Shown one piece after another: positions 1 through 64,000 of a stretch of DNA of 64,000 bases. Source of the stretch: Verrucomicrobiaceae bacterium (lineage in GTDB: Bacteria > Verrucomicrobiota > Verrucomicrobiia > Verrucomicrobiales > Verrucomicrobiaceae). The position numbers and the translations under genes are program-made. Position 1 is the stretch's first letter. Every line of letters starts with the position of its first letter. The DNA lies in NCBI GenBank assembly GCA_019694165.1, contig JAIBCL010000002.1, positions 1 through 64,000 of the forward strand, in the 5' to 3' direction. The notes under the pieces are model-generated. The model made no database searches, was not told where the DNA came from, and saw only the letters and a list, made by a program, of their open reading frames with translations.

Positions 1-2
1 TC

Positions 3-2408
3 GATGTCGCGGGCGCGGAGCGGTTGCGGCGGTTCTTCGTGCTCGACAACTCATCGAGCCGCGAGTCGAAGACCATCGAAGTGAAAGGCGTGGAGACGTG
101 CGCGAAGAACGCGCTGCCGTATGTGCCTGATGTGCTCTCGCAGCCGTCGTTCTATCGCGGCAGCGGCAATGGCGCGGCGGGCTCGCTGAAGGTGGCGTAT
201 GAGCAGCTTCAATCGACCGAAGGCAATGCGGCGATCGTGACGCTGGCCGACATCACCAGCGTTTGGCGTGCGGACGGCGAGCGGTGGGACACGGTGGCGT
301 ATTCTGTTTTCAATCGCTCGCTGCAATTCCTGCCGGTGATCCTGCCGGACCAAGCGGAACTCATCAGCGTGATCGTGAGCGGCGAGGCCGTGCGCGCGGA
401 TCAAGAGAAGGCGGCAGATGGCCGTGTGGTGCGGCTTGTGCCGCTCATTCAGACGAGGGCAGGGCAGAGGTCTTTGGAGGTGCGCCTCGTGTATCGGATG
501 CGCGCAGGGGTGTCGGACGGGTCTGACTCTTCCGACAAGTCCGACCCATGTGGAAGGCTGGGTGCCTCACTGAGAATGGACGACCCCGAACTCGTCGGCA
601 TTTCCGCCGAACGCACCGTGTGGACCGCGATTGTTCCGAAGAAGTATGCGATCCGCGACATCGACGGAAACATGGAGGAAGTGGCCGAGGAGAGCCAGGT
701 GGTGGAGCGGTTGCAGGGGCTGATGTCGGACTTCAGCCGACTGAACAAGGTGCTGGCCTTGCGCGGTAACACGCTCTCGAAGGAAGAAGGCGACTACGCA
801 CTGCAAGAAGCCGAGAGGATTTCGAAGCAGATCGAGGTGGAGACGAAGAAGGTGGCGGACAAAAACAGCGGAAAGCTGAGCGTGCTGCGTCAGGCGAAGA
901 AACAGGCCGATGACGGCAAGGAAATCGCGCAGCAAGGGCAAGTCGGAAAAGATCTGGGCGATCTTCAAAAGGAACTCGGCAGGCAGCAGTTGGTGCTGAC
1001 GGAAAATCGCATCGCGTCACCCATCAAAGGGAAGAAAGCAGGGCAAACGCTCGCGCTGGGCAACACATGGAACTTCAACAACGTGGCTGCGCAGACCTCG
1101 AAGGAGGTGACCGAGTTCGAGGGCTTCATCAATTACGGCACGCCTGTGGCGAACCAAGCCATTGGCCTCGGTGAAAACCAGTCGAACATCACGCTCAATG
1201 ACAACACGGTGGTGCGTAACGGTTTCCTCGACCAAGGGGCGCTGACGATTTCGGGCGCGAACAGCGTTGCAGGCACGGCGGATTCTTCGGGTGTGCGCAT
1301 CAGCGGCGATGTTTCCAGCGTGGCCGCCGTGGCGAAAGCCGGGTCCGGGACGCTGGTGCTGAACAGCGCGAACACCTACACGGGCAACACCACCCTGAAC
1401 TCAGGCGCGCTGACTCTGGCCGGAGGCCAGCTCAAGATCGTGGATGACTCGCGTTCCTCGGTGACGGCTGCGAATGAGATCGGCACCGCGCTCGCCATGA
1501 ATGCCGGAACACCGGTCGTGGTGGGCGGCGGGACGTTGAGCGTCATGGGGAACGCCGACTTGAGCGGGCGTTCGTCCCTTGCAGGCGGGCAGTTGGGCCA
1601 GGGGAGCACGATGAGTTTCTCTGGCAATGCGGTGGCCGGAGTCGGCGGCCTGACGATTTCCGGCGCAACATCAAGCGTGCAGCCGCAGCGCGGCACGATT
1701 GTGTCGCAGGGCTTCGCTGGTGCAAACAACACGAGCAATTTGACTCTTAACGGCAACGCGCGGGCCAATGTGCTCAACGGAGCCAACAACGCGGCGCAGA
1801 TCGGCATTGCGGGACAGCGTGGCGGCACGCAGCAGATTGGAGACGGACTCGGCCCGCCGTTGGAGAAACCAAAGGCCGACTCCATCGACGGCCTGATTTC
1901 GATGAAGTCGCTTTTGCGCCCGGAAGATCGTGGAGCCATGCCACCGGTTGCAACGCCGCCACCTCCGCCGGCAGCCGCAGCCCCCGCGGCCAGAGAGTCG
2001 ATGCCATCGGCGGCTGATCCTTTCGGCGCACCGCCCCCGCCTGCGCCGGCCGCTGCACCGGCGGAAGGGAAACCGGCGACGGTGATCGCCGGACGGGAGA
2101 TCACGCGCGCTGCCGGCGCTCAAGCCGACTTCGACGCGCCGCAAATTCCGCAAAGCTTCGGCCTAGAAGCTCAGGTCGCCAGCCAGCTTCGTGCCACGGG
2201 CCGCCGCTCGCTGCTCATCGACGTCCCGTCCGATGGCGTGGCGTATCATTTCCGCAAGCTCAAGGACCACGCCGTGCTCGAGCTGAAGCTGCGCAAGGCG
2301 TGGCGCAGCGAGGAGAAGTCCGCCGCCACCTGGTTCGGCATCGGGCTTGCCGGGTGGCTGGTGCTGTCGATTGTCTGCCGCCGCCGCTCGGCGCGAACCG
2401 TCGCGTAG
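3..2408 (+). CDS. Exported/membrane-anchored protein with one autotransporter-type strand repeat (5' end missing)
   Basis: The frame is open to the left edge (Asp-Val-Ala-Gly-Ala-Glu-Arg before the TTG at 24), so the true start lies outside the window and the TTG is not a convincing start. Visible parts, in order: a beta-rich region; a charged helical, probably coiled-coil stretch (about nt 680-990); a Gly/Asn/Thr/Ser-rich beta region (about 1040-1850) with one clear passenger-associated strand repeat (GSGTLVLNSANTYTGNTTL, about 1342-1398); a Pro/Ala linker (about 1933-2070); and a final membrane helix (WFGIGLAGWLVLSIV, about 2331-2375) followed by an Arg-rich tail. There is no C-terminal beta-barrel, so it is not a classical autotransporter. 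The tail suggests a C-terminally anchored protein. A palindromic insert at 512-545 lies within the frame. Function unknown. Confidence 0.8.
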   Translation, partial: DVAGAERLRRFFVLDNSSSRESKTIEVKGVETCAKNALPYVPDVLSQPSFYRGSGNGAAGSLKVAYEQLQSTEGNAAIVTLADITSVWRADGERWDTVAYSVFNRSLQFLPVILPDQAELISVIVSGEAVRADQEKAADGRVVRLVPLIQTRAGQRSLEVRLVYRMRAGVSDGSDSSDKSDPCGRLGASLRMDDPELVGISAERTVWTAIVPKKYAIRDIDGNMEEVAEESQVVERLQGLMSDFSRLNKVLALRGNTLSKEEGDYALQEAERISKQIEVETKKVADKNSGKLSVLRQAKKQADDGKEIAQQGQVGKDLGDLQKELGRQQLVLTENRIASPIKGKKAGQTLALGNTWNFNNVAAQTSKEVTEFEGFINYGTPVANQAIGLGENQSNITLNDNTVVRNGFLDQGALTISGANSVAGTADSSGVRISGDVSSVAAVAKAGSGTLVLNSANTYTGNTTLNSGALTLAGGQLKIVDDSRSSVTAANEIGTALAMNAGTPVVVGGGTLSVMGNADLSGRSSLAGGQLGQGSTMSFSGNAVAGVGGLTISGATSSVQPQRGTIVSQGFAGANNTSNLTLNGNARANVLNGANNAAQIGIAGQRGGTQQIGDGLGPPLEKPKADSIDGLISMKSLLRPEDRGAMPPVATPPPPPAAAAPAARESMPSAADPFGAPPPPAPAAAPAEGKPATVIAGREITRAAGAQADFDAPQIPQSFGLEAQVASQLRATGRRSLLIDVPSDGVAYHFRKLKDHAVLELKLRKAWRSEEKSAATWFGIGLAGWLVLSIVCRRRSARTVA
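512..545. repeat. Short palindromic repeat inside the reading frame
   Basis: GTCGGAC (512-518) is the exact reverse complement of GTCCGAC (539-545), with further GAC/GTC triplets between. It encodes an Asp/Ser-rich stretch (SDGSDSSDKSD) that looks unlike the surrounding beta-rich protein. The reading frame continues through it. It is read here as a small dispersed repeat that landed in frame; that reading is inference. Confidence 0.5.
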
Positions 2409-2577
2409 GCACCGCAATCCCGGCCCGGAATATCGCTGAACGATTACGGGCGTGCGGATCTCCCAGGGACAACGCCAGGCACCGCTCCCATTTCGTCGTG
2501 AGATTGTCACGATCGCTCGTCGCCGGCCATGAAGAAGGCTTGCACTCGCCGCCTAAATCCGCTTGGCTGGCCGGCGG

Positions 2578-3852
2578 ATGAATCAGGAAAAGGAAATCAC
2601 GAGTCTGCGCGATCTCTCCGCGCATCAATGGAAGTCGGGCATCGCGGCGTGGCTGGGCTGGCTCTTCGACGGTCTGGACATGCATCTCTACACGCTGGTG
2701 TGGACGGTGTTTGTGGCACAACTCATGGGATTGCCGGAGGAGAGCCCGGAGGTGGGCACGAAGGGATCGATCATCCAGGCGGCCTTTCTTGTCGGCTGGG
2801 CATTGGGCGGAGGGTTCTTCGGGCGCATCGGCGACGTGCTGGGGCGCAGCCGCGCGCTGATGCTCACCATCCTCACCTACGCCTGCTTCACGGGGCTGTC
2901 CTATTTCGCGCAAAACTGGTGGCATCTCATGGCGTGCCGCTTCCTCTCGGCGCTGGGCATCGGTGGAGAGTGGGCGGTGGGCGCATCGCTGCTGGCGGAG
3001 ACATGGCCGAAGAACTGGCGTCCTTGGATCGCCGCGGTGCTGCAGACGGCGGTGAATTGCGGCGTGCTGCTGGCGTGCTTCGCCGGCTGGATGCTGGCGG
3101 GGCGGGAGCCACGTTATCTTTTCCTCGTGGGCATCCTGCCCGCGCTCATCACGCTGTGGATCCGCAAGGCCGTGCCCGAGCCGGAGGCATGGGAGAAGGC
3201 GCGCGAGGGCCAGGCGGTGCCGCATGTGGGCGAACTGTTCGGCCCACGGGTGCGGGGGGTGACCTGGCGGGTGCTCATCATCTGCGGCGTATCGCTCACG
3301 GCACACTGGGCCTTTCTGTTCTGGCAGGCGAAGGTGGTGAAGAGCCTGCCCGAGATCGCAGCCCTCGACAAAGCTGGAAAAGACAGCGCGCTCGTGGTGG
3401 CGCTGATGTGGATCATGTTCGGTTCCGTGGCGGGCAATTTCGTCGCGGGCGGCCTCGCGAAGCTCATGGGCTACCGCCGGACCATCTTTGTCATGCTGCT
3501 GGCCTACTTCGCGGCGATGTACTCGCTCTTCAGCCGCTCGTGGAGCTGGGAGGCGACCAAGACATGGTTTTGCATCATCGGTGCGTGCCAGGGCGTCTTC
3601 GGTCTCTTCACCATGTGCTTGCCACCGCTCTTCCCGGTGCTGCTGCGCACGACGGGCGCGGGCTTCTGCTACAACATCGGCCGCATCATCGCCGCAGCCG
3701 GCACGGTCTTCTTCGGCATCTACCGCAAGAACGTCGATGTCCGCGAGGCCATGCTCTTCGCCAGTTGGTTTTTCATTCCCGCGGCCTTCATCGCCCTGCT
3801 CCTGCCTTCCGAGGAACCGGAAGCCGGAGTAGTGGGCGAGCCGGTCGATTGA
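2578..3852 (+). CDS. MFS transporter (sugar/organic acid type)
   Basis: A 424-residue polytopic inner-membrane protein with the hydrophobic pattern of a 12-helix major facilitator. The signature loop between helices 2 and 3 is present as GRIGDVLGRSR (about residues 82-92). The early segment GWLFDGLDMHLYTLVW has the helix-1 Asp typical of the sugar/sialate/aromatic-acid MFS subgroups. ATG 2578 was chosen over the TTG at 2563 because it immediately precedes a hydrophilic N-terminus of normal length; no strong Shine-Dalgarno is visible for either. It stands alone between the preceding membrane-anchored protein and tRNA-Gly. The substrate cannot be read from sequence. Confidence 0.9.
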   Translation: MNQEKEITSLRDLSAHQWKSGIAAWLGWLFDGLDMHLYTLVWTVFVAQLMGLPEESPEVGTKGSIIQAAFLVGWALGGGFFGRIGDVLGRSRALMLTILTYACFTGLSYFAQNWWHLMACRFLSALGIGGEWAVGASLLAETWPKNWRPWIAAVLQTAVNCGVLLACFAGWMLAGREPRYLFLVGILPALITLWIRKAVPEPEAWEKAREGQAVPHVGELFGPRVRGVTWRVLIICGVSLTAHWAFLFWQAKVVKSLPEIAALDKAGKDSALVVALMWIMFGSVAGNFVAGGLAKLMGYRRTIFVMLLAYFAAMYSLFSRSWSWEATKTWFCIIGACQGVFGLFTMCLPPLFPVLLRTTGAGFCYNIGRIIAAAGTVFFGIYRKNVDVREAMLFASWFFIPAAFIALLLPSEEPEAGVVGEPVD

Positions 3853-3983
3853 TCCCCATGGTTTGTGTTCGCGTGAATTGAGTCGGCGCCGCTCATTCCC
3901 CGCCCTGGCGCACGACGCACTGATCAATCACAGAATTTCAGCTTGAACAATCCGACGACCGCGACACTATACGGCCTCGTTTC

Positions 3984-4058
3984 GCGGGTGTAGCTCAGTG
4001 GTAGAGCGCAACCTTGCCAAGGTTGATGTCGCGCGTTCAAATCGCGTCACCCGCTCCA
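3984..4058 (+). tRNA. tRNA-Gly(GCC)
   Basis: A complete cloverleaf. The acceptor GCGGGTG (3984-3990) pairs with CACCCGC (4048-4054). The D arm contains TAGCTCAGTGGTAGAGC. The anticodon loop TTGCCAA is held by a CCT/AGG-type stem, with anticodon GCC at 4016-4018. The T arm contains GTTCAAATC. The discriminator T4055 is followed by a genome-encoded CCA (4056-4058). Confidence 0.97.
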
Positions 4059-4107
4059 GCTTGAATTCCAGGCTGGCCTTCGTCCCCCGCAGCGTCTATG
4101 TCGGCGC

Positions 4108-4959
4108 ATGTTTGTGTGGACAAAGCGGTGCGCGCCGGCGGACGCGGATGCATGGGAACAACGCTTGAGCGATGCCCCTGAAGTGGAGGTGGTGGTGACC
4201 TCGGCACCGGGGCGTCCAAAGGTGACCGTGGAGGCATTTTGCGAGCGCCAGACTGCTGCGCGGGCCATCCAGCGCGCCTATGGCGGCTCGGTTCGCACTT
4301 TGAAGAAGCAGAACTGGGCGGCGATGGCTCCGCCCCAGCCCGATCCGATTCGCGTGCGCGACCGGCTGGTGATCATCGGCCAGCGTGGCGCGAAGGCGAT
4401 GGCGAGGACGCGGCGGTTGTTTCCGGGTCGCGAAATCTTGTGCGTCCCGCCCGAGATGGCCTTCGGCACGGGACATCACGCCACAACGGCCGCCGTCCTC
4501 CGCTTCATCGCCGACGCGGCTGCGGAATGGAAACGCGCAGGCCGCGAGTGGTCGATGGCCGACCTCGGCTGCGGCAGCGGCATCCTGGCGATGGCCGGGC
4601 TGCAGCTGGGCGCAGCGGATGTATGGGCGTGTGACTTTGATCCCGACGCGGTGCGCGTGACGCTGGAGAATCTGCGGCTCAATCGCATCGACGGCATCAT
4701 CGCCGAGGTCGTCGATGTGACGACATGGAAGCCCGCGCGGCGCTACGACTGCGTGGCGGCGAACATCTTCTTCGACATCCTGGTGGACATCTTCCCAAAA
4801 CTCGCCCGCTCGGTGAAGCGCGAGGGCATTGTGCTCATCTCCGGCATCCTCGCCTCACAGGCTGATGAATGCCTCGCCGCAGGCCGTCGCGCTGGGTTGG
4901 AGTTTGACCGCGTGATGAAGAAGGGCCGGTGGGTGTCGGCCCGGGGCAGGCTTGTGTGA
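4108..4959 (+). CDS. prmA: Ribosomal protein L11 methyltransferase-like protein (PrmA family)
   Basis: A 283-residue class I SAM-dependent methyltransferase. The PrmA-specific motif FGTGHHATT (about residues 119-127) is followed by the SAM-binding loop DLGCGSGILA (about 152-161), the acidic ribose-binding stretch ACDFDPDAV, and the substrate-side motif VAANIFFD (about 216-223), which matches the PrmA NI-L motif. The N-terminal domain is short and diverged from the usual L11-binding domain. PrmA trimethylates ribosomal protein L11 in the cytoplasm. It starts about 50 bp after tRNA-Gly. A related class I methyltransferase with another protein substrate is possible, because the N-terminal recognition domain is poorly conserved. 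Confidence 0.82.
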   Translation: MFVWTKRCAPADADAWEQRLSDAPEVEVVVTSAPGRPKVTVEAFCERQTAARAIQRAYGGSVRTLKKQNWAAMAPPQPDPIRVRDRLVIIGQRGAKAMARTRRLFPGREILCVPPEMAFGTGHHATTAAVLRFIADAAAEWKRAGREWSMADLGCGSGILAMAGLQLGAADVWACDFDPDAVRVTLENLRLNRIDGIIAEVVDVTTWKPARRYDCVAANIFFDILVDIFPKLARSVKREGIVLISGILASQADECLAAGRRAGLEFDRVMKKGRWVSARGRLV

Positions 4960-5081
4960 AGCCGGGAGGCGAAGCTCCACTGGCACAGAGGCCCTCCAGC
5001 CGGCAATCGAAGTTCCTCCGCCCTTGCGCGCGTCGGCATCGCACCTATCATCGCGCTCCCCGGCGGGCACGAAGCCCGCCA

Positions 5082-6173
5082 ATGCAGAACCCCATGCCCA
5101 GACACATCAAGCTCTTCATCCCCGGCCCCGTCGAAGTCTCGCCCGCCACCTTCGCTGCCATGACGCAGCCGATGATCGGCCACCGCAGCAAGGACTTCCA
5201 GAATCTCTACGCGGAAATACAACCGCAGCTTCAATCGCTTTTTGGTACGAAGCAGCAGGTGTTTCTCAGCACCTCGTCCGCATGGGGTGTGATGGAGGGT
5301 GCCATCCGCAATCTCGTGGCAAAAAAGGTGCTCAATTGCTGCTGCGGCGCATTTTCCGACAAGTGGTTCGACGTTTCCAAAAAATGCGGCAAGCAGGCCG
5401 AGGCGTATCAGGTCGAGTGGGGCCAGCCCATTCTGGCAGAGGAGATCGACAAACGCCTTGCCACCGGCGAGTTCGACGCCCTCACGCTCATCCACAATGA
5501 AACGTCCACGGGCGTGATGAACCCGCTGCCAGAGATCGCCGCTCTCAGGAAAAAACATCCCGGCGTGCTGTTCATCGTGGACGCCGTGTCGTCCCTCACC
5601 GCCGTGCCGATCGATTTCGACGCCCTCGGCATCGACGTGCTGCTCGCCGGCACCCAAAAGGCATTCGCCATGCCTCCGGGCCTCGCCGTCTTTGCCGCAT
5701 CCGAGGCGGCCTTCGAACGCGCCGCCACCATCAAGGACCGAGGCTACTACTTCGACTTCCTCGAATTCAAAAAGAACGGCGAGAACAGCATGACGCCCAG
5801 CACGCCGTGCATCCCGCTCATTTACGCGCTGCGCCACAAGCTCGGCGAATTCGCCGCCGAGGGCATCGCCGCCCGCCACGCGCGGCACGAGAAGCTCAAT
5901 GGCATGGTCCACGAGTGGGTGCGCAGACACGGCTTCGAATTCCTGGCCCCGGAGGGTTATCGCTCAAAGACTCTCACCTGCGTGAAGAACAACCGCGAGA
6001 TCGACGTGGCGAAGCTCAATTCACTGCTGAAGTCTGGTCATTCCATGGTCATCGACGGCGGATACGGCAAGCTCAAGGGCCTAACCTTCCGCATCTCCAA
6101 CATGGGCGACGAAACCGAGGCCACGATCAACGAACTGCTGGCCGCGCTCGACGACTCGCTCGGGAAACTGTGA
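5082..6173 (+). CDS. Class V aminotransferase (alanine/serine-glyoxylate type)
   Basis: A 363-residue PLP enzyme of fold type I. The start of the mature fold (FIPGPVEVSP), the substrate-binding GHRSKDF, the PLP-contacting VDAVSSLTAVPIDFD and the Schiff-base lysine in GTQKAFAMPPG (Lys about 193) are all visible and typical of the alanine-glyoxylate/serine-pyruvate aminotransferase group. ATG 5082 and ATG 5094 are both possible; the frame also extends upstream to 4929, but that part is low-complexity and unlike the family. No neighbour fixes the substrate. A role in serine/glycine/glyoxylate metabolism is likely; 2-aminoethylphosphonate transaminase is a less likely alternative. Confidence 0.88.
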   Translation: MQNPMPRHIKLFIPGPVEVSPATFAAMTQPMIGHRSKDFQNLYAEIQPQLQSLFGTKQQVFLSTSSAWGVMEGAIRNLVAKKVLNCCCGAFSDKWFDVSKKCGKQAEAYQVEWGQPILAEEIDKRLATGEFDALTLIHNETSTGVMNPLPEIAALRKKHPGVLFIVDAVSSLTAVPIDFDALGIDVLLAGTQKAFAMPPGLAVFAASEAAFERAATIKDRGYYFDFLEFKKNGENSMTPSTPCIPLIYALRHKLGEFAAEGIAARHARHEKLNGMVHEWVRRHGFEFLAPEGYRSKTLTCVKNNREIDVAKLNSLLKSGHSMVIDGGYGKLKGLTFRISNMGDETEATINELLAALDDSLGKL

Positions 6174-6207
6174 CAAACCGCTGCTCCCGGGCGGGGTGTC
6201 TTCACGC

Positions 6208-6867
6208 TCATCCGCGGTCCTGCGCGGCCCGTTCCAGTTCAGATATGAGCATCGAGTAGCGCCTGATGAGACAAGTCTCGGACAGCAGCGACTTCAGCGT
6301 GCAGGTGCGCTTCACAAAATGGTAGGCCAGCACGTCGCAGACGAGCTCTGGATTGCGCATGCATTCGATCGTCTTGCGGACAAGGTCCACCACCTCGCAC
6401 ACGGCGGCGCCCGGCGGGGGCAGCAGCATGGCGGCGCGCCTTTGCAGTTCGGACACGCAATCGAGATCGAAAGGCTCCGTCACCAGCGGTTCCACATCAG
6501 CTATCCGGAACGGCTGCTCCTGGGTCCAGCCCTTGATGCGGATGCGGCGCACGCCGTGAAGCATGAGCTGGGAGGTACCGTCCTCATTCCGGACGCACGC
6601 ACGGATAAGACCCGCCGTGGTGTAAGGCAGCACCTCCTCCTGCCCGCAATCACCACAGGTGCGCTTGCGAATGCCCACGCAGAACATGCGGTCGGCCTTG
6701 AGCGCGTACCGCACCATCAGCCGGTAGCGCTCCTCGAAGATAAACAGCGGCATAAGACAGCCGGGCAGCAGGAAGCAGTTTGAGAGCACCATCACGGGCA
6801 TTCGTTCTGGAAGAGGAAACTTGTCCACGGCTCCTTCTGCGGTCGGTTCGGGTTGCTTGCTATGCAA
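6208..6867 (-). CDS. LON N-terminal (PUA-like) domain protein
   Basis: A 219-residue protein convergent with the aminotransferase gene. It starts with LPVMVLSNCFLLPGCLMPLFIFE-type sequence, the standard opening of the Lon substrate-binding domain (the L-P-L-x-x-x-V-L-x-P-G-x-x-x-P-L-x-I-F-E pattern, here a Cys-rich variant). The motif LHGVRRIRI follows, and a helical C-terminal half. There is no AAA or Lon protease domain, so this is a stand-alone LON-domain protein of the size usual for that family. Such proteins are widespread and mostly of unknown cellular role; protein-substrate binding is assumed from Lon. Confidence 0.85.
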   Translation of the reverse strand: MHSKQPEPTAEGAVDKFPLPERMPVMVLSNCFLLPGCLMPLFIFEERYRLMVRYALKADRMFCVGIRKRTCGDCGQEEVLPYTTAGLIRACVRNEDGTSQLMLHGVRRIRIKGWTQEQPFRIADVEPLVTEPFDLDCVSELQRRAAMLLPPPGAAVCEVVDLVRKTIECMRNPELVCDVLAYHFVKRTCTLKSLLSETCLIRRYSMLISELERAAQDRG

Positions 6868-7032
6868 TCATGTCTCTGAAGATTCTGAGGGGAGCCGGCT
6901 CCATTGAGCCGGCCCCGTCATAATACGACACCGCAGGCTCATTGGACGAATTTGAATGCCGCGGCCTTCTTGGTAGTCCTGTTCCGGTCGGAAATTCCGC
7001 GTCGGAATCGGCCTCACCAAGGTATCGTCTGC

Positions 7033-9333
7033 TTACTTTGTGATCTTTTCCTGCAACGCCAGGATCTGTCGCGCGATCATCCAGCGATACACATCATACT
7101 CGCCTGGTGACCAGAGGTTCTCGTCCTTGTATTTCGGCTGCACGCGAATGGCGCTCCAGATGGACTGCAAATCCTTGTCCGCAGCCTCGGCGAGATCTTT
7201 GACCTGAGCCTTGCCGCTCTGGCGCGCTTCCTTGATCAGCTCTTCCAGCGTGAAGATGTAGCGGTAGTCGTCGTAGCCCTCGCGATACGCTTCCCACAGC
7301 GCCACCGGCATCGGTGTGCCGTCGGGCTCCTGGCGGTTGAAGAAGTCCATGTAGCCCGCATCGAGGTAATTGAAACGATCGCCGCTGCTGTTCGAGTAGA
7401 TCCACGGAATGAGCACGCGGAAGCCGCTGCGCCAGAAGCCGAAGCCATAGGTCATGCGCGCGCCGGAGACGGGCGTGTGATCGTTTTCGCCGCCAACGTG
7501 ATTCGGGTAGCACCAATATTCCACGCCGCGCTTCTTCGTGTCCGCGAGCACGGTCTCGCGATCCGGCGCGAACGGCTGCGTGCACCACACATCGACATAG
7601 GGCCGCATCGGATCGTAGTGATCGTGCGTCGGATCAGCCGTCACATAGGTGCGAACGCCGGCGGCCTTGCACGCCTTCAAGACCTTCACCATAAAGTTCA
7701 CTGCTGCCGGATCGGTCTGCGGTTCGTCATACGGATAGTAAAGGAACTCCGGCCAGCCGCGCTTCTGACGCTCGGCCTCGATGGTCTTCACCAGCGCCGT
7801 GATTTCCTGCTCGAACTCCGGCGGCGGGTCCTTCACGCCTTTCAAATGCGAGCCGACACGCTCCTTCATATACTTCTCGTAAACCTCGCCCACGCTGATC
7901 TCCATCGCGATGGGGCCGACAAACTGGTGCTTCCGCCACAGCTCGATCTTCGCGGTCAGCAGGTCCCAGTTGATATTGAAATGCCCCTGCGCGTCCGCGC
8001 CGCGACACCACACGCTGAGCACGATGTTGCGCGTGCCGTGCGCCGCCATGTCCGCGTGTTCGAGGTCAGCCTTGCGACGGAAATACTCGCGCGAGACCTC
8101 GTCTTTCGCCTGAAACGCGCGATCCAGCGGATGGTAGTAGTAGATGCCAAAGATCTTCGACGGGTCTTCACGCAGCTTGATCGGCAGGACGCGGAACTTG
8201 ACCGGCAGCGACACGGCTTTGCCACCGTCGCAGGTGAGCGTTACCGTGCCCGTGTAGCTGCCCGCAGGCGTATTCTCCGGCACATGCACGGTGAGCCAGA
8301 AGCGCTCGTTTTGCTGGGCCGTCAGCGAGATCGAATCGAAATGCTCCAACACATCCGGCACCCAGCTCCAGCGGAACTTCGTTGTGTAGTTCGGCATCGC
8401 GCGCAGGTAGCGCACGTGGCGGACATCTATGTTCTTCGCCGCGATGGGGCCGATGTCGCTCACGCTCACGCTCACCTTGGCATTCGCCAGATCGCGCAGC
8501 GGATAGATGGCAAAGTTCAGCGGCTCATTTTCACCACCCGTCGCGAACGCTCGCAGCTCGGGATTCATCTCTTCCGCGCGCGGCTTCGTGTGGCGATAGA
8601 TGTTCTCAGTGAATGGCCGCGAATAGACGACAAAGCCTCGCGCCTTGTCCGCATCTGAGACCGCCGGCATTTCACCGGTCGGTGGCTCCGGCTCTTCCTT
8701 CCACTTCGCCCACTCCTCAGGCGGCATCTTCCACGTCCAGTCTTCGAAGGGATCAAGGATGTCCTGCTTCACGGTCGCGTCGTCCGCATCCCGCCATGCG
8801 AGGATGGCGTTCACGATGAACCTGTTGCGCGGTGCGAACTTCACTTCGAGCGGCCCCGTTCCCACCTTCGCTTTGAATCGAAGCGGCACGAACTGATACG
8901 CCCCCTCGATTTGCACCCGCTGCGTCTGATCACCGACCGCGACCGTGAAATCATGGAACTGCTCGCGCAGCGCATCGCTGGCACCGCACACGACATAGAC
9001 GTGGTAGTCGCCTGGCTCGGCTTTGATCACGAAGGCATTCTCGCCATCACCCGCGATCACGTCTTCAGTGATCGCATTCGTCCAGATCGGCGGCGGCTCG
9101 CCTTCGCCGCTCTTGAAAGCTTTCGCTGATGCCTTGAGCCCCTCCTTGCTCTTCCATCCAAAACCTGCCGCATCGGAGTAAATGCTCGCCGCCGTCACGC
9201 GTGTAAAGCCAGACCAGACCTCGGATTTGTCCGTGCCCATGTCGAACAGCAGCGGCGCTCCGTGAGCGTTCATCGCGGCTAAGGCCATCGCCAGGAATGT
9301 CGTAAAAATCTTCATAGACGAGATCAGTTTCAT
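7033..9333 (-). CDS. Secreted DUF4091 / GH123-like glycosidase
   Basis: A 766-residue exported protein. The N-terminus (MKIFTTFLAMALAAMNAHGAP) is a Sec signal peptide; ATG 9333 and ATG 9315 are both possible. A beta-sandwich region follows, then a TIM-barrel-like part with the acidic pair in YYPYDEPQ (around residue 533), and a C-terminal stretch (IPWIYSNSSGDRFNYLDA, REGYDDYRYIFTLEEL) typical of DUF4091 and GH123 N-acetyl-beta-galactosaminidase relatives. The Asp-Glu pair would be the catalytic acid and polarising residue in that family. The start codon directly abuts the stop of the upstream gene (TGA then ATG at 9336/9333), so the two are translationally coupled. The exact sugar is not predictable. 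Confidence 0.82.
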   Translation of the reverse strand: MKLISSMKIFTTFLAMALAAMNAHGAPLLFDMGTDKSEVWSGFTRVTAASIYSDAAGFGWKSKEGLKASAKAFKSGEGEPPPIWTNAITEDVIAGDGENAFVIKAEPGDYHVYVVCGASDALREQFHDFTVAVGDQTQRVQIEGAYQFVPLRFKAKVGTGPLEVKFAPRNRFIVNAILAWRDADDATVKQDILDPFEDWTWKMPPEEWAKWKEEPEPPTGEMPAVSDADKARGFVVYSRPFTENIYRHTKPRAEEMNPELRAFATGGENEPLNFAIYPLRDLANAKVSVSVSDIGPIAAKNIDVRHVRYLRAMPNYTTKFRWSWVPDVLEHFDSISLTAQQNERFWLTVHVPENTPAGSYTGTVTLTCDGGKAVSLPVKFRVLPIKLREDPSKIFGIYYYHPLDRAFQAKDEVSREYFRRKADLEHADMAAHGTRNIVLSVWCRGADAQGHFNINWDLLTAKIELWRKHQFVGPIAMEISVGEVYEKYMKERVGSHLKGVKDPPPEFEQEITALVKTIEAERQKRGWPEFLYYPYDEPQTDPAAVNFMVKVLKACKAAGVRTYVTADPTHDHYDPMRPYVDVWCTQPFAPDRETVLADTKKRGVEYWCYPNHVGGENDHTPVSGARMTYGFGFWRSGFRVLIPWIYSNSSGDRFNYLDAGYMDFFNRQEPDGTPMPVALWEAYREGYDDYRYIFTLEELIKEARQSGKAQVKDLAEAADKDLQSIWSAIRVQPKYKDENLWSPGEYDVYRWMIARQILALQEKITK

Positions 9334-10236
9334 TCAACGCCATGGCGACTCCACGACGCGCACTCGCGACACGGCCACCGCGTCGCCGCCCTCAACGGAG
9401 CCGATGAGTTCATACTCGCCCTGCTTGAGCGTCGCCTTGGAGACATCCAGCGCCAGACGCTGCACGCCGCGCTTCGTCACGAACTTTTCTGAAGCAGCGA
9501 CAGCTCCATCACGCTTCAATTGCAGGGTCACATGCTTGCTCTCGTCAGGTTTCACGCCGGACAACGAAAAGCTCGCCGGCACGGCCTTCGCATCGCTGAA
9601 GACCACGGCGTTCACGGATGTGAAGTCCACCAGCGTCGGTGCCGCATAGCGAAGCAGCGCGATCTCGTCGATGTGAAAGTCGAGCGTGTCCTGATGATGA
9701 TACTGATCCTCGGCGATGTTGAATTGAATCTTCTGCACCTCCCTGGCGAGCGATAGCTTCGAGACTGGCAGCTTCACCTCCAGCCACTGATCCTTCTTCA
9801 AATCCGACAGCACGATCTGCAAGGGCGACGATTTCCCCTGCCCTTGCAGAATCGTCATCACCGCAGGCACGCGCGGCAGCGACGGTCGCGAAGTGCGTGT
9901 GTGAATCCATAGATGCAAATAGTCCCAGCCCGACCAGTCGCATTCGTCGCCTTTCAACGCATGTCCCGTGCGCGGCCAGCCAACGGGATACTTCGCCTCA
10001 CCGCCGAAGTAATCGACGTCGATGTGCCAGTGCAGGGTCGGTGCGCCTGACTTCGATACTTCCGAGGCAGCTTTCGTCGTGCCTTCTTCGGAATACCAGG
10101 ACTTCGCCGAGTTGCCGTCAAACAAGACGCGCTTCTCCATGGACGGATCGGCCGCCGACGACAGGGACACGAAGCCGGCGGATACGAAACAGGACGCGCA
10201 CGCGAGGCGGAATGAACAGAGTGCGAACATGCACAT
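9334..10236 (-). CDS. Secreted beta-sandwich (carbohydrate-binding-like) protein
   Basis: A 300-residue protein with an N-terminal signal peptide (MFALCSFRLACASCFVSAGFVSLSSAA; start ATG 10236 or 10230). The body is rich in alternating hydrophobic strands and aromatic residues (GWDYLHLWIHT, VKLPVSKLSL, FHIDEIALL). This matches the galactose-binding-like/CBM fold often found next to glycosidases; the C-terminal third looks like a second Ig-like strand domain. No catalytic motif is seen. It is the first gene of a two-gene minus-strand operon with the DUF4091 enzyme and probably helps bind or present the same substrate. It is divergent from the SGNH hydrolase gene at 10416 with about 180 bp between, where promoters for both directions are expected. 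Confidence 0.7.
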   Translation of the reverse strand: MCMFALCSFRLACASCFVSAGFVSLSSAADPSMEKRVLFDGNSAKSWYSEEGTTKAASEVSKSGAPTLHWHIDVDYFGGEAKYPVGWPRTGHALKGDECDWSGWDYLHLWIHTRTSRPSLPRVPAVMTILQGQGKSSPLQIVLSDLKKDQWLEVKLPVSKLSLAREVQKIQFNIAEDQYHHQDTLDFHIDEIALLRYAAPTLVDFTSVNAVVFSDAKAVPASFSLSGVKPDESKHVTLQLKRDGAVAASEKFVTKRGVQRLALDVSKATLKQGEYELIGSVEGGDAVAVSRVRVVESPWR

Positions 10237-10415
10237 GTTAACAGCCCTCCAGCGCCCGCTCTGTCAGATGGCGGAACGGACGACAAGGGCCGCGCAAGAA
10301 AACCATCCAGCGCGCCCAGTCCACCAGCGCAGCGGGGGTACTCCGAGCCTTCTGCGAGCCAGCGATCAATCGCGCCCGGCTGCAAGCTCGAGCCTCACGG
10401 ACGTGTACTGAGCGC

Positions 10416-12890
10416 ATGTTTTTCCGCTCCACCTGCATCGCCGCCTGCTTCGCAGTCACGCTTGCCGCCCGCGCGCAAACCGCCGTGAATTTGCTGCTGA
10501 ATCCCTCGCTGGATTTTCACTGTTTCGACAATTCGCGCACGGGACAGGGTGCGGAATTCAAGTCGGGAAGCATCGCGTACTGGGATCACGCGGCGTATGG
10601 CGACGCGGAGGCGTATCGCGCCGCACGGCAGACGGCATTTCGCCCTCCTTTCGCAGTGCCTAATGTGGCGGTCATTCACCCGGGCAAGAGCCTGCACCAG
10701 TTTGCACTTCTGGCCGAGACAGGGCTGGATGGCAGCGAGCATGTGAGCTTGTCGGTCTTCGGCCATCAGACGAAACCCAAGTCGCTGCGTGCGTCGGTCC
10801 ACATGATGCGGCTCGACAGCGATGAAGGCACATGGAGTCCGAAGGACTTCGGCCTCGCAGACACCCGGACGTTTCCAAAACACTCGCGCGGTGAACTTGT
10901 GCCCGGAGCGTCCTTCGTGAGCGACTCGGGCGACGGGACTGATTTTGAACTTAAGGTGGAAAAGGCCGTGATCCCTTTCGGATTCACGGAGAGCGGCACC
11001 CGATCGACGCGCGAGCCAAATGTCATCGGCCTCACGGTCGAGTTCAGAAACACGGCGAAGGAGGACGTGTGGATCTTCTCGCCGTGCCTGGCACGGGGTG
11101 ACAAGGCGCTGAACCGGCTGCCGGAGGGCCGCGCGATGCCGGACCTTTACCGCAGCATTCCTCGCACGATGCAGAAGCTGTGGCGAGGCGAGCCGCTGCA
11201 TCTCATCGTGATGGGATCGAGCATCGACCGCGGCAGTGCAAATCCGCCGATGGTTCCGTACGACGAAGACCCAAAGTCCGCCACCTTCAAGCAGCCGCTC
11301 TCGAAGTCGCGCGAGTTTGACGGCGGAACGGCCGGGCATCCTGAGTGGAATGACTACATCGGGTGGTGGCAGCACCACTTCATGTACGGCGGGCGTCTGC
11401 GGCAGTGGCTGATGCAGAGATTCGATTACCCGATGGACCATCTGCTGCTGAATACGATGGCGTGCGACGGCTCGTGCATAGCCGAGTCGCACTCGGGACT
11501 GGAAGCCTATGCCACGCTCAGCCTGCCGCCGGATCCCGGAGTGAACGGGCACGCAAAGGGAAAAACTTGGCAGGAGCTTTACCCCGCCGTGTTTGCCCGG
11601 CCCGAGGGTGCACGGCCTGATCTCGTCATTTTCGGCAGCGGTGCGAACGAGAAAGTTGACGGCGCGGACGAGGTCGCCGCCTTCGAGGGCGCGATCCGCT
11701 GGTTCCAGCACCGCTATCCAGGCATCGAATTCGTTTTCTGCATGTGGCAGAACCGCGAGACCTACACGCCGAACACGGGTCACCTGCGGGAGCTGTCGCT
11801 GCGCTACCAGATTCCGTACGTCGATCTCGGCCGCGTGATCAGCGAGACCACGCGCTGGTGCAACAGCTGCGCCCTCGTGCCGGCCGACGGCCATCCGCAG
11901 GCGGCCGCACACGAGATCTGGGCGAAGCAGCTCGAGCGTGCCTTTGAAGCCGCCGATCCCGTCAAATCCGGCTTCGCCCAACTGTCGCTGCCCGAGCGGC
12001 TCAGCGCGCACAGCATCGGCTGGGAGGGCGACATCACCACCTACGCCGCGAACGACAAGCGCCTGCACTGCAACACTGGCTTCATCCTCGACGACACGTT
12101 CGTCAACCTGTGGGCCTCCACCAAGGATGAACTCGTCGGCATCCGCGTGGACGGCACGCAAAGCGAGAGCGCACGGCGGCGGCCGATGCGCGCCCGCGAC
12201 CATCGCAACTCGACCTTCGCCACGGGGGTGCTCTGCCTTGGCGACCGGCATATCGTCGAAGTCACTGGCACAGGGTCTGCCTTCGTCGCGGCGGATTCAA
12301 AGACCGCGCTGTACCGCCAATGGTTCCCCGTGACCAGTCCGCGCTGGAAACTGCCGGGCAAGCCCGGGCCGTTCGCGTCGGACTGGGGCGCGCCGTATGG
12401 CGATGCGCAGGTGAAGCTCGCGCCGGAAACGGAAGCAACCACCGATTTCGTCGGCACGGATATTTCCATTGCCTATGTGGATGCAGCGGACGGCGGCGAG
12501 ATCGTGGCGCTTGTTGACGGCCAGGAAATGCTGCGCACGGCGACGAACCAGCCTTTCACCGACGCAGCGGGCAATACGTTGCACATGGAAAACCGCAAGG
12601 GCATCCGAGGATTGCCGTACGGCTGGCACACCGTGCAAGTGAAGGCGGCGGGAAAGCCGGTGAGACTGCTCGGTGCCTTCGTGTATGACACGCGGTCAAA
12701 CCGGAGCGCGGAGCGGGTGGAAAGAGGCCGCGCATTCGCCGGCGAGAGCATCCGTTTCTCCGCACCGTTCAAGGTGCGTCCGTGGATCGTCTGCCAGGGC
12801 GGGCTCCAGGTGCGGCTCGGGGATGCCTCGGGCACGAGCGTGAAGTTCTCCGGAGGAGGAGAAGGCACCTATGAGATCGTGGGCGAGTGA
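10416..12890 (+). CDS. Large secreted SGNH/GDSL-type hydrolase
   Basis: An 824-residue exported protein with signal peptide (MFFRSTCIAACFAVTLAARAQ). The N-terminal 250 residues form a beta-sandwich. The SGNH hydrolase core starts at IVMGSSIDRGS (about 265-275, block I, with Ser-Ser in place of Asp-Ser), continues through FGSGANE (block III, with Asn) and ends at PADGHPQAAAH (about 490, block V Asp-x-x-His). A C-terminal beta-rich region of about 300 residues follows. Many secreted SGNH proteins of this build are carbohydrate esterases; de-acylation of a polysaccharide is the likely role. The GSS variant of block I keeps the nucleophile Ser but changes its neighbour. Confidence 0.78.
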   Translation: MFFRSTCIAACFAVTLAARAQTAVNLLLNPSLDFHCFDNSRTGQGAEFKSGSIAYWDHAAYGDAEAYRAARQTAFRPPFAVPNVAVIHPGKSLHQFALLAETGLDGSEHVSLSVFGHQTKPKSLRASVHMMRLDSDEGTWSPKDFGLADTRTFPKHSRGELVPGASFVSDSGDGTDFELKVEKAVIPFGFTESGTRSTREPNVIGLTVEFRNTAKEDVWIFSPCLARGDKALNRLPEGRAMPDLYRSIPRTMQKLWRGEPLHLIVMGSSIDRGSANPPMVPYDEDPKSATFKQPLSKSREFDGGTAGHPEWNDYIGWWQHHFMYGGRLRQWLMQRFDYPMDHLLLNTMACDGSCIAESHSGLEAYATLSLPPDPGVNGHAKGKTWQELYPAVFARPEGARPDLVIFGSGANEKVDGADEVAAFEGAIRWFQHRYPGIEFVFCMWQNRETYTPNTGHLRELSLRYQIPYVDLGRVISETTRWCNSCALVPADGHPQAAAHEIWAKQLERAFEAADPVKSGFAQLSLPERLSAHSIGWEGDITTYAANDKRLHCNTGFILDDTFVNLWASTKDELVGIRVDGTQSESARRRPMRARDHRNSTFATGVLCLGDRHIVEVTGTGSAFVAADSKTALYRQWFPVTSPRWKLPGKPGPFASDWGAPYGDAQVKLAPETEATTDFVGTDISIAYVDAADGGEIVALVDGQEMLRTATNQPFTDAAGNTLHMENRKGIRGLPYGWHTVQVKAAGKPVRLLGAFVYDTRSNRSAERVERGRAFAGESIRFSAPFKVRPWIVCQGGLQVRLGDASGTSVKFSGGGEGTYEIVGE

Positions 12891-12984
12891 GCCGCGCTTC
12901 CGCCGTCAAAGTGATCAACCAATCCCCTTTCGTTCCTTTGGTCCCCTCTGTCCGTTCGAGCAAATCCACCGCCATCACCATCCC

Positions 12985-14337
12985 ATGAAACCCTTCATCG
13001 TCTCCTCCCTCCTGCTCTGTTGCCTCCCATCCGTTCACGCCGGCTGGCAGGCCGGTGCGGCGAAGGTGGACATCACTCCCACGGAATCCGTTCCACTTGC
13101 GGGCTACGGCGGCAAGACACGCATGTCCTCACGAGTGGAGCACCCGATCTGGATCAAGGCGCTGGCGTTGCGCGATGAAACGGGTGCCACCTCCGTGCTC
13201 ATCACGGCCGATCTCGTGGGCTTGAGCACCAAGATGGTGGACCGCATCGCCCGGCAGGCGCTCGACAAACATGGCATCCAGCGTGAGCGGCTGATCTTGA
13301 ACACGTCTCACAATCACAGCTGTCCGGTGACCGAAGACGTGCTGTGGCTCTACTACGAACTCACGCCTGAAGAGACCGCCGCACGCGACCGATACACCGC
13401 GCGGCTTTACGCTCAGTATGATGAACTCATCGGCAAGGCCGTCGCGAACCTCGTGCCTGCCGATCTCGCATTCGAACAGGGGCTCGCGGGGGTGGCTGTG
13501 AACCGCCGGCGCTCGCGCGGACCAGAGAGCCGCTCGATGGGCGGGCAGGTGGATCAAGACGTGCCGGTGATCACGGTGAAGACCGGAGACCAGTTGAAGG
13601 CCGTGGTCTTCGGCTACTCGTGCCACACAACGGCTCTCGGCGGCCTGAGCATCAGCGGCGACTATGCCGGTTTCGCGCAGCTCGAGCTGGAAAAAATGAA
13701 TCCCGGTGCCATCGCCATGTTTGTGCAGAACTGCGGCGGTGACGCGAATCCGCTCCCGCGCATCCGCGGAAAGGATGCCGAAGCCACCGACCTCGCGCGC
13801 ATGTACGGCCGCATCCTCGCCGAGGCGGTGAACCAGGTGATTGCTGCGAAGATGACGCCGCTGGCCGGACCGCTACGTGCGCAATTGGGCGAGACGGAGC
13901 TTTTCCTCCAGCCCGGCATCCCGCTCGATGAATTGAAGCAGCGTGCTCCGGGCTTGAGCGGCATGCCGAGGCGAGAATTCGAGCATTTCATCCGCCAGCA
14001 CGAGACGCAGGGCGGCCCGCCGGACCATGTGGCGTATCCGGTGCAGGTGTGGCGCTTCGGCGGCGACTTCAAAATCATCGCGCTCACAGGCGAGACCGTT
14101 GTCGACTACTCGCTCAAGTTCAAAGCCGCGCATGGCTGGAACACGACGTGGGTGTGCGGCTACAACAACAATCTGCTCAGCTACGTGCCCTCCCTGCGCG
14201 TATTGAAGGAGGGCGGCTACGAAGGTGTGACCGGCATGTTTGAGTACGGTCACCGTGCACCGTACACAGACACCGTGGAGGAACAGATCACGAAGAAAGT
14301 CGCCGAACTTGTCCGCGGGACGGAGGCCGCACGGTAG
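12985..14337 (+). CDS. Secreted neutral/alkaline ceramidase-like hydrolase
   Basis: A 450-residue exported protein. ATG 12985 gives a clean signal peptide (MKPFIVSSLLLCCLPSVHAG); the frame extends 38 codons upstream but with no export signal there. The family signature is clear: AAKVDITP near the N-terminus, NTSHNHSCP (about 107-115, zinc-binding His), YSCHTTALGG (about 211-220) and NCGGDANP (about 249-256). This is the N-terminal domain set of neutral/alkaline non-lysosomal ceramidases. In Verrucomicrobia and Planctomycetes such proteins are numerous and probably hydrolyse amides other than ceramide. It follows the SGNH hydrolase by about 95 bp on the same strand. Confidence 0.85.
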   Translation: MKPFIVSSLLLCCLPSVHAGWQAGAAKVDITPTESVPLAGYGGKTRMSSRVEHPIWIKALALRDETGATSVLITADLVGLSTKMVDRIARQALDKHGIQRERLILNTSHNHSCPVTEDVLWLYYELTPEETAARDRYTARLYAQYDELIGKAVANLVPADLAFEQGLAGVAVNRRRSRGPESRSMGGQVDQDVPVITVKTGDQLKAVVFGYSCHTTALGGLSISGDYAGFAQLELEKMNPGAIAMFVQNCGGDANPLPRIRGKDAEATDLARMYGRILAEAVNQVIAAKMTPLAGPLRAQLGETELFLQPGIPLDELKQRAPGLSGMPRREFEHFIRQHETQGGPPDHVAYPVQVWRFGGDFKIIALTGETVVDYSLKFKAAHGWNTTWVCGYNNNLLSYVPSLRVLKEGGYEGVTGMFEYGHRAPYTDTVEEQITKKVAELVRGTEAAR

Positions 14338-14389
14338 CCTCCTGACAACCGTCGCGCGGCACTGGAACGTGCCGCCGAAGCTGCTTCGA

Positions 14390-14476
14390 TGGTGCCGGTG
14401 GTCGGACTCGAACCGACACGTCCTCACGGACACAAGATTTTGAGTCTAGCGCGTCTACCAATTTCACCACACCGGC
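14390..14476 (-). tRNA. tRNA-Leu(CAA)
   Basis: Class II tRNA on the minus strand. The 5' acceptor GCCGGTG pairs with CACCGGC before A-CCA (CCA encoded at 14390-14392). The D-arm region is GGTGAAATTGGTAGACGC. The anticodon loop CUCAAAA gives anticodon CAA, with a stem carrying one U-U pair. A long variable arm (TGTCCGTGAGGACGT) and T arm GTCGGTTCGAGTCCGAC complete the leucine-type cloverleaf. Confidence 0.96.
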
Positions 14477-14582
14477 CGGAACACGAAGCGCGACGCCATA
14501 TTGATGACGGTTGGTGCGATTGCAAGGAGAGTTCTGCCAGCACCAGCACACCGGCGCATCGCTGCATGACATGCGACCGAGT

Positions 14583-15557
14583 TCAGGGCCTGGAACGTCG
14601 TGATATCTCGCGGCTGACGCGTTCGAGAGTGCGCCGCTCCTCGTCCGTAAGGCTGCCCATGCCCTGCTCGTTGATCTTCTCGAGAATGGGATCGACCTCG
14701 TCGCTGATGAGGTCCGCCATCGAATCCCGCGCCTTGGATGATCCGGCATCCATTTCGAGATTGACCGAGAGCCGGCGGTGTCTGGCACGCACCATTTCCG
14801 GCCGGAGGCCGAAAGCGGAACGTTCACGCCGGAGGCGCTCGAAGGTCATGGGCAGGCCGCCGTAGCCGATGAGCCTGAGATAGTACCAGCCGGTCAGGGC
14901 GCCCCCGACATGGGCAAAGTTCGCCCAGCTCGCCGCCTCGCTCTGCCTCATGAAGAACATGAAGAACACGCCAAGGCCGGCGCTGATGCCCAGGAAACCA
15001 AGCGCCATCGTCCACAGCCGCATCCGCACCGGGAAGATGAACCAAATGAGCGCCGTGACCTCCTCGTGCGGAAACATGACCGCGAGGGCGAAAAACAGCC
15101 CAAAACCGCACGCCGAAGCACCGATGATTGGAATCTGTGTGTTGCCCTGCGCGTAGGCCTTCACCACCAGCTCCGCCGCCGCGCCGATGAGTCCGGAGAG
15201 GAAATAGATGTTGAGAAAATGCCGCGTGCCGAGCAGGGCCAGCACCCGCTTGCCGGCGAAGTAGATCATCATGAGGTTCCCTCCGACATGCAGCAGGCTG
15301 CCATGCACGAACATGTAGGTGAACGCATTCCAAAACCGGCCCTTTGACAAACCCTCGACGCTGACACCGCCGAACGGCATGAACTGCTCCGTGCCGTCAT
15401 CAAACACGAGCCGCTCGCCGAGCGCGCCAAAAACGTACTGCGCTACGAAAACGATCACATTCGCCCAGATGATCACATGCAGGACATTCACCCCTTGCAG
15501 CAATTCCCATGGACTGCGGGTTTGCGGACGCATGTAATCGCGGTCGTGTAATCCCAT
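14583..15557 (-). CDS. Rhomboid-family intramembrane serine protease
   Basis: A 324-residue protein with about six membrane helices. Hallmarks: the loop and helix-2 signature WNAFTYMFVHGSLLHVGGNLMMIYF, the catalytic serine in GASACGFGLF (Ser about 146), and the catalytic histidine in AHVGGALTG (about 216). The usual GxSG is GASA here, so the residue after the nucleophile is Ala instead of Gly. A cytoplasmic, charged C-terminal tail of about 85 residues follows the last helix and is rich in Arg and Glu. Rhomboids cut within or near transmembrane helices; the substrate is unknown. It is transcribed away from the divergent small secreted protein at 15781. Confidence 0.9.
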   Translation of the reverse strand: MGLHDRDYMRPQTRSPWELLQGVNVLHVIIWANVIVFVAQYVFGALGERLVFDDGTEQFMPFGGVSVEGLSKGRFWNAFTYMFVHGSLLHVGGNLMMIYFAGKRVLALLGTRHFLNIYFLSGLIGAAAELVVKAYAQGNTQIPIIGASACGFGLFFALAVMFPHEEVTALIWFIFPVRMRLWTMALGFLGISAGLGVFFMFFMRQSEAASWANFAHVGGALTGWYYLRLIGYGGLPMTFERLRRERSAFGLRPEMVRARHRRLSVNLEMDAGSSKARDSMADLISDEVDPILEKINEQGMGSLTDEERRTLERVSREISRRSRP

Positions 15558-15780
15558 GAGGTGTCTTGTCTTCGAAGGCGGCTCCAGCCCGCCCGGTATG
15601 ATCGTACGGGAGCAGGGCGGGCCATTCTACAATCCCGCCCGGCGATTTGCAAAATGCATCCTGCATGATCTCGCATCTTCCAGTGCGCCGGTGCACGGCG
15701 GAAAATCACAGGGGATTCCTGTTTGACGGCCAGCGGCCGCCCCGTTAACAACTACCGATTCAAATCCGCATAGTCCGCCC

Positions 15781-16455
15781 ATGTCTGCCCGCTCTTCCTT
15801 CTGCCCACGCACTTCCGTCCTGCTCGCCATCCTGCTGACCGCCCTTGTTCCCGCCGGTCTGCGCTCTGAGAACGTCCCGCTGGACCATCCCTGCACCGAA
15901 ACGGTGAAAAAGTATCTCGCCGCCGTGGTGGCGCAGGACTGGAAGACAGCGGCCACGATGCTCCTGCCCACTTCCCTTGAGAGGAAGCAGAAGGAGACCA
16001 TAGCCATCGTCAGAATGGCTCCCACCATGACGGAGGAGAACCAGATGCTGGAGAAACTCGGCGCGAAGGAAATCAGCGACCTCGAGAAGATGTCCGCCAT
16101 CGATTTCTATGTGGCCGACCGGATGGCGGTGCATCAAAAGATGAAGATCAGCCCCGAGGTCAAAAAGAAGAAGGAGGAGACGCTCAACATCAGCGTCGTG
16201 AGCCTTGGTGGAGAAGACAGCAACAAGGTCATCCACGCCGTGGTGCGGACGTCGCAGGAGACGGTCGAAGCAAAGATCGAGGAACTCTTTCTTATCTCCA
16301 TGGTGCAGGACAAAGACGACACCAAGAAGTGGCTCATCGTGCCCGACATGATGCGCCCGATCACCACCCCGCTGAGGAAGGGGGATGCCGCGGCCGACGG
16401 GGCTGAGGCGGGCGGCACTGACAAGCCAGGCAACGGCAAGAAATCACCCCGCTGA
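15781..16455 (+). CDS. Secreted protein of unknown function
   Basis: A 224-residue protein with a signal peptide (RTSVLLAILLTALVPAGLRS). The body starts with DHPCTETVKKYLAAVVAQDWKTAATMLLP, which resembles the helix opening of NTF2-like or DUF4878-like fold proteins, followed by a Lys/Glu-rich helical stretch and a short beta part (NKVIHAVVRTSQE, KKWLIVPDMMRPI). The tail is Gly/Lys-rich and probably disordered. I do not recognise the family; the NTF2-like reading is weak. It is convergent with the spermidine-synthase-like gene that ends 30 bp downstream on the other strand. Confidence 0.75.
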   Translation: MSARSSFCPRTSVLLAILLTALVPAGLRSENVPLDHPCTETVKKYLAAVVAQDWKTAATMLLPTSLERKQKETIAIVRMAPTMTEENQMLEKLGAKEISDLEKMSAIDFYVADRMAVHQKMKISPEVKKKKEETLNISVVSLGGEDSNKVIHAVVRTSQETVEAKIEELFLISMVQDKDDTKKWLIVPDMMRPITTPLRKGDAAADGAEAGGTDKPGNGKKSPR

Positions 16456-16485
16456 CCAAGTTGGCAGCCGGACATGGCCCCGTCC

Positions 16486-18030
16486 CTACCGGGATCGGGA
16501 AACGTACTCGTGACCGAGGTTGTCGTCCGTGATGATGCGCTCGTCGGTCCACCTGGCCTGCATTTGCTCGCGGTTCAGCCAGCGCCACTCGTCTCCGTCG
16601 GGCTGATCACCGCAGCGATCGGCAAAGGTTAGCGTGTGAGCGAGCGCCCCCCTGCCCGGCTCCGAGGCGAGATCGAACACAGGTGTGCCGTCGATCCGAT
16701 AGGCCTCTAGCACGCGACGCCAGCGCTCCTTGTCGAGCCGCAGAGGCGAGAGGCTGCCGATGCAATTGTTGATGGCCATCATCGTGTGCGGAAAGACCTC
16801 CATCCCCGTGCGCGCGGCTCGGCCCGAGCCGGTGCAGTTCCACATCACGATGCCGCCCGGCTTGAGATGAGCGCGTGTCATTTCGAGGAACTCCTTCGAC
16901 AGCACTGCCGTGGCAAACTCGCGCCAGTGCATCGACGTGTTTGCCACGATCACGTCGAACTTCCGCTCCGCGTGCCGCCGCATCCAGCGCCTGCCATCGT
17001 CGATCACCATCTCGATTTTCGGGTCCGCCACGATGGATGACACTTCGGAATAGGCCCGTACCACGTCGAGGCAGGCACGGCTGATCTCCACCGCAGTCAC
17101 TCTTTTGACCTGGGGATGACTGGCGACGATGCGCGTCCATGCGCCGGACGAAACGCCGATCATGAGGACGTCCTCGGGGGTCTCATGCAGCGCCGGGATC
17201 AGATATGGCCGCACCAGCCAGGGCTGGCGTGCAAGCGACGTACTGATCACGCCGTCGTATGCGCCGTTGCCATACACCGCATGGCTCGTGTCCACGGTGA
17301 TGACGCCATGCCGGCTCTCGAAGACTTTCTCAAAGCGCATTCCCGGCTGGTAGCCGCTCTTGTATTGCAAGCGTTCGTAGAACCCGGCAAAGAAGGCCGG
17401 CGCGCCCGCGGCCAGCGCCAGACCCGCCACGCGCCACCCCGCCGGCATCCGCCACGAAGCCACCGTCTCCGCCCAGCCCCACGCCGCGGCAAGAAGCATC
17501 ACCGAGATGGCTGCGATGCCGAGCCACTCCATCAAGCCAAAGCCGGTGAAGAGGCTGCCGAAGCCTGAGCCGACAATGTTCGCCACGTACAACTGCGACA
17601 GACGCTGGCCCGACCTGGCATCCGGCGGTATGGCCCAATGGCAGACGAGAGGAAAAACGAGGCCAAGCAATCCGCCGCTAATCATCACCATCGGCAGCGC
17701 CCACAACCAGGACACCTTGATCACCGCCCACGAAGTCAGCGGTGCCACTAGAAATGCGGTGCCATTCGCCGCCATGATCCAGCGCGCGACCGTGCGGCGC
17801 TGCGCATCCGCCACACCGGTGCCGGACGGACCGCCCGCCGCGTCATGCCAGCGACGGCTCCATAGAGAACCCAGCGCCAGCCCGAGCAGGTAAGAGCCGA
17901 GCATCACCCCGAAAGCCTCTGCCCGCGATGCTGATGCGAAGTTGAACAGCCGGCTCCACACGATCTCCCACGCCAGCGCGAGGAAACCGGAAAGCGCGGA
18001 CCAGATCAATGCGGTGCGGAATTGAAGCAT
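16486..18030 (-). CDS. Membrane protein with C-terminal spermidine-synthase-like methyltransferase-fold domain
   Basis: 514 residues from ATG 18030; the open frame reaches 18099 but the extra part is Arg-rich and lacks a membrane signal. The N-terminal half has several helices (ALIWSALSGFLALAWEIVW onward), as in MFS-like spermidine synthase fusions. The C-terminal half has a Rossmann SAM-type fold: VLMIGVSSGAWTRIV (glycine-rich loop with GVSSG), VTAVEISRACLDVV, IDDGRRWMRR and FDVIVANTS. The aminopropyltransferase active-site Asp-rich loops are diverged, so true spermidine synthesis is doubtful. Such fused proteins are common in Verrucomicrobia and related phyla and their reaction is not established. 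Confidence 0.78.
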   Translation of the reverse strand: MLQFRTALIWSALSGFLALAWEIVWSRLFNFASASRAEAFGVMLGSYLLGLALGSLWSRRWHDAAGGPSGTGVADAQRRTVARWIMAANGTAFLVAPLTSWAVIKVSWLWALPMVMISGGLLGLVFPLVCHWAIPPDARSGQRLSQLYVANIVGSGFGSLFTGFGLMEWLGIAAISVMLLAAAWGWAETVASWRMPAGWRVAGLALAAGAPAFFAGFYERLQYKSGYQPGMRFEKVFESRHGVITVDTSHAVYGNGAYDGVISTSLARQPWLVRPYLIPALHETPEDVLMIGVSSGAWTRIVASHPQVKRVTAVEISRACLDVVRAYSEVSSIVADPKIEMVIDDGRRWMRRHAERKFDVIVANTSMHWREFATAVLSKEFLEMTRAHLKPGGIVMWNCTGSGRAARTGMEVFPHTMMAINNCIGSLSPLRLDKERWRRVLEAYRIDGTPVFDLASEPGRGALAHTLTFADRCGDQPDGDEWRWLNREQMQARWTDERIITDDNLGHEYVSRSR

Positions 18031-18131
18031 GAAAATGCGTGGAACAGGCCGAAGGGTTGAGCGTTTGCGTGGCAGCGCAAGGACGAACGTCCCTGCCATT
18101 CAAATCAAAAGGCCCGCCGCACCGCACCGGC

Positions 18132-18974
18132 TCATGGCCTGGGTACTGCCGGCGGCTGCGGCAGATTCTCCGGCTCGAATTTCAGCACTTCCTGGTGCGT
18201 GCGGAGCGCCTTGCGTGCCTGATCAAAGAAACCGGCGAGGTTTTCTTTGTTCGCCTGCTGCTTGTCATCGATGAGCGCGTAGAGCTTCTTCACCTGCTCG
18301 TCGGCGTTCAGGTTCACGGCGGCCATGTGGCGCTGCGCGGTGGCATACACGGAGCTGAACTTCGCCTGCGCCTGCTCATAGGCCTGCTTCATGGCCTCTT
18401 CGCGGATGAACTGCTTCTCCTCTTCCTTGTAGGACTTGCTGAACACGCGCCGGAAGAATCCTCCCTTCGGTTTCTCGGGCTGCTGCGAGGCTTGTTTTTC
18501 AAAATAGGCGGCCAGTTCGCTGAACTGTTCCAGCGGTCTGGCGTATTGCTTTTGCAGGTAGCTGATGCCGGTGGTGATGATGGCCAGGCGTTCCACCTCG
18601 GCCTTCGATATCGCCTGCCCGGCCTTCACCTTGTCCTCAAGCAGGTTGATGTAGTCGATGGTCTTTTTGTTGCCCTCGAAGATGCTGTCGAACTCACGGT
18701 ACGCACTCGCGAGCTGGTTGCGCTGCTCCTGCTGAAAATCCGCGAGCTTCTTGTCGAATTCCGCATTCAGCGTCTGGATGGCCTGCTGATGCTGGGCCGC
18801 CTGCGCGGCCAGCGCGTCCTGCATTTCGTCATGCCTCTTCACCAGCTCGGCTGCATGGCGGACATCGAGCGACTGGACTGCGGCCTTCGACTTCTCGGTT
18901 TCCTGCCGCCAGCCGTATCCGAGTCCGGCGGCGATGGGGACAAGCACGGCGACTGCAAGCTTCAGGGCATTCAT
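18132..18974 (-). CDS. Coiled-coil protein with N-terminal membrane anchor
   Basis: 280 residues from ATG 18974 (the open frame continues far upstream as a shadow of the genes behind it). The N-terminus LKLAVAVLVPIAAGLGYGW is a membrane anchor or uncleaved signal. The rest is almost entirely charged, Gln/Lys/Glu/Ala-rich helix with heptad-like spacing, ending in a Pro-rich tail. A basic break (KGGFFRRVFSKSYKEEE) sits in the middle. No catalytic motif is visible. It is the last gene of a three-gene minus-strand operon with the small membrane protein (41 bp gap) and the acyltransferase, suggesting an envelope role. Confidence 0.75.
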   Translation of the reverse strand: MNALKLAVAVLVPIAAGLGYGWRQETEKSKAAVQSLDVRHAAELVKRHDEMQDALAAQAAQHQQAIQTLNAEFDKKLADFQQEQRNQLASAYREFDSIFEGNKKTIDYINLLEDKVKAGQAISKAEVERLAIITTGISYLQKQYARPLEQFSELAAYFEKQASQQPEKPKGGFFRRVFSKSYKEEEKQFIREEAMKQAYEQAQAKFSSVYATAQRHMAAVNLNADEQVKKLYALIDDKQQANKENLAGFFDQARKALRTHQEVLKFEPENLPQPPAVPRP

Positions 18975-19015
18975 GGTGTGAGCACGCCTCCCGGCGGGTT
19001 GAGGGACAAGCACCG

Positions 19016-19552
19016 CTATTTCAGCAGCTTCGATACCAACAGCACCACGCGCAGCATTCCTTCCAGCAGCAACACGAAAAGCCAGATGTCGCCCACGATC
19101 TGGCAAGCGAGGCACGACGATGCCACGAGCACGCACGCAGCCACTGACAAGGCCAGCAACACCACGGAGTCCATGAGCAGGCGCGCCTCGGCCGCGATGA
19201 GAATGCGGCGCTCCACAAGCAGCGCGCAAAGAGCGCCGGGCACGACCACAAGGAGCTGCAGCACCAGCAGCCACACCGGCAGCCACGCGGCGAGACACAG
19301 CAGCAAACGCGGTGCCATCCACCATCCGTGGCTGCCGCCCCACGGCAGGAAACACGCCACCGCAATAAGCGACCAGCCCGCGCAGAACGCAGCCCCCCAC
19401 ATCACCTCCCGCTCGTGCAGTCGATCCCGCGCGGCGACCATCTGGTCCGCATCCTCTGGCGTGACCGGCGGCTTCGGCGGCAAAAACACCCGCGCCAGGG
19501 CGGTGCGTACCAGCGGAAGAGATGCATCGTCGATGAGGCGGTCCGTCTTCAT
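19016..19552 (-). CDS. Small polytopic membrane protein, unknown function
   Basis: 178 residues with four to five strongly hydrophobic segments (EVMWGAAFCAGWSLIAVACFLPW, LLLCLAAWLPVWLLVLQLLVVV, VVLLALSVAACVLVASSC, DIWLFVLLLEGMLRVVLLV) after a hydrophilic N-terminus of about 50 residues. Its ATG overlaps the stop of the upstream acyltransferase gene (ATGA at 19549-19552), so the two are translationally coupled. The family is not recognised. Position suggests it works with the acyltransferase in the inner membrane. Confidence 0.8.
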   Translation of the reverse strand: MKTDRLIDDASLPLVRTALARVFLPPKPPVTPEDADQMVAARDRLHEREVMWGAAFCAGWSLIAVACFLPWGGSHGWWMAPRLLLCLAAWLPVWLLVLQLLVVVPGALCALLVERRILIAAEARLLMDSVVLLALSVAACVLVASSCLACQIVGDIWLFVLLLEGMLRVVLLVSKLLK

Positions 19553-20481
19553 GATTCCTCGTCATCATGGATCGACTGGCGCTCGAAGACGCGCTCGAAG
19601 ACGAACCACTGGTACCAATGCTGTTCCACCACCTTGCGCAGGCATGCGCTCCACCAGCGGGCCGCCGCGTTTTGCGCCGCGTTCTTGTCGCGCGGATCGC
19701 CGGTCCATTGAAAAGGCTCGTGCGCGATGGCGCGGTAGCGCCGCCAGCCGATGCGCACGATGAAGACCGGCACGATGGGCACGCGCGCCACGAGCGCGAG
19801 CAAGAAGGGGCCGCGCGGCAACTGCCATGTGATCCCGTCACGAAACTCCGCCGGACGGGCGGACACGTCGAAAAGCACACGATCGCCCTGGATGGCCACC
19901 AGTTCGCCCTCTTGGAGCAGCCGGGTGAGTTCCACCGCCAGCATGCCGCCCGGCTCGTTGTAGTGCACCGTCAGCCACTCGGAATTGTTCTCCACGCGCC
20001 GCTCTTTCATGAACTCCTGAGTCTCGTCATGCCGGTCCGGCACGCGCACCGTGTGGATGCGGCGCTTCAGCCGCCGGGCAAACATCGGGGCGGCCACATC
20101 ATAGTTCCCCATGTGCGCGGTAAGGATGACAGCCCCTGCCCCGGCCTGCGCCAGCCCGTCGAGATGCCGCTGACCCGACACCTCCCAATCGATGACCTCG
20201 TCGCCGAGCCGCACATGCGCCATGTCGGCGAGCGTCCAGCCGTAATTCAAGATCACGCAGAAGGTGTCCTTCACATACTGCCAGAGCGTCTGTCCGGGCC
20301 TGACGACGGCGAGGTTTGCCGCCACGGTGAAGCGCGTCTTTTTCAGCGCGAGAAAGAATACCGCGCCCATCGCCCAGGTGAGCGCCGGCTCGAGAAACCA
20401 CGGACACCACCGGGCTGCGAAGAAGAGATAACGCATCCAGAAGTCACCATAGACATTGAACCTGCGCAGCAGCGAGTTCAT
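19549..20481 (-). CDS. LpxL/HtrB-type lysophospholipid (lipid A) acyltransferase
   Basis: 310 residues from ATG 20481 (MNSLLRRFNVYGDFWMRYLFFAARWC). An N-terminal membrane segment is followed by the acyltransferase core with the HX4D motif in TAHMGNYD (His about 121, Asp about 126). Further matches are the block VAIQGDRVLFDVSARPAEF, which corresponds to the D-x-R-x-x-x-x-G region of LpxL/LpxM enzymes, and IVPVFIVRIGWRRYR. These enzymes add secondary acyl chains to lipid A at the inner membrane; in this lineage the acceptor could be another glycolipid. It is the first gene of a coupled operon with the membrane protein and coiled-coil protein. Confidence 0.85.
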   Translation of the reverse strand: MNSLLRRFNVYGDFWMRYLFFAARWCPWFLEPALTWAMGAVFFLALKKTRFTVAANLAVVRPGQTLWQYVKDTFCVILNYGWTLADMAHVRLGDEVIDWEVSGQRHLDGLAQAGAGAVILTAHMGNYDVAAPMFARRLKRRIHTVRVPDRHDETQEFMKERRVENNSEWLTVHYNEPGGMLAVELTRLLQEGELVAIQGDRVLFDVSARPAEFRDGITWQLPRGPFLLALVARVPIVPVFIVRIGWRRYRAIAHEPFQWTGDPRDKNAAQNAAARWWSACLRKVVEQHWYQWFVFERVFERQSIHDDEES

Positions 20482-20538
20482 GGCGGAGAGAAGCACGGCC
20501 CCGGCTGCGGGCAAGCATGGCTTGCGCCAAACGCCGGC

Positions 20539-21381
20539 TCACTCGTCCATGATCTGCATCGCCAGCTTGCGCATGAGCTGGCGATCGGCCATGGCGTGGA
20601 GACGGTCGTAGGACTCGTCGAGGTTGCGCAGGGTGCGCAGCAGGATGGCATCCACGGGTGCCGGCTCGCGCACGAGGTCCTCCATGGCGGGATTCGCCGC
20701 CGGGTGATGCTTCGCCACATCCGTGGCGAGCATGAAGCGGCCGCGGTTGAAGCAATCGACGAGCCAGAGCCTGCCATGGAAGGGCACGCGGGCGAGGAAG
20801 TGGCCGGGGAAATTGCAGCCCTCGACGGTGACGCCGAAGCGACGCGCCACGAAGCGGTAGATGCACGAGAGGCTGATGGGATTGCCCATGCCGTTGTCCA
20901 ACACCCAGAAGAGGTTGCTGTTCTCCGGGGCGTAGTAGTTCCGGCTGTTCCCGCGGAGGCGCGCCGACTCGCCGCGGCCGCCGAAGAGCCACTCGGCCAG
21001 CTCACGCGCATCCATGCGTCCCTGCTCGTGAAACGCGGCCTGCGCGATCTCGTCGAGGCGGCGGCCGAGATCTTCGGGCCGCGTCTTCCACCCGTTCAAA
21101 AAGGCGGACAGATGAGCCATTGCCATCTCGAGCTGCTCATCGGGCCGGGCCTGCCAGCGCCAGCGCATCCATGTCTCCTCCAGATCGGTGCGCCGCACGG
21201 GCTCGAGCAATTGCGCCACGATGCGCTCTTCTTCATCCGTCAGCGGACGCTCGAGCTGGTCCAGGTGCGCGGGCAGTTCGTGGTGGATGCCCGCGAGCTG
21301 CTGCTGCACCGCCTCGCGCACCACGACAGAGTCATCGTCGAGCAGCTTGATGATGTGATTGAGCTGGCGGGCGAGAGGCAT
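20539..21381 (-). CDS. SirB1/transglutaminase-like family protein
   Basis: 280 residues from ATG 21381; the upstream extension in frame is not protein-like. The N-terminal third is helical and charged. The core has the transglutaminase-like SirB1 pattern: NLFWVLDNGMGNPISLSCIYRFVARRFG, then VEGCNFPGHFLARV and LWLVDCFNRGRF, where Cys, His and Asp positions correspond to a papain-like triad region. In this family the catalytic residues are often incomplete and function is unclear. It sits behind the acyltransferase operon (57 bp upstream of it on the same strand) without overlap. Confidence 0.8.
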   Translation of the reverse strand: MPLARQLNHIIKLLDDDSVVVREAVQQQLAGIHHELPAHLDQLERPLTDEEERIVAQLLEPVRRTDLEETWMRWRWQARPDEQLEMAMAHLSAFLNGWKTRPEDLGRRLDEIAQAAFHEQGRMDARELAEWLFGGRGESARLRGNSRNYYAPENSNLFWVLDNGMGNPISLSCIYRFVARRFGVTVEGCNFPGHFLARVPFHGRLWLVDCFNRGRFMLATDVAKHHPAANPAMEDLVREPAPVDAILLRTLRNLDESYDRLHAMADRQLMRKLAMQIMDE

Positions 21382-21483
21382 TGCTGTGAAATAGCACGAA
21401 CGAGGATTTGAACGCAATGGCAAAATGAGCGCGCCGAAAATGCGCGACGAGCCAGGGCCACCGGGGAGCCGCACTGCACGCTC

Positions 21484-22365
21484 TCACTGCCCTTGGGGGG
21501 CGGGTGCCGATGGCGTGACGGCCGGCTTGATCTCGATCGCCGGCTCTTTGGCAGCCGGTGCGGCAGCGGGCGGCGCTTTTTCGGCGCCGGGCTTCACGTC
21601 AGATGCCGGTGTCGCATTCGACGCGGCTCCGGCCGCCGGTGCGGCGGCGGGTCCTCCGTCCGGTTTTGCCGTGCCGGCTGCGGCGTCGGTCTTCTTTGCC
21701 ACCTTCGGAGCCGATGACTGCTGGCGCTTCAGATACGAGGCGTAGGACGGCCCCTCGCCGACGATGCTGACCGGCGTGCCGACAGACACGCTGGCAAAGA
21801 TGAGAGGTGCAAACGAACGCGGCATCCGGATGCAGCCATGGGAGGCGCGGTAGCCGGGCTTCGGGATGGGGCCGGCGTGCATGCCCACACCATCGCCGGT
21901 GAGCCGCATGTAGTAAGGCATGCGCGCGCCTTCGAATCGGCCGCCTTCGGGAATGGGATCGCGTCCCATCTTGGCGTCGGAGTTCACCAGCTTGCCGCCG
22001 CTGGTGTAGGTCTTGCCGAACAGGTTCGATTTCTTGTCCACCACCTTTTCCATGACCTTGAAGTCACCCACCGGTGTCGGGTATTTGAAGATGCCGGTGG
22101 CCACCGTGGCCCAGCCGATCTCTTCCTTGCCGCTGAAGACATGGGCCTTCTGCTCATTGATGTTGATCTTCACATGCGTGGCCGTGCGCCCCTTGCCATT
22201 CCACTGGTAAAGCTCCTTCGGCTTCTCCGGCGTGGAGGGCTTCTCCGGCTCGGGCGGCGGCTCCTTCTTGGTGACGCATGAGCTGAGGAGCAATCCGGCG
22301 ATCGCTGCGGGCAGGGCAGCGGCGAGGCTGGCGGAGGAGGCGAGTCGGCGTACGAGGGTCTTCAT
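21484..22365 (-). CDS. L,D-transpeptidase lipoprotein (YkuD/ErfK family)
   Basis: 293 residues from ATG 22365. The N-terminus is a lipoprotein signal with lipobox LLSSC (Cys about 30), followed by a Pro/Glu linker. The YkuD domain starts at HVKININEQKAHVFSG and contains the catalytic motif MHAGPIPKPGYRASHGCIR, with His about 176 and Cys about 178. The last about 85 residues are an Ala/Pro/Lys-rich tail, presumably disordered. Such enzymes make 3-3 peptidoglycan cross-links or attach proteins to peptidoglycan in the periplasm. The length without the tail fits the family. Confidence 0.93.
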   Translation of the reverse strand: MKTLVRRLASSASLAAALPAAIAGLLLSSCVTKKEPPPEPEKPSTPEKPKELYQWNGKGRTATHVKININEQKAHVFSGKEEIGWATVATGIFKYPTPVGDFKVMEKVVDKKSNLFGKTYTSGGKLVNSDAKMGRDPIPEGGRFEGARMPYYMRLTGDGVGMHAGPIPKPGYRASHGCIRMPRSFAPLIFASVSVGTPVSIVGEGPSYASYLKRQQSSAPKVAKKTDAAAGTAKPDGGPAAAPAAGAASNATPASDVKPGAEKAPPAAAPAAKEPAIEIKPAVTPSAPAPQGQ

Positions 22366-22572
22366 GCGATGGTGGTATGCGCCGACGGCCACGGGAGACG
22401 CAGGTCCATTGCGCGGGTGGCAGACTACGTTCTTCCCCCGCCATGACAAGCAACGAATCGCCCCGCATGAACAATCAGGACACGGGAGGCCAAAGGAGCA
22501 GGACGGGACATCGACGCCCCGCCACCTCGGTGCTACGTGCTCCATCCATCCACGATCCACCCTCGCCCCGAC

Positions 22573-25158
22573 CTACTCCGGCAATACGCGCACGACGAAC
22601 GCCGCTCCGGGCCGCAGGTACTTCGCGGCCGCTCGGCGCACTTCGGCCGGCGTGAGCGCGTCCATGATGGCGGGCAGGCGGAGGATGTGGTCGTGACCCA
22701 GGCCGTTGAGTTCGTCCCAGCCGATGCCGTCGGCCAGCGCAGGATTCCCCTGCTGCGCGCGCAACCATGAGGAGCGCCATGTGGTTTTCGCACGCTCGAT
22801 CTCATCGGCGGCGAGTCCGCTGGCGGCGAGGTCGGAGATCTGCTCCTTCATTTCCTTTTCCGCCAGCTCGATCTTCGCCGCATCGGTGCCGACGTAGAAA
22901 TAGAATGCGCCCGCACCGAGCGCGGCAAAGGACTGCGCGCCGACGTAGTAGGCGAGGCCGAGTTCTTCACGGATGCGGTTGAAAAGGCGGGATCCCATGT
23001 CGCTGCATGCTTCGTCGATGAGGGAGAGCGCGTAGCTGTCGGTATCCTGCAAGCCGACGGTGCGGAAGCCGATGACCAGCACGGCCTGCTCCTTGTCGAG
23101 CTTCTGGTCCCACTCGCCGGGCTTGGACGCACCGCGGAAGGCTGCGGCGCCCGAGGCATCGCGCCGTCCCTTCGGCAGCTTCGCAAACACTCGCTCCACC
23201 AGCGCGCGCACGGTCTTCGCCTTGACGTCGCCGAAGACGGAGATGACGCCATTGGCAGCGCAGACATGCCGCGCGAGCACATCGCGGCAGGCGGCCACGG
23301 TGAGGTCCTTCACCGTCTGCTCGGTGCCCAGCGCGGTGCGTGCATAGGGTACGCCGGCGAAGATTTTTTTCCGGCACAGCCGCAGTGCGACGGTAAGCGG
23401 ATCCTCCTGCTCCTCGCGGATGGCGGCGATCTGACGCTTCTGCACGAGCGGAAGCTGGGCTGCGGGCAGTTGCGCATTCAAGGCGAGATCGGCCAGCAGG
23501 TCCATGCCGAGCGCCTCGTCGCCACGGAGAACGTCTGCGCCAAGGATGAGCCGGTGCACATCGCCCTGCGTCACGATTCCGCCGCCGCGGTTCTCCAGCA
23601 CGCTGGCGAGCTCCGCGGCGCTGCGTGTGCGGGTGCCCTTCATGAGCATCTGCGCAGCCACCTGAGTCACGCCCGCGTTCTCGTCCGTCTCCACCGGCAC
23701 GCCGGCGAGGAATTGCGCCCGCAGCGAGACGAGCGGCAGCTTCGGATTCTCCCCCACGATGAGCGTGAGGCCGCCCGGCAGCACCATGCGTTCGATTTTT
23801 TCACAGCGGGATCCCGCGGCATCGACGGCCTCCGGTTTCCCTGCGGTCTGCGGCTCGACGATGGTGACGTTCATGCGCCGGGGATCCAGGTGGCGCAAGG
23901 CCGCGTCCCTGATCTTGGCTGGCGTGAGTCTCTCGATGCTCCCGAGGTGCAGCGCGGCAAAGTCGAGGCTTCCAGCAGTGAGCCAGCCGTGGCCGAGGCT
24001 CGATGCCTGCCCGCGCGTGGTCATCAGAGCGCGCAACTGGCTGCCGAGCGTGGTGCGCACGGCCTTGCTCAGCTCCGTCGCCGTGGGCCCGCGCTGCCTC
24101 ATGCGTTCGACTGCCTCCAGCGCGGCTTTCTCCGCCGCTGCGGCATCGCCGGGATCACACTCGATCTCGACATTGAACAGCCCGCACTCCTGCGTGGCCC
24201 ACGCACCGGCCCACACATAGTGCGCGAGGCCGCGCTTCTCGCGCAGCTCCTGGTAGAGCCGCGAACTCTTGCCCCCGCCAAGCAGGAAGCCTAGCACGTC
24301 GAGCGCCGCCTTCTCCTCGTCCGCCTCGCCGGGGATCACCCAGCCGAACGATACGCGCGTGAGTTCCGTGGCGAAGGTGCGGGTGTTCCGACGCGGTCCC
24401 ATCTGCCGCGGCTCCTCCGGCTGCATCACCGCCTCGTAGGGCCTGCGCCGCCATGCCTTGAAATGCCGCTCCACCGCGGCAAAGGCGGCCTGCGGCTCGA
24501 CGGCACCGGTGATTATCACAAAGCAATTGTTTGGCGCATAGTGCCGGCGCACGAAGCCCTCCACATCCTCCCGCGCCACCTGGTCGAACACTTCGCGGTA
24601 GCCGATGACCGGGTGGCGCAGCGGATGCTTCCGGAAGGCCGTGGCCTGCATGAGATGCTGTGCGGCGGAGTTGGGGTCGTCATTGTCCATCGCCATCTCA
24701 CGGCGGATCACGTCCATCTCGCGCGCGAGTTCATCGGCATCGAGCTTCGAGTGCATGACCATGTCTGCCAGCACGTCGAGGTAGGCGTCCACCTGCTCCG
24801 AGAGGCCGTCGATCCAGTACACCGTGCGGTTGAATGAAGTGTAGGCGTTCACCTGCCCGCCGTGATGCTGGATGGTCCGGGATATCTCCTGCGCCGTGCG
24901 CCGCGTGGTGCCCTTGAAAACCATGTGCTCCACCAGGTGCGCCAGCCCCGCGCCCGTCCAGCGCTCCTCATGGATGCTGCCCGCCCGCACCCACACCTGC
25001 ACGCTGGCCAGCGGATGCGAGTGATCCTGCTGCACGATGACCTCCAGCCCGTTGTCCAGCGTGCGCACCTCCGCCCTCGCCGGCGGCAGCGTGATGTGCG
25101 CGCCGCGTCCCGCGGCCGGAGCCCTGCCATTCGTCACCCGTGCTGATTTGTGTCTCAT
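22573..25158 (-). CDS. M16-family zinc metallopeptidase, double-domain
   Basis: 861 residues from ATG 25158. The N-terminal half has the inverted zinc motif HLVEH (about 74-78) in AGLAHLVEHMVFKGT, with the distal Glu expected in the DVIRREMAMDNDDP region. The C-terminal half repeats the M16 fold without the zinc motif (VLPGGLTLIVGENPKLPLVSLRAQF), so the protein is a fused active-plus-inactive pair as in pitrilysin-type or tandem M16 proteins. No signal peptide is evident; the N-terminus is basic. Its ATG overlaps the TGA of the upstream Minf_1886-like gene (ATGA at 25155-25158), indicating coupled translation. Confidence 0.92.
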   Translation of the reverse strand: MRHKSARVTNGRAPAAGRGAHITLPPARAEVRTLDNGLEVIVQQDHSHPLASVQVWVRAGSIHEERWTGAGLAHLVEHMVFKGTTRRTAQEISRTIQHHGGQVNAYTSFNRTVYWIDGLSEQVDAYLDVLADMVMHSKLDADELAREMDVIRREMAMDNDDPNSAAQHLMQATAFRKHPLRHPVIGYREVFDQVAREDVEGFVRRHYAPNNCFVIITGAVEPQAAFAAVERHFKAWRRRPYEAVMQPEEPRQMGPRRNTRTFATELTRVSFGWVIPGEADEEKAALDVLGFLLGGGKSSRLYQELREKRGLAHYVWAGAWATQECGLFNVEIECDPGDAAAAEKAALEAVERMRQRGPTATELSKAVRTTLGSQLRALMTTRGQASSLGHGWLTAGSLDFAALHLGSIERLTPAKIRDAALRHLDPRRMNVTIVEPQTAGKPEAVDAAGSRCEKIERMVLPGGLTLIVGENPKLPLVSLRAQFLAGVPVETDENAGVTQVAAQMLMKGTRTRSAAELASVLENRGGGIVTQGDVHRLILGADVLRGDEALGMDLLADLALNAQLPAAQLPLVQKRQIAAIREEQEDPLTVALRLCRKKIFAGVPYARTALGTEQTVKDLTVAACRDVLARHVCAANGVISVFGDVKAKTVRALVERVFAKLPKGRRDASGAAAFRGASKPGEWDQKLDKEQAVLVIGFRTVGLQDTDSYALSLIDEACSDMGSRLFNRIREELGLAYYVGAQSFAALGAGAFYFYVGTDAAKIELAEKEMKEQISDLAASGLAADEIERAKTTWRSSWLRAQQGNPALADGIGWDELNGLGHDHILRLPAIMDALTPAEVRRAAAKYLRPGAAFVVRVLPE

Positions 25159-25571
25159 GAATTCGTCTTCTGCTTCTGCTCCGCCCTCGCCACCGGCAGG
25201 AAAGGCTGCGTGAATGCCTGCTCGAAATCGTAGCCGCCCGCGAAGTCCTCGATGCTGTCGCCGTCGTTCTTGCCGAAGTACGAGCACTCGATCAGATTGT
25301 AAACGATGGCACCCACGTCCTCGCCGCGCGTGATGCCCCACTCCCGCAGAAGAAACAGCGCCATGGGGCCAAACTCCCGCAGCGCGTGCTCGCGCACGCC
25401 TTCGAGCAGCTCCTGCCCGGTCACATGCTGGTCGTCGCCTTCGCCGCGAAACTTCTTCGACGCCACATGCAGCGCATCGCGCACAAAGGCGTACGCTTCC
25501 GGCTGGTAGCGCGCATCGCGCTCGATGGCGCTCTCGACCGCGTCTTCAAAACTGATGGGTTCGCTGGGCAT
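25155..25571 (-). CDS. Minf_1886-like (Verrucomicrobia/Planctomycetes-restricted) protein
   Basis: 138 residues from ATG 25571 (MPSEPISFEDAVESAIERDARY). Conserved-looking blocks are RYQPEAYAFVRDALHVASKK, HVTGQELLEGVREHALREFG and EWGITRGEDVGAIVYNLIE. From memory these match a small protein family restricted to Verrucomicrobia and Planctomycetes (Minf_1886 / TIGR04138). Function is unknown. The gene is translationally coupled to the downstream M16 peptidase. The in-frame extension to 25628 is not family-like and was left out. Confidence 0.82.
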   Translation of the reverse strand: MPSEPISFEDAVESAIERDARYQPEAYAFVRDALHVASKKFRGEGDDQHVTGQELLEGVREHALREFGPMALFLLREWGITRGEDVGAIVYNLIECSYFGKNDGDSIEDFAGGYDFEQAFTQPFLPVARAEQKQKTNS

Positions 25572-25658
25572 TGACTGGGCGGGGTCCCCTTCCCTTCCGC
25601 AGGGAAAAAGGGCCGGAATCTGCCTCATTCCCCCGGCTGGTCAATCACCGCCAAGCAC

Positions 25659-25672
25659 CCGCCTTCGGGCGG
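25659..25672 (-). terminator. GC hairpin downstream of the Kir-type channel gene
   Basis: CCGCC (25659-25663) and GGCGG (25668-25672) form a perfect five-pair stem around a four-base loop, about 40 bp past the stop of the channel gene at 25713. There is no T-tract, so it is a weak candidate for a terminator or RNA-stabilising hairpin. Confidence 0.25.
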
Positions 25673-25712
25673 CAGGGTACGCAGCGCGCGGAATCGCCCC
25701 CGGCCCTCGGCC

Positions 25713-26585
25713 TCACCCCACGGTCTCCGTCTCGTGCAGGCGGCCGTAGTCCACCGTGTAGCGTCCGTCGCGGCCCGGCGAGTAGATGTCCACGAACTGC
25801 TCGCCGAAGCGCACGTCGCGCCAGTGGTAATCGTGCTGGCTCTGCATGGGCGCCGGGATCACCGTGTCCACGCCCGTCACAGAAGCCATGAAACGCGAGT
25901 GGCTGGCCTCGAGCTGCTCCCGCGTCACGCCAAAGAGCGGGCTGCTCTCGTCGATCACATGGCGCAGCGTGAGCGCTGCGGGGAAAAGGATGAGGCGGTC
26001 GAACGTGAGCTTCAGCGTGTAGAAGCGCCGCGCGTCATCGCCCTCGGCGGTCATTTCATCCCGGTGCAGCATCAGGCAGAAGTGCGCCTCCACCATGCTC
26101 TGGTGCCGGCCGTTCGCCACGCGGAAGGCCAGCGCGGGCTTCCCGTCAAAGGGCGCGATCACCAGCTTGTCGCTGAAGATCACTCGCGCCGTCGGCCGTG
26201 AGAAGCGCACAAAAATCACGCCGGTGATGACGGCGGTGATGAACACCCCCGCCATGATCTCCAGGCTCACCACCACATGCCCGTAAAGGGTGACCGGGTG
26301 CATGTGCCCGTAGCCCACCGTCGCCAGCGTCTCCATGCTGAAGAAGAACGCGTCGGAGAAGGAACCGGGGCGCATCTCCGAAATGCAGTCCGCGCGCAGC
26401 CAGTACGCAGTGGCAAAGACGAGATTCAGCGCCAGATAATTCCCCAAACCCGCCAGAATGAAGCGCGGCCACGAAAGCGAGAGCACCCAGTGGTAGAGGT
26501 CCCTCCAGTCCCACGGGCTGTCGTTCACTTTCAGAAACTCCATGCTGCCGGCACGCACGGCGATGGGGGTGTTTTGCTTTTTCAT
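25713..26585 (-). CDS. Inward-rectifier (Kir-type) potassium channel
   Basis: 290 residues from ATG 26585. Two membrane helices flank a pore loop with the potassium selectivity filter TVGYGHM (about 89-95), preceded by FFFSMETLA. The amphipathic slide-helix region (SPWDWRDLYHWVLSLSWPRF) comes first, and the C-terminal beta-rich cytoplasmic domain starts at RFSRPTARVIFSDKLVIAPFDGKPALAFRVAN, the standard opening of KirBac cytoplasmic domains. Length matches bacterial Kir channels. It would conduct potassium across the inner membrane as a tetramer. It lies on the same strand as the downstream Minf_1886/M16 pair, but 140 bp apart. Confidence 0.93.
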   Translation of the reverse strand: MKKQNTPIAVRAGSMEFLKVNDSPWDWRDLYHWVLSLSWPRFILAGLGNYLALNLVFATAYWLRADCISEMRPGSFSDAFFFSMETLATVGYGHMHPVTLYGHVVVSLEIMAGVFITAVITGVIFVRFSRPTARVIFSDKLVIAPFDGKPALAFRVANGRHQSMVEAHFCLMLHRDEMTAEGDDARRFYTLKLTFDRLILFPAALTLRHVIDESSPLFGVTREQLEASHSRFMASVTGVDTVIPAPMQSQHDYHWRDVRFGEQFVDIYSPGRDGRYTVDYGRLHETETVG

Positions 26586-27222
26586 GGCGGAATGGCGAAG
26601 CAACCGAAGCGCCTTCCATACAACCGCCGTGCCGCCGGACAAGGCGCGATTTCATCATGCACGACACTTCACAAAAGGGGCTGCATTTGCCGTCCGCGAC
26701 CGTCAGGCAATCTCCTCAACGACATCGTCGGCGAGGACGGTCCCTTTCAGGCCGACGAGGCAAGACCCTTCGCCGCATCGTGAAGTCCGGCGTCGCGACA
26801 CGAGAGGGCAAATCTCATCGGAGACCGCGGCAGCTTCGGCTCGTATCACATCGGCTGCGACGCAACCGTGCCGATGCGCGCCGAGTGAGAGAATCTGCTG
26901 GACGCCTTCGCTTTCAGCGCCCAGCCACACCGCTTTCGCCGGCATCCGCATGGAGTCTGCCCAAATGATCACAAGCCAGAGCGCGGCCACCGCGTTCTGC
27001 ATCGCTGAGGATCATTCGACGGCGGCACAGCCGACGGATAAATCACATGCTGCGCTCCGGACTGGCAAGAATGGGCAGGTTTTACATCGGATGCCCGGTC
27101 AGAAATGAGCGGCAAGTCTGCCGGTGTGCTCAATGCGGGTCTTCCGTGAAGCATATGTGAAATCTTTGTGAACCCGTTGTTCATCGTTGCTGGCGGCTCG
27201 GCAGACCTGTTACTCTCATTCC
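26586..27222. other. Long intergenic stretch without a recognised gene
   Basis: 637 bp between two divergent genes (Kir channel on the left, radical SAM on the right). Open frames exist on both strands (for example 26703-27002 minus) but they have no recognisable family, no good start context and a composition typical of shadow frames. The minus-strand frame could be a decayed gene. Promoters for both neighbours must lie here; none is clear by eye. Confidence 0.5.
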
Positions 27223-28782
27223 ATGTTCGAGCATCTGCTGTCGTCTGTTCCGGATGATCCATTCTACCAGCCACGCAAACCACTGTGGTCGCCACGTGAG
27301 CTTACTGAAGCGCCGGCCATTCGAACATTGCGAGCCGGTGAGTGCGAAGACCGCTATGCGCTGCTGATCAATCCCTTCTATCCGAAGGACCCGCACGCAA
27401 GCTTTGGCAAGCATGTGCTCACGCCTTCACTGGCGCTGACGAGCATCGCAGCCGCGACACCGGACACCTGGCGTGTGCGCTACTGGGACGAGAACCTGCT
27501 GCAAGGCGCACCTCCGGTGAGCCCGCTGCCGCACGTCGTTGGAATCACGGTGCATCTGACCTTTGCGCGCCGTGCTTACGAGCTGGCGGATTGGTTTCGT
27601 GAGCACGGATGCGTGGTGGTGTTGGGCGGGCTGCATGTGTTGTCCTGCCCTGAGGAGGCCGCGCCGCACGCTGATGCGCTCGCACTCGGCGACGGCGTTC
27701 AGCTTTGGCCCACGATCCTCGCCGACATCGAACGCGGAACGCTGAAATCCCGATACGATGCGGATTTCGAGCGCCCTTACGATGCGGATCCTGCACCGCG
27801 TCGTCGATTGCTGCCCAAGGAAAGCTTTCTCACCACGAGCAGTCTCATTGCCACCCGCGGCTGCCACAATCGTTGCGGCTTCTGCTACCTGAGCACCGAG
27901 GGACTCGCGATGCCGTATCGCACTCGGGCAGTCGAGGACATTCGCAAGCAGTGGGAAGACGACGGCGAACCTTATGCGGTCTTCATCGACAACAACCTCG
28001 GTTCGAAGCCCGACTATCTGCGCGCGCTGTGTCGCGAGCTGCGTCCGCTCAAACGCATCTGGAGCGCGGCGGTGTCGCTCGATGTGACGAACCACCCAGA
28101 CGTGGTGCGCGAGATGGCGCTCTCAGGTTGCACTGGGGTGTTCATCGGCTTCGAGTCTCTTTCGGATGAGAACCTCGCAGCCGCCAAGAAACGCACGCCG
28201 CGCACCGACGACTACACGCAGCGCGTGCGCATGCTGCACGAACATGGCATCCAGGTGAATGCGAGCTTCGTGCTCGGCTTTGATCAAGATCGCCGCGATT
28301 GTTTCACCCAGCTCGCGCAGTGGATCGAGTCGAATCGCATCGAGTGTGGCACCTTTCACATCCTCACGCCGTATCCGGGCACACCGCTGTTCAGACAGAT
28401 GCAACGTGAAGGTCGTCTGCTGCACACCAACTGGGATCTCTACGACACTGCGCATGTGGTGTTCCAGCCGAAGCACCTGTCGCCGGACGAACTGCAACTG
28501 GGCTACGACTGGCTCTACCGAAAGCTCTACTCGGCACAAAGCATCTGGCGTCGGCGTCCGTCCGATGCCACGGCAGTGCTGCCTTATCTGGCAATGAGCT
28601 ATCTCTACAAACGCAGCAATCGCTTCTGGCATCTGCTGATCAAGCATCGCCTCGTTCATGCTGTGTGGAAACCGCTCGTGCATTGGACACGATGGAGGCA
28701 TGTGAAGTTCCGCGAGCGCCTGGCGGCATCACTCGATCGACACGTTCCCATGTCGGGATCAGTGGTGTCGGCAAGCGTATAG
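27223..28782 (+). CDS. B12-binding-domain-type radical SAM protein
   Basis: 519 residues from ATG 27223. The N-terminal about 180 residues look like the Rossmann-like B12-binding region of this superfamily (LINPFYPKDPHASFGKHV, VRYWDENL, VVGITVHLTFARRAYELA, VVLGGLHVLSCPEEA), although the cobalamin-ligand motif D-x-H-x-x-G is not evident. The radical SAM core has the 4Fe-4S cysteines in RGCHNRCGFCYLS (Cys about 214, 218, 221) and GFESLSDENL, a typical later beta-strand motif. The C-terminal part is helical and basic. The family includes methyltransferases and oxidoreductases of unknown substrate; no neighbour identifies it. Confidence 0.87.
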   Translation: MFEHLLSSVPDDPFYQPRKPLWSPRELTEAPAIRTLRAGECEDRYALLINPFYPKDPHASFGKHVLTPSLALTSIAAATPDTWRVRYWDENLLQGAPPVSPLPHVVGITVHLTFARRAYELADWFREHGCVVVLGGLHVLSCPEEAAPHADALALGDGVQLWPTILADIERGTLKSRYDADFERPYDADPAPRRRLLPKESFLTTSSLIATRGCHNRCGFCYLSTEGLAMPYRTRAVEDIRKQWEDDGEPYAVFIDNNLGSKPDYLRALCRELRPLKRIWSAAVSLDVTNHPDVVREMALSGCTGVFIGFESLSDENLAAAKKRTPRTDDYTQRVRMLHEHGIQVNASFVLGFDQDRRDCFTQLAQWIESNRIECGTFHILTPYPGTPLFRQMQREGRLLHTNWDLYDTAHVVFQPKHLSPDELQLGYDWLYRKLYSAQSIWRRRPSDATAVLPYLAMSYLYKRSNRFWHLLIKHRLVHAVWKPLVHWTRWRHVKFRERLAASLDRHVPMSGSVVSASV

Positions 28783-28872
28783 CGGTTCGTGATTCGGCGC
28801 GCAGGGACTTCGAGATGTCAGGCGGGCATGCGATTACGGATGGCGAATCTTCTTGCCGCCCGTTTCACACTG

Positions 28873-30435
28873 ATGAAGAAACATCGCATGGACTGTGACC
28901 CGTTGCCGCTGGACCGCCGATTGAGGCAGGAGATTCTTTTTGCGCGTGAGCGTGTGTATCGCTTCGGGCAAGCGACGCCGATGGAGCGACTCGTTTTGCC
29001 GGGAAATGAGCCGGGGCCGGAGATCTGGGTGAAGCGCGAGGACCTTTCGCCGATCAAGAGCTACAAATGGCGCGGTGCGTGCAATCGCATGGCGCAGCTC
29101 ACGCCGGAGCAGCGCGAGCGCGGCGTGGTGACGGCCTCGGCGGGCAATCATGCGCAAGGCGTGGCTCTCGCGGCGAAAACGCTCGGTATTCAGGCGCGCA
29201 TTCACATGCCGCGCTCAACGCCGAAGGTGAAACAAAACGCCGTGCGGCATCATGGCGGCGATTTTGTGCAGATCGTGCTCACGGGTGACAGTTACGACGA
29301 GGCGGTGCTCGCGGCTCGCGAACACGAAAAGGCCAGCGGAGCCGTTTATGTGCATGCTTACGACGATCTCGCCGTGATGGCTGGTCAGGGCACGCTGGCA
29401 GATGAGATTGTGCTTTCAGGTCACGGGCCGTTCGACGCGGCCTTTTTGCAAATCGGCGGCGGAGGCATGGCTTCGGCCACGGCGGACTGGCTCAAAACCT
29501 ACTGGCCGAGCATCGAAATCATCGGCGTGGAAGGCGTGGGCCAAGCGTCAATGAAGGCAGCCATCGAAAAAGGCCAACCGGTCGAGTTGCACGACCTCGA
29601 CATCTTTTGCGATGGCACCGCCGTGCGAAAAGCGGGAGCCCTGCCCTTTGAAATCTGCCGCACGATGCTCAATCGCATCGCCACGGTCACGAACGCGGAG
29701 GTCAGCGCGGCCATCCGCGTGCTTTGGGAGACCTTGCGCTGCATTTCCGAGCCCAGCGGCGCGATGGGGCTCGCTGCGTTGCTGAAGGAGCGTGCGGCGC
29801 TCGCGGGCAAGAAGGTGCTCATCGTCATCACCGGCGCGAACGTCGACTTTTTGCAGCTCGGTCTCATCGCGCAAAGCGAAGGCGCGGCCAGCACGGTGTC
29901 CCGCACGCTGCGCATCAACATCCCCGAGCGACCCGGCGCGATGCTGTCGCTGCTCGACTCGTGTTTCGAGGGCCTGAACATCGCCGACTTCCAATACGGC
30001 CTGCATCATCCCGACGAAGCCTGGCCCGTCTTCACCGTCACCGCCGAAAGCGCCGCGAAACTCGCCGAACTGCCCGCACGGCTCGATGCGGGCGGTTTCC
30101 AATGGCAGGACCTCAGCGGCGCGGTCGATGTGGCCTTCCGCGCCATCCCGCTGCGCGGCGACCTGCTCACGCATCCGCTTTTCCTGCGTCTCGATTTCTA
30201 CGAACGCCCCGGTGCTCTGCACGACTTCCTCTCCCGCCTCATCCGCGACCGCGCCAGCCTCTGCTACTTCAACTACCGCCAGTCCGGCGAACGCGTCGGC
30301 CGTGCGCTCATCGGCCTCACATTCGAGCAAGCCACTGCACGCGATGCCTTCCTCGCCGATCTCCCCGAGCACGGCGAGGGTTATCGCTCGTGCAAGCCGG
30401 TGGATGAGCCAACGACCGCCCGCTTGATCGGATGA
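28873..30435 (+). CDS. ilvA: Threonine dehydratase, biosynthetic type (IlvA)
   Basis: 520 residues from ATG 28873. The frame opens at 28789 with other candidate starts (28828, 28840), but MDCDPLPL onward fits the usual N-terminal distance to the PLP lysine. That lysine lies in KSYKWRGACNRM (Lys about 65). SAGNHAQGVA and QIGGGGMASA (PLP phosphate-binding glycine loop) follow. The C-terminal 170 residues hold two ACT-like regulatory subdomains (TLRINIPERPGAMLSLLD and LFLRLDFYERPGALHDFL), as in isoleucine-inhibited IlvA. It converts threonine to 2-oxobutanoate plus ammonia, the first step to isoleucine. It is separated by 90 bp from the radical SAM gene. Confidence 0.93.
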   Translation: MKKHRMDCDPLPLDRRLRQEILFARERVYRFGQATPMERLVLPGNEPGPEIWVKREDLSPIKSYKWRGACNRMAQLTPEQRERGVVTASAGNHAQGVALAAKTLGIQARIHMPRSTPKVKQNAVRHHGGDFVQIVLTGDSYDEAVLAAREHEKASGAVYVHAYDDLAVMAGQGTLADEIVLSGHGPFDAAFLQIGGGGMASATADWLKTYWPSIEIIGVEGVGQASMKAAIEKGQPVELHDLDIFCDGTAVRKAGALPFEICRTMLNRIATVTNAEVSAAIRVLWETLRCISEPSGAMGLAALLKERAALAGKKVLIVITGANVDFLQLGLIAQSEGAASTVSRTLRINIPERPGAMLSLLDSCFEGLNIADFQYGLHHPDEAWPVFTVTAESAAKLAELPARLDAGGFQWQDLSGAVDVAFRAIPLRGDLLTHPLFLRLDFYERPGALHDFLSRLIRDRASLCYFNYRQSGERVGRALIGLTFEQATARDAFLADLPEHGEGYRSCKPVDEPTTARLIG

Positions 30436-30837
30436 AACTGCCGACCATAAAGATGCTGCCAATCTGCATGCTCGTCGCTTGACTGGCTGGCACCGCGCCA
30501 GCGAAGCTGAGCTTCCCGACCGCCGCTCACACGGGCTGCCGGTAGATCTCGGAACCATGCCTCATGGACTTGAAGAAGTGCATGACCTTCGAGTGACGGT
30601 TCGATGTCTCGGGGCCGTCGGCGCTGCTTGTTGCAAAAGCCCGACAGCAACCGGCACATCTAGACTGTCCTGCGTTTGAAGTTCCGACTTGGTGACGCCG
30701 ACATCCACACGTTCCGTGCTGCCTCGACACACTCGCCTGCCCACACATGCGGCCCCGGTTTGATTCTTGTTCGTGCTTTGGCTTAGATGCCGGTTTAGCA
30801 AGACTGCAGTCATTCTTCCTGCCTCTTGCGCCCTAAC
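30436..30837. other. Intergenic region before the sulfatase/hydrolase run
   Basis: About 400 bp with no convincing gene on either strand. It separates the housekeeping ilvA gene from the start of the exported-protein run at 30838, so the promoter of that run is expected in it. I could not place a convincing -35/-10 pair, and no terminator hairpin with a T-run is seen behind ilvA. Confidence 0.5.
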
Positions 30838-32268
30838 ATGGAAACGACGCATCACCGCCAGCACTTGACCAACATCAACGCGATCACCGCACATATCACC
30901 TCGCTGCTGCTCGCATCACTGTTGGCGCTGCACGCCACCGCAGCTCCGAAGCCAAACATCGTCTTCATCTACGTGGACAATCTCGGCTACGGCGATCTTG
31001 GCTGCTACGGAAACACTGGCATCAAGACGCCGCGCATTGATCAGCTCGCGAAGGAAGGTGTGCGCTGCACAGATTTTTATGTGGTGGCCTCCACTTGCAC
31101 CGTCTCGCGTGGAGCGGTGCTGACGGGACGATATCCGATGCGCAATGGACTCACGCATCAACTCGGCTCCGAGGAGAACTGGCATGGCGTGGGGCTGCCG
31201 CATCGCGAACGCATCATGCCGCAGTATTTGAAGGAGGCGGGTTATGGCACAGCCTGCTTTGGCAAATGGAACATCGGCTTTGCGCCCGGCAGCCGACCCA
31301 CCGAGCGCGGGTTCGATGAGTTTTTCGGCTTCCGCTCCGGCAACATCAACTACTTCACGCACACCTACCACGGCGAATACGACATGTTCAAAGGCGTCGA
31401 GCCGCATCGCGTCGCAGGCTACAGTGGCGAGATCTTTGCGGATGCGACCTGTGATTACATCAAGCGTCAGGCGAAGGGCGGGAAGCCGTTCTTTGTCTAT
31501 CTGCCGCTCAATGCGCCCCACTACGTCAGCAGCATCAACATGAAGGCTGGCGAGAAGCCGCAGTGGCAGGCACCGGACAGCGCGTTCGCTGCCTACGGCT
31601 GGTCACCGGGCGAGAGCGATGAAAAGCGCCGCTACTTCGCCGTGCTCACCGCGATGGATGAAAACGTGGGGCGTGTGCTCGACACGCTGGATGCCAGCGG
31701 CATGCGCCAGAACACACTTGTGGCCTTCATCTCCGACATGGGTCCCATTCTGCGGCCCACGCACGGTCTTGGTGTGGCGAGCGCCGGCATCTATCGGAAT
31801 GGCGCTCCCACCCTGTATGAAGGCGGCATTCGTGTGCCGGCCATCTTCCGCTGGCCGGGCAAGATTCCCGCGGGCAGCGTGAACCGCGCGATGCTCAGCC
31901 ATCTCGATCTGCTGCCTGCTTTTCTCGATGCCGCAGGTCTGCCACTGCCGAAAGATCGCGTGCTTGATGGTCGCAATTGCCTCCCTGCTCTCTTGGGTGA
32001 ATCGCCATCACCGCATGAACGCATCGTGTTTCAGCTAGGCGACGCGCTCGCGCAGCGCGAAGGATCCCTCAAGCTCATCCGGCCCAAAGCCAAGGCGCCT
32101 TGGGAACTCTACGATCTGGCGAACGATCCCGGTGAATCCAAAAACCTCGCCGCTGAACGCCCGGCGGATGTTGCTCGACTCACCGCCGCTCTCACGCGAT
32201 GGCAGACTGAGGTGAAACAGGACGCGAGTGAGGCCGTGATTTACAAGCCCAGCCCAAAGAAGCCATGA
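30838..32268 (+). CDS. Sulfatase-family protein with altered active site (possible pseudoenzyme)
   Basis: 476 residues from ATG 30838 with signal peptide (ITSLLLASLLALHATA). The overall S1 sulfatase fold is complete (LGYGDLGCYGN, TPRIDQLAKEGVRCTDFY, GRYPMRNGLT, YEGGIRVPAIFRWPGKIPAG). However, four active-site positions differ from the family rule. The metal-binding Asp-Asp is Asp47-Asn48. The formylglycine motif C-x-P/A-x-R is CTVSR (Cys about 87). GKWH is GKWN (about 142-145). SDNG is SDMG (about 299-302). All four bear on metal or sulfate binding, so hydrolytic activity is doubtful; the Cys itself remains. It is the first gene of the run; its TGA overlaps the next ATG. Confidence 0.85.
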   Translation: METTHHRQHLTNINAITAHITSLLLASLLALHATAAPKPNIVFIYVDNLGYGDLGCYGNTGIKTPRIDQLAKEGVRCTDFYVVASTCTVSRGAVLTGRYPMRNGLTHQLGSEENWHGVGLPHRERIMPQYLKEAGYGTACFGKWNIGFAPGSRPTERGFDEFFGFRSGNINYFTHTYHGEYDMFKGVEPHRVAGYSGEIFADATCDYIKRQAKGGKPFFVYLPLNAPHYVSSINMKAGEKPQWQAPDSAFAAYGWSPGESDEKRRYFAVLTAMDENVGRVLDTLDASGMRQNTLVAFISDMGPILRPTHGLGVASAGIYRNGAPTLYEGGIRVPAIFRWPGKIPAGSVNRAMLSHLDLLPAFLDAAGLPLPKDRVLDGRNCLPALLGESPSPHERIVFQLGDALAQREGSLKLIRPKAKAPWELYDLANDPGESKNLAAERPADVARLTAALTRWQTEVKQDASEAVIYKPSPKKP

Positions 32269-34379
32269 AACGACCTCTTGCCCTTTTCACCACGCTTTTG
32301 CTCCCAGCGCTCACCGCGTCGAACGCCCGCGATGCCTTCCAGACACCCGGCAATGGCGAGAACCTCGGTGTGTGGCGCATCACGAATGAGCCGGAGATGA
32401 GGCATTGGGCCAATTACCACAACACGCGCTGCTTCAGCCCTGACGGCCGCTATCTCTGCTATGCACGCGATGCTGAGAACAAGCTGCATGCGGAGGTGTT
32501 TCTTTACGATGCGCACAAGGATCAGACCCGGCGCGTGGATGCCGGGGCGCTGCCGCGCTGGGCGCATGGGCACAACTGGCTCTTCTACCGTCAGCTTCGT
32601 CGTGATGAACGCGATGCGCCCACGTCCGACATCCTCTGGCTCGACGTGGACTCTGGTGAGAGACGCGTGCTGGCCAGTTTGCCTGGAGAAATCGAACTCG
32701 GCGAACCGGACGCCGATGACCAGTGGCTCCACGGCGGCACGCTCACGCGCTCGAAGGACAAGGATGCCAACGTGAAGAAGGAACGTTCTGCGCTGCGCAT
32801 TCGCATCGCGGACAAAAGCGAGGTTCAGCCGCTGCCTGGCGTGCGTGGTTATCAATTCATGCCGAATCCGCGGCATCCGGTCTTTTTCACGCGCTGGAAG
32901 GGCGACCGCAGCGATTTCACCTCGTCGCGCCTCTGGTATGATCTAGATGGAACGAAAGAGCGCATCGGTATTCCCATGCTGCAAAATGCGCACACGTCCT
33001 GGCTCGGTGATGGCGAGTATCACTTGATGGGCAACGGTCTCGTGCGCGGACGGCGCTGGAATGAGCCCTTCCCGAGCGATCTGCACATCCTCGCTGCCGT
33101 GCCGGTGGGCGATGTCAGTCCATGTGGCGACAGCGGCCGCTACGCCACGGGTGATCACAACATCGCCGACCTCCGCTCAGGCGATGGATGGACGTTTCTT
33201 CATCCACTCTCGCAGATCTGCTTTCCGGCGGTGGCAGGCGATGCCTCCACCATTTACGATGCCGACCCGAAGGGCAGCCCCGATGGCACAAAGGTCGCCT
33301 TGGTGACGAACTACGATCTCAAGGAGGCTCCGTTCACCTTAGTCACCAAAGACCTCGCCGATGGCGCGGATGAGTTGCAGGTGGAAAGCACCGCACGCTT
33401 CCCCGACAGCGGAGAATTGGTGATTCGGGGCGAAATCATCGCCTACCAGCGCAAGACTGCGCAAAGCTTCGCCGGCCTTGCTCGCAAGCAGCATGGCACC
33501 TCGCAAAGCCCCGTGCGCAGCGGTGCCGATGTGACGTCATTTGCTGCGCGCCTGCTCACAGACGAGCAGTGGCAGCGCCTCGGTGAAAAGGCATCCGACG
33601 CCATGCAAAACGGTGTCGGCAACGCCGGTCCCATCCTGCTGCGTCAGCGGCAGACGCAGGTCCATGTCGCCATCGTGCGTCTGCCGGACGCGCCGCATCT
33701 GCGCCTCGTGCAGGACAAAGCCGAACTAATCCCCGCCGAAGAACATCGCGAGACCTTCGGCTATCATCTGCTGCGCGATGGCAAGCGCATCACCACTGAG
33801 CCGCTGCGACCCGGCGCTCGTCACGAACTCGCCGAACCCGGCGATTATCAGGCACTCGCCGTCGAATGGAGCGGACTCGAAAGCAAGCCGTCGCCCGTTG
33901 TGAAAATCACGCGTGCCACGACGCTCACCGCGCTGGCCGACAAGCCCGCGGACTTCTCCTGGACGAGCGAGCACAAGCTCGCGAACGGTCGTGAAATCAT
34001 CCACCTGCATGACGGCGTGATTCAGCGTGAGCAGCACGAGCGTGGCGTGCTCGTGAAACACGAGGACCTGAACGCCCAAGGCAAAGCCATCCGCGAACTG
34101 ACCTATCTCGATGGCAAGCTCGCGCGGCGGCAATACACGAACCGCGATGGCGTGCTGATGAGCCGCGAGTTGTTCGACGCCGACGGCTTCATCGCCGAAA
34201 CCATCCTTTTCGACCGTCGCAGCGCACCCGCAGCCACGCCGAAAGAAATCGACCACTGGTGGTTCCAGCGCGGCATGCCGGTAAAGCAAATCAAAGAAGG
34301 CAAACTGTTCACCCGCCAAGGTGATCATTGGGTGAACCAGGCCGCTGGTTCGTCAGCGAAAAAGAAAGGCAAGCCATGA
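32265..34379 (+). CDS. Exported beta-propeller protein of unknown function
   Basis: 704 residues, coupled to the preceding sulfatase by an ATGA overlap. Signal peptide MKRPLALFTTLLLPALTASNA. Residues about 45-350 show WD40/TolB-like repeats (FSPDGRYLCYARD, LHAEVFLYDAHKD, DILWLDVDSGERRVLASL), as in oligogalacturonate-lyase and TolB propellers. Residues about 353-423 form a separate small domain (ELQVESTARFPDSGELVIRG, IIAYQRKTAQSFAGL) that resembles the beta-rich module often seen in phage tail and virion proteins. A fibronectin-like stretch and a C-terminal part rich in paired strands (TYLDGKLARRQYTNRDGVLM, MORN-like) follow, ending in a Lys-rich tail. I do not assign an activity. Confidence 0.8.
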   Translation: MKRPLALFTTLLLPALTASNARDAFQTPGNGENLGVWRITNEPEMRHWANYHNTRCFSPDGRYLCYARDAENKLHAEVFLYDAHKDQTRRVDAGALPRWAHGHNWLFYRQLRRDERDAPTSDILWLDVDSGERRVLASLPGEIELGEPDADDQWLHGGTLTRSKDKDANVKKERSALRIRIADKSEVQPLPGVRGYQFMPNPRHPVFFTRWKGDRSDFTSSRLWYDLDGTKERIGIPMLQNAHTSWLGDGEYHLMGNGLVRGRRWNEPFPSDLHILAAVPVGDVSPCGDSGRYATGDHNIADLRSGDGWTFLHPLSQICFPAVAGDASTIYDADPKGSPDGTKVALVTNYDLKEAPFTLVTKDLADGADELQVESTARFPDSGELVIRGEIIAYQRKTAQSFAGLARKQHGTSQSPVRSGADVTSFAARLLTDEQWQRLGEKASDAMQNGVGNAGPILLRQRQTQVHVAIVRLPDAPHLRLVQDKAELIPAEEHRETFGYHLLRDGKRITTEPLRPGARHELAEPGDYQALAVEWSGLESKPSPVVKITRATTLTALADKPADFSWTSEHKLANGREIIHLHDGVIQREQHERGVLVKHEDLNAQGKAIRELTYLDGKLARRQYTNRDGVLMSRELFDADGFIAETILFDRRSAPAATPKEIDHWWFQRGMPVKQIKEGKLFTRQGDHWVNQAAGSSAKKKGKP

Positions 34380-34388
34380 CGCCTCTGA

Positions 34389-34499
34389 TTTGCCAACGGC
34401 GCCGCATGGCCCCACCCCGGCTGGATCGGCCTCCGCCAGATGGGCCACACCGTCCGCTGCGACTACGACGACGTGAGGATTTACCGCCTAACGCCGTGA
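34389..34499 (+). pseudogene. Remnant C-terminus of a concanavalin-like (DUF1961/DUF1080-type) protein
   Basis: A 36-codon frame after an in-frame TGA reads FANGAAWPHPGWIGLRQMGH, then TVRCDYDDVRIYRLTP and a TGA. The pattern G-W-I-G-L-R-Q-M ... Y-D-D-V-R-I-Y-R-L is the typical C-terminal strand signature of DUF1961/DUF1080-type lectin-fold proteins. An ATG overlapping the previous stop (ATGA at 34376-34379) is in another frame. Read together, the start codon of a coupled gene and its last 36 codons survive and the middle is deleted with a frameshift. The family assignment is by pattern memory only. Confidence 0.55.
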
Positions 34500-34596
34500 T
34501 ACACTTCGTAAGCCCCGCTGGCGACACCCCAGGAGAACGGCAAACAGGACGAACTATTCTCGAACATGATAGGGCATTGCTTTTGGTCGCGTTTTG

Positions 34597-34622
34597 GCAG
34601 TGGTCCGACCTCTGACCACTGC
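34597..34622. promoter_or_regulatory. Perfect 9-bp palindrome upstream of the FadR-type regulator gene (candidate operator)
   Basis: GCAGTGGTC (34597-34605) and GACCACTGC (34614-34622) are exact reverse complements with an 8-bp spacer. TGGTC/GACCA half-sites are what FadR-type GntR regulators bind. It lies about 155 bp upstream of the regulator start codon. No T-run follows, so an operator is preferred over a terminator. Confidence 0.45.
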
Positions 34623-34777
34623 GCTTCATGCCCTTGTTCAAGCATCTTCTGGCCATCATAGACTGGGCCCTTCCGCCGTCGGTTGAACCGAAGTCTGTTG
34701 TTGGTCGGAGTGATGAACTATCAGGAACCCGCAGCGAGCAGTGATCCCCTCGAAAACATCTTCAACTGAACCTTTCC

Positions 34778-35494
34778 ATGAACCTCGTCTCACTCGAACG
34801 CCCTGCTTCACTTGTCGAAACCGTCTGCCAGCAGCTTGCGAAGCTGATTCGTGGCAAGCACTCGGAGGATGAAGATGATCGCTGGTTGCCTGGCGAACGC
34901 TCGCTCGCGGAGAAGCTCGGCGTGAGCCGCAGCGTGGTGCGCGAGGCCACAAAACGCCTGGAGCAGCAAGGCATGCTGGAGATTCAGCATGGCAATGGCA
35001 TCAAGATTGTGGACCGGCTGCATCGCCCGCTGAATGATTCGCTCACGCTACTGATCCCGGACATGGCGGATCGTCTTCAGCAGCTCAATGAGACGCGCCT
35101 TTCCATCGAGCCCGATGCGGCGGCCATGGCGGCGGAACGCGCCACCAAGGAGCACATCCGCACGCTGCGCCGCATTCAAACGCAGTTGGAGAATGCACCA
35201 GACAACGCCGCAGCCATCGAGGCTGACATCGCCGCGCACCACGCCATTGCTGATGCGAGTGGGAACCGGATTTACCGGCTCATTCTCGACTCGCTCGCTG
35301 AACTGGGCGTCACCAGTCGTCTGCGCACCATCGGGCGCATCGGCAAAGCGACCGCCATCGAGCACCACGAGGCGATCTTGAGCGCTATCGAGCGCCGCGA
35401 TCCCGAGGCAGCACGCGCTGCCATGCGCCGCCACATCCTCGCCGCCGGTGAGGACATGGATTTGCCCGCGCTGAAAACCAAGAAGGCGAAATGA
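34778..35494 (+). CDS. GntR-family transcriptional regulator, FadR/FCD type
   Basis: 238 residues. The N-terminal winged helix shows the GntR signature LPGERSLAEKLGVSRSVVREATKRLEQQGMLE (about 37-68). The C-terminal FCD ligand-binding domain is all-helical with metal-binding candidates in EADIAAHHAIADASGN and EHHEAILSAIERRDPEAARAAMRRHI. Regulators of this type repress catabolic operons until a sugar acid or other small acid binds. The PSD1 gene starts 1 bp after its stop, so it is the first gene of that operon and probably controls it. A candidate operator palindrome lies upstream at 34597-34622. Confidence 0.9.
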   Translation: MNLVSLERPASLVETVCQQLAKLIRGKHSEDEDDRWLPGERSLAEKLGVSRSVVREATKRLEQQGMLEIQHGNGIKIVDRLHRPLNDSLTLLIPDMADRLQQLNETRLSIEPDAAAMAAERATKEHIRTLRRIQTQLENAPDNAAAIEADIAAHHAIADASGNRIYRLILDSLAELGVTSRLRTIGRIGKATAIEHHEAILSAIERRDPEAARAAMRRHILAAGEDMDLPALKTKKAK

Positions 35495-35495
35495 G

Positions 35496-38099
35496 ATGAA
35501 GCCCATTCTCCTGTCCCCACTCTTCTGTCTAATCGTCGGAGTCTCTCACGCCGCTGACTTCACGTTCTTCGAGTCGAAGGTGCGTCCGCTGTTGATCCAG
35601 CGCTGCTACGAATGCCACTCGCATGAGAAGAAGATCAAAGGCGGCCTTGCCCTCGATTCGAAACCTGGTTGGCAGACCGGCGGTGATCACGGTGCGGCGA
35701 TCACGCCGGGCGATGTGGAGAAGAGTCTGCTCATCAAAGCCATCCGCTACACCGACTCCGAGCTGCAGATGCCGACCAAAGCCAAACTGCCCGCAGAAGA
35801 GATCGCCATCCTGGAGCAATGGGTGAAGCTCGGCGCGCCTGATCCGCGTGAGACCGAGGCGGTCGTGACAGTGAAGAAGCGCGTCATTGATCTCCATGAG
35901 GGGAAGAAGTTCTGGGCCTTCCAGCCAGTGAGCAATCCATCGCCACCGCAGGTGCGCGACACCTCATGGCCACTCGCGCCGCTGGATCACTTCATCCTCA
36001 AGCCACTGGAAACCAAGGGTATCAAACCCGTGCGCGATGCGGATCGCCATACCTGGTTGCGTCGTGTGTCGCTCGATCTCACGGGCTTGCCTCCCACAGA
36101 AGCGGACGTGCGATCTTTTGAAAACGACACCTCCACGCAGGCCTTCGAGCATGTGGTGGATCGACTGCTGAACTCCAAAGCCTACGGCGAATGCTGGGCA
36201 CGGCATTGGCTCGATCTCACCGGCTACGCGGACATGATGGGCACCTCGAACAACGTCTATGCCGAGCACGCGTGGCGGTATCGCGACTGGCTCATCGCGG
36301 CGTTCAATGCGGACAAACCGTTTGATGAGTTCATCCGCGAGCAGATCGCGGGTGACTTGATGCCATCGAAGTCCGTCGAGGATCGTGCGGCGAAAATCAC
36401 CGCCACCGGCTTCCTCATGGTGGGCGACATCGAGATCGTGAATCCCGACAAGGCGAAGATGGAGACCGATCACATCGACTCGCAAATGATCAAGATCGGC
36501 CAGACCTTCATGGGCATGACGCTCGGCTGTGTGCGCTGTCACGATCACAAGTTCGATCCCATCGGCCTGGAGGACTACTATGGCATCGCTGGCATGCTGC
36601 GCAGTTCACCTTCCTCGCACAAGATGCCGGACATGGGTGTCTGGAGCCAGCTCAACAGCACCGTGCTGCCGGAGACACCCGTGCAACTCGCCGCGCGGAA
36701 AAAACTCGAAGCGGAGAACGAGCAACGCATCGCCGATTGGAAAGCCGAGCAGACGAAGCTCACCGAGGAGAAGGCCGACGTGGTGAAGCAGCTCGCTGCG
36801 ATTGGATCTCCAGCAGATTCAGGGAGGCCAACAGATATTTCTAAGGGTGAATCCAAACCAGCAATCCAATCTGCTGGCCTCCCTGAGCCGAGTCCCCGAG
36901 ACAGGCGAAGCCAATCTGCTGGAGATAAAGAGCCCCTCTCCCAACGCCGCGACGAACTCGACGCGCGCATCAAGAAACTCGGGGGCGACATCCAGCACGC
37001 CGAGTTCTTCAAAGACAAGACCCCGCGAGCCTTTGCCATGAGCGACGGCGCGCAGCCCGCTGACATGCCCATCTATGTCCGTGGCAATCCGTATGCACCG
37101 AGCACGGTCGTGCCGCGTGGAGCGGTGCGTGTGGCCTCGTGGGAAAAATTTCCTGCCATCCCCGCCGGTCAAAGCGGACGCCTGCAACTCGCCGACTGGC
37201 TCGCGGACAAACGCAATCCGCTCACTGCCCGCGTGACGGTGAACCGCATCTGGCAAAAGCTCTTCGGCACCGGCCTCGTGCCCAGCGTGGACTACTTCGG
37301 CGCGCGTGGTGATTTGCCCACGCACCCCGAGCTGCTCGATCACCTCGCCACTCGCTTCATGCAGGGCGGCTGGTCGCAGAAGCAATTCCTCCGCTCGCTC
37401 GTGCTCAGCCGCACCTACCGCCTGTCCTCAAGGAACGGCGATTTGCAATCGCCGACGGCGGTTGAAAACCGCCGCTCCTCGGAACTCGATCCCGAGAACA
37501 AGCTCTACTGGCGTATGAACCGCCAGCGCCTCGATGCCGAGGCCTTGCGCGATTCCCTGCTCGCCATCAGCGGCGAACTCGCCCGCGACAGCGGCGGCCC
37601 CGCACTCGTGATGGAGAAGGCGGAGAACTGCGGCGCGCTCTCGTTGAAGGGCGTTAATCCGCCGAACTACGCGCACAAGGTGCCGCGCCCCATCCAGGAG
37701 TTTGAGCGCACGATCTACCTGCCCGTGTTTCGCAACAACTTCGCCGGACCGGATCGCCTGCGCGGGCAGTTCGACTTCATCGATCCCGCGATGATCGCCG
37801 GCCAGCGCAACCAGACCGTCGTGCCCACGCAGTCGCTCTTTCTGCTGAACAACGACCTCATCCGCAAACGCGCCTTCGCCCTCGCGAAGTCCCTGCTTGC
37901 CGCCGAGAAGAACGACCTCGCCCGCCTGGAGACCCTGTGGCTGCGCGCGCTCAACCGCCCCATCACTTCCTCCGAGCGCGACGAAGCCCTCGCCCTCCTC
38001 GAAGCCGTCACGCCATCTGGGAAGCCCGCTGGCCCCGTCCAGTGGACCGAGCTGTGCCACAGCCTGCTGGCCTCGAATGAATTTGTGTTTCGGCTATGA
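35496..38099 (+). CDS. PSD1-type protein (PSCyt1 + DUF1549 + DUF1553)
   Basis: 867 residues. Signal peptide, then a PSCyt1-type cytochrome segment with haem motif CYECH (Cys about 37 and 40, His about 41). DUF1549 (PSCyt2) follows from SWPLAPLDHFILKPLE through WLRRVSLDLTGLPPTEADV, HWLDLTGYADM and CVRCHDHKFDPI (a second CxxCH). DUF1553 (PSD1) occupies the C-terminal third (LADWLADKRNPLTARVTVNR, GTGLVPSVDYFGARGDLPTHPELLDHLA). Such proteins are secreted, pair with DUF1501 proteins (one is at 40861) and are expanded in Planctomycetes and Verrucomicrobia; their function is unproven. Three repeat elements lie within the frame (signal peptide, 36806-36926 and about 37430-37480) without disrupting it. 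Confidence 0.92.
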   Translation: MKPILLSPLFCLIVGVSHAADFTFFESKVRPLLIQRCYECHSHEKKIKGGLALDSKPGWQTGGDHGAAITPGDVEKSLLIKAIRYTDSELQMPTKAKLPAEEIAILEQWVKLGAPDPRETEAVVTVKKRVIDLHEGKKFWAFQPVSNPSPPQVRDTSWPLAPLDHFILKPLETKGIKPVRDADRHTWLRRVSLDLTGLPPTEADVRSFENDTSTQAFEHVVDRLLNSKAYGECWARHWLDLTGYADMMGTSNNVYAEHAWRYRDWLIAAFNADKPFDEFIREQIAGDLMPSKSVEDRAAKITATGFLMVGDIEIVNPDKAKMETDHIDSQMIKIGQTFMGMTLGCVRCHDHKFDPIGLEDYYGIAGMLRSSPSSHKMPDMGVWSQLNSTVLPETPVQLAARKKLEAENEQRIADWKAEQTKLTEEKADVVKQLAAIGSPADSGRPTDISKGESKPAIQSAGLPEPSPRDRRSQSAGDKEPLSQRRDELDARIKKLGGDIQHAEFFKDKTPRAFAMSDGAQPADMPIYVRGNPYAPSTVVPRGAVRVASWEKFPAIPAGQSGRLQLADWLADKRNPLTARVTVNRIWQKLFGTGLVPSVDYFGARGDLPTHPELLDHLATRFMQGGWSQKQFLRSLVLSRTYRLSSRNGDLQSPTAVENRRSSELDPENKLYWRMNRQRLDAEALRDSLLAISGELARDSGGPALVMEKAENCGALSLKGVNPPNYAHKVPRPIQEFERTIYLPVFRNNFAGPDRLRGQFDFIDPAMIAGQRNQTVVPTQSLFLLNNDLIRKRAFALAKSLLAAEKNDLARLETLWLRALNRPITSSERDEALALLEAVTPSGKPAGPVQWTELCHSLLASNEFVFRL
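35503..35531 (+). repeat. Dispersed GACAGGAGAAT-type repeat, half copy, inside a signal peptide
   Basis: CCCATTCTCCTGTCCCC followed by CTCTTCTGTC has the same core as the right arms of the elements at 42283-42333 and 60714-60812. Only one arm is visible here. It encodes the hydrophobic core ILLSPLFCL of the PSD1 signal peptide. Confidence 0.55.
36806..36926. repeat. Nested palindromic element in frame in the PSD1 gene
   Basis: The outer arms are exact: ATCTCCAGCAGATT (36806-36819) and AATCTGCTGGAGAT (36913-36926). The inner arms TCAGGGAGGCCAACAGAT (36819-36836) and ATCTGCTGGCCTCCCTGA (36869-36886) match at 17 of 18 positions. The element encodes about 40 low-complexity residues (rich in Ser, Pro, Lys) between two coiled-coil segments. 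The reading frame is kept. Confidence 0.75.
37429..37481. repeat. Double-hairpin element in frame in the PSD1 gene
   Basis: Hairpin 1 is GGCGATT-TGC-AATCGCC (37437-37453). Hairpin 2 is CGGCGGTT-GAA-AACCGCCG (37456-37474). Flanking AGGAAC/GCTCCT adds an imperfect outer stem. It encodes NGDLQSPTAVENRRSS inside DUF1553, between LSRTYRLSSR and ELDPENKLYWRMN, which normally adjoin closely in this family. Confidence 0.75.
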
Positions 38100-38115
38100 A
38101 CCCAATCGTCCGCGC

Positions 38116-40761
38116 ATGAAAGCCTTCTTTCTCACCACACTGCTGCTCGGGCCGCTGGCTATGCTGCACGCTGGTGAGGTATCGAAGGTGACTCCTGTGG
38201 CAGAACCGGCGCGAGTTGAATTGGCGACGGAGCAGCAAAAGCTCGTGTTTACCCAGACCAACGGCGTGTTCACGTTGAGCACGTTTGTGCGCGACGATCA
38301 GGAGTGGCGCGCGATGTTTGATGCGGGCCAGCCGTTGCTCGAAGGGCCTCTGTTCAATTTGCTGCCAAGTCGCTACGCGGTTCTGGAGGACGCTCACGAC
38401 AGAAAAACGGTTGAGTTCGGCGGGAAGCATCGTCAGCCCGATTATGACTGGACGATGCGCGTGGAGACGACGGCGGACAGTCCGCTGTTTCGGTTCGTCA
38501 TCACGTGCCATTTGACTGCACCACTAATGTTGGAGAAGCCTCAGCCGGTCGTGGCGCTGTGGATGCAACAATCAAACATCGCGTTCCATCTCGACCAGGG
38601 GCCGGACAGCATTTACGGCAGCGCCGGGATTCCGCATGGCTACGGTTTTCCAGCAGCGTATCTCTGGGACGATAGGCGCGAGGCGGCAGTGTTCTTCAAC
38701 ATGACGCCGATGCGTTGGATGCAGCCTGATGGAGTCGCACGCTTTCACGATGTGCGCATCATGACGCGTAGTGAGTCGGGGCGGACGGGGCTGGGAATGC
38801 ATTTCAAAAAGTTGTCGGGACGGCGCCTGCCTGCTGGCGAGATGACAGTGGAGTTCTTCCTTCATCAAGCTGTCCGTGCGACCAAGCCATCCGGTATGGA
38901 AGCGCTCGATACGATGATGCGGACGTTCGCGCCATTGCATCCGGCGGATTCGGTTTTTCCGCGGAACCAATTGACGGGTGGGGCGGCGAGTTGGGATCAG
39001 GTCGCGCGGCAGGCGATGGCCGACCTGAGCACTCCATCAAACATGGCTGAGATCTCCGCGCCGTGGCACGACGAGCCGCTCCCGCTGGTACCGGCGCAGG
39101 AAAAGATGCAGGTTCATCCCAGCGCACGTTCGTGGGATTTTTCCACGGTGAACAATCACCTCACGCCGTGGCTGCTGCTCGCGCGTGTCCACGGTGATGC
39201 GGAGGCGTTGCAAGTTGGTTTGCAGAAGGCGGACGCGCTGCCGCGCTTTTACGATCCTCGTGCGCGGCTCATTCGTCACGGCACACGGCAGCCAGCTCAC
39301 GTCGGCGATTTGGAAATGAGCTGGCAGAATTTCTTCTTCCACGAAGAAGCGCTGCGTGCGGCATCCGCGACCGGCACGGGCGATTTCAATCCCGCCATTG
39401 CCGGACGCTTCCTCATGGCCACGGCGGGACTGCGAGACCTGGCCAAGAATACGGGCGATGTATTTCCGCAGTGGTTCGATCCTTACGCGAAGCAGGCAGC
39501 CGTCCAAAATGACATGAAGCAGTTGGGGCTGATTCGCGAGCCGTGGCAGGCGGGAGCTTACGCGCATCTCATGTTGCAAGCGTTCGACATCACCGCGGGA
39601 AAGGACTACCTGACCGAAGCGCAGCGCGCGGTGGAGACGCTGATGGAGCGAATGGAGTTTCGCGTGCAGAACCAAATCTACGACCGCGAATACAAGGATG
39701 TGGCTGAGTTCCCGATCACGGAACTTTTTGGCAACGCCTACGGCATTGCAGCGGCCCAACGGCTGTTTGAATCAACGCGCAATCCGAAGTTCCTGCGCTA
39801 TTCCCGCGACTTCATGAACACGCTCTTGCGCCTCACGTTTTGGTATGAGGACGAGACCACGCCCGTGAGCCGTGAACTGCGAAATGCCGGGCTGTTTTAT
39901 CCCCACGGCGGCGCGCATGTGGCTTGTCCGTGGGAGAACAGCGAGGCGCACCTGATGATTGTGTGGACGCTGAAGCACGATCTCGAGCATCCGTTGACGG
40001 ATCTCCTCTTGAAGCTTTCGAACCTGAATCGGATCAACTCTTTCTACTTCTTCCCCGCGTTCTGGACCGAACCGGTGCTGGCGCTCGATGAGAAGAAGCG
40101 CCCCGCACTCGGATCATATTTTCCCGTTGAGCCATTCTACAGCCTCGAAGGAACCGGCGGTCATCGTGGCGGCACGGCTGCTTACATGGCTGGCCTGGCG
40201 CTCTGGAACGATTGGCTCTACGAAGCTCTCGCCGAAGCGAGCGACCGCGAGATCATGGTGCTGAATCTCGACGCGAGGGAAGACTATGAAAGCGCATTGT
40301 CCGGCATCGAACGGCACTTCATCGCATACAATCCAACCGCGACCGAGCGCACGTTCCGCTTGATGTTCAAACACATCCCCGATGCCGACCACTCGGTGAC
40401 AAGCGGTTCGGGAGAAACCAATCACCCGGCTGCGGAACTCAGGCAGGGTTTGTTGCTGACGTTAAAACCTGGAGACCACAAGCGCCTCACCGTGCGCTGC
40501 AGTGACTACCTGGAGCGTCGGCGTCAGTTGCAGCAGCAGCGAACTGCGCAAAGCACCCTGGCCCATGCCTACCAGTTGATGCAGGAAGGCGCTGTCGCCC
40601 GTGGCACCGCGGCGATCACGCCGCAGGAAATCGCGACGTTCACTGAGGCGCTGGCCACCGCTCGCGTCGGACACAATGCCGATGCGGAAGCGAAAGCCAA
40701 AGGCATCATCCTCAGTCTGCAGAACTCCAAACCTTCAGGCCGAATCGAGACACAACGATGA
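38116..40761 (+). CDS. Large secreted protein, alpha/alpha-barrel-like, unknown function
   Basis: 881 residues from ATG 38116, 16 bp after the PSD1 stop. Signal peptide MKAFFLTTLLLGPLAMLHAGE. The N-terminal 270 residues are beta-rich (LVFTQTNGVFTLSTFVRD, FGGKHRQPDYDWTMRVETT). The middle about 400 residues are helical with repeated aromatic-rich segments (WLLLARVHGDAEALQVGL, WQAGAYAHLMLQAFDIT, FGNAYGIAAAQRLFES, CPWENSEAHLMIVWTLK), as in alpha/alpha toroid glycoside hydrolases, lyases or epimerases. The C-terminus is a strand domain plus a helical tail. Putative acidic catalytic residues cannot be fixed by eye. It is probably co-transcribed with the PSD1 and DUF1501 genes. Confidence 0.75.
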   Translation: MKAFFLTTLLLGPLAMLHAGEVSKVTPVAEPARVELATEQQKLVFTQTNGVFTLSTFVRDDQEWRAMFDAGQPLLEGPLFNLLPSRYAVLEDAHDRKTVEFGGKHRQPDYDWTMRVETTADSPLFRFVITCHLTAPLMLEKPQPVVALWMQQSNIAFHLDQGPDSIYGSAGIPHGYGFPAAYLWDDRREAAVFFNMTPMRWMQPDGVARFHDVRIMTRSESGRTGLGMHFKKLSGRRLPAGEMTVEFFLHQAVRATKPSGMEALDTMMRTFAPLHPADSVFPRNQLTGGAASWDQVARQAMADLSTPSNMAEISAPWHDEPLPLVPAQEKMQVHPSARSWDFSTVNNHLTPWLLLARVHGDAEALQVGLQKADALPRFYDPRARLIRHGTRQPAHVGDLEMSWQNFFFHEEALRAASATGTGDFNPAIAGRFLMATAGLRDLAKNTGDVFPQWFDPYAKQAAVQNDMKQLGLIREPWQAGAYAHLMLQAFDITAGKDYLTEAQRAVETLMERMEFRVQNQIYDREYKDVAEFPITELFGNAYGIAAAQRLFESTRNPKFLRYSRDFMNTLLRLTFWYEDETTPVSRELRNAGLFYPHGGAHVACPWENSEAHLMIVWTLKHDLEHPLTDLLLKLSNLNRINSFYFFPAFWTEPVLALDEKKRPALGSYFPVEPFYSLEGTGGHRGGTAAYMAGLALWNDWLYEALAEASDREIMVLNLDAREDYESALSGIERHFIAYNPTATERTFRLMFKHIPDADHSVTSGSGETNHPAAELRQGLLLTLKPGDHKRLTVRCSDYLERRRQLQQQRTAQSTLAHAYQLMQEGAVARGTAAITPQEIATFTEALATARVGHNADAEAKAKGIILSLQNSKPSGRIETQR

Positions 40762-40860
40762 AACACGCGCCTCATCATCATCGACCCGCTGCCCCGCCGA
40801 AGAAGTGAGCACAGATTCTCAGCACATCCCGCATTCGTCACTGCATCACTCCAAAACACC

Positions 40861-42261
40861 ATGAACACGCCCACACTCCTCACCCGCCGCCAACTCCTCC
40901 AGCGAACCGCCTGCGGCTTCGGAGCGCTCGCTTTGCAGGACATCGCCCGCGCGGCTGCGAATCCGCTTGCGGCACGCATCCCCGGCATGATGCCGAAGGC
41001 GAAGCGTGTCATTTTCCTCTTCATGCAGGGCGGCCCGTCGCAGATGGACCTCTTTGACCCGAAGCCCTTCATCGAGCGTAAGCACGGGCAGAAGATTGAT
41101 TCGCCGCTGCGCAAGGAAGTCACGCAGATCGGCACCGAGCAGTTCCTCGCGCTGAAGGCGATGGCACCCGTGCGTCCGCGCGGGCAGAGTGGCATGATGA
41201 TCTCCGATTTGATGCCGCATCTCGCGAGCGTTGCGGACGACATCTGCTTGCTGCGCGGCATGAGCGCCGACAATCCGCAGCATGCCGGTGCGACGTTGCA
41301 ATTTCACACCGGCACCTTCGCGGAAGTGCGTCCCTCGATGGGAGCGTGGGTCAGCTACGGCCTCGGCACGGAAAACGCGAACCTGCCCAGCTTCGTCAGC
41401 ATCCAGGGACTCGGCGTGCGCGACTATGGTGCGGCATTTCTGCCCGCGATTCATCAGGGCACGCGCCTCACCGTGCCGCTCGACAGCAAAACGCTGCCCA
41501 TCGAAAACCTGCGCAACGTCTCCGAGACGGACGCCATCCAGCGCCAGCGCATGGATTTTATGGCCCGCATGAACCGCCGTCTCGTCGGCGATCTCGGGGG
41601 CGACGCGGCGATGGAAGGCATGATTCAAAATATGGAACTCGCCGCCCGCATGCAGCTCACCACGCCGCAGATCGTGGACCTTTCAAAGGAAAGCAAAGCC
41701 ACGCTCGATCTCTACGGCGTCGATGGCAAAGACACGAACATCTTTGGACGCGCCTGCCTGCTCGCGCGCAAACTGAGCGAGGCCGGCGTGCGCTTCGTGC
41801 AGGTGAGCACCGGCGGTTGGGATCATCATGGCGATATCCGTGGCAACCTGCCCAAGCTCTGCGCCCAGACCGATCAACCCGTCGCCGCGCTGCTCAAGGA
41901 TTTGAAATCACGCGGCCTGCTCGAAGACACACTCGTGCTCTGGAGCGGCGAGTTTGGGCGCACGCCCTGGAGCCAGGACCTCAGCGGAAAATCGCCCATC
42001 GACAAGCACGGCCGCGAGCATCAGCCCGAGAGCTTCTGCGCCTGGATGGCCGGCGGCGGCGTCAAAGCCGGCCTCACCTACGGCGACACCGACGACATGG
42101 GCTATCGCGTCATCAACGGCAAAATCCACATCCACGATCTCCACGCCACGATGCTGCACCTGCTCGGCATTGATCATCTCAAGCTCACCTCCCGCCATCT
42201 TGGCCGTGATTACCGCCTCACGGATGTCTATGGCGAGGTGGTGAGGGAGATTCTGGCGTGA
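40861..42261 (+). CDS. DUF1501 protein with Tat signal
   Basis: 466 residues. The N-terminus LLTRRQLLQRTACGFGALAL is a twin-arginine signal. The body matches DUF1501 (sulfatase-like alkaline-phosphatase superfamily): RVIFLFMQGGPSQMDLFDPKP near the start, ICLLRGMSADNPQHAGATL, TGGWDHHGDIRGNLPKLC and LVLWSGEFGRTPWSQ. The last motif corresponds to the metal-binding Asp/His region of the superfamily. DUF1501 proteins nearly always lie next to a PSD1-type gene, here 35496, with a third gene in between. Function in the periplasm is not established. Confidence 0.93.
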   Translation: MNTPTLLTRRQLLQRTACGFGALALQDIARAAANPLAARIPGMMPKAKRVIFLFMQGGPSQMDLFDPKPFIERKHGQKIDSPLRKEVTQIGTEQFLALKAMAPVRPRGQSGMMISDLMPHLASVADDICLLRGMSADNPQHAGATLQFHTGTFAEVRPSMGAWVSYGLGTENANLPSFVSIQGLGVRDYGAAFLPAIHQGTRLTVPLDSKTLPIENLRNVSETDAIQRQRMDFMARMNRRLVGDLGGDAAMEGMIQNMELAARMQLTTPQIVDLSKESKATLDLYGVDGKDTNIFGRACLLARKLSEAGVRFVQVSTGGWDHHGDIRGNLPKLCAQTDQPVAALLKDLKSRGLLEDTLVLWSGEFGRTPWSQDLSGKSPIDKHGREHQPESFCAWMAGGGVKAGLTYGDTDDMGYRVINGKIHIHDLHATMLHLLGIDHLKLTSRHLGRDYRLTDVYGEVVREILA

Positions 42262-42282
42262 GCTGAGTCACTGAATCCACGG

Positions 42283-42333
42283 GAGAATGAGGACAGAAGA
42301 ATCGCCCCATTCTCCTGTCCCCATTTTTCTGTC
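42283..42333. repeat. Dispersed GACAGGAGAAT-type repeat, full inverted copy between genes
   Basis: The left arm AGAATGAGGACAGAAGAAT (about 42284-42302) pairs imperfectly with the reverse complement of the right arm CATTCTCCTGTCCCCATTTT (about 42308-42327). The element lies between the DUF1501 stop (42261) and the CocE-type start (42352). Its sequence is shared with copies at 35503 and 60714. Confidence 0.65.
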
Positions 42334-42351
42334 GATCAACTCAACCGCATC

Positions 42352-44043
42352 ATGAAACACCTGCTCTTCCTTCTCCTCGCCGCCTCCGCCTTCGCCGAGG
42401 TCAAAACGGAAACCATCACCATCGCGATGCGCGATGGAGTGAAGCTCACGGCGGATCTTTATCGCGATGAGGCCATCAACAAGGCACCCGTCATCCTCAC
42501 CCGCACGCCGTATGACCGCACAAAGCAGAAGGGCACGGGCGAGAAGTGGGCGAAAGCCGGCTACATCTTCATCGCGCAGGATTGCCGGGGGAAATTTGGC
42601 TCGGCGGGAGACTTCGCGCCTTACAACAATGAAGGCCAGGACGGCTTCGACACCATCGAGTGGATCACGCGTCAGCCATGGTGCAGCGATCGCGTGGGCA
42701 TGATGGGCGGCTCGTATGTCGGCGCGGTGCAGTGGCAGGCCGCGGTGGAACATCCGCCCGGACTCGCCGCTATCGCCCCGCAGGCGACGTGGAGCAGTTT
42801 TTATCGCAACCTCTACCTCGGCGGCTCGGTGCGACTCGCGCTCATCGCGGGCTGGATCGCAGGCAACTCACCGAAGCCTGAAGGTGCCAAGCCGAATGAT
42901 TTCGATGAAGCATTCCTCCGCCTGCCGCTCAGCGAAGTGGACAGCGCCATCGGCTGGGACATGCCGTGGCTGGATGCCTTCCTCACGCATCCCGAGCCGG
43001 ACGGTTTCTGGACGCGGCTCGATCTCACGCCGCGCCTGCCTGAGCTGCAACTGCCCGCGCTGCACGTCGTCGGCTACTACGACTTCTTCTCCCGCGAGTC
43101 GGTGGACAACTTCATTGCCATGCAAAAGCAGGCGCGTGATGCGAAGACTCGCCAGCAGCAGCGCCTCATTCTTGGCCCCTGGGATCACGGTAGCGTGGGC
43201 AAGACCAAGACCGCTGAAGTAGAGTTCGGCCCCGAGGCCGCCGTGGACACCTTCGCTTTGCAGCTTGACTGGTTTGATCGTCATCTCAAACAAGACGCCG
43301 TCTCGCTGTCGAAGCCGTTTCCGCCCGTGCGCTACTTCAGCATGGGCGACAACATCTGGCGTGACGCGCAGACTTGGCCGCCGGAAGGCTTCCAAGCGAC
43401 TTCGTTTTATCTGCACTCCGCTGGCAAAGCGAACACGCGCCGAGGCGATGGCCGGCTCACTCGCGAAGCACCCACGAGCGATCAACCCACCGACAGTTTC
43501 CGCGCTGATCCTGCGAAGCCAACACCATCGAGCTCCGTCACCGAAACACGTCCGCTCAAAGCCGCCGTGTGGGGACCAGTCGATCAAAGCACCACCGAGG
43601 ATCGCGAGGACGTGCTCGTTTACACCAGCGAGCCAATGACCGCGCCGCTCACCTTCGCAGGCAATGCCGAGGCAAAGCTCCACGTCTCCACCGACACACC
43701 GGATGCCGATTGGGCGGTGAAGCTCATCGACGTGCATCCCGATGGCTTCGCGCAAAACATTGCGCGTGGTATCTTGCGCGGACGCTATCGCAACTCGCTG
43801 CTCAAACCCGAACTGATGCAACCCGGCCAAGTGTATGAGATCACCGTCGATCTCGGCCCCGTCGCCGCCACCATCGCCAAAGGCCACCAACTCCGCGTGG
43901 ACATCAGCGGCGCCGACTTCCCGCTCTACGACCGCAACTCCAACACCGCCGAAGGCATCCGCGGAGCAAAGACCGCCATCGCCACCGAGCAGGTGCATCA
44001 CAAGCCTGGTGCGCTGTCGCGTCTCATCTTGCCAGTTCAATGA
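42352..44043 (+). CDS. CocE/NonD-family hydrolase
   Basis: 563 residues with a signal peptide (LLFLLLAASAFA). The alpha/beta hydrolase core begins with AMRDGVKLTADLYRD and has the nucleophile elbow GGSYVGAVQW (Ser about 121). The catalytic Asp is in the ESVDNF or PDG region and the His in GPWDHGSVGKTKTA. The C-terminal jelly-roll (PepX_C/CocE domain 3) runs from about residue 400: VYTSEPMTAPLTFAGNAEAKL, WAVKLIDVHPDGFAQNIARG. The family covers cocaine esterase, acyl-peptide hydrolases and antibiotic-ester hydrolases, so an exported ester or amide hydrolase is inferred. It is the gene after the repeat at 42283. Confidence 0.93.
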   Translation: MKHLLFLLLAASAFAEVKTETITIAMRDGVKLTADLYRDEAINKAPVILTRTPYDRTKQKGTGEKWAKAGYIFIAQDCRGKFGSAGDFAPYNNEGQDGFDTIEWITRQPWCSDRVGMMGGSYVGAVQWQAAVEHPPGLAAIAPQATWSSFYRNLYLGGSVRLALIAGWIAGNSPKPEGAKPNDFDEAFLRLPLSEVDSAIGWDMPWLDAFLTHPEPDGFWTRLDLTPRLPELQLPALHVVGYYDFFSRESVDNFIAMQKQARDAKTRQQQRLILGPWDHGSVGKTKTAEVEFGPEAAVDTFALQLDWFDRHLKQDAVSLSKPFPPVRYFSMGDNIWRDAQTWPPEGFQATSFYLHSAGKANTRRGDGRLTREAPTSDQPTDSFRADPAKPTPSSSVTETRPLKAAVWGPVDQSTTEDREDVLVYTSEPMTAPLTFAGNAEAKLHVSTDTPDADWAVKLIDVHPDGFAQNIARGILRGRYRNSLLKPELMQPGQVYEITVDLGPVAATIAKGHQLRVDISGADFPLYDRNSNTAEGIRGAKTAIATEQVHHKPGALSRLILPVQ

Positions 44044-44064
44044 ACAGAGAAGGGCTATACGAAC

Positions 44065-45432
44065 ATGAAGTCTCGGACGCCATTTCTCTGCCTCTCTACT
44101 TTTTGCCTTCTGGCATCCCTGCAAGCCACCGAAGTGCGCACCGATACTTGGACGGAGAAATGGCCTAACAAGAGCGGACAGCTTCAAACCATCAGCGTCA
44201 CTGCCGAGGTGTGGACGGAGTTTTTTCAGGCGGATCTCGATGCGGATGGCCAGTTGCATATTCCGGCGCGTGAGAAGCCCTATTACCTTGATGGGCCGTT
44301 GGTGATGAAATCCGGCCAGAAGCTCACGGCGGACGCGAAGGCCGAAATTCGGCTCAAACTGGGCACCAGCACCTGCATGGTGCGCAATGAGCGTGTCACC
44401 ACCTTGAACACGAAGCCCGTGCCACGCGATCAACCGCTCGACACCGGCATCAGCATTGAGGGCGGCATCTGGACCACGCTGGCGGTCACGCGTGCAGAGT
44501 CGAATGGCAATGCGCGCGGTGCTTCCTCGAAGCAAAACGCGGCGTTTGGCACCCACGGCGTCATCCTGCTGCAAAACGTGCGAGGTGTGTCGGTGAAGAA
44601 CGTCACCATCCGCCAGAGCCGTCCTTTCGGCGTGCATCTGGCGAACGCGCATGAGTTCACTGTCGAGAACATCACCCTCGAAAATCACGGGCGCGATGGC
44701 GTGCATGTGAACGGTCCCGCGAGCGATGGCCTCATCCGTGGCGTGCGCGGCGATCCGCATGATGACAACGTCGCGCTCAACGCCTGGGAATGGAAAAACT
44801 ACGCGCCCAGCTACGGCCCCATCGAGCGCATCATCATCGAGGACGTTACCGGAGCGCCCAAAGGTGTGCCTGCGGCCAATTCCATCCGCATCCTGCCCGG
44901 CGTGAAACGCTTCGACGATGGCACCACGCTCGACTGTCCCATCAGCGACATCACGCTGCGCCGCATCACCGACATCCGCGAGTTCAAACTCTACGACCAG
45001 CCAAACCTCGAACTCGGTCGCGACAACGATTTCAGCCTTGGCGTCGGCACGCTGAAACACATCCGCTTTGAAGACCTCACCTTCCATCACCCCGGCAAGA
45101 TCGAAGTCCACGCCAACACCGACGGCCTCACGATACAAAACGTGCGCGTGAATCATTCCATTGCCCCCGATTGGCACCTCCTCGCCATCGGCCCGAAGTC
45201 CGCGACCTATACGGGCGCGCCCGGCAGCGATTCCTCGCGCTGGACGGAAATCTTCTCCCCCGCCCTCGACTGCACCGTCCGCAACGTCAGCATCACCGGC
45301 GTCCGCTCTCGCGATTCGCAGACGGATTTGCCCATCGAGCAGGTCGTGAAGGTCATCGAACTCAAACCCAACCCTGATTATCCCAAGACCACGCCGAAGG
45401 GCGGCACCGGGAAAGGCATCTGGATTCGCTGA
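44065..45432 (+). CDS. Secreted right-handed beta-helix protein, GH28-like
   Basis: 455 residues; signal peptide MKSRTPFLCLSTFCLLASLQA. The body consists of parallel beta-helix rungs (VRGVSVKNVTIRQSRPFGVHL, EFTVENITLENHGRDGVHV). The polygalacturonase-type acidic pair is possibly present in DPHDDNVALNAWEW (Asp about 233 and 234), the place of the GDD motif of family GH28. It could be a pectin- or glycosaminoglycan-directed glycosidase or lyase. It follows the CocE-type gene by 21 bp and is followed by the cyanophycinase-like gene 2 bp after its stop. Confidence 0.78.
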   Translation: MKSRTPFLCLSTFCLLASLQATEVRTDTWTEKWPNKSGQLQTISVTAEVWTEFFQADLDADGQLHIPAREKPYYLDGPLVMKSGQKLTADAKAEIRLKLGTSTCMVRNERVTTLNTKPVPRDQPLDTGISIEGGIWTTLAVTRAESNGNARGASSKQNAAFGTHGVILLQNVRGVSVKNVTIRQSRPFGVHLANAHEFTVENITLENHGRDGVHVNGPASDGLIRGVRGDPHDDNVALNAWEWKNYAPSYGPIERIIIEDVTGAPKGVPAANSIRILPGVKRFDDGTTLDCPISDITLRRITDIREFKLYDQPNLELGRDNDFSLGVGTLKHIRFEDLTFHHPGKIEVHANTDGLTIQNVRVNHSIAPDWHLLAIGPKSATYTGAPGSDSSRWTEIFSPALDCTVRNVSITGVRSRDSQTDLPIEQVVKVIELKPNPDYPKTTPKGGTGKGIWIR

Positions 45433-45434
45433 CC

Positions 45435-46199
45435 ATGAAACGCATTCTCACACTCTTCATTGCTCTTCTTGTCACTACTCTCGCTGCGTTTGCCGATGCA
45501 CCGAAAGGCACGCTCGTCATTATTGGCGGAGGTGTCACGCCGAGCGGGATGCATCGGAAGCTGCTCGATCTCGCTGGCGGAACTGACGCCCATGTTCTCG
45601 TCGTGCCGTTTGGCAAAGGTCCCGAAGCGGACGCCGCGCCCTCCGTGGCTTCCTTTGGCAAAGCCGGGGCGACCCACATCGCCGTGATGTCCGCCGATGA
45701 CTCCAAGGCGGCGCTTGCGCAGGTGCAGAGCGCCGGGGTCATCTGGTTCTCCGGTGGCAAGCAGTCGCTCATGATGCCGCTGCTGCAGCGCCTGGGCGTG
45801 GTGGAGGCGATCCGCGAGCGTCATGCGCAAGGCGCGGTGCTGGCTGGCAGCAGCGCCGGTGCCGCGATCATGTCCAAGCTGATGCTCATGGGTGCGGACA
45901 AGACCAAGGACGGCAACATCGTCCCCAAGTTCGGCGAAGCACTGGGTGTCTGGCCCGAGGTGATCGTGGATCAGCATTTCGTGAAGCGTGGACGCGAACC
46001 GAGACTCCGTGCAGCGATTCAGGCGCATCCCGATTTGCTTGGTGTGGGGATTGATGAGTCCACCTTTGTGGTCGTGAAAGGAGGAGGTTTTGAAGTCGGA
46101 GGCAAGAGCACTGTCCTCGTGCTCGACTCCCGTGCCGGTGGAGCCACGAAGCGCACCGAACTCAAAAGCGGCGACAAGTTTGAATGGGGTCGCAAGTAG
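45435..46199 (+). CDS. Cyanophycinase-like S51 peptidase
   Basis: 254 residues, signal peptide MKRILTLFIALLVTTLAAFADA. Family features: GTLVIIGGGVTPSGM near the mature N-terminus, IWFSGGKQ (about 106), the nucleophile elbow LAGSSAGAAIMSKLM (Ser about 140), and VIVDQHFVKRGREPRLRAAI, corresponding to the D-x-H-F-x-x-R-x-R-x-x-R motif. The Ser-His-Glu/Asp-type triad residues appear present. Exported members may cleave beta-aspartyl or similar peptides; cyanophycin as substrate is not assumed. It is closely linked (2 bp) to the beta-helix gene. Confidence 0.88.
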   Translation: MKRILTLFIALLVTTLAAFADAPKGTLVIIGGGVTPSGMHRKLLDLAGGTDAHVLVVPFGKGPEADAAPSVASFGKAGATHIAVMSADDSKAALAQVQSAGVIWFSGGKQSLMMPLLQRLGVVEAIRERHAQGAVLAGSSAGAAIMSKLMLMGADKTKDGNIVPKFGEALGVWPEVIVDQHFVKRGREPRLRAAIQAHPDLLGVGIDESTFVVVKGGGFEVGGKSTVLVLDSRAGGATKRTELKSGDKFEWGRK

Positions 46200-46250
46200 G
46201 CCGACGACCGCTCGCGCAGAATCAAGTGTCAATACTCGCAGTCGCTACTC

Positions 46251-47093
46251 ATGAACCTCTCGCTCTCACTCCTCATCGCACTGTTGCTTGCGCCGCTGTC
46301 AGCACTGCATGCCACAGATGACTCAAAGCCCGCGCTAGAGCTTAAACCCGGCATGAGGATGATCCTGAAGTTCCCGGAATTGCCGCAGACGCTGTATGCC
46401 ATGCAGTCGGGGCAGGAGGCGCTGACACAGGCGTATCTAGCGCTGCCGGAGAACTACTCGCCGGAGCGGAAGTTCCCGTTGTTTGTCTTCCTTTACGGCG
46501 GACACGGCGGGCCGGGCGCAGGCCCGGGACGAGGTCAGCAGATCATGGATAACAAGGACTGCATCTTCGTGAACCTGCCGCTCTTCAACGCGAAGTTTGA
46601 TCCCACCGGTCCCTTCAAAGGGCTGCTCATCACGCCCGAGCAGGATGGCGAGGCGATCTGCAAGGCCTACACCGCGATGTTGAAGAAGGTTTACGCCAAC
46701 ATCCCGAACATCGACACGGCGCACAACATCATCGGCGGCATGTCGAACGGCGCACACTCCATCGTCGCGATGTTTGAGAAGGGGGACGAGTATCTCATGA
46801 GCAAGTTTCAAAACCTCGTGCTCATCGAAGGCGGCTGGTATTCGATCAAGACCTTCGACCGCTATCAGAACAAAAACATCCTCTACCTCTACGGCGACTA
46901 CGCCGGTCAGAACGACTGGCTGAGCAGGAAGATGCGCGAGGACCAGCCGAAGGCCGTGAAGAAGCTCGAAGACGCCATCGCCGCCCATCAACTCAACGCC
47001 ACCAGCCTCGTCATGAAGGACACCGGCCACGACATGCCTGCGAAGTTTAACCGCGATGTGAAAGCGTGGGTGCTGAATCAGCTCGCGCAGTAG
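46251..47093 (+). CDS. Secreted alpha/beta hydrolase (esterase-like)
   Basis: 280 residues with signal peptide MNLSLSLLIALLLAPLSALHA, sharing the ALLLAPLSALHA core with other exported proteins here. The fold pattern of an esterase-D-like hydrolase is seen: FPLFVFLYGGHGGPGAG (oxyanion loop), GGMSNGAHSIV (nucleophile elbow G-M-S-N-G, Ser about 165), KNILYLYGDYAGQNDW (Asp region) and VMKDTGHDMPAKF (catalytic His). No second domain. Carbohydrate de-acylation is plausible from context. It follows the peptidase gene by about 50 bp and precedes the sialidase fusion by about 35 bp. Confidence 0.88.
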   Translation: MNLSLSLLIALLLAPLSALHATDDSKPALELKPGMRMILKFPELPQTLYAMQSGQEALTQAYLALPENYSPERKFPLFVFLYGGHGGPGAGPGRGQQIMDNKDCIFVNLPLFNAKFDPTGPFKGLLITPEQDGEAICKAYTAMLKKVYANIPNIDTAHNIIGGMSNGAHSIVAMFEKGDEYLMSKFQNLVLIEGGWYSIKTFDRYQNKNILYLYGDYAGQNDWLSRKMREDQPKAVKKLEDAIAAHQLNATSLVMKDTGHDMPAKFNRDVKAWVLNQLAQ

Positions 47094-47127
47094 GCAGGGC
47101 CGCCAAAAATCACCTTCTCTTCAAGTC

Positions 47128-49242
47128 ATGAAATCCAAACTCCTCGTTGCTGCCGTTCTGATCACTTCATTCGCCGCGATGCATGCTGACGAACCCGCCA
47201 CGAACTCCATCGGCATGAAGCTCGTGCGCATCGAGGCGGGCACGTTCATGATGGGGCAGGACGGGCCGCCGATGGAGGATTACCTGCGGCAGAAGCGGTT
47301 TGGAGAGATGCACAAGGATTTCGACCGGATCGATTTCGATGAGAAGCCGGCGCACAAAGTCACGATCACGCAGCCGTTCCTGATGGGCATCACCGAGGTC
47401 ACGGTGGCGCAGTTTCGGCAGTTCGATCCTGGGTTCAAAAGGAACGATCCGAAGTTGAAGCCGGCCGATGATGATGCGGCGAGCGGTGTGACTTGGGAGC
47501 GGGCGGTGGCGTTTTGCGAATGGCTGTCGAAGAAGGAGGGCACGACGTATCGCCTGCCGACCGAAGCGGAGTGGGAGTATGCCTGCCGCGCGGGCACGAC
47601 GACGCTTTTCCATACGGGCGACACGTTGCCGGATGCGCACCAGAAGTGGTTCGGCGACGACAACTATCGTGCGGTGTATTTCCCGCCGGGACCGATGCCG
47701 CGTGAGTATGACTGGAGAAATGCCGGCAAAGCGTCCGCGAAGCTCAAGCAAGGGCAGATCATTGGTCTGGATCATCCCGAGGAGGAGTCGAAAGCGGGTG
47801 GCGCAGGCGCGCTGCGGGTGGCGCGGAAGACGCCAAATGCCTGGGGTCTCCACGACATGCATGGCAATGTGGCGGAGTGGTGCAGCGATTGGTATGGGCC
47901 GTATGAGAGCGGTGCTCAGACCGACCCGTTGGGCCGTGCGGATGGTGACTGTCGCGTGTTTCGCGGCGGATTTCATTCGTCGATGATCCGCTTCCTGCGC
48001 TCCGCGAATCGCGGCTCGTGGGTGACGAACTCCGCGAGCGAACGCATCGGCTTCCGCGTCGTGCAGGGTGAGGCGCTGAAGGGAAAGCTGCTGCCGCTCG
48101 CAACGCCGCCGCTGAATGCGCAGAACGTGAGTCAGACGGTGCCGACGCTGCAGCCGCCTTCTCCACGCGAGCCGTTCTTTGAAGGCCCGAAGCCTTTCGT
48201 GCGGATCGCGGAGGGCGCAGTCGGCCCCGTGTTCATCAGCCAGAATCATAGCCCATCCATCACCGAATGCCCGAATGGCGATTTGCTCGCAGTCTGGTTC
48301 TCCACGCTGGGCGAAACCGATCTCACCACCGCGAACGCCGCCTCGCGACTGCGCCTCGGCGCACAGGAATGGGAACCGGCTTCGGCGTTCTGGGATGCTC
48401 AAGACGTCAACGATCACGCGCCGAAGGTTTGGTGGGACGGCGACAAGACGCTCTACCACATCGTCGAGGGCCGACAGCACGGTGACATCGTGATCCGCCG
48501 CTCCACCGACAACGGCGTCACCTGGTCGAAGGCCGAAGTGATGCGGGCACACGGCGAGTCGGCCAGCAATCCCATCCGCACGAAGGAAGGCGTGATCGCG
48601 ATCCCGTTCGACTTTTCCGGATTCTCGATCAGTCGCAACAACGGCAAGACCTGGAGCGAGACCGGGCGGGATCGTCGCGGATCGGATGACATTCAACCCG
48701 GAGGCAAAGGCCCATTCATCGCGGGCATTCATTCACCCATCGTCGAACTCACCGACGGACGCATCATGGCCTTCGGTCGTCTCTCACCCGAGGAGCTCGC
48801 GCAGAAGCGTCTCGACCTCAAGATGCCCGTCAGCTACTCCAGCGACCTCGGCGAGACGTGGCAGTGGGCCATCAGCGAGTTTCCCGTCGTCAGCAACACG
48901 CAGCGCCCAGCCATGCTGCGGCTCAAAGAAGGCCCCATCGTGCTTTGCTCCTTCACCGATCAGGCCCGCACGCCGAAAGACCAGCGCCAAGGCCTCACCT
49001 TCAAGTCCACCGACGGCGACTACACCGGCACCGGCCTCTACACCGCCGTGAGCTACGACGAAGGCAAAACCTGGCCCGACCGCCGCCTCATCGCCCCTGA
49101 AGGCAAAACCACCGCCGACATCAACGGCTACCTCGCCATCACCCAAACCCGCGATGGCCGCGTCCAGCTCATCACCAGCAAGGATCACTACGTCTTCAAC
49201 CTCGCGTGGATCAAACAACTGCCGACCAAACCGAAGAAGTGA
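47128..49242 (+). CDS. FGE/SUMF1-like domain fused to sialidase-type propeller
   Basis: 704 residues, signal peptide MKSKLLVAAVLITSFAAMHA. Residues about 25-315 form a SUMF1/FGE-sulfatase domain (NSIGMKLVRIEAGTFMMGQ, YRLPTEAEWEYACRAGT, WGLHDMHGNVAEWCSDWYG, RVFRGGFHSSMIRFLRSANRG). The two active-site Cys of formylglycine-generating enzymes should lie just after RGG; here that stretch has no Cys, so it probably cannot make formylglycine. Residues about 340-700 are a six-bladed sialidase/BNR propeller with Asp-box motifs (IVIRRSTDNGVTWSKAEV, YSSDLGETWQWAI, VSYDEGKTWPDRRLI). Export and context suggest carbohydrate processing or binding. Its 3' end (49114-49242) is duplicated at 52606-52735. Confidence 0.87.
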   Translation: MKSKLLVAAVLITSFAAMHADEPATNSIGMKLVRIEAGTFMMGQDGPPMEDYLRQKRFGEMHKDFDRIDFDEKPAHKVTITQPFLMGITEVTVAQFRQFDPGFKRNDPKLKPADDDAASGVTWERAVAFCEWLSKKEGTTYRLPTEAEWEYACRAGTTTLFHTGDTLPDAHQKWFGDDNYRAVYFPPGPMPREYDWRNAGKASAKLKQGQIIGLDHPEEESKAGGAGALRVARKTPNAWGLHDMHGNVAEWCSDWYGPYESGAQTDPLGRADGDCRVFRGGFHSSMIRFLRSANRGSWVTNSASERIGFRVVQGEALKGKLLPLATPPLNAQNVSQTVPTLQPPSPREPFFEGPKPFVRIAEGAVGPVFISQNHSPSITECPNGDLLAVWFSTLGETDLTTANAASRLRLGAQEWEPASAFWDAQDVNDHAPKVWWDGDKTLYHIVEGRQHGDIVIRRSTDNGVTWSKAEVMRAHGESASNPIRTKEGVIAIPFDFSGFSISRNNGKTWSETGRDRRGSDDIQPGGKGPFIAGIHSPIVELTDGRIMAFGRLSPEELAQKRLDLKMPVSYSSDLGETWQWAISEFPVVSNTQRPAMLRLKEGPIVLCSFTDQARTPKDQRQGLTFKSTDGDYTGTGLYTAVSYDEGKTWPDRRLIAPEGKTTADINGYLAITQTRDGRVQLITSKDHYVFNLAWIKQLPTKPKK
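49114..49242 (+). repeat. Left copy of duplicated sialidase 3' end
   Basis: The last 129 bases of the sialidase fusion gene, starting GCCGACATCAACGGCTACC. It has about ten mismatches over the first 100 bases to the right copy at 52606-52735, with an indel near the stop codon. The two copies bracket the AAA/subtilase module. Confidence 0.8.
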
Positions 49243-49318
49243 ATCACTGGCGCTGCTGTCAGCGGATGGTGCGGCTCTTCCGAAGTTGGCAACCGGATTG
49301 CTCCGTGTATTCTGAGGC

Positions 49319-50218
49319 ATGACCAAGAACCGCGAAATCATCAACCTCTTCCGAGCGATCGGATCCCACGACCTTCTGAGGGCGGCGGAGATATCGAGGC
49401 GCATGGCATCAGCGGAAGGTAATCGAGGTCATCATCGCCTCGAACGCGATCTCTTGGGTGCATTGAACGGGGCAGCCAAGTTTGCACCGGCATCAAACCC
49501 AGGACAGTCGCCGACAGCATGGAGTGTTGAAGCTACTTTGATGCCGATTCCGCCGACACGAAGCATGGATTCACTCGAGCTGCCGAAGGCTCTGCGAGAC
49601 GATCTCAAGGAACTGGTTCGTGAATGGAAATCGAGAGATCGGCTAGCCGAGCATGGCGTGCCTCGTCGTTCTAGATTGCTATTTCACGGCCCATCGGGCT
49701 GCGGCAAGACGGCTACGGCTGCTGCTCTCGCACTCGAAACGGGACTTCCTTGTTACTTGGTTCGCTTTGACTCTTTGATCGGAGCTTACCTCGGTCAAAC
49801 AGCGCTTCGTCTCCGCGAGCTGTTTGCGTATGCCACGCACACGCCCTGTGTGCTGCTGTTCGATGAAGTGGATGCTCTGGCAAAACGACGTGGCAGCCCG
49901 ATGGACGTCGGTGAGTTGGATCGAATCGTCATAGCCTTCATGCAAGAGCTGGAGCACTCGCATGGCGAAGGTTTTATCGTGGCTACATCGAACCTGCCAA
50001 ACGCACTCGATGAGGCATTGTGGCGTCGCTTTGACCTCAAACTGGCCTTTCCGAAGCCAAACGCTCGCCAGCTTGCAACTTTCGGAAAGAGGCTCTGCAC
50101 TGAGCGCAGCCTCAAGCCGAGCCGCAACCTGCAAAAGAAGGTCGAAAAAGCCTCTTCCTTCGCTGATGCCGAACAATTCGTGCTGGCCGAAGCACGCAGG
50201 AGCATTCTAGCAGAGTAA
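49319..50218 (+). CDS. AAA+ ATPase of a subtilase-associated module
   Basis: 299 residues with one AAA domain: Walker A GPSGCGKT (about 124-131), pore-type motif GAYLGQTALRLRELF, Walker B VLLFDEVDAL (about 179-188), sensor 1 VATSN and arginine finger region ALWRRFD. The N-terminal 90 residues are helical and unlike known substrate domains. The protein is cytoplasmic, with no signal peptide, unlike nearly all neighbours. The next gene, a subtilisin-like protease, starts 5 bp downstream. ATPase-subtilase pairs of this layout (IetA-IetS type, from memory linked to plasmid incompatibility and phage defence) are the closest known parallel. Codon use has more T/A-ending codons than flanking genes, suggesting transfer. 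Confidence 0.88.
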   Translation: MTKNREIINLFRAIGSHDLLRAAEISRRMASAEGNRGHHRLERDLLGALNGAAKFAPASNPGQSPTAWSVEATLMPIPPTRSMDSLELPKALRDDLKELVREWKSRDRLAEHGVPRRSRLLFHGPSGCGKTATAAALALETGLPCYLVRFDSLIGAYLGQTALRLRELFAYATHTPCVLLFDEVDALAKRRGSPMDVGELDRIVIAFMQELEHSHGEGFIVATSNLPNALDEALWRRFDLKLAFPKPNARQLATFGKRLCTERSLKPSRNLQKKVEKASSFADAEQFVLAEARRSILAE

Positions 50219-50223
50219 CCCAC

Positions 50224-52593
50224 ATGCCCCCTCCCGTCGCTCGGCCACAAAACTACTTCCTCAATGAGACCCACGAGTTGTCGGTGGAGTCAAAAGAGGG
50301 TGGCGGGCCGCCAGCGCAGTATCCTGACATTGATTGGGCGAAGAAGTCCAAAACACTGCATCAGTCGTTGCGGAAAGTGGCCCAGCGAGCGGCCCAATCT
50401 CGTGACCCACTGAGCAGTCGAAAGTATTACATCCTCGCTGACGCGGCTCAGGGTCTCGAAAAGTTCTCCAAGGCGCAGGATGCGGTGAATCAGCGCAGAC
50501 CCGCTCCGGTGATTTTCAGCGGCGAGCAATCGAGGATCTTCGAGAGGGCGGGACTCGATCTGATCGAGGTCCATCCCAGCGGCGCGGCCACCGTTCATGC
50601 GTCTGCTGAACGCATGAAGCAACTTCTTGCCCGCACGGAGCAATTGAGCCAATCGGGTGTGCGACAGCAATCGAGGTTCGTGGCTTTTGAGGACTTTGAC
50701 TGGCTGGAAGGCAGGCTCAAATATGACCAGGAGTGGCTGGAGGAATTGGGGCGAAACTCAGGTGAGGGATTGATTCAGCTTCAACCGCTCATCACTGAAG
50801 TAGAGGCTGATTTGGTCTTTCGTGCGATGACGCAAATGTTGCAGGGCAGCAAGCTAGACCGCCTCCGAGGCAAAGGCCGGAGCTACATGGGGCGCTACTT
50901 TCTGCGTGCCTCACTGACTCCAGAGACGATTCAACGAATCGCCGATGAGTTTACATCGGTGCAGTCCATTCATGCTCCCATCGTTGCTTTGGCCTCAGCA
51001 CTGCCTCCCGAGATTGGTGGAGCAGGGCTAGCTACAAAGGCCCCTCCCGTTGTCGTCTCTCGCCTGCCCTGCGTGGGCATTTTGGACACAGCCGTCCCGA
51101 CTGACCACGAATGGCTGGCTCCCTATCGTCGAGGAGGCCCAATGCTGGGCCTGAACTGTGCCAATGATCCCACGGACTCTCATGGTTCAGTGGTGGCTAC
51201 GAGAGTCGTCTATGGCGATGTGGATTTAAGTTCTGGTGCCGATCTTCCTGCTCCCTCTTGCCGTTTTCTGGAGATTCGCCTCGGCAATGGACAGCCTGGT
51301 CGGATTCGCACCGAAAGTGTCGTGACTGCTTTGGCTGCCGCACTCATCGCAGCGCCTGACGTCCGGGTGTTCAGCATCAGCTTTGATTCGGATGCTCGAT
51401 TGGACGACATGCAGACTACCAAGCGAAAAGAGACGCTGAAGCTCATCGAGGAGATAGATAACTTCGCCTTCGATCAGGACGTGTTGATCGTCATTGCAGC
51501 AGGCAATTCACAGGGTTGACTCAATCCATCGAAACCCTACCCCAATCACTACGATGATCCGGCTTGGGAGTTGTTGAGCTATCCTCGTGCCTTCAATGCA
51601 CTTACATGGGGTGGCATTGCTCGCAAGATTGCTGCTGGCGGCATAGCGTCCGAGCTGGATGCGGATGCTCCGAGTCCGTTCACGCGCATTGGCCCAGGTT
51701 TTGCCAAGAGTCCGAAGCCCGATTTATGCGAGTCTGCGGGCGATGCAGGAAAGGATTATAGACCCATTGAGGGAGGTGGAGTTTGGGGACTCGATCACCT
51801 GTCTTTTGCCAAAGAGACAAACGGCACTTCTTTCGCAGCTCCACTGCTAGCTCGAGAAGCAGCGTTTGTGTTGCAGGCGCTGCAAGCTCAGTGCTCGGGC
51901 GATACGAGGCCATTCGCTTGCACCGCCAAAGCCGTCCTTGCTATCTCGGCCTTTGATGTCGCGGGTGGATTGCAGCCTTCATTGCATAAACTGGCAAAGC
52001 GAACGCTTGGCTATGGGCTTGCTCGGAGTGAGCAGTTCACAACCGCCTCTCGGCAGCGAGCCCGTTTTGTGTGGCAGGGCATCATCGAACACGAGAGCGA
52101 TATTGTTCGAGTTCAGCTTCCAGTGCCGCTGGCTTGGCTTTCGAGTGCGGCTTCCCCTTTGATGCGCATGTGCGTCTCCTGGGATACGCCGGTCAATGCG
52201 GCTGCCGAACTCGAATGGAGTTGCCGTGACGTGGAGGTGAAACTTTTCAGCGATCCGGAAGCTTCCAAAGGTGTCAAAGGATCGAATCGTTCTGCCGCAG
52301 GTTATCCGCTGTTTACCGAGAGCTGGAATCTCGCACTGGTTGGAGAAGCGGATCTCAAAAGCGACCTATGGGTCGTGGAGTTGAGTTACAAACAGCAAGC
52401 GGCTTACCCAGCAGGTCGGATTCCTTCCGTGTCACAACGTGTTGCTTTCGTGGCCGAACTCTGGGATGACGCCGAAGAACCCGTTGATCCTCACAGCTAT
52501 GTGCAGCGACTCCCGATAGCTTCCTCGCTCAGCAGACTTAGCAACACCTCGGTCTGGCTAGGCCAACCAACAGCGATCGTATCGGAGTTTTGA
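50224..52593 (+). pseudogene. Subtilisin-like (S8) serine protease interrupted by an in-frame TGA
   Basis: One frame of 790 codons, broken only by TGA at 51517-51519 (codon 432). Active-site residues are all present and in frame: Asp about 288 in VGILDTAVP, His about 320 in DSHGSVVATRVV, the oxyanion-hole Asn in VIAAGNSQG just before the stop, and Ser about 536 in NGTSFAAPLL after it. The stop thus separates the Asp/His from the Ser half. The N-terminal about 280 residues are an extra helical domain and the C-terminus a beta-rich domain, as in phage-defence subtilases. No signal peptide. No Shine-Dalgarno is seen for a second start (the downstream part opens at a TTG). It may be inactivated, read through, or a sequencing error. 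Confidence 0.82.
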
Positions 52594-52605
52594 TCCAACG
52601 AGCAT

Positions 52606-52735
52606 GCCGACATCAACGGCTACCTCGCCATCACGCAGACCCGCGATGGCCTCATCCAGCCCATCACCAGCCGGAACCACTACGTCTTCAACCTCGCATG
52701 GATCAAAAGCTCTGCCACCCGCGCCGAAGAAGTGA
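52606..52735 (+). repeat. Right copy of duplicated sialidase 3' end (displaced, frameshifted)
   Basis: Starts 13 bp after the subtilase stop. It repeats the last 129 bases of the sialidase gene at 49114-49242 and ends, like it, in GAAGAAGTGA, but one extra base near the end puts the tail out of frame. It has no upstream sialidase sequence, so it is a displaced gene end rather than a gene. Confidence 0.8.
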
Positions 52736-52767
52736 GGCGAATCGTCGTTACCGTGAGCCATTCCCGG

Positions 52768-52881
52768 ATGAAACCCGCCCTCACCGTTGCCTGTATCTCT
52801 ATGAAATCAGCTTGGCAGGCTGTCTCGCTGTGCTCGGCTCTCACCGCCCTGCTGCTCGCGCCGCTGGCCGCGCTGCACGCC
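52768..52881 (+). repeat. Signal-peptide cassette, copy 1
   Basis: The first 114 bases of the beta-helix gene differ from the first 114 bases of the SGNH-sulfatase gene (54022-54135) at about 17 positions by hand count. A 29-base identical core spans the AATCAGCTTGGCAGGCTGTC part. The rest of the two genes is unrelated. Confidence 0.75.
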
Positions 52882-54000
52882 GTGGAAGCGCCCTCCGGCT
52901 TCGGCGCGGATGCGAATCCCACCGGGCAGCCCATTGGGGGTGGGCAAGGTTACACTGGAGGGCCCAAGGTGACGCCGTCGGCGAAACGGGTGGATTCGCT
53001 CGAGTCCATGCAGCAGGCGCTCGCGATGGCAAAGCCTGGGGACCTCGTCTGGATCGAATCGGGCAAGGTTATCGATCTCGCCGACGCGCAGTTGATCGTG
53101 CCAGAAAAGGTCACGCTTGCTGGTGATCGCGGTGCGCAGGGTGCGCTGGGTCCATTGCTCACGGCAGGGATGAGCAAGCTGGATTGGAGGATCCAATTGA
53201 AGCCGGGAGCGCGGCTTAGCGGCGTGCGTTTGCGCGGACCGAATCCACTCATGTGCGAGATTGATGCCGTGAAGCCGCCACCATCCGGTTACGCCATCGC
53301 GTGTGTGGATGCGGAAGTGGACAACTGTGAGATCAGCCAGTTTCAGCGCGGCGGTATTGCCCACTTCCGCGACAGCGTCCGCGGGCACATTCACCACAAC
53401 CATCTTCACGACATCGCCGCCTATCCGGTGCTGGTCGCCAACGGCAGTGGCGACGGCCATGTCTTCGAGGCAAACCGCATCGAGTGGGCCTGGCATGCCA
53501 TCGCCAGCAACGGCTCGCGCGGCAGTGGCTACACGGCGCGCTACAACACTTTCATCCGCGTGCCGCGCCCGAAGCTCTTTGATGGAGGCGGGGCCGACCC
53601 TCCCAACTGGTGCCTCGATGTGCATGCAAATACAGGCGAGCCAACCACGCCTCCGCGCCCGGCGACACGAAAACTCATCGTGCATCACAACACTTTTCTC
53701 GCCCATTCCGACGTGAAAGTGGGCGATGGCAGTGAGTTGTTAAAGACGATCAATGTGTATCCAAAGCACGACATCTTTGTCGGCCCGGCGGAGGGCTTTA
53801 CCACCACGGTGGAGATTCATCACAACCGCTTCCTCATGCACGAGCAGACGGGCTCAATGAATGAGTTCAAGCCATATGGCCGCGCCATCCGCCTCGTCGG
53901 CTTCAAGGGCCAGCCAGCACTCCTGCCTGATGATCCGGCGCCGACCAAGGACTCTTGGCGCGTCAGCATCAGTGACAACCTGTTCAATGCCCAACGTTAA
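52768..54000 (+). CDS. Secreted right-handed beta-helix (pectate-lyase-like) protein
   Basis: 410 residues from ATG 52768 (ATG 52801 is an alternative). The first 38 residues, ending ALTALLLAPLAALHA, are an export signal that is nearly repeated at the start of the next gene. The mature part is a beta-helix: VDSLESMQQALAMAKPGDLVWIESG, RIQLKPGARLSGVRLRGPN, VRGHIHHNHLHDIAAYPVLVA, EIHHNRFLMHEQ. The rung pattern with many His and Asn fits pectate-lyase-superfamily proteins. Catalytic residues are not certain. It follows the displaced sialidase end, and the SGNH-sulfatase gene starts 21 bp after it. Confidence 0.82.
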   Translation: MKPALTVACISMKSAWQAVSLCSALTALLLAPLAALHAVEAPSGFGADANPTGQPIGGGQGYTGGPKVTPSAKRVDSLESMQQALAMAKPGDLVWIESGKVIDLADAQLIVPEKVTLAGDRGAQGALGPLLTAGMSKLDWRIQLKPGARLSGVRLRGPNPLMCEIDAVKPPPSGYAIACVDAEVDNCEISQFQRGGIAHFRDSVRGHIHHNHLHDIAAYPVLVANGSGDGHVFEANRIEWAWHAIASNGSRGSGYTARYNTFIRVPRPKLFDGGGADPPNWCLDVHANTGEPTTPPRPATRKLIVHHNTFLAHSDVKVGDGSELLKTINVYPKHDIFVGPAEGFTTTVEIHHNRFLMHEQTGSMNEFKPYGRAIRLVGFKGQPALLPDDPAPTKDSWRVSISDNLFNAQR

Positions 54001-54021
54001 CGCGAGAGACAGAAGCACTTC

Positions 54022-54135
54022 ATGAAACCCAGCCTCACCGTTGCCCGCATTCTTTTGAAATCAGCTTGGCAGGCTGTCTCGCTGCGCTCGGCTCTCACCG
54101 CTCTCCTACTCGCACCGCTTGCCGCACTGCAAGCC
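54022..54135 (+). repeat. Signal-peptide cassette, copy 2
   Basis: See copy 1 at 52768-52881. Encodes the export signal KSAWQAVSLRSALTALLLAP followed by LAALQA, joined here to an SGNH hydrolase instead of a beta-helix. Confidence 0.75.
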
Positions 54136-56190
54136 GCTGAACCAGCCGCCAAATCCAAGCCAGCGCCCGATTCGGCGTTGAGGCCCATTGAGGATGTCGC
54201 TGGCTTGCCGCGCGTGTTGCTCATCGGGGATTCGGTGTCGATCGGCTACACCTTGCCGACTCGCGAGCTGTTGAAGGGCAAAGCCAACGTGCATCGGCCG
54301 CCGACGAACTGCAGTTCCACCGGGAATGGGCTCAACTATCTGAAAGCGTGGCTGGGGGAGAAGAAGTGGGATGTGATTCATTTCAACTTCGGACTGCACG
54401 ACGCGAAGCTGCCGCCCGAGGGCGTGCGCCATGCGCCGCCGGAGGTGTATGAGAAGAATCTGCGCGAGCTGGTGACGCAGATGAAGGCCACCGGCGCGAA
54501 GCTGATTTTCGCCACGACAACGCCAGTGCCCAATGGCGGCAATCTGCGGCCGACAAGGCGTTTTGGCAGCGTGGATCAATACAACGCCGTGGCCAGGAGG
54601 GTGATGACGGAGAGCGGCGTGACCATCAACGATCTCAATGCCGCGATCGCGCCCCATGTGGCCACCATGCAGCGCGCGAATGATGTGCATTTCACCGACG
54701 AGGGTTCGGCGTTGCTCGCGAAGCAAGTGGCGAGCGCGATTGAGGCACAGCTCGGCATGGGTGCCCGCACCAGCTTAGGCCCACAGGCGGCTCGTCCTCC
54801 AAACGTGATCTTCGTCCTCGCCGATGACCAAGGCTGGGGCGATTCGGCTTACAACGGTCATCCGTATGCGCGCACGCCGAATCTCGACCGGCTCGCCGCT
54901 GACGGATTGGTCATCAAGAACTTCTATGTCAACGGCCCCGTTTGCTCGCCGAGCCGCGGTGCGTTCATGACGGGGCAGTATCCAGCGCGACTTGGCTTTC
55001 ATCACATCACGAGCACGCTGGCGGTGAACAAGCAGCGGCAGGTGGCAGACTGGCTCGATCCCGATGTGATGACGGTGGCTGATGTGTTCAAGCAGGCGGG
55101 CTACGTGACCGCACATTTCGGGAAGTGGCATCTGGGCAAGTATGGTGACTCGCCGAAACCCGCCGCCTATGGCTTCGACGCCGCCGCCGTGGTGAGCGGC
55201 CCTGGTGAAAGCCTCCGGCAGAACAAGCAGGAGCAGGCGGATGAAGATCCCTTCACCATGACCCAGGCTGCGTTTGATCGCGCCATTGCCTTTGCGCGCG
55301 AGCATGCGGACAAGCCCTTTTACCTCAATGTCTGGTCGCCCCTGCCGCACGCGCCGCTGCGTCCGAAGCAAGCCTTGCGCGAACCCTACCGCGACCTGAA
55401 TCCTGATCCGAAGGCGTTCGGCACATGGATGGGCGACTACATCGAGGCCGCGAAATCACCAGCGGAGCAAATGAAGACCTACCTCGCCGCGATTGCCGAA
55501 GTGGATCGCCACGTCGGACGACTTCGCGCAGAGCTTGCCCAGCTCAAAATTGCCGAAAACACCATCCTCGTGTTCTCCAGCGACAACGGCCCGGAGGACT
55601 ACCACATCGGCAATGCGTCCAATGCGGGCATGGGCTCGCCGGGGCCGCTGCGGGGGCGCAAACGCAGCCTCTACGAAGGCGGCCTCCGCGTGCCCTTCAT
55701 CGCCACATGGCCGGGCAAGATCCCCGCCGGCAAAGTGGATGAGAGCACCATCATGTCGGGAGTTGATCTCATGCCCACGCTCGCCGCGCTGGCGGGCATT
55801 CGCTGCGATGCTCCCTCCATCGACGGCGAGGACCTCAGTGGTGCCTTGCGTGGCAAGCCCGCGACTCGCCAGCGTCCGCTGCATTGGGAATGGTTCTTCG
55901 AAGTCGTGGGCAATCCGTCCTACTTCGCGCCGCCGCTCGCCATGCGCGATGGCCCGTGGAAGTTCTACTGCGACTACGCCGGAGCAAACGTGCAGCTCTT
56001 CGACGTCACCAACGATCCCTCCGAGACCTCCGAGCTTTCCGCGCAGCATTCCGATGTGGTGAATCGTCTCCGCGTATCCGCACTCGAATGGGTGAAAACT
56101 TTGCCGCCAGCCCAACTGCGGACCGCCGTCGCCAACGGTGCTGATCGCATGAAGCTCCTCGACATCGAGAAGCCAAGACCAACCAAATGA
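54022..56190 (+). CDS. SGNH esterase fused to S1 sulfatase
   Basis: 722 residues. After the signal cassette, residues about 60-240 are an SGNH hydrolase: VLLIGDSVSIGYTLP (block I with nucleophile Ser), HFNFGLHD (Asn in block III) and RANDVHFTDEGSALL (Asp-x-x-His of block V). From about 258 a full S1 sulfatase follows: VIFVLADDQGWGDSAYNG (metal Asp-Asp), VCSPSRGAFMTGQYP (formylglycine Cys about 308), FGKWHLGKYG, WSPLPHAPL, FSSDNGPEDYH. All sulfatase motifs are canonical. The pair suggests removal of both acyl and sulfate groups from one polysaccharide by one exported enzyme. Its stop overlaps the next start (ATGA at 56187-56190). Confidence 0.93.
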   Translation: MKPSLTVARILLKSAWQAVSLRSALTALLLAPLAALQAAEPAAKSKPAPDSALRPIEDVAGLPRVLLIGDSVSIGYTLPTRELLKGKANVHRPPTNCSSTGNGLNYLKAWLGEKKWDVIHFNFGLHDAKLPPEGVRHAPPEVYEKNLRELVTQMKATGAKLIFATTTPVPNGGNLRPTRRFGSVDQYNAVARRVMTESGVTINDLNAAIAPHVATMQRANDVHFTDEGSALLAKQVASAIEAQLGMGARTSLGPQAARPPNVIFVLADDQGWGDSAYNGHPYARTPNLDRLAADGLVIKNFYVNGPVCSPSRGAFMTGQYPARLGFHHITSTLAVNKQRQVADWLDPDVMTVADVFKQAGYVTAHFGKWHLGKYGDSPKPAAYGFDAAAVVSGPGESLRQNKQEQADEDPFTMTQAAFDRAIAFAREHADKPFYLNVWSPLPHAPLRPKQALREPYRDLNPDPKAFGTWMGDYIEAAKSPAEQMKTYLAAIAEVDRHVGRLRAELAQLKIAENTILVFSSDNGPEDYHIGNASNAGMGSPGPLRGRKRSLYEGGLRVPFIATWPGKIPAGKVDESTIMSGVDLMPTLAALAGIRCDAPSIDGEDLSGALRGKPATRQRPLHWEWFFEVVGNPSYFAPPLAMRDGPWKFYCDYAGANVQLFDVTNDPSETSELSAQHSDVVNRLRVSALEWVKTLPPAQLRTAVANGADRMKLLDIEKPRPTK

Positions 56191-57701
56191 CGAAGATCGC
56201 ACTCAGACTTGTCACCGCTCTGCTGCTCGCGCCGTTGGTCGCGCTGGGTGCCGATGATCTGCCAAAGCTCAAGCCCAACGTCCTTCTCATCGTCTCCGAG
56301 GACAACGGCCCGCAGCTTGGTTGCTACGGTGATGCTTATGCACGCACGCCGAACCTTGATAGGCTCGCCAGCGAGGGCGTGCGTTTCAATCGCGCGTTCG
56401 TGCCGCAGGCAGGGTGCAGTCAGTCGCGCGCGAGTTTTCTCACGGGGTTGTATCCGCATCAGCATGGGCAGATCGGTCTCGCGACGTGGGGTTATCGTCT
56501 CTACCGCGAGGATACGCCAAACATCCCGCGCAATCTCAAGGCGGCTGGTTATCGCACGGGCATCATCGGCAAGCTGCACGTCAATCCCGAGTCGGCCTTC
56601 ACATACGACACCGTGGAAATTCCGAACGGCAACTTCTCGCGCAAGCACCTCGCCGACTATGCACGACATGCGGAGGCGTTCTTCAAAGGCGGTGACCAGC
56701 CCTTCTTCCTGCACATCAACTATCCCGATGCGCACGATCCGTTTCTCGCGCAGGTGGATGGCCTGCCGAAAAATCCGCTCGTCGGCAAGGACGTGAAAGC
56801 ACTGCCCTACTTTGGCATCGATCCGCCCGAACTGCGCCAGCTCGTCGCCGATTACTACAATTGCATGAGCCGGCTCGATTCATTGGTCGGTGATTTGCTC
56901 TCCGCGCTCGAGCGCTCTGGCACGACGGACAACACCATCGTCATCTACATGGGCGACCACGGCCCCGATCTGTTGCGCGGCAAGCGCAGTTGCTACGAAG
57001 GCGGCACGCACATCCCGCTGCTCATTCGCTGGCCTGGCAAAGCCAAGCCGCAGGTGTGCGATGAACTCGTCTCTACTATCGATCTCATGCCCACCGTGCT
57101 CGCCGCGTGCGGAGCCCCCGCCGTGCCGGGGTTGCCAGGCATGACATTGCAACCCTTGCTCACGAACGAATCGGTGAACTGGCGCACGCATCTCTTCACC
57201 GAGTTCCACACGCACGCAGCCGCTGCCAACTTCTTCCCGCAGCGCGCTTTGCGAAGCGACCGATACAAGCTCATCGAGAATCTCCTGCCCGATGAAGCGA
57301 ATCCTGACATGGAGAAGATCGACAAGGAGTTCCCCTTCGTCGCGGCAGCCGTCGCCGCCGCTCCCGAACAAGTGCGCGCTGCCTACCAGCTCCAGCAGAA
57401 GCCACCGCGCTACGAACTCTACGACCTGAAAACAGATCCCTTCGAGTTCCACAATCTCGCCGCGTCGAGTGATCACGCGGCTGTCCTGGACGACATGAAG
57501 CAACGTCTCCAAACCGAACGCGAACAAACCCACGACCCGTTGCTCAATCCCGACAACCTCACGCGCTTGAAGGCCGAGGTTTACGCCGTGAACCGAAAAG
57601 CCGAGGGCAAGCAACTCACCTGGGGCTATCCCGATTACTTCTTCGGCAAAGAGCCTGTCATCTCGGCGAAGCCTGCAAAGAAGAAAAAGAAGCAACGATG
57701 A
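56187..57701 (+). CDS. S1 sulfatase, heparan-N-sulfatase-like (CSQSR variant)
   Basis: 504 residues; signal peptide with core TALLLAPLVALGA. The fold is that of N-sulfoglucosamine sulfohydrolase-like sulfatases: VLLIVSEDNGPQLGCYGD (metal site Glu-Asp in place of Asp-Asp), GCSQSRASFLTGLYPHQHGQ, IGKLHVNPESAF, DAHDPF, IYMGDHGPDLLRG. The formylglycine Cys is about 77, and the motif CSQSR has Gln where C-x-P/A-x-R is the rule. In this sulfatase subgroup a Gln there may be a recurrent variant (memory only). The Lys/Lys-rich tail is typical for this cluster. Coupled to both neighbours by ATGA overlaps. Confidence 0.9.
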   Translation: MTKIALRLVTALLLAPLVALGADDLPKLKPNVLLIVSEDNGPQLGCYGDAYARTPNLDRLASEGVRFNRAFVPQAGCSQSRASFLTGLYPHQHGQIGLATWGYRLYREDTPNIPRNLKAAGYRTGIIGKLHVNPESAFTYDTVEIPNGNFSRKHLADYARHAEAFFKGGDQPFFLHINYPDAHDPFLAQVDGLPKNPLVGKDVKALPYFGIDPPELRQLVADYYNCMSRLDSLVGDLLSALERSGTTDNTIVIYMGDHGPDLLRGKRSCYEGGTHIPLLIRWPGKAKPQVCDELVSTIDLMPTVLAACGAPAVPGLPGMTLQPLLTNESVNWRTHLFTEFHTHAAAANFFPQRALRSDRYKLIENLLPDEANPDMEKIDKEFPFVAAAVAAAPEQVRAAYQLQQKPPRYELYDLKTDPFEFHNLAASSDHAAVLDDMKQRLQTEREQTHDPLLNPDNLTRLKAEVYAVNRKAEGKQLTWGYPDYFFGKEPVISAKPAKKKKKQR

Positions 57702-59227
57702 TCCCGGACACCGCCCCAATGATCATGAACACGAAGAGGAGCATCAACGGCTCACCTTGGTGTCTGACGTTGTTCTGTCTCTTCCTGCTATCTCCGTGCC
57801 TGTCAGCGCTTGCTGATTCGCGACCCAACGTCCTCATGATCGTCGTGGACGACATGAACGACTGGGTCGGCTGCCTCGGTGGGCATCCGCAGGTGAAGAC
57901 ACCGCACATCGACCGGCTCGCGAAACGCGGTCTCCTCTTCACAAACGCGCATGTCGCCGCGCCGGTGTGCAATCCCTCGCGCGTTGCCACGCTCACCGGA
58001 CTGCGGCCATCCACCACCGGCATTTACGGCAATGAAACGAAGTGGCTCGAAGCCCTGCCCGAAGTGGCCACCATTCCACAGCATTTCAAAGCCAACGGCT
58101 ATCATGTGCTTGGTGGCGGCAAGGTGAACCACCACATGCCCGGCTTCAATCGCCGCACGGACTGGCATGACTACTTCGACCAGGTCTTCGACAGCCACTA
58201 CCAGGATCAGCTCGCGCGCGGACTCGATGTGAAGCACTTCACCTGGCCCGACGGCTTCCCGCTGAATCGTCTCGAAGCCGTGCGCACCTTTTCCAAGCCG
58301 CCGCAAAATGCCAACGAGTTCGACTGGGGCGCGTTCGACAAGCCCGATGCCGAGATGGGCGATGGCAGGATGATCGAGTGGGCTGTGAAGTTACTCGCTC
58401 AGCCGTCAAAGGAGCCCTTTTTCCTCGCTGCAGGCATCTATCGTCCGCACCTGCCGCTCTACGCGCCGAGGAAGTATTTCGATCTGTATCCGCAGGATCA
58501 AATCATCCTGCCACCGATCAAAGACGACGATTGCGACGATTTGCCCGAGGCTGGCAAACAAATGGCCGCTGAACGTCGCGGCGATTACGAACTCGTGATC
58601 AAGGAAGGCCGCCATCGCGAACTCGTGCAGGCCTACCTCGCCAGCATCAGCTTCGGCGATGCGCTCAGCGGACGACTGCTCGATGCGCTCGATGCCAGTC
58701 CCGCCGCGAAAAACACCATCATCGTCTTTTGGTCCGATCACGGCTGGCACCTCGGCGAAAAGCAGCATCTGCACAAATTCACCCTCTGGGAGCGCTCCAC
58801 GCACATCCCCATGATCATCGCCGCGCCCGGCGTCACGCAGCCCGATTCACGCACCACGCGCCCGGTCGGCACCATCGACCTCTTCCCCACGCTCAACGAA
58901 CTTTGCTCGCTTCCCGCCATCACCTCGCTCGACGCCACCAGCCTCGTTCCGCTGCTGAAGAACCCATCGCTCGATTGGTCGCGTCCCACACTCACTACTC
59001 ACGGTCAAGGCAACCACGCCCTCCGCACCGAACGCTGGCGCTACATCCGCTACGCCGACGGCGGAGAGGAACTCTACGACCACACGACCGATCCCAACGA
59101 ATGGACGAATCTCGCCACCAACCCCGAGTTCGCCGCAATCAAAGCCCAACTCGCCCAATCACTCCCCCAGACCGACGCCCCGGCCAAAGGCTCGAAGAAG
59201 AAACGGAAAGCCTCGGCGGTTGAATGA
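57698..59227 (+). CDS. S1 sulfatase, iduronate-2-sulfatase-like
   Basis: 509 residues, coupled to the upstream sulfatase (ATGA at 57698-57701). A signal peptide (WCLTLFCLFLLSPCLSALA) comes after a short polar stretch. The motifs VLMIVVDDMNDWVGCLGGHP, VCNPSRVATLTGLRPSTTGIY (formylglycine Cys about 91), GGGKVNHH, FFLAAGIYRPHLPLYAP and FWSDHGWHLGEKQHLHKFTLWE are those of iduronate-2-sulfatase/choline-sulfatase-like S1_7 enzymes. Metal and formylglycine sites are canonical. The C-terminus is Lys-rich. It most likely removes 2-O-type sulfate from a uronic-acid-containing or similar polysaccharide. Confidence 0.93.
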   Translation: MIPDTAPMIMNTKRSINGSPWCLTLFCLFLLSPCLSALADSRPNVLMIVVDDMNDWVGCLGGHPQVKTPHIDRLAKRGLLFTNAHVAAPVCNPSRVATLTGLRPSTTGIYGNETKWLEALPEVATIPQHFKANGYHVLGGGKVNHHMPGFNRRTDWHDYFDQVFDSHYQDQLARGLDVKHFTWPDGFPLNRLEAVRTFSKPPQNANEFDWGAFDKPDAEMGDGRMIEWAVKLLAQPSKEPFFLAAGIYRPHLPLYAPRKYFDLYPQDQIILPPIKDDDCDDLPEAGKQMAAERRGDYELVIKEGRHRELVQAYLASISFGDALSGRLLDALDASPAAKNTIIVFWSDHGWHLGEKQHLHKFTLWERSTHIPMIIAAPGVTQPDSRTTRPVGTIDLFPTLNELCSLPAITSLDATSLVPLLKNPSLDWSRPTLTTHGQGNHALRTERWRYIRYADGGEELYDHTTDPNEWTNLATNPEFAAIKAQLAQSLPQTDAPAKGSKKKRKASAVE

Positions 59228-59240
59228 CTTTTAGACGTGA

Positions 59241-60692
59241 ATGAAACTCCGCCTCGCCCTTCTTACACTGCTGCTCGCGCCACTGGCCGCGCTGCACGCC
59301 GCCGATGCGCCAAAGCAAAAGCCCAACATCATCCTCTTCCTCATTGACGATCTCGGCTGGCGTGATCTGGGATGCCAGGGCAGCACGTTTTATCAGACGC
59401 CGAACATTGACCGGCTGGCAAAGGAAGGCGTTCGCTTCAGCGAGGCTTATGCGGCCTGCGCGGTGTGCTCGCCGACGCGTGCGGCCATTTTGACGGGCAA
59501 GTATCCGGCGAGGCTGCTGCTCACGGATTGGCTGCCGTCAGGGCGCTGGGACCCGAAGGCGAAACTGCGCGAGGGGCGTTTCCTTCGCGGATTGCCCGTG
59601 GAGGAGGTCACGCTGGCGGAGGCTCTGCGCGAGGGCGGCTATCGCACGGCGAGCATCGGCAAATGGCATCTCGGCAGCGAGCCGTTTTCGTTGCCTGAGC
59701 ATCACGGTTTTGACGTGAACATCGGTGGCAATGCGCACGGAGCGCCGGGCAGCTATTTCTTTCCTTACGCAGGCGATTGGAAAATCCCCGCCACGGGTCA
59801 GCGCGCCGTCTGGAACGTGCTGCCGGATGGCAAGGAAGGCGAATACCTCACCGACCGGCTCACGGACGAGGCGGTGAAGTTCATCCGCGAGAGCCGCGAA
59901 AAGCCGTTCTTCCTCTACCTCCCGCATTACGGCGTCCACACGCCATTGCAGGCCAAGAAGGAACTCGTCGCGAAATACGAGCGCATTCCCGAGGCGCAGC
60001 GTCAGGGCAAACCGGAGTATGCGGCCATGATCGAGAGTGTGGATGACAGCGTGGGTCGCGTGATCGCGGCGCTGAAAGAGCTGAAGCTCGACGAGAATAC
60101 CGTCATCCTCTTCACCAGCGACAACGGCGGCTTTTACAACGCCACGAGCAACGCGCCGCTGCGAGCGAACAAGGGCGCGTATTACGAAGGCGGCATTCGC
60201 GTGCCCTTGATCGTGAAATGGCCCGGCGTGACGAAGCCGGGACTTGTTGTGAACCAGCCCGTCATCAGCACCGATCTCTACTCGACGTGCCTCGCGGCTG
60301 CAGGCTTGCCCGCGCGACCAAATCAGCATCAGGACGGCGTCAATCTGCGTCCGCTGCTCGCGGGTGAAGGCTCGCTGGCCGCTCGCTCGCTCTTCTGGCA
60401 CTACCCGCACTACAATGAGCATCCGTCGAGTGTGCCCAGCAGCGTCATCCGCAAAGGCTCGTGGAAGCTCATCGAGACCTTCGATCCTGCGGGCATCGAA
60501 CTCTACAACCTCGCCGACGACCTCAGCGAAACCAAAAACCTCGCCACCACCGAAACCGCGAAGGTGGACGAACTCCGCCGCGAGCTGGACGCATGGCGCA
60601 AGGAGGTCGGTGCCGAGATGATGAAGCCGAATCCGGACTACGACGCGAGTGTGAAACCGTCGAAGAAGAAAAAGAAAAAGGAGGTCGAGTGA
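59241..60692 (+). CDS. S1 sulfatase, canonical
   Basis: 483 residues; signal peptide MKLRLALLTLLLAPLAALHAA. All active-site motifs are canonical: ILFLIDDLGWRDLGCQGS, CAVCSPTRAAILTGKYP (formylglycine Cys about 76), IGKWHLGSEPF, LPHYGVHTPL and FTSDNGGFYNATSN. It belongs to the arylsulfatase-A-like group often numbered S1_16. The C-terminus carries a run of Lys (KPSKKKKKK), seen in several neighbours. The gap to the upstream gene is 13 bp; downstream its TGA overlaps the ATG at 60692 (TGATG). Substrate cannot be assigned beyond sulfated carbohydrate. Confidence 0.94.
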   Translation: MKLRLALLTLLLAPLAALHAADAPKQKPNIILFLIDDLGWRDLGCQGSTFYQTPNIDRLAKEGVRFSEAYAACAVCSPTRAAILTGKYPARLLLTDWLPSGRWDPKAKLREGRFLRGLPVEEVTLAEALREGGYRTASIGKWHLGSEPFSLPEHHGFDVNIGGNAHGAPGSYFFPYAGDWKIPATGQRAVWNVLPDGKEGEYLTDRLTDEAVKFIRESREKPFFLYLPHYGVHTPLQAKKELVAKYERIPEAQRQGKPEYAAMIESVDDSVGRVIAALKELKLDENTVILFTSDNGGFYNATSNAPLRANKGAYYEGGIRVPLIVKWPGVTKPGLVVNQPVISTDLYSTCLAAAGLPARPNQHQDGVNLRPLLAGEGSLAARSLFWHYPHYNEHPSSVPSSVIRKGSWKLIETFDPAGIELYNLADDLSETKNLATTETAKVDELRRELDAWRKEVGAEMMKPNPDYDASVKPSKKKKKKEVE

Positions 60693-62263
60693 TGATGAAC
60701 GACGACAGATATCGACAAGAGAATGGGGACAGAAGAATGACTGCTGATTTTTGCTCATTCCGAGGACAGGTTCGATTGCTTCTTCTAATTCTCCTGTCCC
60801 CATTCTCCTGTCAGTTTGCCTGTGCTGCGGAGCAGCGCCCGAACGTCCTCATGATCTTCGTGGACGATCTGCGTCCGACGCTTGGCTGCTATGGTGATAA
60901 AGTGGTGAAGTCGCCAAACATCGACCGCTTCGCCGCCACGGCGCGTCAGTTTGATCGCGCTTACTGTCATCAGGCCGTTTGCGGTCCCTCGCGCGCGTCC
61001 ATTCTCACTGGCCGTCTGCCGGACAACACCGGCGTGTGGCACAATCGCAATCTATTCCGCACCACGCAGCCCGATCTCGTCACGCTGCCGCAGCTTTTCA
61101 AAAACAACAGCTGGCATGCGCAGTCCTTGGGCAAGGTCTTTAGCGGAGATGAGCGCGAGCTCGACCCCGCGTCATGGTCGGAGCCAGAGGTGCTGCGGCA
61201 GACGGGCTGGAAGAACTACCTCCAACGCGACAACGACGAAGGTCAGGGCAAAGGCCTGCCTTTCGAGAAAGCTGACGTGCCCGACGACGCTTATCCCGAT
61301 GGCAAACTCGCCAATCTGGCAGTCGAATCGCTTGCGAAGCTCAAACAACTCTCGCAGCCCTTCTTCCTCGCCGTCGGCTTCTTCCGGCCGCACCTGCCGT
61401 TCAGCGCGCCGAAGAAGTATTGGGATCTCTACGACCCTGCGGTGTTTGCTTTGCACGGCAATCCTGCGCGCACGCGAGGTGCGCCGGAGGTCGCGTATCC
61501 CGATCATCTCGAACTCGCGGGCTATCGCGGCATTCCCGATGATGAACGCGTGTCGCCGGAGCAGGCGCGCGATCTGCGCCACGGTTACCATGCCTGCATC
61601 AGCTACACCGATGCGCAAATCGGCAAACTGCTCGATGAGCTTAAGCGGCTCGGTCTTGCCTCGAACACCATCGTCGTGCTGCTCGGTGATCACGGCTACT
61701 CGCTCGGCGAGGCGGACCACTGGTGCAAGGACACCAACTTCGAACTCGACACACATGTGCCGCTGCTCATTCGCGCTCCCGGCGTGAAACCCGGACGCAC
61801 GCAGGCGCTCACTGAATACGTGGACATTTATCCCACGCTGGCCGCGCTCGCCGGATTGAAGCCGGCAGGCCCGCTCGATGGACAGAGCCTCGTGCCTGTG
61901 CTGAACGATGCCTCCGCCAAAGGTCGCAACATGGTGCTCAGCCAGTTCTCGCGTCCGTTTCGCGGCGGCAATCCCGAGGTGATGGGCTACTCCATCCGCA
62001 CGGAGACGCATCGCTACACGCGCTGGATCGAGTGGAGCACCAAGAAGCTCATGTCCGAGGAACTCTACGACTACACCGATGCAGCCAGCGTGAAGCTCCA
62101 GCCGCCGTATTGGATCGAGACTCAAAACATCGCCGATCAAAGCGGCCGTTCATCACTCAAAACAACGATGAGCAGCCAACTCGATGCGCTTCTCTCCCAA
62201 CGCGTAAAGACCGTGGCTGTCGAGGCCACTACGAAGAAACCGAAAAAGAAGAAGAAACCATGA
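60692..62263 (+). CDS. S1 sulfatase, iduronate-2-sulfatase-like, with repeat-derived signal peptide
   Basis: 523 residues from ATG 60692, which overlaps the previous stop (TGATG); ATG 60737 is an alternative start. The first 45 residues are partly encoded by the palindromic element at 60714-60812: a polar part (YRQENGDRRMTADFC) and the hydrophobic core LLLILLSPFSCQFACA. The enzyme part is of S1_7 type: VLMIFVDDLRPTLGCYGD, AVCGPSRASILTGRLPDNTGV (formylglycine Cys about 97), FFLAVGFFRPHLPFSAPKKYW and LLGDHGYSLGEADHWCKDTNFE. Metal and formylglycine sites are canonical. It is followed by a sialidase-type gene with ATGA overlap. Lys-rich C-terminus. Confidence 0.92.
   Translation: MMNDDRYRQENGDRRMTADFCSFRGQVRLLLLILLSPFSCQFACAAEQRPNVLMIFVDDLRPTLGCYGDKVVKSPNIDRFAATARQFDRAYCHQAVCGPSRASILTGRLPDNTGVWHNRNLFRTTQPDLVTLPQLFKNNSWHAQSLGKVFSGDERELDPASWSEPEVLRQTGWKNYLQRDNDEGQGKGLPFEKADVPDDAYPDGKLANLAVESLAKLKQLSQPFFLAVGFFRPHLPFSAPKKYWDLYDPAVFALHGNPARTRGAPEVAYPDHLELAGYRGIPDDERVSPEQARDLRHGYHACISYTDAQIGKLLDELKRLGLASNTIVVLLGDHGYSLGEADHWCKDTNFELDTHVPLLIRAPGVKPGRTQALTEYVDIYPTLAALAGLKPAGPLDGQSLVPVLNDASAKGRNMVLSQFSRPFRGGNPEVMGYSIRTETHRYTRWIEWSTKKLMSEELYDYTDAASVKLQPPYWIETQNIADQSGRSSLKTTMSSQLDALLSQRVKTVAVEATTKKPKKKKKP
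60714..60812. repeat. Dispersed GACAGGAGAAT-type repeat, inverted pair in a sulfatase N-terminus
   Basis: The left arm GACAAGAGAATGGGGACAGA continues to GAATGA (60714-60740). It pairs with the reverse complement of the right arm ATTCTCCTGTCCCCATTCTC followed by CTGTC (about 60788-60812), with only a few mismatches. The loop is about 45 bp. Related copies are at 35503 and 42283. The right arm encodes ILLSPFSCQ, the hydrophobic core of the signal peptide. Confidence 0.75.
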
Positions 62264-63525
62264 GTCCTGCCTCCCTTCGTCTTCATCTCGCGGTCTTGCT
62301 TGTGCTTCAAGGTGCCGCATTCGCTGCCAACCCGCCAGGCTTGCCGACCATTGATGCCTTGAGTCCCCTGCAGAAGACGCTCGTCGTCAGCGAGGACTGG
62401 CTGCCGAAACTCATCCCTAATCCTGGTAGCACCGAAGATCACGCTCGCGTGAAACGCACCTGCTCCGGCGTGGCAAGCATGACGATCACGCGTGGCGGAC
62501 GGCTTTGGGTCGCTTGGTATGTGGGCACGACGCCAGGCGCGAAGATCGAGACCTGCCCGAATGCTTATGTCGTCGTGAGCACGAGCGGAGATGGCGGCAA
62601 GACATGGAAGGAAGTGCTCGCGCTTGATCCTGATGGTCCCTGCCCGCTGAAGTCGATGGACCCGCGGCCTTGGGTCGATCCTACGGGCAGGCTGTGGATC
62701 ATCTGGCACATCGTCATCAATGGCGTCTCCCATGTTTATCAAACCAAGAAGGCATGGGCGATCACGGCTGACGATGCAGAGAAGGAAAGCCCATCGTGGT
62801 CACAGCCGCGCCCGATCTCCGACGGCGTCATGATCAACAAGCCCGTGGTGCTCGCCAATGGCGACTGGCTTTTCGCCGTGCATGATCGCAAGACGGTGGA
62901 CACCGCCTTGCTGAAAGCCGTCGTATCAGAAGACAACGGGAAGACCTTCAAAGTGCGCGGCCAGATCGAGGTCAGCCACGACCTGCACGCTATCGAACCC
63001 ATGGCAGTCGAGCGCAAAGACGGCTCGCTCTGGATGCTCACACGCACCGGAAACGCAGGCGATCTGAAGACGCCACAGGGCATCTCCGAACTCTTTTCCA
63101 CCGATCACGGCACCACCTGGAGCGCTCCCCGGCCATCGGCCATCAAACATACCGCCTCGCGGTTCCACGTCAGCCGGCTGCAATCGGGGAACCTTCTGCT
63201 GGTGAAGCATTCGGCCATCGACGTCGATCTCACCACGGTCGGGAAAAAGCTGCGCCGCGAGTTGACCGCCTTCCTCTCGCAAGACGATGGCCGTTCGTGG
63301 TCCAAAGGACTCATGATCGACGAACGCGTCGGCTGCAGCTACCCCGACGCCCAACAAGCCGCCGACGGCACCATTTATCTGACCTGGGACTTCAACCGCT
63401 CGAAGGATCAGGAGATCCTCATGACGACGTTCCGCGAAGAAGACGTGCTCGTCGCTAACGACGAAGCCGTCGCTCGCGTGAAGTTCAATCGCCGACTCGT
63501 AAGCAAGGGAGGAACGCCAGAATGA
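62260..63525 (+). CDS. Secreted sialidase/BNR-type propeller protein
   Basis: 421 residues, coupled to the upstream sulfatase (ATGA at 62260-62263) and to the downstream one (ATGA at 63522-63525). Signal peptide LHLAVLLVLQGAAFA. The protein is a six-bladed propeller with Asp-box-like motifs (VVVSTSGDGGKTWKEVLAL, AVVSEDNGKTFKVRG, FSTDHGTTWSAPRP, FLSQDDGRSWSKGLM) and GVASMTITRGGRLWVAWYVG near the N-terminus. The catalytic Arg triad of true sialidases is not certain. Such proteins occur in sulfatase clusters of this phylum, probably as exo-glycosidases or binding proteins. Confidence 0.85.
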   Translation: MSPASLRLHLAVLLVLQGAAFAANPPGLPTIDALSPLQKTLVVSEDWLPKLIPNPGSTEDHARVKRTCSGVASMTITRGGRLWVAWYVGTTPGAKIETCPNAYVVVSTSGDGGKTWKEVLALDPDGPCPLKSMDPRPWVDPTGRLWIIWHIVINGVSHVYQTKKAWAITADDAEKESPSWSQPRPISDGVMINKPVVLANGDWLFAVHDRKTVDTALLKAVVSEDNGKTFKVRGQIEVSHDLHAIEPMAVERKDGSLWMLTRTGNAGDLKTPQGISELFSTDHGTTWSAPRPSAIKHTASRFHVSRLQSGNLLLVKHSAIDVDLTTVGKKLRRELTAFLSQDDGRSWSKGLMIDERVGCSYPDAQQAADGTIYLTWDFNRSKDQEILMTTFREEDVLVANDEAVARVKFNRRLVSKGGTPE

Positions 63526-64000
63526 AACCCCGAGCCATTGCCACCCTTCTCACCGCCCTGCTGCTCGCGCCGCTGGCTGTGCTGCAAGCCGCAGGGAAAC
63601 CGAATATCATTGTCGTGCTGTCGGATGACGTGGGGCTTTCGCGCATCAGTTGTTATGGAGCCGCGCCGTTTCAGACGCCAAATCTGGACAAGCTCGCGGC
63701 CACGGGTTTGCGGTTTGAGCGGTGTTATTCCATGCCGCTGTGCGGGCCGTCGCGCGGAGTGTTGCTGACGGGGCAGTATCCCTTCCGCACCGGTTACTTG
63801 GGCAACAACAGTTCCGTCATTGATCCGAAGCGGCATCCAACAATCGCCAACGTGATGCAGCAGGCCGGCTATGCCACCTGCGCCATCGGCAAGCTCGGTC
63901 AGAGCGCGCCCGAGGGCGACGCGCAGGCGCCACGGGCGATGGGTTTCGACGAATACATGCTCTGGATGGGCCGCAACACGCCGGACCGCTACTGGAACCC
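63522..64000 (+). CDS. S1 sulfatase, cut by the window end
   Basis: The first 159 codons only; the frame is open at the window edge. Signal peptide MKPRAIATLLTALLLAPLAV ends at LQAAG. Motifs present: IIVVLSDDVGLSRISCYGA (metal Asp-Asp), PLCGPSRGVLLTGQYPFRTGY (formylglycine Cys about 74) and AIGKLGQSAPEG where GKWH is usual. The start overlaps the previous stop (ATGA). It extends the coupled sulfatase run beyond the window. Confidence 0.92.
   Translation, partial: MKPRAIATLLTALLLAPLAVLQAAGKPNIIVVLSDDVGLSRISCYGAAPFQTPNLDKLAATGLRFERCYSMPLCGPSRGVLLTGQYPFRTGYLGNNSSVIDPKRHPTIANVMQQAGYATCAIGKLGQSAPEGDAQAPRAMGFDEYMLWMGRNTPDRYWN

Follow-up and report, generated by a model that had tools for sequence, protein, structure and literature searches.

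The sulfatase-like open reading frame (ORF) described here lies in the window, that is, the whole stretch of 64,000 nucleotides that was analysed. We consider it likely that its product represents an ancient and discrete subfamily with the formylglycine-sulfatase fold, in which the active site was rebuilt under selection and which most probably still acts as a hydrolase. An altered substrate or chemistry seems to fit the pattern of kept and replaced residues better than a pseudoenzyme.

Sulfatase-Like Protein and Its Predicted Fold

The ORF is found on the forward strand, starting with an ATG at 30838 and ending with a stop at 32266-32268, and it encodes 476 aa. The N-terminus is hydrophobic and reads as a putative signal peptide, which would lead the protein to secretion. 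The Pfam Sulfatase profile (PF00884) matched residues 43-371 of a 480-aa form of the protein, with an E-value of 4.2e-59 and 200.8 bits against a cut-off of 25, and both the family cut-off and the fold place the protein in the sulfatase fold family (Pfam PF00884, SulfAtlas S1). The features are collected in Table 1.

A structure model, which the sequence-only reading had proposed as a check, was built with AlphaFold2 from a 64-row alignment. The mean pLDDT was 95.2 and the pTM 0.94, and the fold was that of an S1 sulfatase (Z about 50 against solved S1 enzymes). The best solved structural matches were S1_19 carrageenan sulfatases (Foldseek E 4.0e-39; Z 50.1, rmsd 2.6, 408 residues aligned); ARSB scored nearly as high (Z 49.1), as did ARSA (Z 47). 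Likeness of fold to solved sulfatases carries no information on activity. The model was less certain in the loop preceding A323, with block means of 71 and 86, and this was counted against the explanation we prefer.

Table 1: Features of the sulfatase-like gene, its product, and the ORF that follows it.
Feature	Position	Strand	Basis
Sulfatase-fold protein, predicted to be secreted, 476 aa, altered active site	30838..32268	+	ORF, Pfam, hydrophobic N-terminus, AlphaFold2 model
D47-N48, metal-site pair; Asp-Asp is Asp-Asn (ARSA D29/D30)	30976..30981	+	Clade alignment, Table 2 of PMC4014121
C87-T-V-S-R91, nucleophile motif; Val89 in the Pro/Ala place, Cys and Arg kept	31096..31110	+	Clade alignment
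G-K143-W-N145; Lys123 kept, His125 is Asn	31261..31272	+	Clade alignment
H228 (ARSA H229), kept	31519..31521	+	Clade alignment
D300-M301; Asp281 kept, Asn282 is Met	31735..31740	+	Clade alignment
A323, replacing the active-site Lys (ARSA K302)	31804..31806	+	HMMER alignments to solved sulfatases, clade alignment
704-aa ORF, 4-base overlap with the stop of the sulfatase-like ORF, no family	32265..34379	+	ORF list, Pfam scan

Active-Site Residues

Residues were mapped to ARSA and PAS numbering by means of Table 2 of PMC4014121 and the text of PMC5066984. The four altered motifs pointed out by the sequence-only reading are all present (VDN, CTVSR, GKWN, and SDMG). We found a fifth change that it had overlooked, in which the lysine five residues ahead of EGG (ARSA K302, PAS K375) is replaced by A323. 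According to PMC5066984, conservation among the 4058 S1 sequences of SulfAtlas is 76% at Asp14, 87% at Pro53, 81% at the His, 61% at Asn318, and 96% at Lys375. The four positions flagged before are thus among the more variable ones of S1, and the overlooked lysine, being so much more conserved, is the strongest departure. The earlier argument that only active-site motifs had been hit is to be qualified in view of the lower conservation of these positions (61-87%). In the SulfAtlas consensus, Asn is among the residues above 1% at the His position, while Val in the Pro place of the motif read by the formylglycine-generating enzyme (FGE) falls below 1% (PMC5066984), and modification of the cysteine in the window protein is for this reason uncertain.

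All the S1 positions that PMC5066984 gives as conserved at 94% or more (Asp13, the nucleophile Cys/Ser, Arg55, Lys113, His211, and Asp317) are retained in the window protein. The nucleophile Cys and the Arg of the FGE motif are C87 and R91, both present in 89/89 members of the clade described below, and V89 departs from the SulfAtlas pattern, whose third place is Pro or Ala. Of the S1 metal ligands (PAS Asp13, Asp14, Asp317, and Asn318) the first and the third are kept, the second is Asn, and the fourth is Met. The catalytic His115 and Lys375 of S1 (PAS numbering) are found neither in the window protein nor in any of the 89 members. The residue set of the phosphonate monoester hydrolases (PMHs) was not found either, as judged by K143, N145, M301, and A323 against Table 2 of PMC4014121.

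A Discrete Clade with a Conserved Set of Changes

A seeded scan of genome contigs found 224 relatives, and the clade was sampled from the best 80 of the 224 by similarity, so that its far edge lies beyond the sample. These 80 came from Verrucomicrobiota (37), Planctomycetota (22), Acidobacteriota (16), Hydrogenedentota (2), and Omnitrophota (1), with 2 unassigned; clade members span at least five phyla. Matches to the clade model spanning at least 350 residues were made non-redundant, and 89 clade members and 60 other sulfatases from the fetched loci were aligned.

Eight positions are invariant in 89/89 members (ARSA numbering): Asp29, Asn30, Cys69, Arg73, Lys123, Asn125, His229, and Asp281. 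Lys302 is absent from every member, its place being taken by Gly (53), Arg (19), Ala (16), or Ile (1). The position of Pro71 holds P in 45, V in 36, A in 7, and T in 1, and that of Asn282 holds N in 73 and M in 16; all 16 Met282 members carry Ala at 302. It had been proposed to look in homologues for conservation of the four changes together. Asn48 and Asn145 are indeed kept in 89/89, but the V of CTVSR occurs in 36/89 and SDMG in 16/89; the four changes are not supported as one linked set.

The seeds of the locus search contained GKWN or DN, and Lys302 was in no seed. Both exact seeds are present in 49 of the 89 members, the GKWN seed only in 32, and the DN seed only in 8. Considering that Asn30 is kept in 32/32 of the former single-seed group and Asn125 in 8/8 of the latter, and that Lys302 was unseeded, seeding is not the cause of the joint conservation.

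A quick LG+G4 tree was calculated from 138 rows, leaving out 11 of the 60 other sulfatases with scores below 160; long branches were flagged among the non-clade rows. The clade occupies one side of a branch with an SH-aLRT of 100, and it is discrete and monophyletic. At the eight invariant positions no change within the clade need be assumed; the minimum is 8 changes at Pro71, 2 at Asn282, and 5 at Lys302. In a motif-free profile search of 57 genomes, 4 yielded full-length members, which scored 668-745 bits, and a further one yielded a truncated member at 478 bits (5/57 genomes with a member), all else scoring at most 410 bits. In 7 genomes chosen via clade loci, each holding a member, the gap was 677-746 against at most 417 bits. 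The exact GKWN-type DNA pattern was present in 4/387 genomes of the phylum. Outside the motifs, Q108, N169, Y172, Y177, D182, and W243 are clade-specific and invariant or nearly so, and from the alignment they look like a substrate pocket. A search of the open-access literature found no paper describing the clade. Neither was a solved or characterised enzyme with this residue combination found, which was counted against the preferred explanation.

Two members lie close together in each of five loci (L021, L027, L046, L068, and L075), so the clade has been duplicated locally several times. At L028:4829-8020 a member shares a single ORF of 1064 aa, by fusion, with a GDSL/SGNH esterase domain and with another region that has no family assignment; L002 is seemingly the same record. 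The solved relatives of this GDSL domain include yxiM (E 1.2e-17) and rhamnogalacturonan acetylesterase (E 2.4e-9). A family search with the N-terminal extensions of the members at L025 and L038 found none, and the extensions are probably open frame upstream of the start.

Paralogue and Purifying Selection

A second copy of the gene is present in the same genome (G000:C3:141852-143204). It is 87% identical and has all five changes. Over 438 codons, dN was 0.064, dS 0.497, and dN/dS 0.13, so that the pair is under purifying selection. When the surroundings of the two copies were compared by blastn, the single match was the gene itself.

Recent decay or a sequencing artefact in one gene would explain why several catalytic positions are off consensus together, but the same changes occur in this constrained paralogue and in relatives from many assemblies, and we give that explanation practically no weight. 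The view that the changes are not random decay is thereby borne out, the core changes being kept clade-wide. The sequence-only reading had named absence of the changes from close relatives as the sign of recent decay; Asn48, Asn145, and the lack of Lys at 323 are common to 89/89 relatives.

Coupling of Asp30 and Lys302

In the genome of the window, 134 sulfatase matches were listed and regions were taken for all places except G000:C13:17-646; 122 of 129 ORF hits were aligned, and 119 entered the covariation test. Letters at all four flagged positions were available for 120 of the 122, and all four were altered in three. These are the window protein, its paralogue, and an outlier whose alignment is poor and in which the Cys is missing as well. 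Among the 119 sulfatases, Asn at the Asp30 position went with loss of Lys302 in 7/7, against 3/112 of those lacking Asn (p 2e-9 in Fisher's test, with no correction for kinship). The alignment is uncertain at the His125 column (GKxxH types) and, for one Asp row (L139), at Lys302. The two rows with Gln and Ala at Asp30 both retain the lysine.

On a tree built without the Asp30 and Lys302 columns, 6 changes are required to account for the Asn state. Of 200 pairings, most had agreement in all five independent pairs taken from supported branches, and a few had four with one tie; the median p of the sign test was 0.0625, a test in which five pairs cannot reach 0.05. The change from Asp30 to Asn together with loss of Lys302 took place in about five independent lineages of this genome. 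The 60 non-clade sulfatases from the fetched loci show the same tendency: 3/3 Asn rows are without Lys302, against 1/56 Asp rows, with one row gapped. These three rows are probably no new origins, since they resemble types also present in the window's genome. A structural reason for the coupling is offered by sulfamidase, in which an Arg at the Lys302 position is salt-bridged to the Asp30 position (PMC4014121).

Five further Asn30 proteins of the same genome (G000) were seen at L140:749-2206, L156:750-2198, L155:3-1988, L125:13948-15669, and L178:274-1803. They belong to separate lineages and are all without Lys302, and four also lack the His229 equivalent; the class is therefore not uniform, four of seven having lost this His. 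Among the solved relatives listed for other Asp-to-Asn sulfatases of this genome (two alignments per search) there was no Asp-Asn structure; in the case of L155, both listed alignments cover its NHL-like C-terminal part.

Gene Neighbourhood

The gene had been described as heading a run. It is true that the next ORF, with its ATG at 32265, overlaps it and is probably co-translated, but a search of 37 related genomes gave no match to this partner outside its own genome. It does not accompany the clade as a conserved gene, and little on function can therefore be read from the run. A family search with the 704-aa ORF found none at E 0.001 and, at 0.05, only weak matches below cut-off. No sigma-70-like site was found in a promoter and terminator scan of 30400-34800.

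Among 81 sources (member-bearing loci, the window, and the paralogue) there was no common partner gene, and the unconserved neighbourhoods were counted against the preferred explanation. Nearest neighbours of 120-900 aa numbered 148 before the strand filter, and the 85 on the same strand were scanned. Sulfatases were commonest (9/85), with LRR proteins (6) and DUF1501 (4) also present; the LRR neighbours are in keeping with a cluster of 8 loci that includes near-identical ones from Bryobacterales.

Elsewhere in the window there are further sulfatases and, at 44065-45432, a beta-helix ORF with a weak GH28 match (E 0.0018, below cut-off). At 47128-49242, in the same run as several sulfatases, an FGE-like (sulfatase-modifying factor) domain is combined with BNR repeats. 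A subtilase (S8) at 50224-52593 is seemingly split into two same-frame ORFs by a stop at 51517-51519, with an AAA ATPase ORF directly ahead of it. The whole genome has 32 PF03781 (FGE-family) matches, many in very long frames, and many of these domains may serve other roles.

Proposed Mechanism and Alternative Explanations

In the S1 mechanism as given in PMC5066984, a formylglycine hydrate is the nucleophile, Asp317 is the base, and His115 releases the covalent intermediate; the leaving group is protonated by a His-Lys pair (PMC5870055). The clade, its conservation, the predicted fold, and the selection are shown by the data; for secretion, formylglycine formation, activity, and substrate we can only infer. 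In the mechanism that we propose, Cys87 would be converted to formylglycine and would then attack the ester. As usual, Asp300 would act as base, Lys143 would bind the anion, Arg91 would stabilise the nucleophile, and His228 would protonate the leaving group, while the metal would be held by Asp47 and Asp300 with a neutral Asn48. With neither His125 nor Lys302 present, the covalent intermediate would have to be released, and the leaving group protonated, by a different route. Considering that these steps must differ, the substrate would not be the usual sulfate ester of a glycan, or the kinetics would be different. The substrate is probably a carbohydrate ester (sulfate, phosphate, or phosphodiester), for which the esterase fusion, the beta-helix ORF of the window, and the sulfatase neighbours are weak hints.

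An active hydrolase is favoured because the equivalents of Asp29, Cys69, Arg73, Lys123, His229, and Asp281 are invariant in 89/89 and because known enzymes work with such changes: Gln takes the place of Asp30 in active choline sulfatase and PMH, where it touches the lysine (PMC5870055), and Arg that of Lys302 in active sulfamidase (PMC4014121). The FGE-family genes of the genome and the GDSL fusion were also counted in favour. Against it, we counted that no active precedent for Gly or Ala at Lys302 or Met at Asn282 was met with in the literature consulted. Conservation of the active site could also come from ligand binding without turnover.

The last point leads to the suggestion, already made by the sequence-only reading, of a pseudoenzyme. 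Such a protein would be secreted and would serve in binding or as a scaffold, its old active-site pocket still recognising a sulfated or phosphorylated glycan without turning it over. The clade-wide loss of His125 and Lys302 agrees with it, as do the change of one metal ligand in all members and of a second in the window's subclade, and the Val, non-consensus for FGE, in the motif of 36/89. The SulfAtlas authors suspected inactivity in other members, from Planctomycetes and Lentisphaerae, that lack Arg55 (PMC5066984). In the clade, however, the nucleophile is neither lost nor unconstrained, and the six residues named above for the active hydrolase do not vary in any member; moreover, His125 is replaced in many other sulfatases of the same genome and in PMHs, and Asp14 is only 76% conserved in S1 (PMC5066984). 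The pseudoenzyme is weakened by these data and we regard it as unlikely. The other suggestion of that reading, a different substrate, is compatible with the conserved core changes and the nucleophile set kept throughout.

We also hold, as a tentative possibility, that the clade left sulfate and became a formylglycine-dependent phosphoesterase or phosphonate hydrolase, cleaving a phosphate ester or diester in parallel to the PMHs. In SpAS1, every obtainable substitution of His103 cut sulfatase activity more than tenfold; Asn is one of five that switched the preferred substrate, and it also belongs to the substitutions by which phosphodi- or phosphomonoesterase activity rose at least tenfold (PMC5488252). 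According to PMC4014121, PMHs carry Thr/Asp at the His125 position and Gln at that of Asp30, and in the GKWD group, which lies nearest to the clade in the tree, the former position is Asp, as in most PMHs. The PMH pattern is nevertheless not reproduced: at Lys123, where PMHs have Tyr, the clade retains Lys, and it has lost the Lys302 that PMHs retain. The nearest structures are glycan sulfatases. This possibility is a special case of the active hydrolase that we prefer, and the confidence given to the two overlaps.

Going further, we put forward with some doubt that the clade may be a second non-sulfatase formylglycine enzyme derived from a glycan sulfatase ancestor, in which joint loss of Asp30 and Lys302, giving Asn30, and the change of His125 to Asn led to action on phosphate-type esters of polysaccharides. 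More generally, Asp30-to-Asn with loss of Lys302 would define an undescribed S1 class of several origins.

The use of sulfated glycans in Verrucomicrobiota and Planctomycetota is inferred from sulfatase counts. Members of this clade match the Pfam sulfatase profile without several canonical catalytic residues, and should not be counted as sulfatases unassayed. The clade is also a natural sequence set with P/V/A in the FGE motif, N/M at the metal, and G/A/R at the lysine, which lets the roles of these residues and the SpAS1-type switch from sulfate to phosphate be probed directly.

Comparison with Known Systems

The S1_19 carrageenan sulfatases (PsS1_19B, 6psm/6prm; Ps i-CgsB, 6b0j/6bia; ZgCgsA, 9hh2/9hh3) have the same fold, length, and motif order as the window protein and are its best solved matches in sequence (215.6 bits) and also in structure, where the Z values run from 50.1 to 48.4 and ARSB, at 49.1, falls within this span. 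In the alignments, Asp-Asp, a Pro in the Cys motif, GKWH, D-N-G, and the Lys before EGG are seen in PsS1_19B and ZgCgsA, except that PsS1_19B is gapped at the Lys; the window protein has Asn, Val, Asn, Met, and Ala.

The PMHs (RlPMH and BcPMH), as described in the sources cited above, resemble the clade in belonging to the formylglycine family, in the replacement of His125 (Thr/Asp), and in a carboxamide at Asp30 (Gln13). They differ by Tyr at Lys123, His at Asn282, and a retained Lys302, where the clade has Lys, Asn/Met, and no Lys. Sulfamidase (SGSH) is, according to PMC4014121, active with a residue other than Lys at the Lys302 position (Arg282), as in the 19/89 members with Arg; unlike the clade, it keeps His125 and the pair Asp31-Asp32, with Asp32 salt-bridged to Arg282.

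The GKWD sulfatases (L096-L107 and others, from the same bacterial family and order) branch near the clade among the rows of the tree. They keep NAPH and have Asp in place of His125 but, in contrast to the clade, retain Asp-Asp, CTPSR, and Lys302. This group is the nearest to the clade in score, and the replacement of His125 is thus not unique to the clade.

Follow-up and report, generated by a model that had tools for sequence, protein, structure and literature searches.

A dispersed family of coding palindromes in Verrucomicrobiaceae occupies gene gaps, protein linkers and predicted signal peptides

Introduction

Obligate intracellular Rickettsia are the best-known hosts of palindromic repeats that are translated as part of proteins. 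The palindromic elements of Rickettsia (RPE) and Wolbachia (Ogata 2000, 2002, 2005, via PMC10969869, PMC2229807, PMC3733652) are palindromic and non-autonomous, lie in frame in many unrelated genes at protein-sparing positions as well as between genes, and have no known transposase. Intragenic REPs of the GTAG/CGTC type are known in the verrucomicrobium O. terrae (PMC3733652). In REPIN/RAYT systems, inverted doublets of matched type are associated with RAYT genes (PMC3116915, PMC2817692). A repeat that forms part of a signal peptide has been described for the enterobacterial/Yersinia RU-2 (YPAL) in YPO1552 (Delihas 2007, PMC2759123).

Here we describe a palindromic repeat family of Verrucomicrobiaceae, starting from a window of 64,000 nucleotides (assembly GCA_019694165.1, contig JAIBCL010000002.1, positions 1 to 64,000). 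An earlier note on this DNA had proposed that a dispersed repeat is used repeatedly as export-signal coding sequence, as a form of domestication. The family shares with RPE all the properties given above. Compared with RPE, its hosts belong to another phylum and, as far as seen, its sequence differs, the likeness being one of behaviour; its arms are shorter and built on a 14-nt unit, its protein linkers hold different palindrome families depending on the species, and copies form signal-peptide cores. As with the O. terrae REPs, palindromes are found within ORFs, most copies are intergenic, and these often lie between co-directional genes near upstream stops. Unlike in GTAG/CGTC REPs, a single arm is not a stem-loop, and the outer ends are TCGACAG or TAGGCAG with no constant tag; neither a GTAG/CGTC end nor an inverted repeat within one arm was found, and the elements are not REPs in the strict sense. 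The matched inverted doublets, and a sister motif GGGGTCAG that flanks RAYT genes in the same genomes, recall REPIN/RAYT systems, whereas the GGGG[A/G]CAG arms themselves flank no RAYT and many copies are intragenic. RU-2 is a different repeat with one main example, compared with about six independent sites and repeat-free orthologues here. As far as the literature was searched, the family, its Verrucomicrobiaceae-wide spread, the several signal-peptide sites and the sharing of linkers by different palindrome families are new.

Results

A palindrome within the predicted signal peptide of a sulfatase

A sulfatase gene of the window (60692..62263, plus strand; Pfam PF00884 at residues 50-388) starts with an ATG coupled to the stop codon of an upstream sulfatase gene, the overlap being TGATGATG. 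After this start and before the mature sulfatase, where the earlier note had placed a palindrome at 60714-60812, we find an inverted repeat whose 25-nt arms are 92% complementary. The left, G-rich arm (60714..60738, plus strand) and the right, C-rich arm (60788..60812, minus strand) are 49 nt apart, the spacer being TADFCSFRGQVRLLLL (60739..60787, plus strand). No other close inverted repeat in the window is as long, and its exact core GAATGGGGACAG is present at 60721-60732 (+) and 60794-60805 (-). A hairpin is predicted for 60690-60830 (z -3.1).

The left arm, recognized from the inverted repeat, the translation and the family consensus, reads in frame as ..RQENGDRRM. The plus strand of the right arm encodes ILLSPFSC, which closes the hydrophobic core of the putative signal peptide, so the coding role ascribed to this arm holds. 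The start codon may be 60692 or a later in-frame ATG, within the left arm (60737..60739, plus strand, MTADFCSFRGQVRLLLLILLSPFSCQFACA), which has an in-frame counterpart in the left arm of the G009 orthologue (L263 6804). Since no start codon follows the right arm before the sulfatase fold is reached, this arm should be translated from whichever upstream start is used.

The coupled start is kept in the orthologues of genomes G009 and G021. The window's genome (G000) and its congener G009 share 24 of 25 positions of the right arm, with only 74% identity in the mature sulfatase DNA; the left arm of G009 is degenerate. The G021 orthologue, 92% identical to that of G009 in mature DNA, has the signal peptide MKRLILLLILPSFVIFASSFA without an arm. 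Going by these comparisons, the sulfatase element may either be old and have been lost in G021, or have been gained twice separately. The arm-free signal peptide of G021 (L163 1501-1560) has TTCGTCATT repeats and is perhaps also repeat-derived.

A half copy has probably replaced a signal-peptide core

A single arm lies on the minus strand at 35502..35529 (35503-35531 in the earlier note), within the predicted signal-peptide region of a gene for a PSCyt1/PSCyt2/PSD1 protein (35496..38099, plus strand, assigned by Pfam). Its plus strand encodes PILLSPLFC, the hydrophobic core of the signal peptide MKPILLSPLFCLIVGVSHA, as had been claimed, and matches the 25-nt arm at 24 positions. The orthologues (L192-L202) have a different core: among ten close relatives, 75-82% identical and with the same start, most have a signal peptide of the MKPIFLSSIFLSLLCVTNHA type, and the six orthologues scored against the arm gave 13-16 of 25, like random signal peptides.

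Signal-peptide codons might resemble ATTCTCCTG merely by composition, with the match at 35503 in particular being convergent, and the corresponding DNA of PSD1 orthologues, CCCATCTTTCTGTCATCCATCTTTTTGTC, is loosely alike in layout. The scores make chance resemblance highly improbable, since 24 of 25 at 35496 exceeds not only the orthologues but also every signal peptide without a copy (at most 18) and the best of 60 shuffled arms compared with 228 signal peptides (19). A general resemblance of signal peptides to the arm was ruled out by the same figures. Judging from the difference between 24 matches in the window and 13-16 in orthologues, the half copy has swapped out the ancestral core nearly length for length and created no new signal. 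Such a replacement would be explained more readily by conversion or template switching than by insertion. No RNA folding is predicted for the 35496 region (z +0.9).

The same PSD1 gene contains a second coding palindrome at 36806..36926 (CAGATTCAGGGAGGCC), which encodes SPADSGRPTD...SAGLPEP...QSAGD and is predicted to form a strong hairpin (z -7.0). This family, termed B, is present at about seven genomic loci (control 0); most PSD1 orthologues are without a copy at this position. It is unrelated to the first family; in other genomes a similar palindrome sits at the PSD4-PSCyt3 and E2 linkers described below.

Size, layout and consensus of the dispersed family

The exact 12-mer core occurs 7 times in the 7.8-Mb genome, and its reversed control does not occur. 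With two mismatches allowed, the core alone gave 8 matches in the window against 5.2 expected, which is not significant, and the extended arm was used in its place for family searches. A 19-mer arm with at most one mismatch was found at about 39 places in the genome. With a degenerate 19-nt arm and up to three mismatches there were 88 matches, compared with 7 for the reversed control. Of 68 Verrucomicrobiaceae genomes, 28 contain exact arms, and the control gave no hits; exact arms also occur in named Verrucomicrobiaceae/Prosthecobacter MAGs and, in many copies, in one MAG labelled Planctomyces. The repeat is therefore dispersed, as the earlier note held, and extends beyond the two places first seen; orthologues without it carry different signal peptides. 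An Rfam search gave no match for the element. Two arm matches were left out of the counts: L239 2109 (-), which was judged to be in an antisense frame, and L118 2832, which has two mismatches and no partner and is a possible chance match.

A census of retrieved genome stretches yielded 154 non-redundant elements. The layout G-arm/spacer/C-arm, with spacers of 6-90 nt, accounts for 87 of them, the layout C-arm/spacer/G-arm for 16 (spacers mostly 27-29 nt), and single arms for 46. Written from column counts, the arm consensus is TCGACAG-RAGAATGGGGACAG-RAGAAT or TAGGCAG-RAGAATGGGGGCAG-RAGAAT. Among the 87 G-to-C pairs, both arms are of the same type in 80 (A/A 31, G/G 49, mixed 7; Fisher p ~5e-16), and this matching holds in all contexts, intergenic ones included. 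Matched inverted doublets are a REPIN property; a cognate RAYT with the same flanking repeat, the other REPIN property, was not found, RAYT flanks having GGGGTCAG and not GGGG[A/G]CAG.

Many C-arm/G-arm elements of the window's own genome (L097-L120, e.g. L097 162-315) are nested in a larger unit whose outer ends, CAGTTGCAAAACC...GGTTTTGCAACTG, are inverted as well and which may be a MITE of its own. At a contig start of an Akkermansiaceae MAG (L086 6-137), about ten 14-bp arm units are arranged head to tail.

Most copies lie between genes

Gene context was assigned with a home-made, approximate gene caller based on codon usage. About 116 of the 154 elements are intergenic. Where an intergenic element could be classified, it mostly lay between co-directional genes and near the upstream stop (67/87), and in such gaps the median distance from element to next start codon is about 50 nt. 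The third copy in the window (42284..42333), which the earlier note did not mention, is a palindrome of this intergenic, non-coding kind; it ends about 20 nt ahead of the ATG (42352) of an S15-peptidase-like gene, and the RNA of 42270-42345 is predicted to fold into a hairpin of -29.8 kcal/mol (z -5.4).

A palindrome in such positions could be kept for control of mRNA stability or translation of neighbouring genes and be coding by accident. The co-directional placement, the strong folds at 42270-42345 and 60690-60830 and the matched arms all agree with a regulatory hairpin, which we nevertheless consider unlikely: copies deep within genes and the numerous single arms are not expected from it, the 35496 region is unfolded, Rfam holds no match, and arm matching would follow just as well if pairs are copied as matched units, as happens with REPINs.

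Within genes, the caller placed 23 of the 154 elements internally, 10 C-terminally and 5 N-terminally, the last being a lower limit, as it omitted the window sulfatase and put the G009 orthologue under internal. A mainly signal-peptide role for the repeat is not supported, and in this respect the reading in the earlier note is too narrow: most copies are intergenic, and among those within genes, in-frame inserts at internal positions prevail.

In-frame copies inside conserved proteins

About 20 elements are in-frame inserts in conserved proteins for which orthologues with an empty site exist. A reading-frame census showed that internal copies give a constant peptide, EWGQ[E/K]N...(H)SPVPILL[S/P]. 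Their hosts include PSD4/PSCyt3 proteins, DUF1592-type proteins (a second site), an E2 acyltransferase, an SbcD-like nuclease and an HrpB-like helicase, among others; Pfam was applied to the E2 and PSD hosts, and all other hosts are named by sequence recognition only, as leads. In the PSD protein the copy is located between PSD4 (ends at 1076) and PSCyt3 (starts at 1114), and in E2 between the lipoyl and E3-binding domains.

At the PSD4-PSCyt3 linker, 5 of 23 orthologues have this element, 12 are short (empty) and 6 have other palindromes, of two types, at the same spot. Orthologues show the same pattern at the E2 linker. In three other genomes (L336, L343, L346) the PSD4-PSCyt3 linker holds a palindrome of yet another, third type (CGACTTTCCAAAGTCGT / CGAATCTGGAGATTCG).

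The family thus lies in frame in several unrelated conserved proteins that have element-free orthologues, which is the mark of dispersed protein-coding palindromic elements in the functional, RPE-like sense. We class the family as protein-coding palindromic elements, of a kind with Rickettsia RPE or intragenic REPs. From their positions, at domain linkers in the two proteins tested, most in-gene copies would be harmless linker peptide.

Repeated contribution to predicted signal peptides

Signal peptides were predicted by hydrophobicity and a cleavage-site rule only. About six independent sites were accepted. Two are in the window, namely the 60692 sulfatase, with a copy also in the G009 orthologue, and the 35496 protein. 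Two more are in the same genome: a family 8 polysaccharide lyase (L122, start 13297, minus strand; MMKAAKQISHLHSPAPILLSLLLLAQTTTHA) and a penicillin amidase with a variant arm (L105). The remaining two are a PSD3/PSD4/PSCyt3 protein in G031 (L232; RRMSHILLPPFFCLSFFGLLSISLCA) and a PSCyt2/PSD1 protein in G049 (L151). In the G049 protein the right arm has a different reading frame, and the element accounts for no more than the beginning of the signal. The repeat is accordingly a recurrent part of predicted signal peptides, as had been proposed. The hydrophobic stretches at these sites are on par with repeat-free controls, that of G049 being weaker.

At 60692 and in G031 the left arm is in the frame of the right arm and encodes QENG[D/G]RRM; the design of a basic arm followed by a hydrophobic one is clean at these two sites only. 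A palindrome can supply both parts of a signal because the complement of a run of hydrophobic codons is hydrophilic or basic.

Copies in signal peptides might have been retained for better or diversified export, the family being selected for that effect. By our estimate, about 6 of roughly 16 independent coding sites are in signal peptides, which make up about 2% of coding sequence, and the right arm of the sulfatase has stayed nearly unchanged between G000 and G009 in a gene that has otherwise diverged. We regard domestication of this kind as quite improbable. The preference of elements for gaps just 5' of start codons is alone enough to produce N-terminal copies, arm matching is found in intergenic copies too and is not specific to signal peptides, and the G021 sulfatase, close to that of G009 in its mature part, manages without the element. 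Nothing found indicates that repeat-derived signal peptides were selected instead of tolerated, and the claim of domestication is not upheld. The copies in signal peptides appear to be insertions that the proteins tolerated, the left arm happening to encode hydrophilic-basic residues and the right arm hydrophobic ones; their products would be secreted.

Apart from the palindromes, nine genes of the window (30894, 32285, 38130, 46271, 52839, 54093, 56210, 59258 and 63548) have a common 44-nt signal-peptide-coding stretch, LTALLLAPLAALHA. It is 93% identical between 52839 and 63548, whose mature proteins have no BLAST match to each other. Because this stretch is, genome-wide, almost limited to the window's gene cluster, the signal-peptide DNA of the nine genes was likely copied locally.

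Relation to RAYT-linked repeats

Most 350-aa RAYT genes of Verrucomicrobiaceae are preceded, at a distance of about 50 nt, by a motif AAAxxGGGGTCAG, which recurs in inverted form on their downstream side and also forms 14-nt tandem arrays. The 14-nt unit of the arms and their GGGGnCAG core resemble it. As a separate observation, a near-constant inverted GGGGTCAGxGTGCA lies about 50 nt 5' of 350-aa RAYT genes (L041-L045, L282, L288, L294-L316), is often repeated 3' of them and is at times extended as 14-nt tandem units. The element may be a relative of RAYT-linked repeats that is moved in trans by a RAYT or another enzyme.

No gene flanked by GGGG[A/G]CAG arms was found among the PF01797 loci of nine genomes or in the family-wide 350-aa RAYT group. 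Likewise, tblastn of Y1-transposase queries against element loci gave no gene flanked by exact arms, only the sister motif; ORF picks that were adjacent PSD/DUF1501-type genes were discarded. Compared with a MITE, which has terminal inverted repeats and a target-site duplication, inverted arms are present, and no target-site duplication was demonstrated at the compared orthologues, which are too diverged to resolve one. The single arm at 35496, which replaced an old core without lengthening, is counter-evidence to simple insertion, which leaves it unexplained.

Discussion

Taken as a whole, the data are in our judgement very probably best explained by a non-autonomous family of coding palindromes that is tolerated in linkers and signal peptides. 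In this family of Verrucomicrobiaceae repeats, two 25-26-nt arms are built on a 14-nt unit, GAGAATGGGG[A/G]CAG, and inverted about a short variable spacer. The element would copy itself, or be copied, into intergenic gaps and genes, possibly by a transposase. In-frame insertions would persist where extra residues are tolerated, as in interdomain linkers and signal peptides, because the arms are free of stop codons in the frames in which they are read. The fit to signal peptides may be aided by the C-rich arm, which reads as hydrophobic ILLSPFSC (or HSPAPILLS), and by its upstream reverse complement, which reads as basic QENGDRRM; the palindrome would provide the charge first and the hydrophobic core second.

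A more far-reaching reading, which we offer tentatively and with doubt, is that palindromes are exchangeable protein modules, and that different families enter, leave and re-enter fixed permissive sites in linkers and signal peptides. One family might then be a ready-made generator of signal peptides, since its reverse-complementary arms read basic-then-hydrophobic, and might have changed export signals several times.

Under the preferred explanation of tolerated coding palindromes, several palindrome families invade genes of environmental Verrucomicrobiaceae, of which many relatives are sequenced. With empty and occupied orthologues of one site at hand, insertion, replacement and loss become directly traceable. 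The repeated contribution to signal peptides offers a concrete route by which selfish DNA may alter protein export, and it opens to experiment the old question whether inserts of this type are neutral or put to use.
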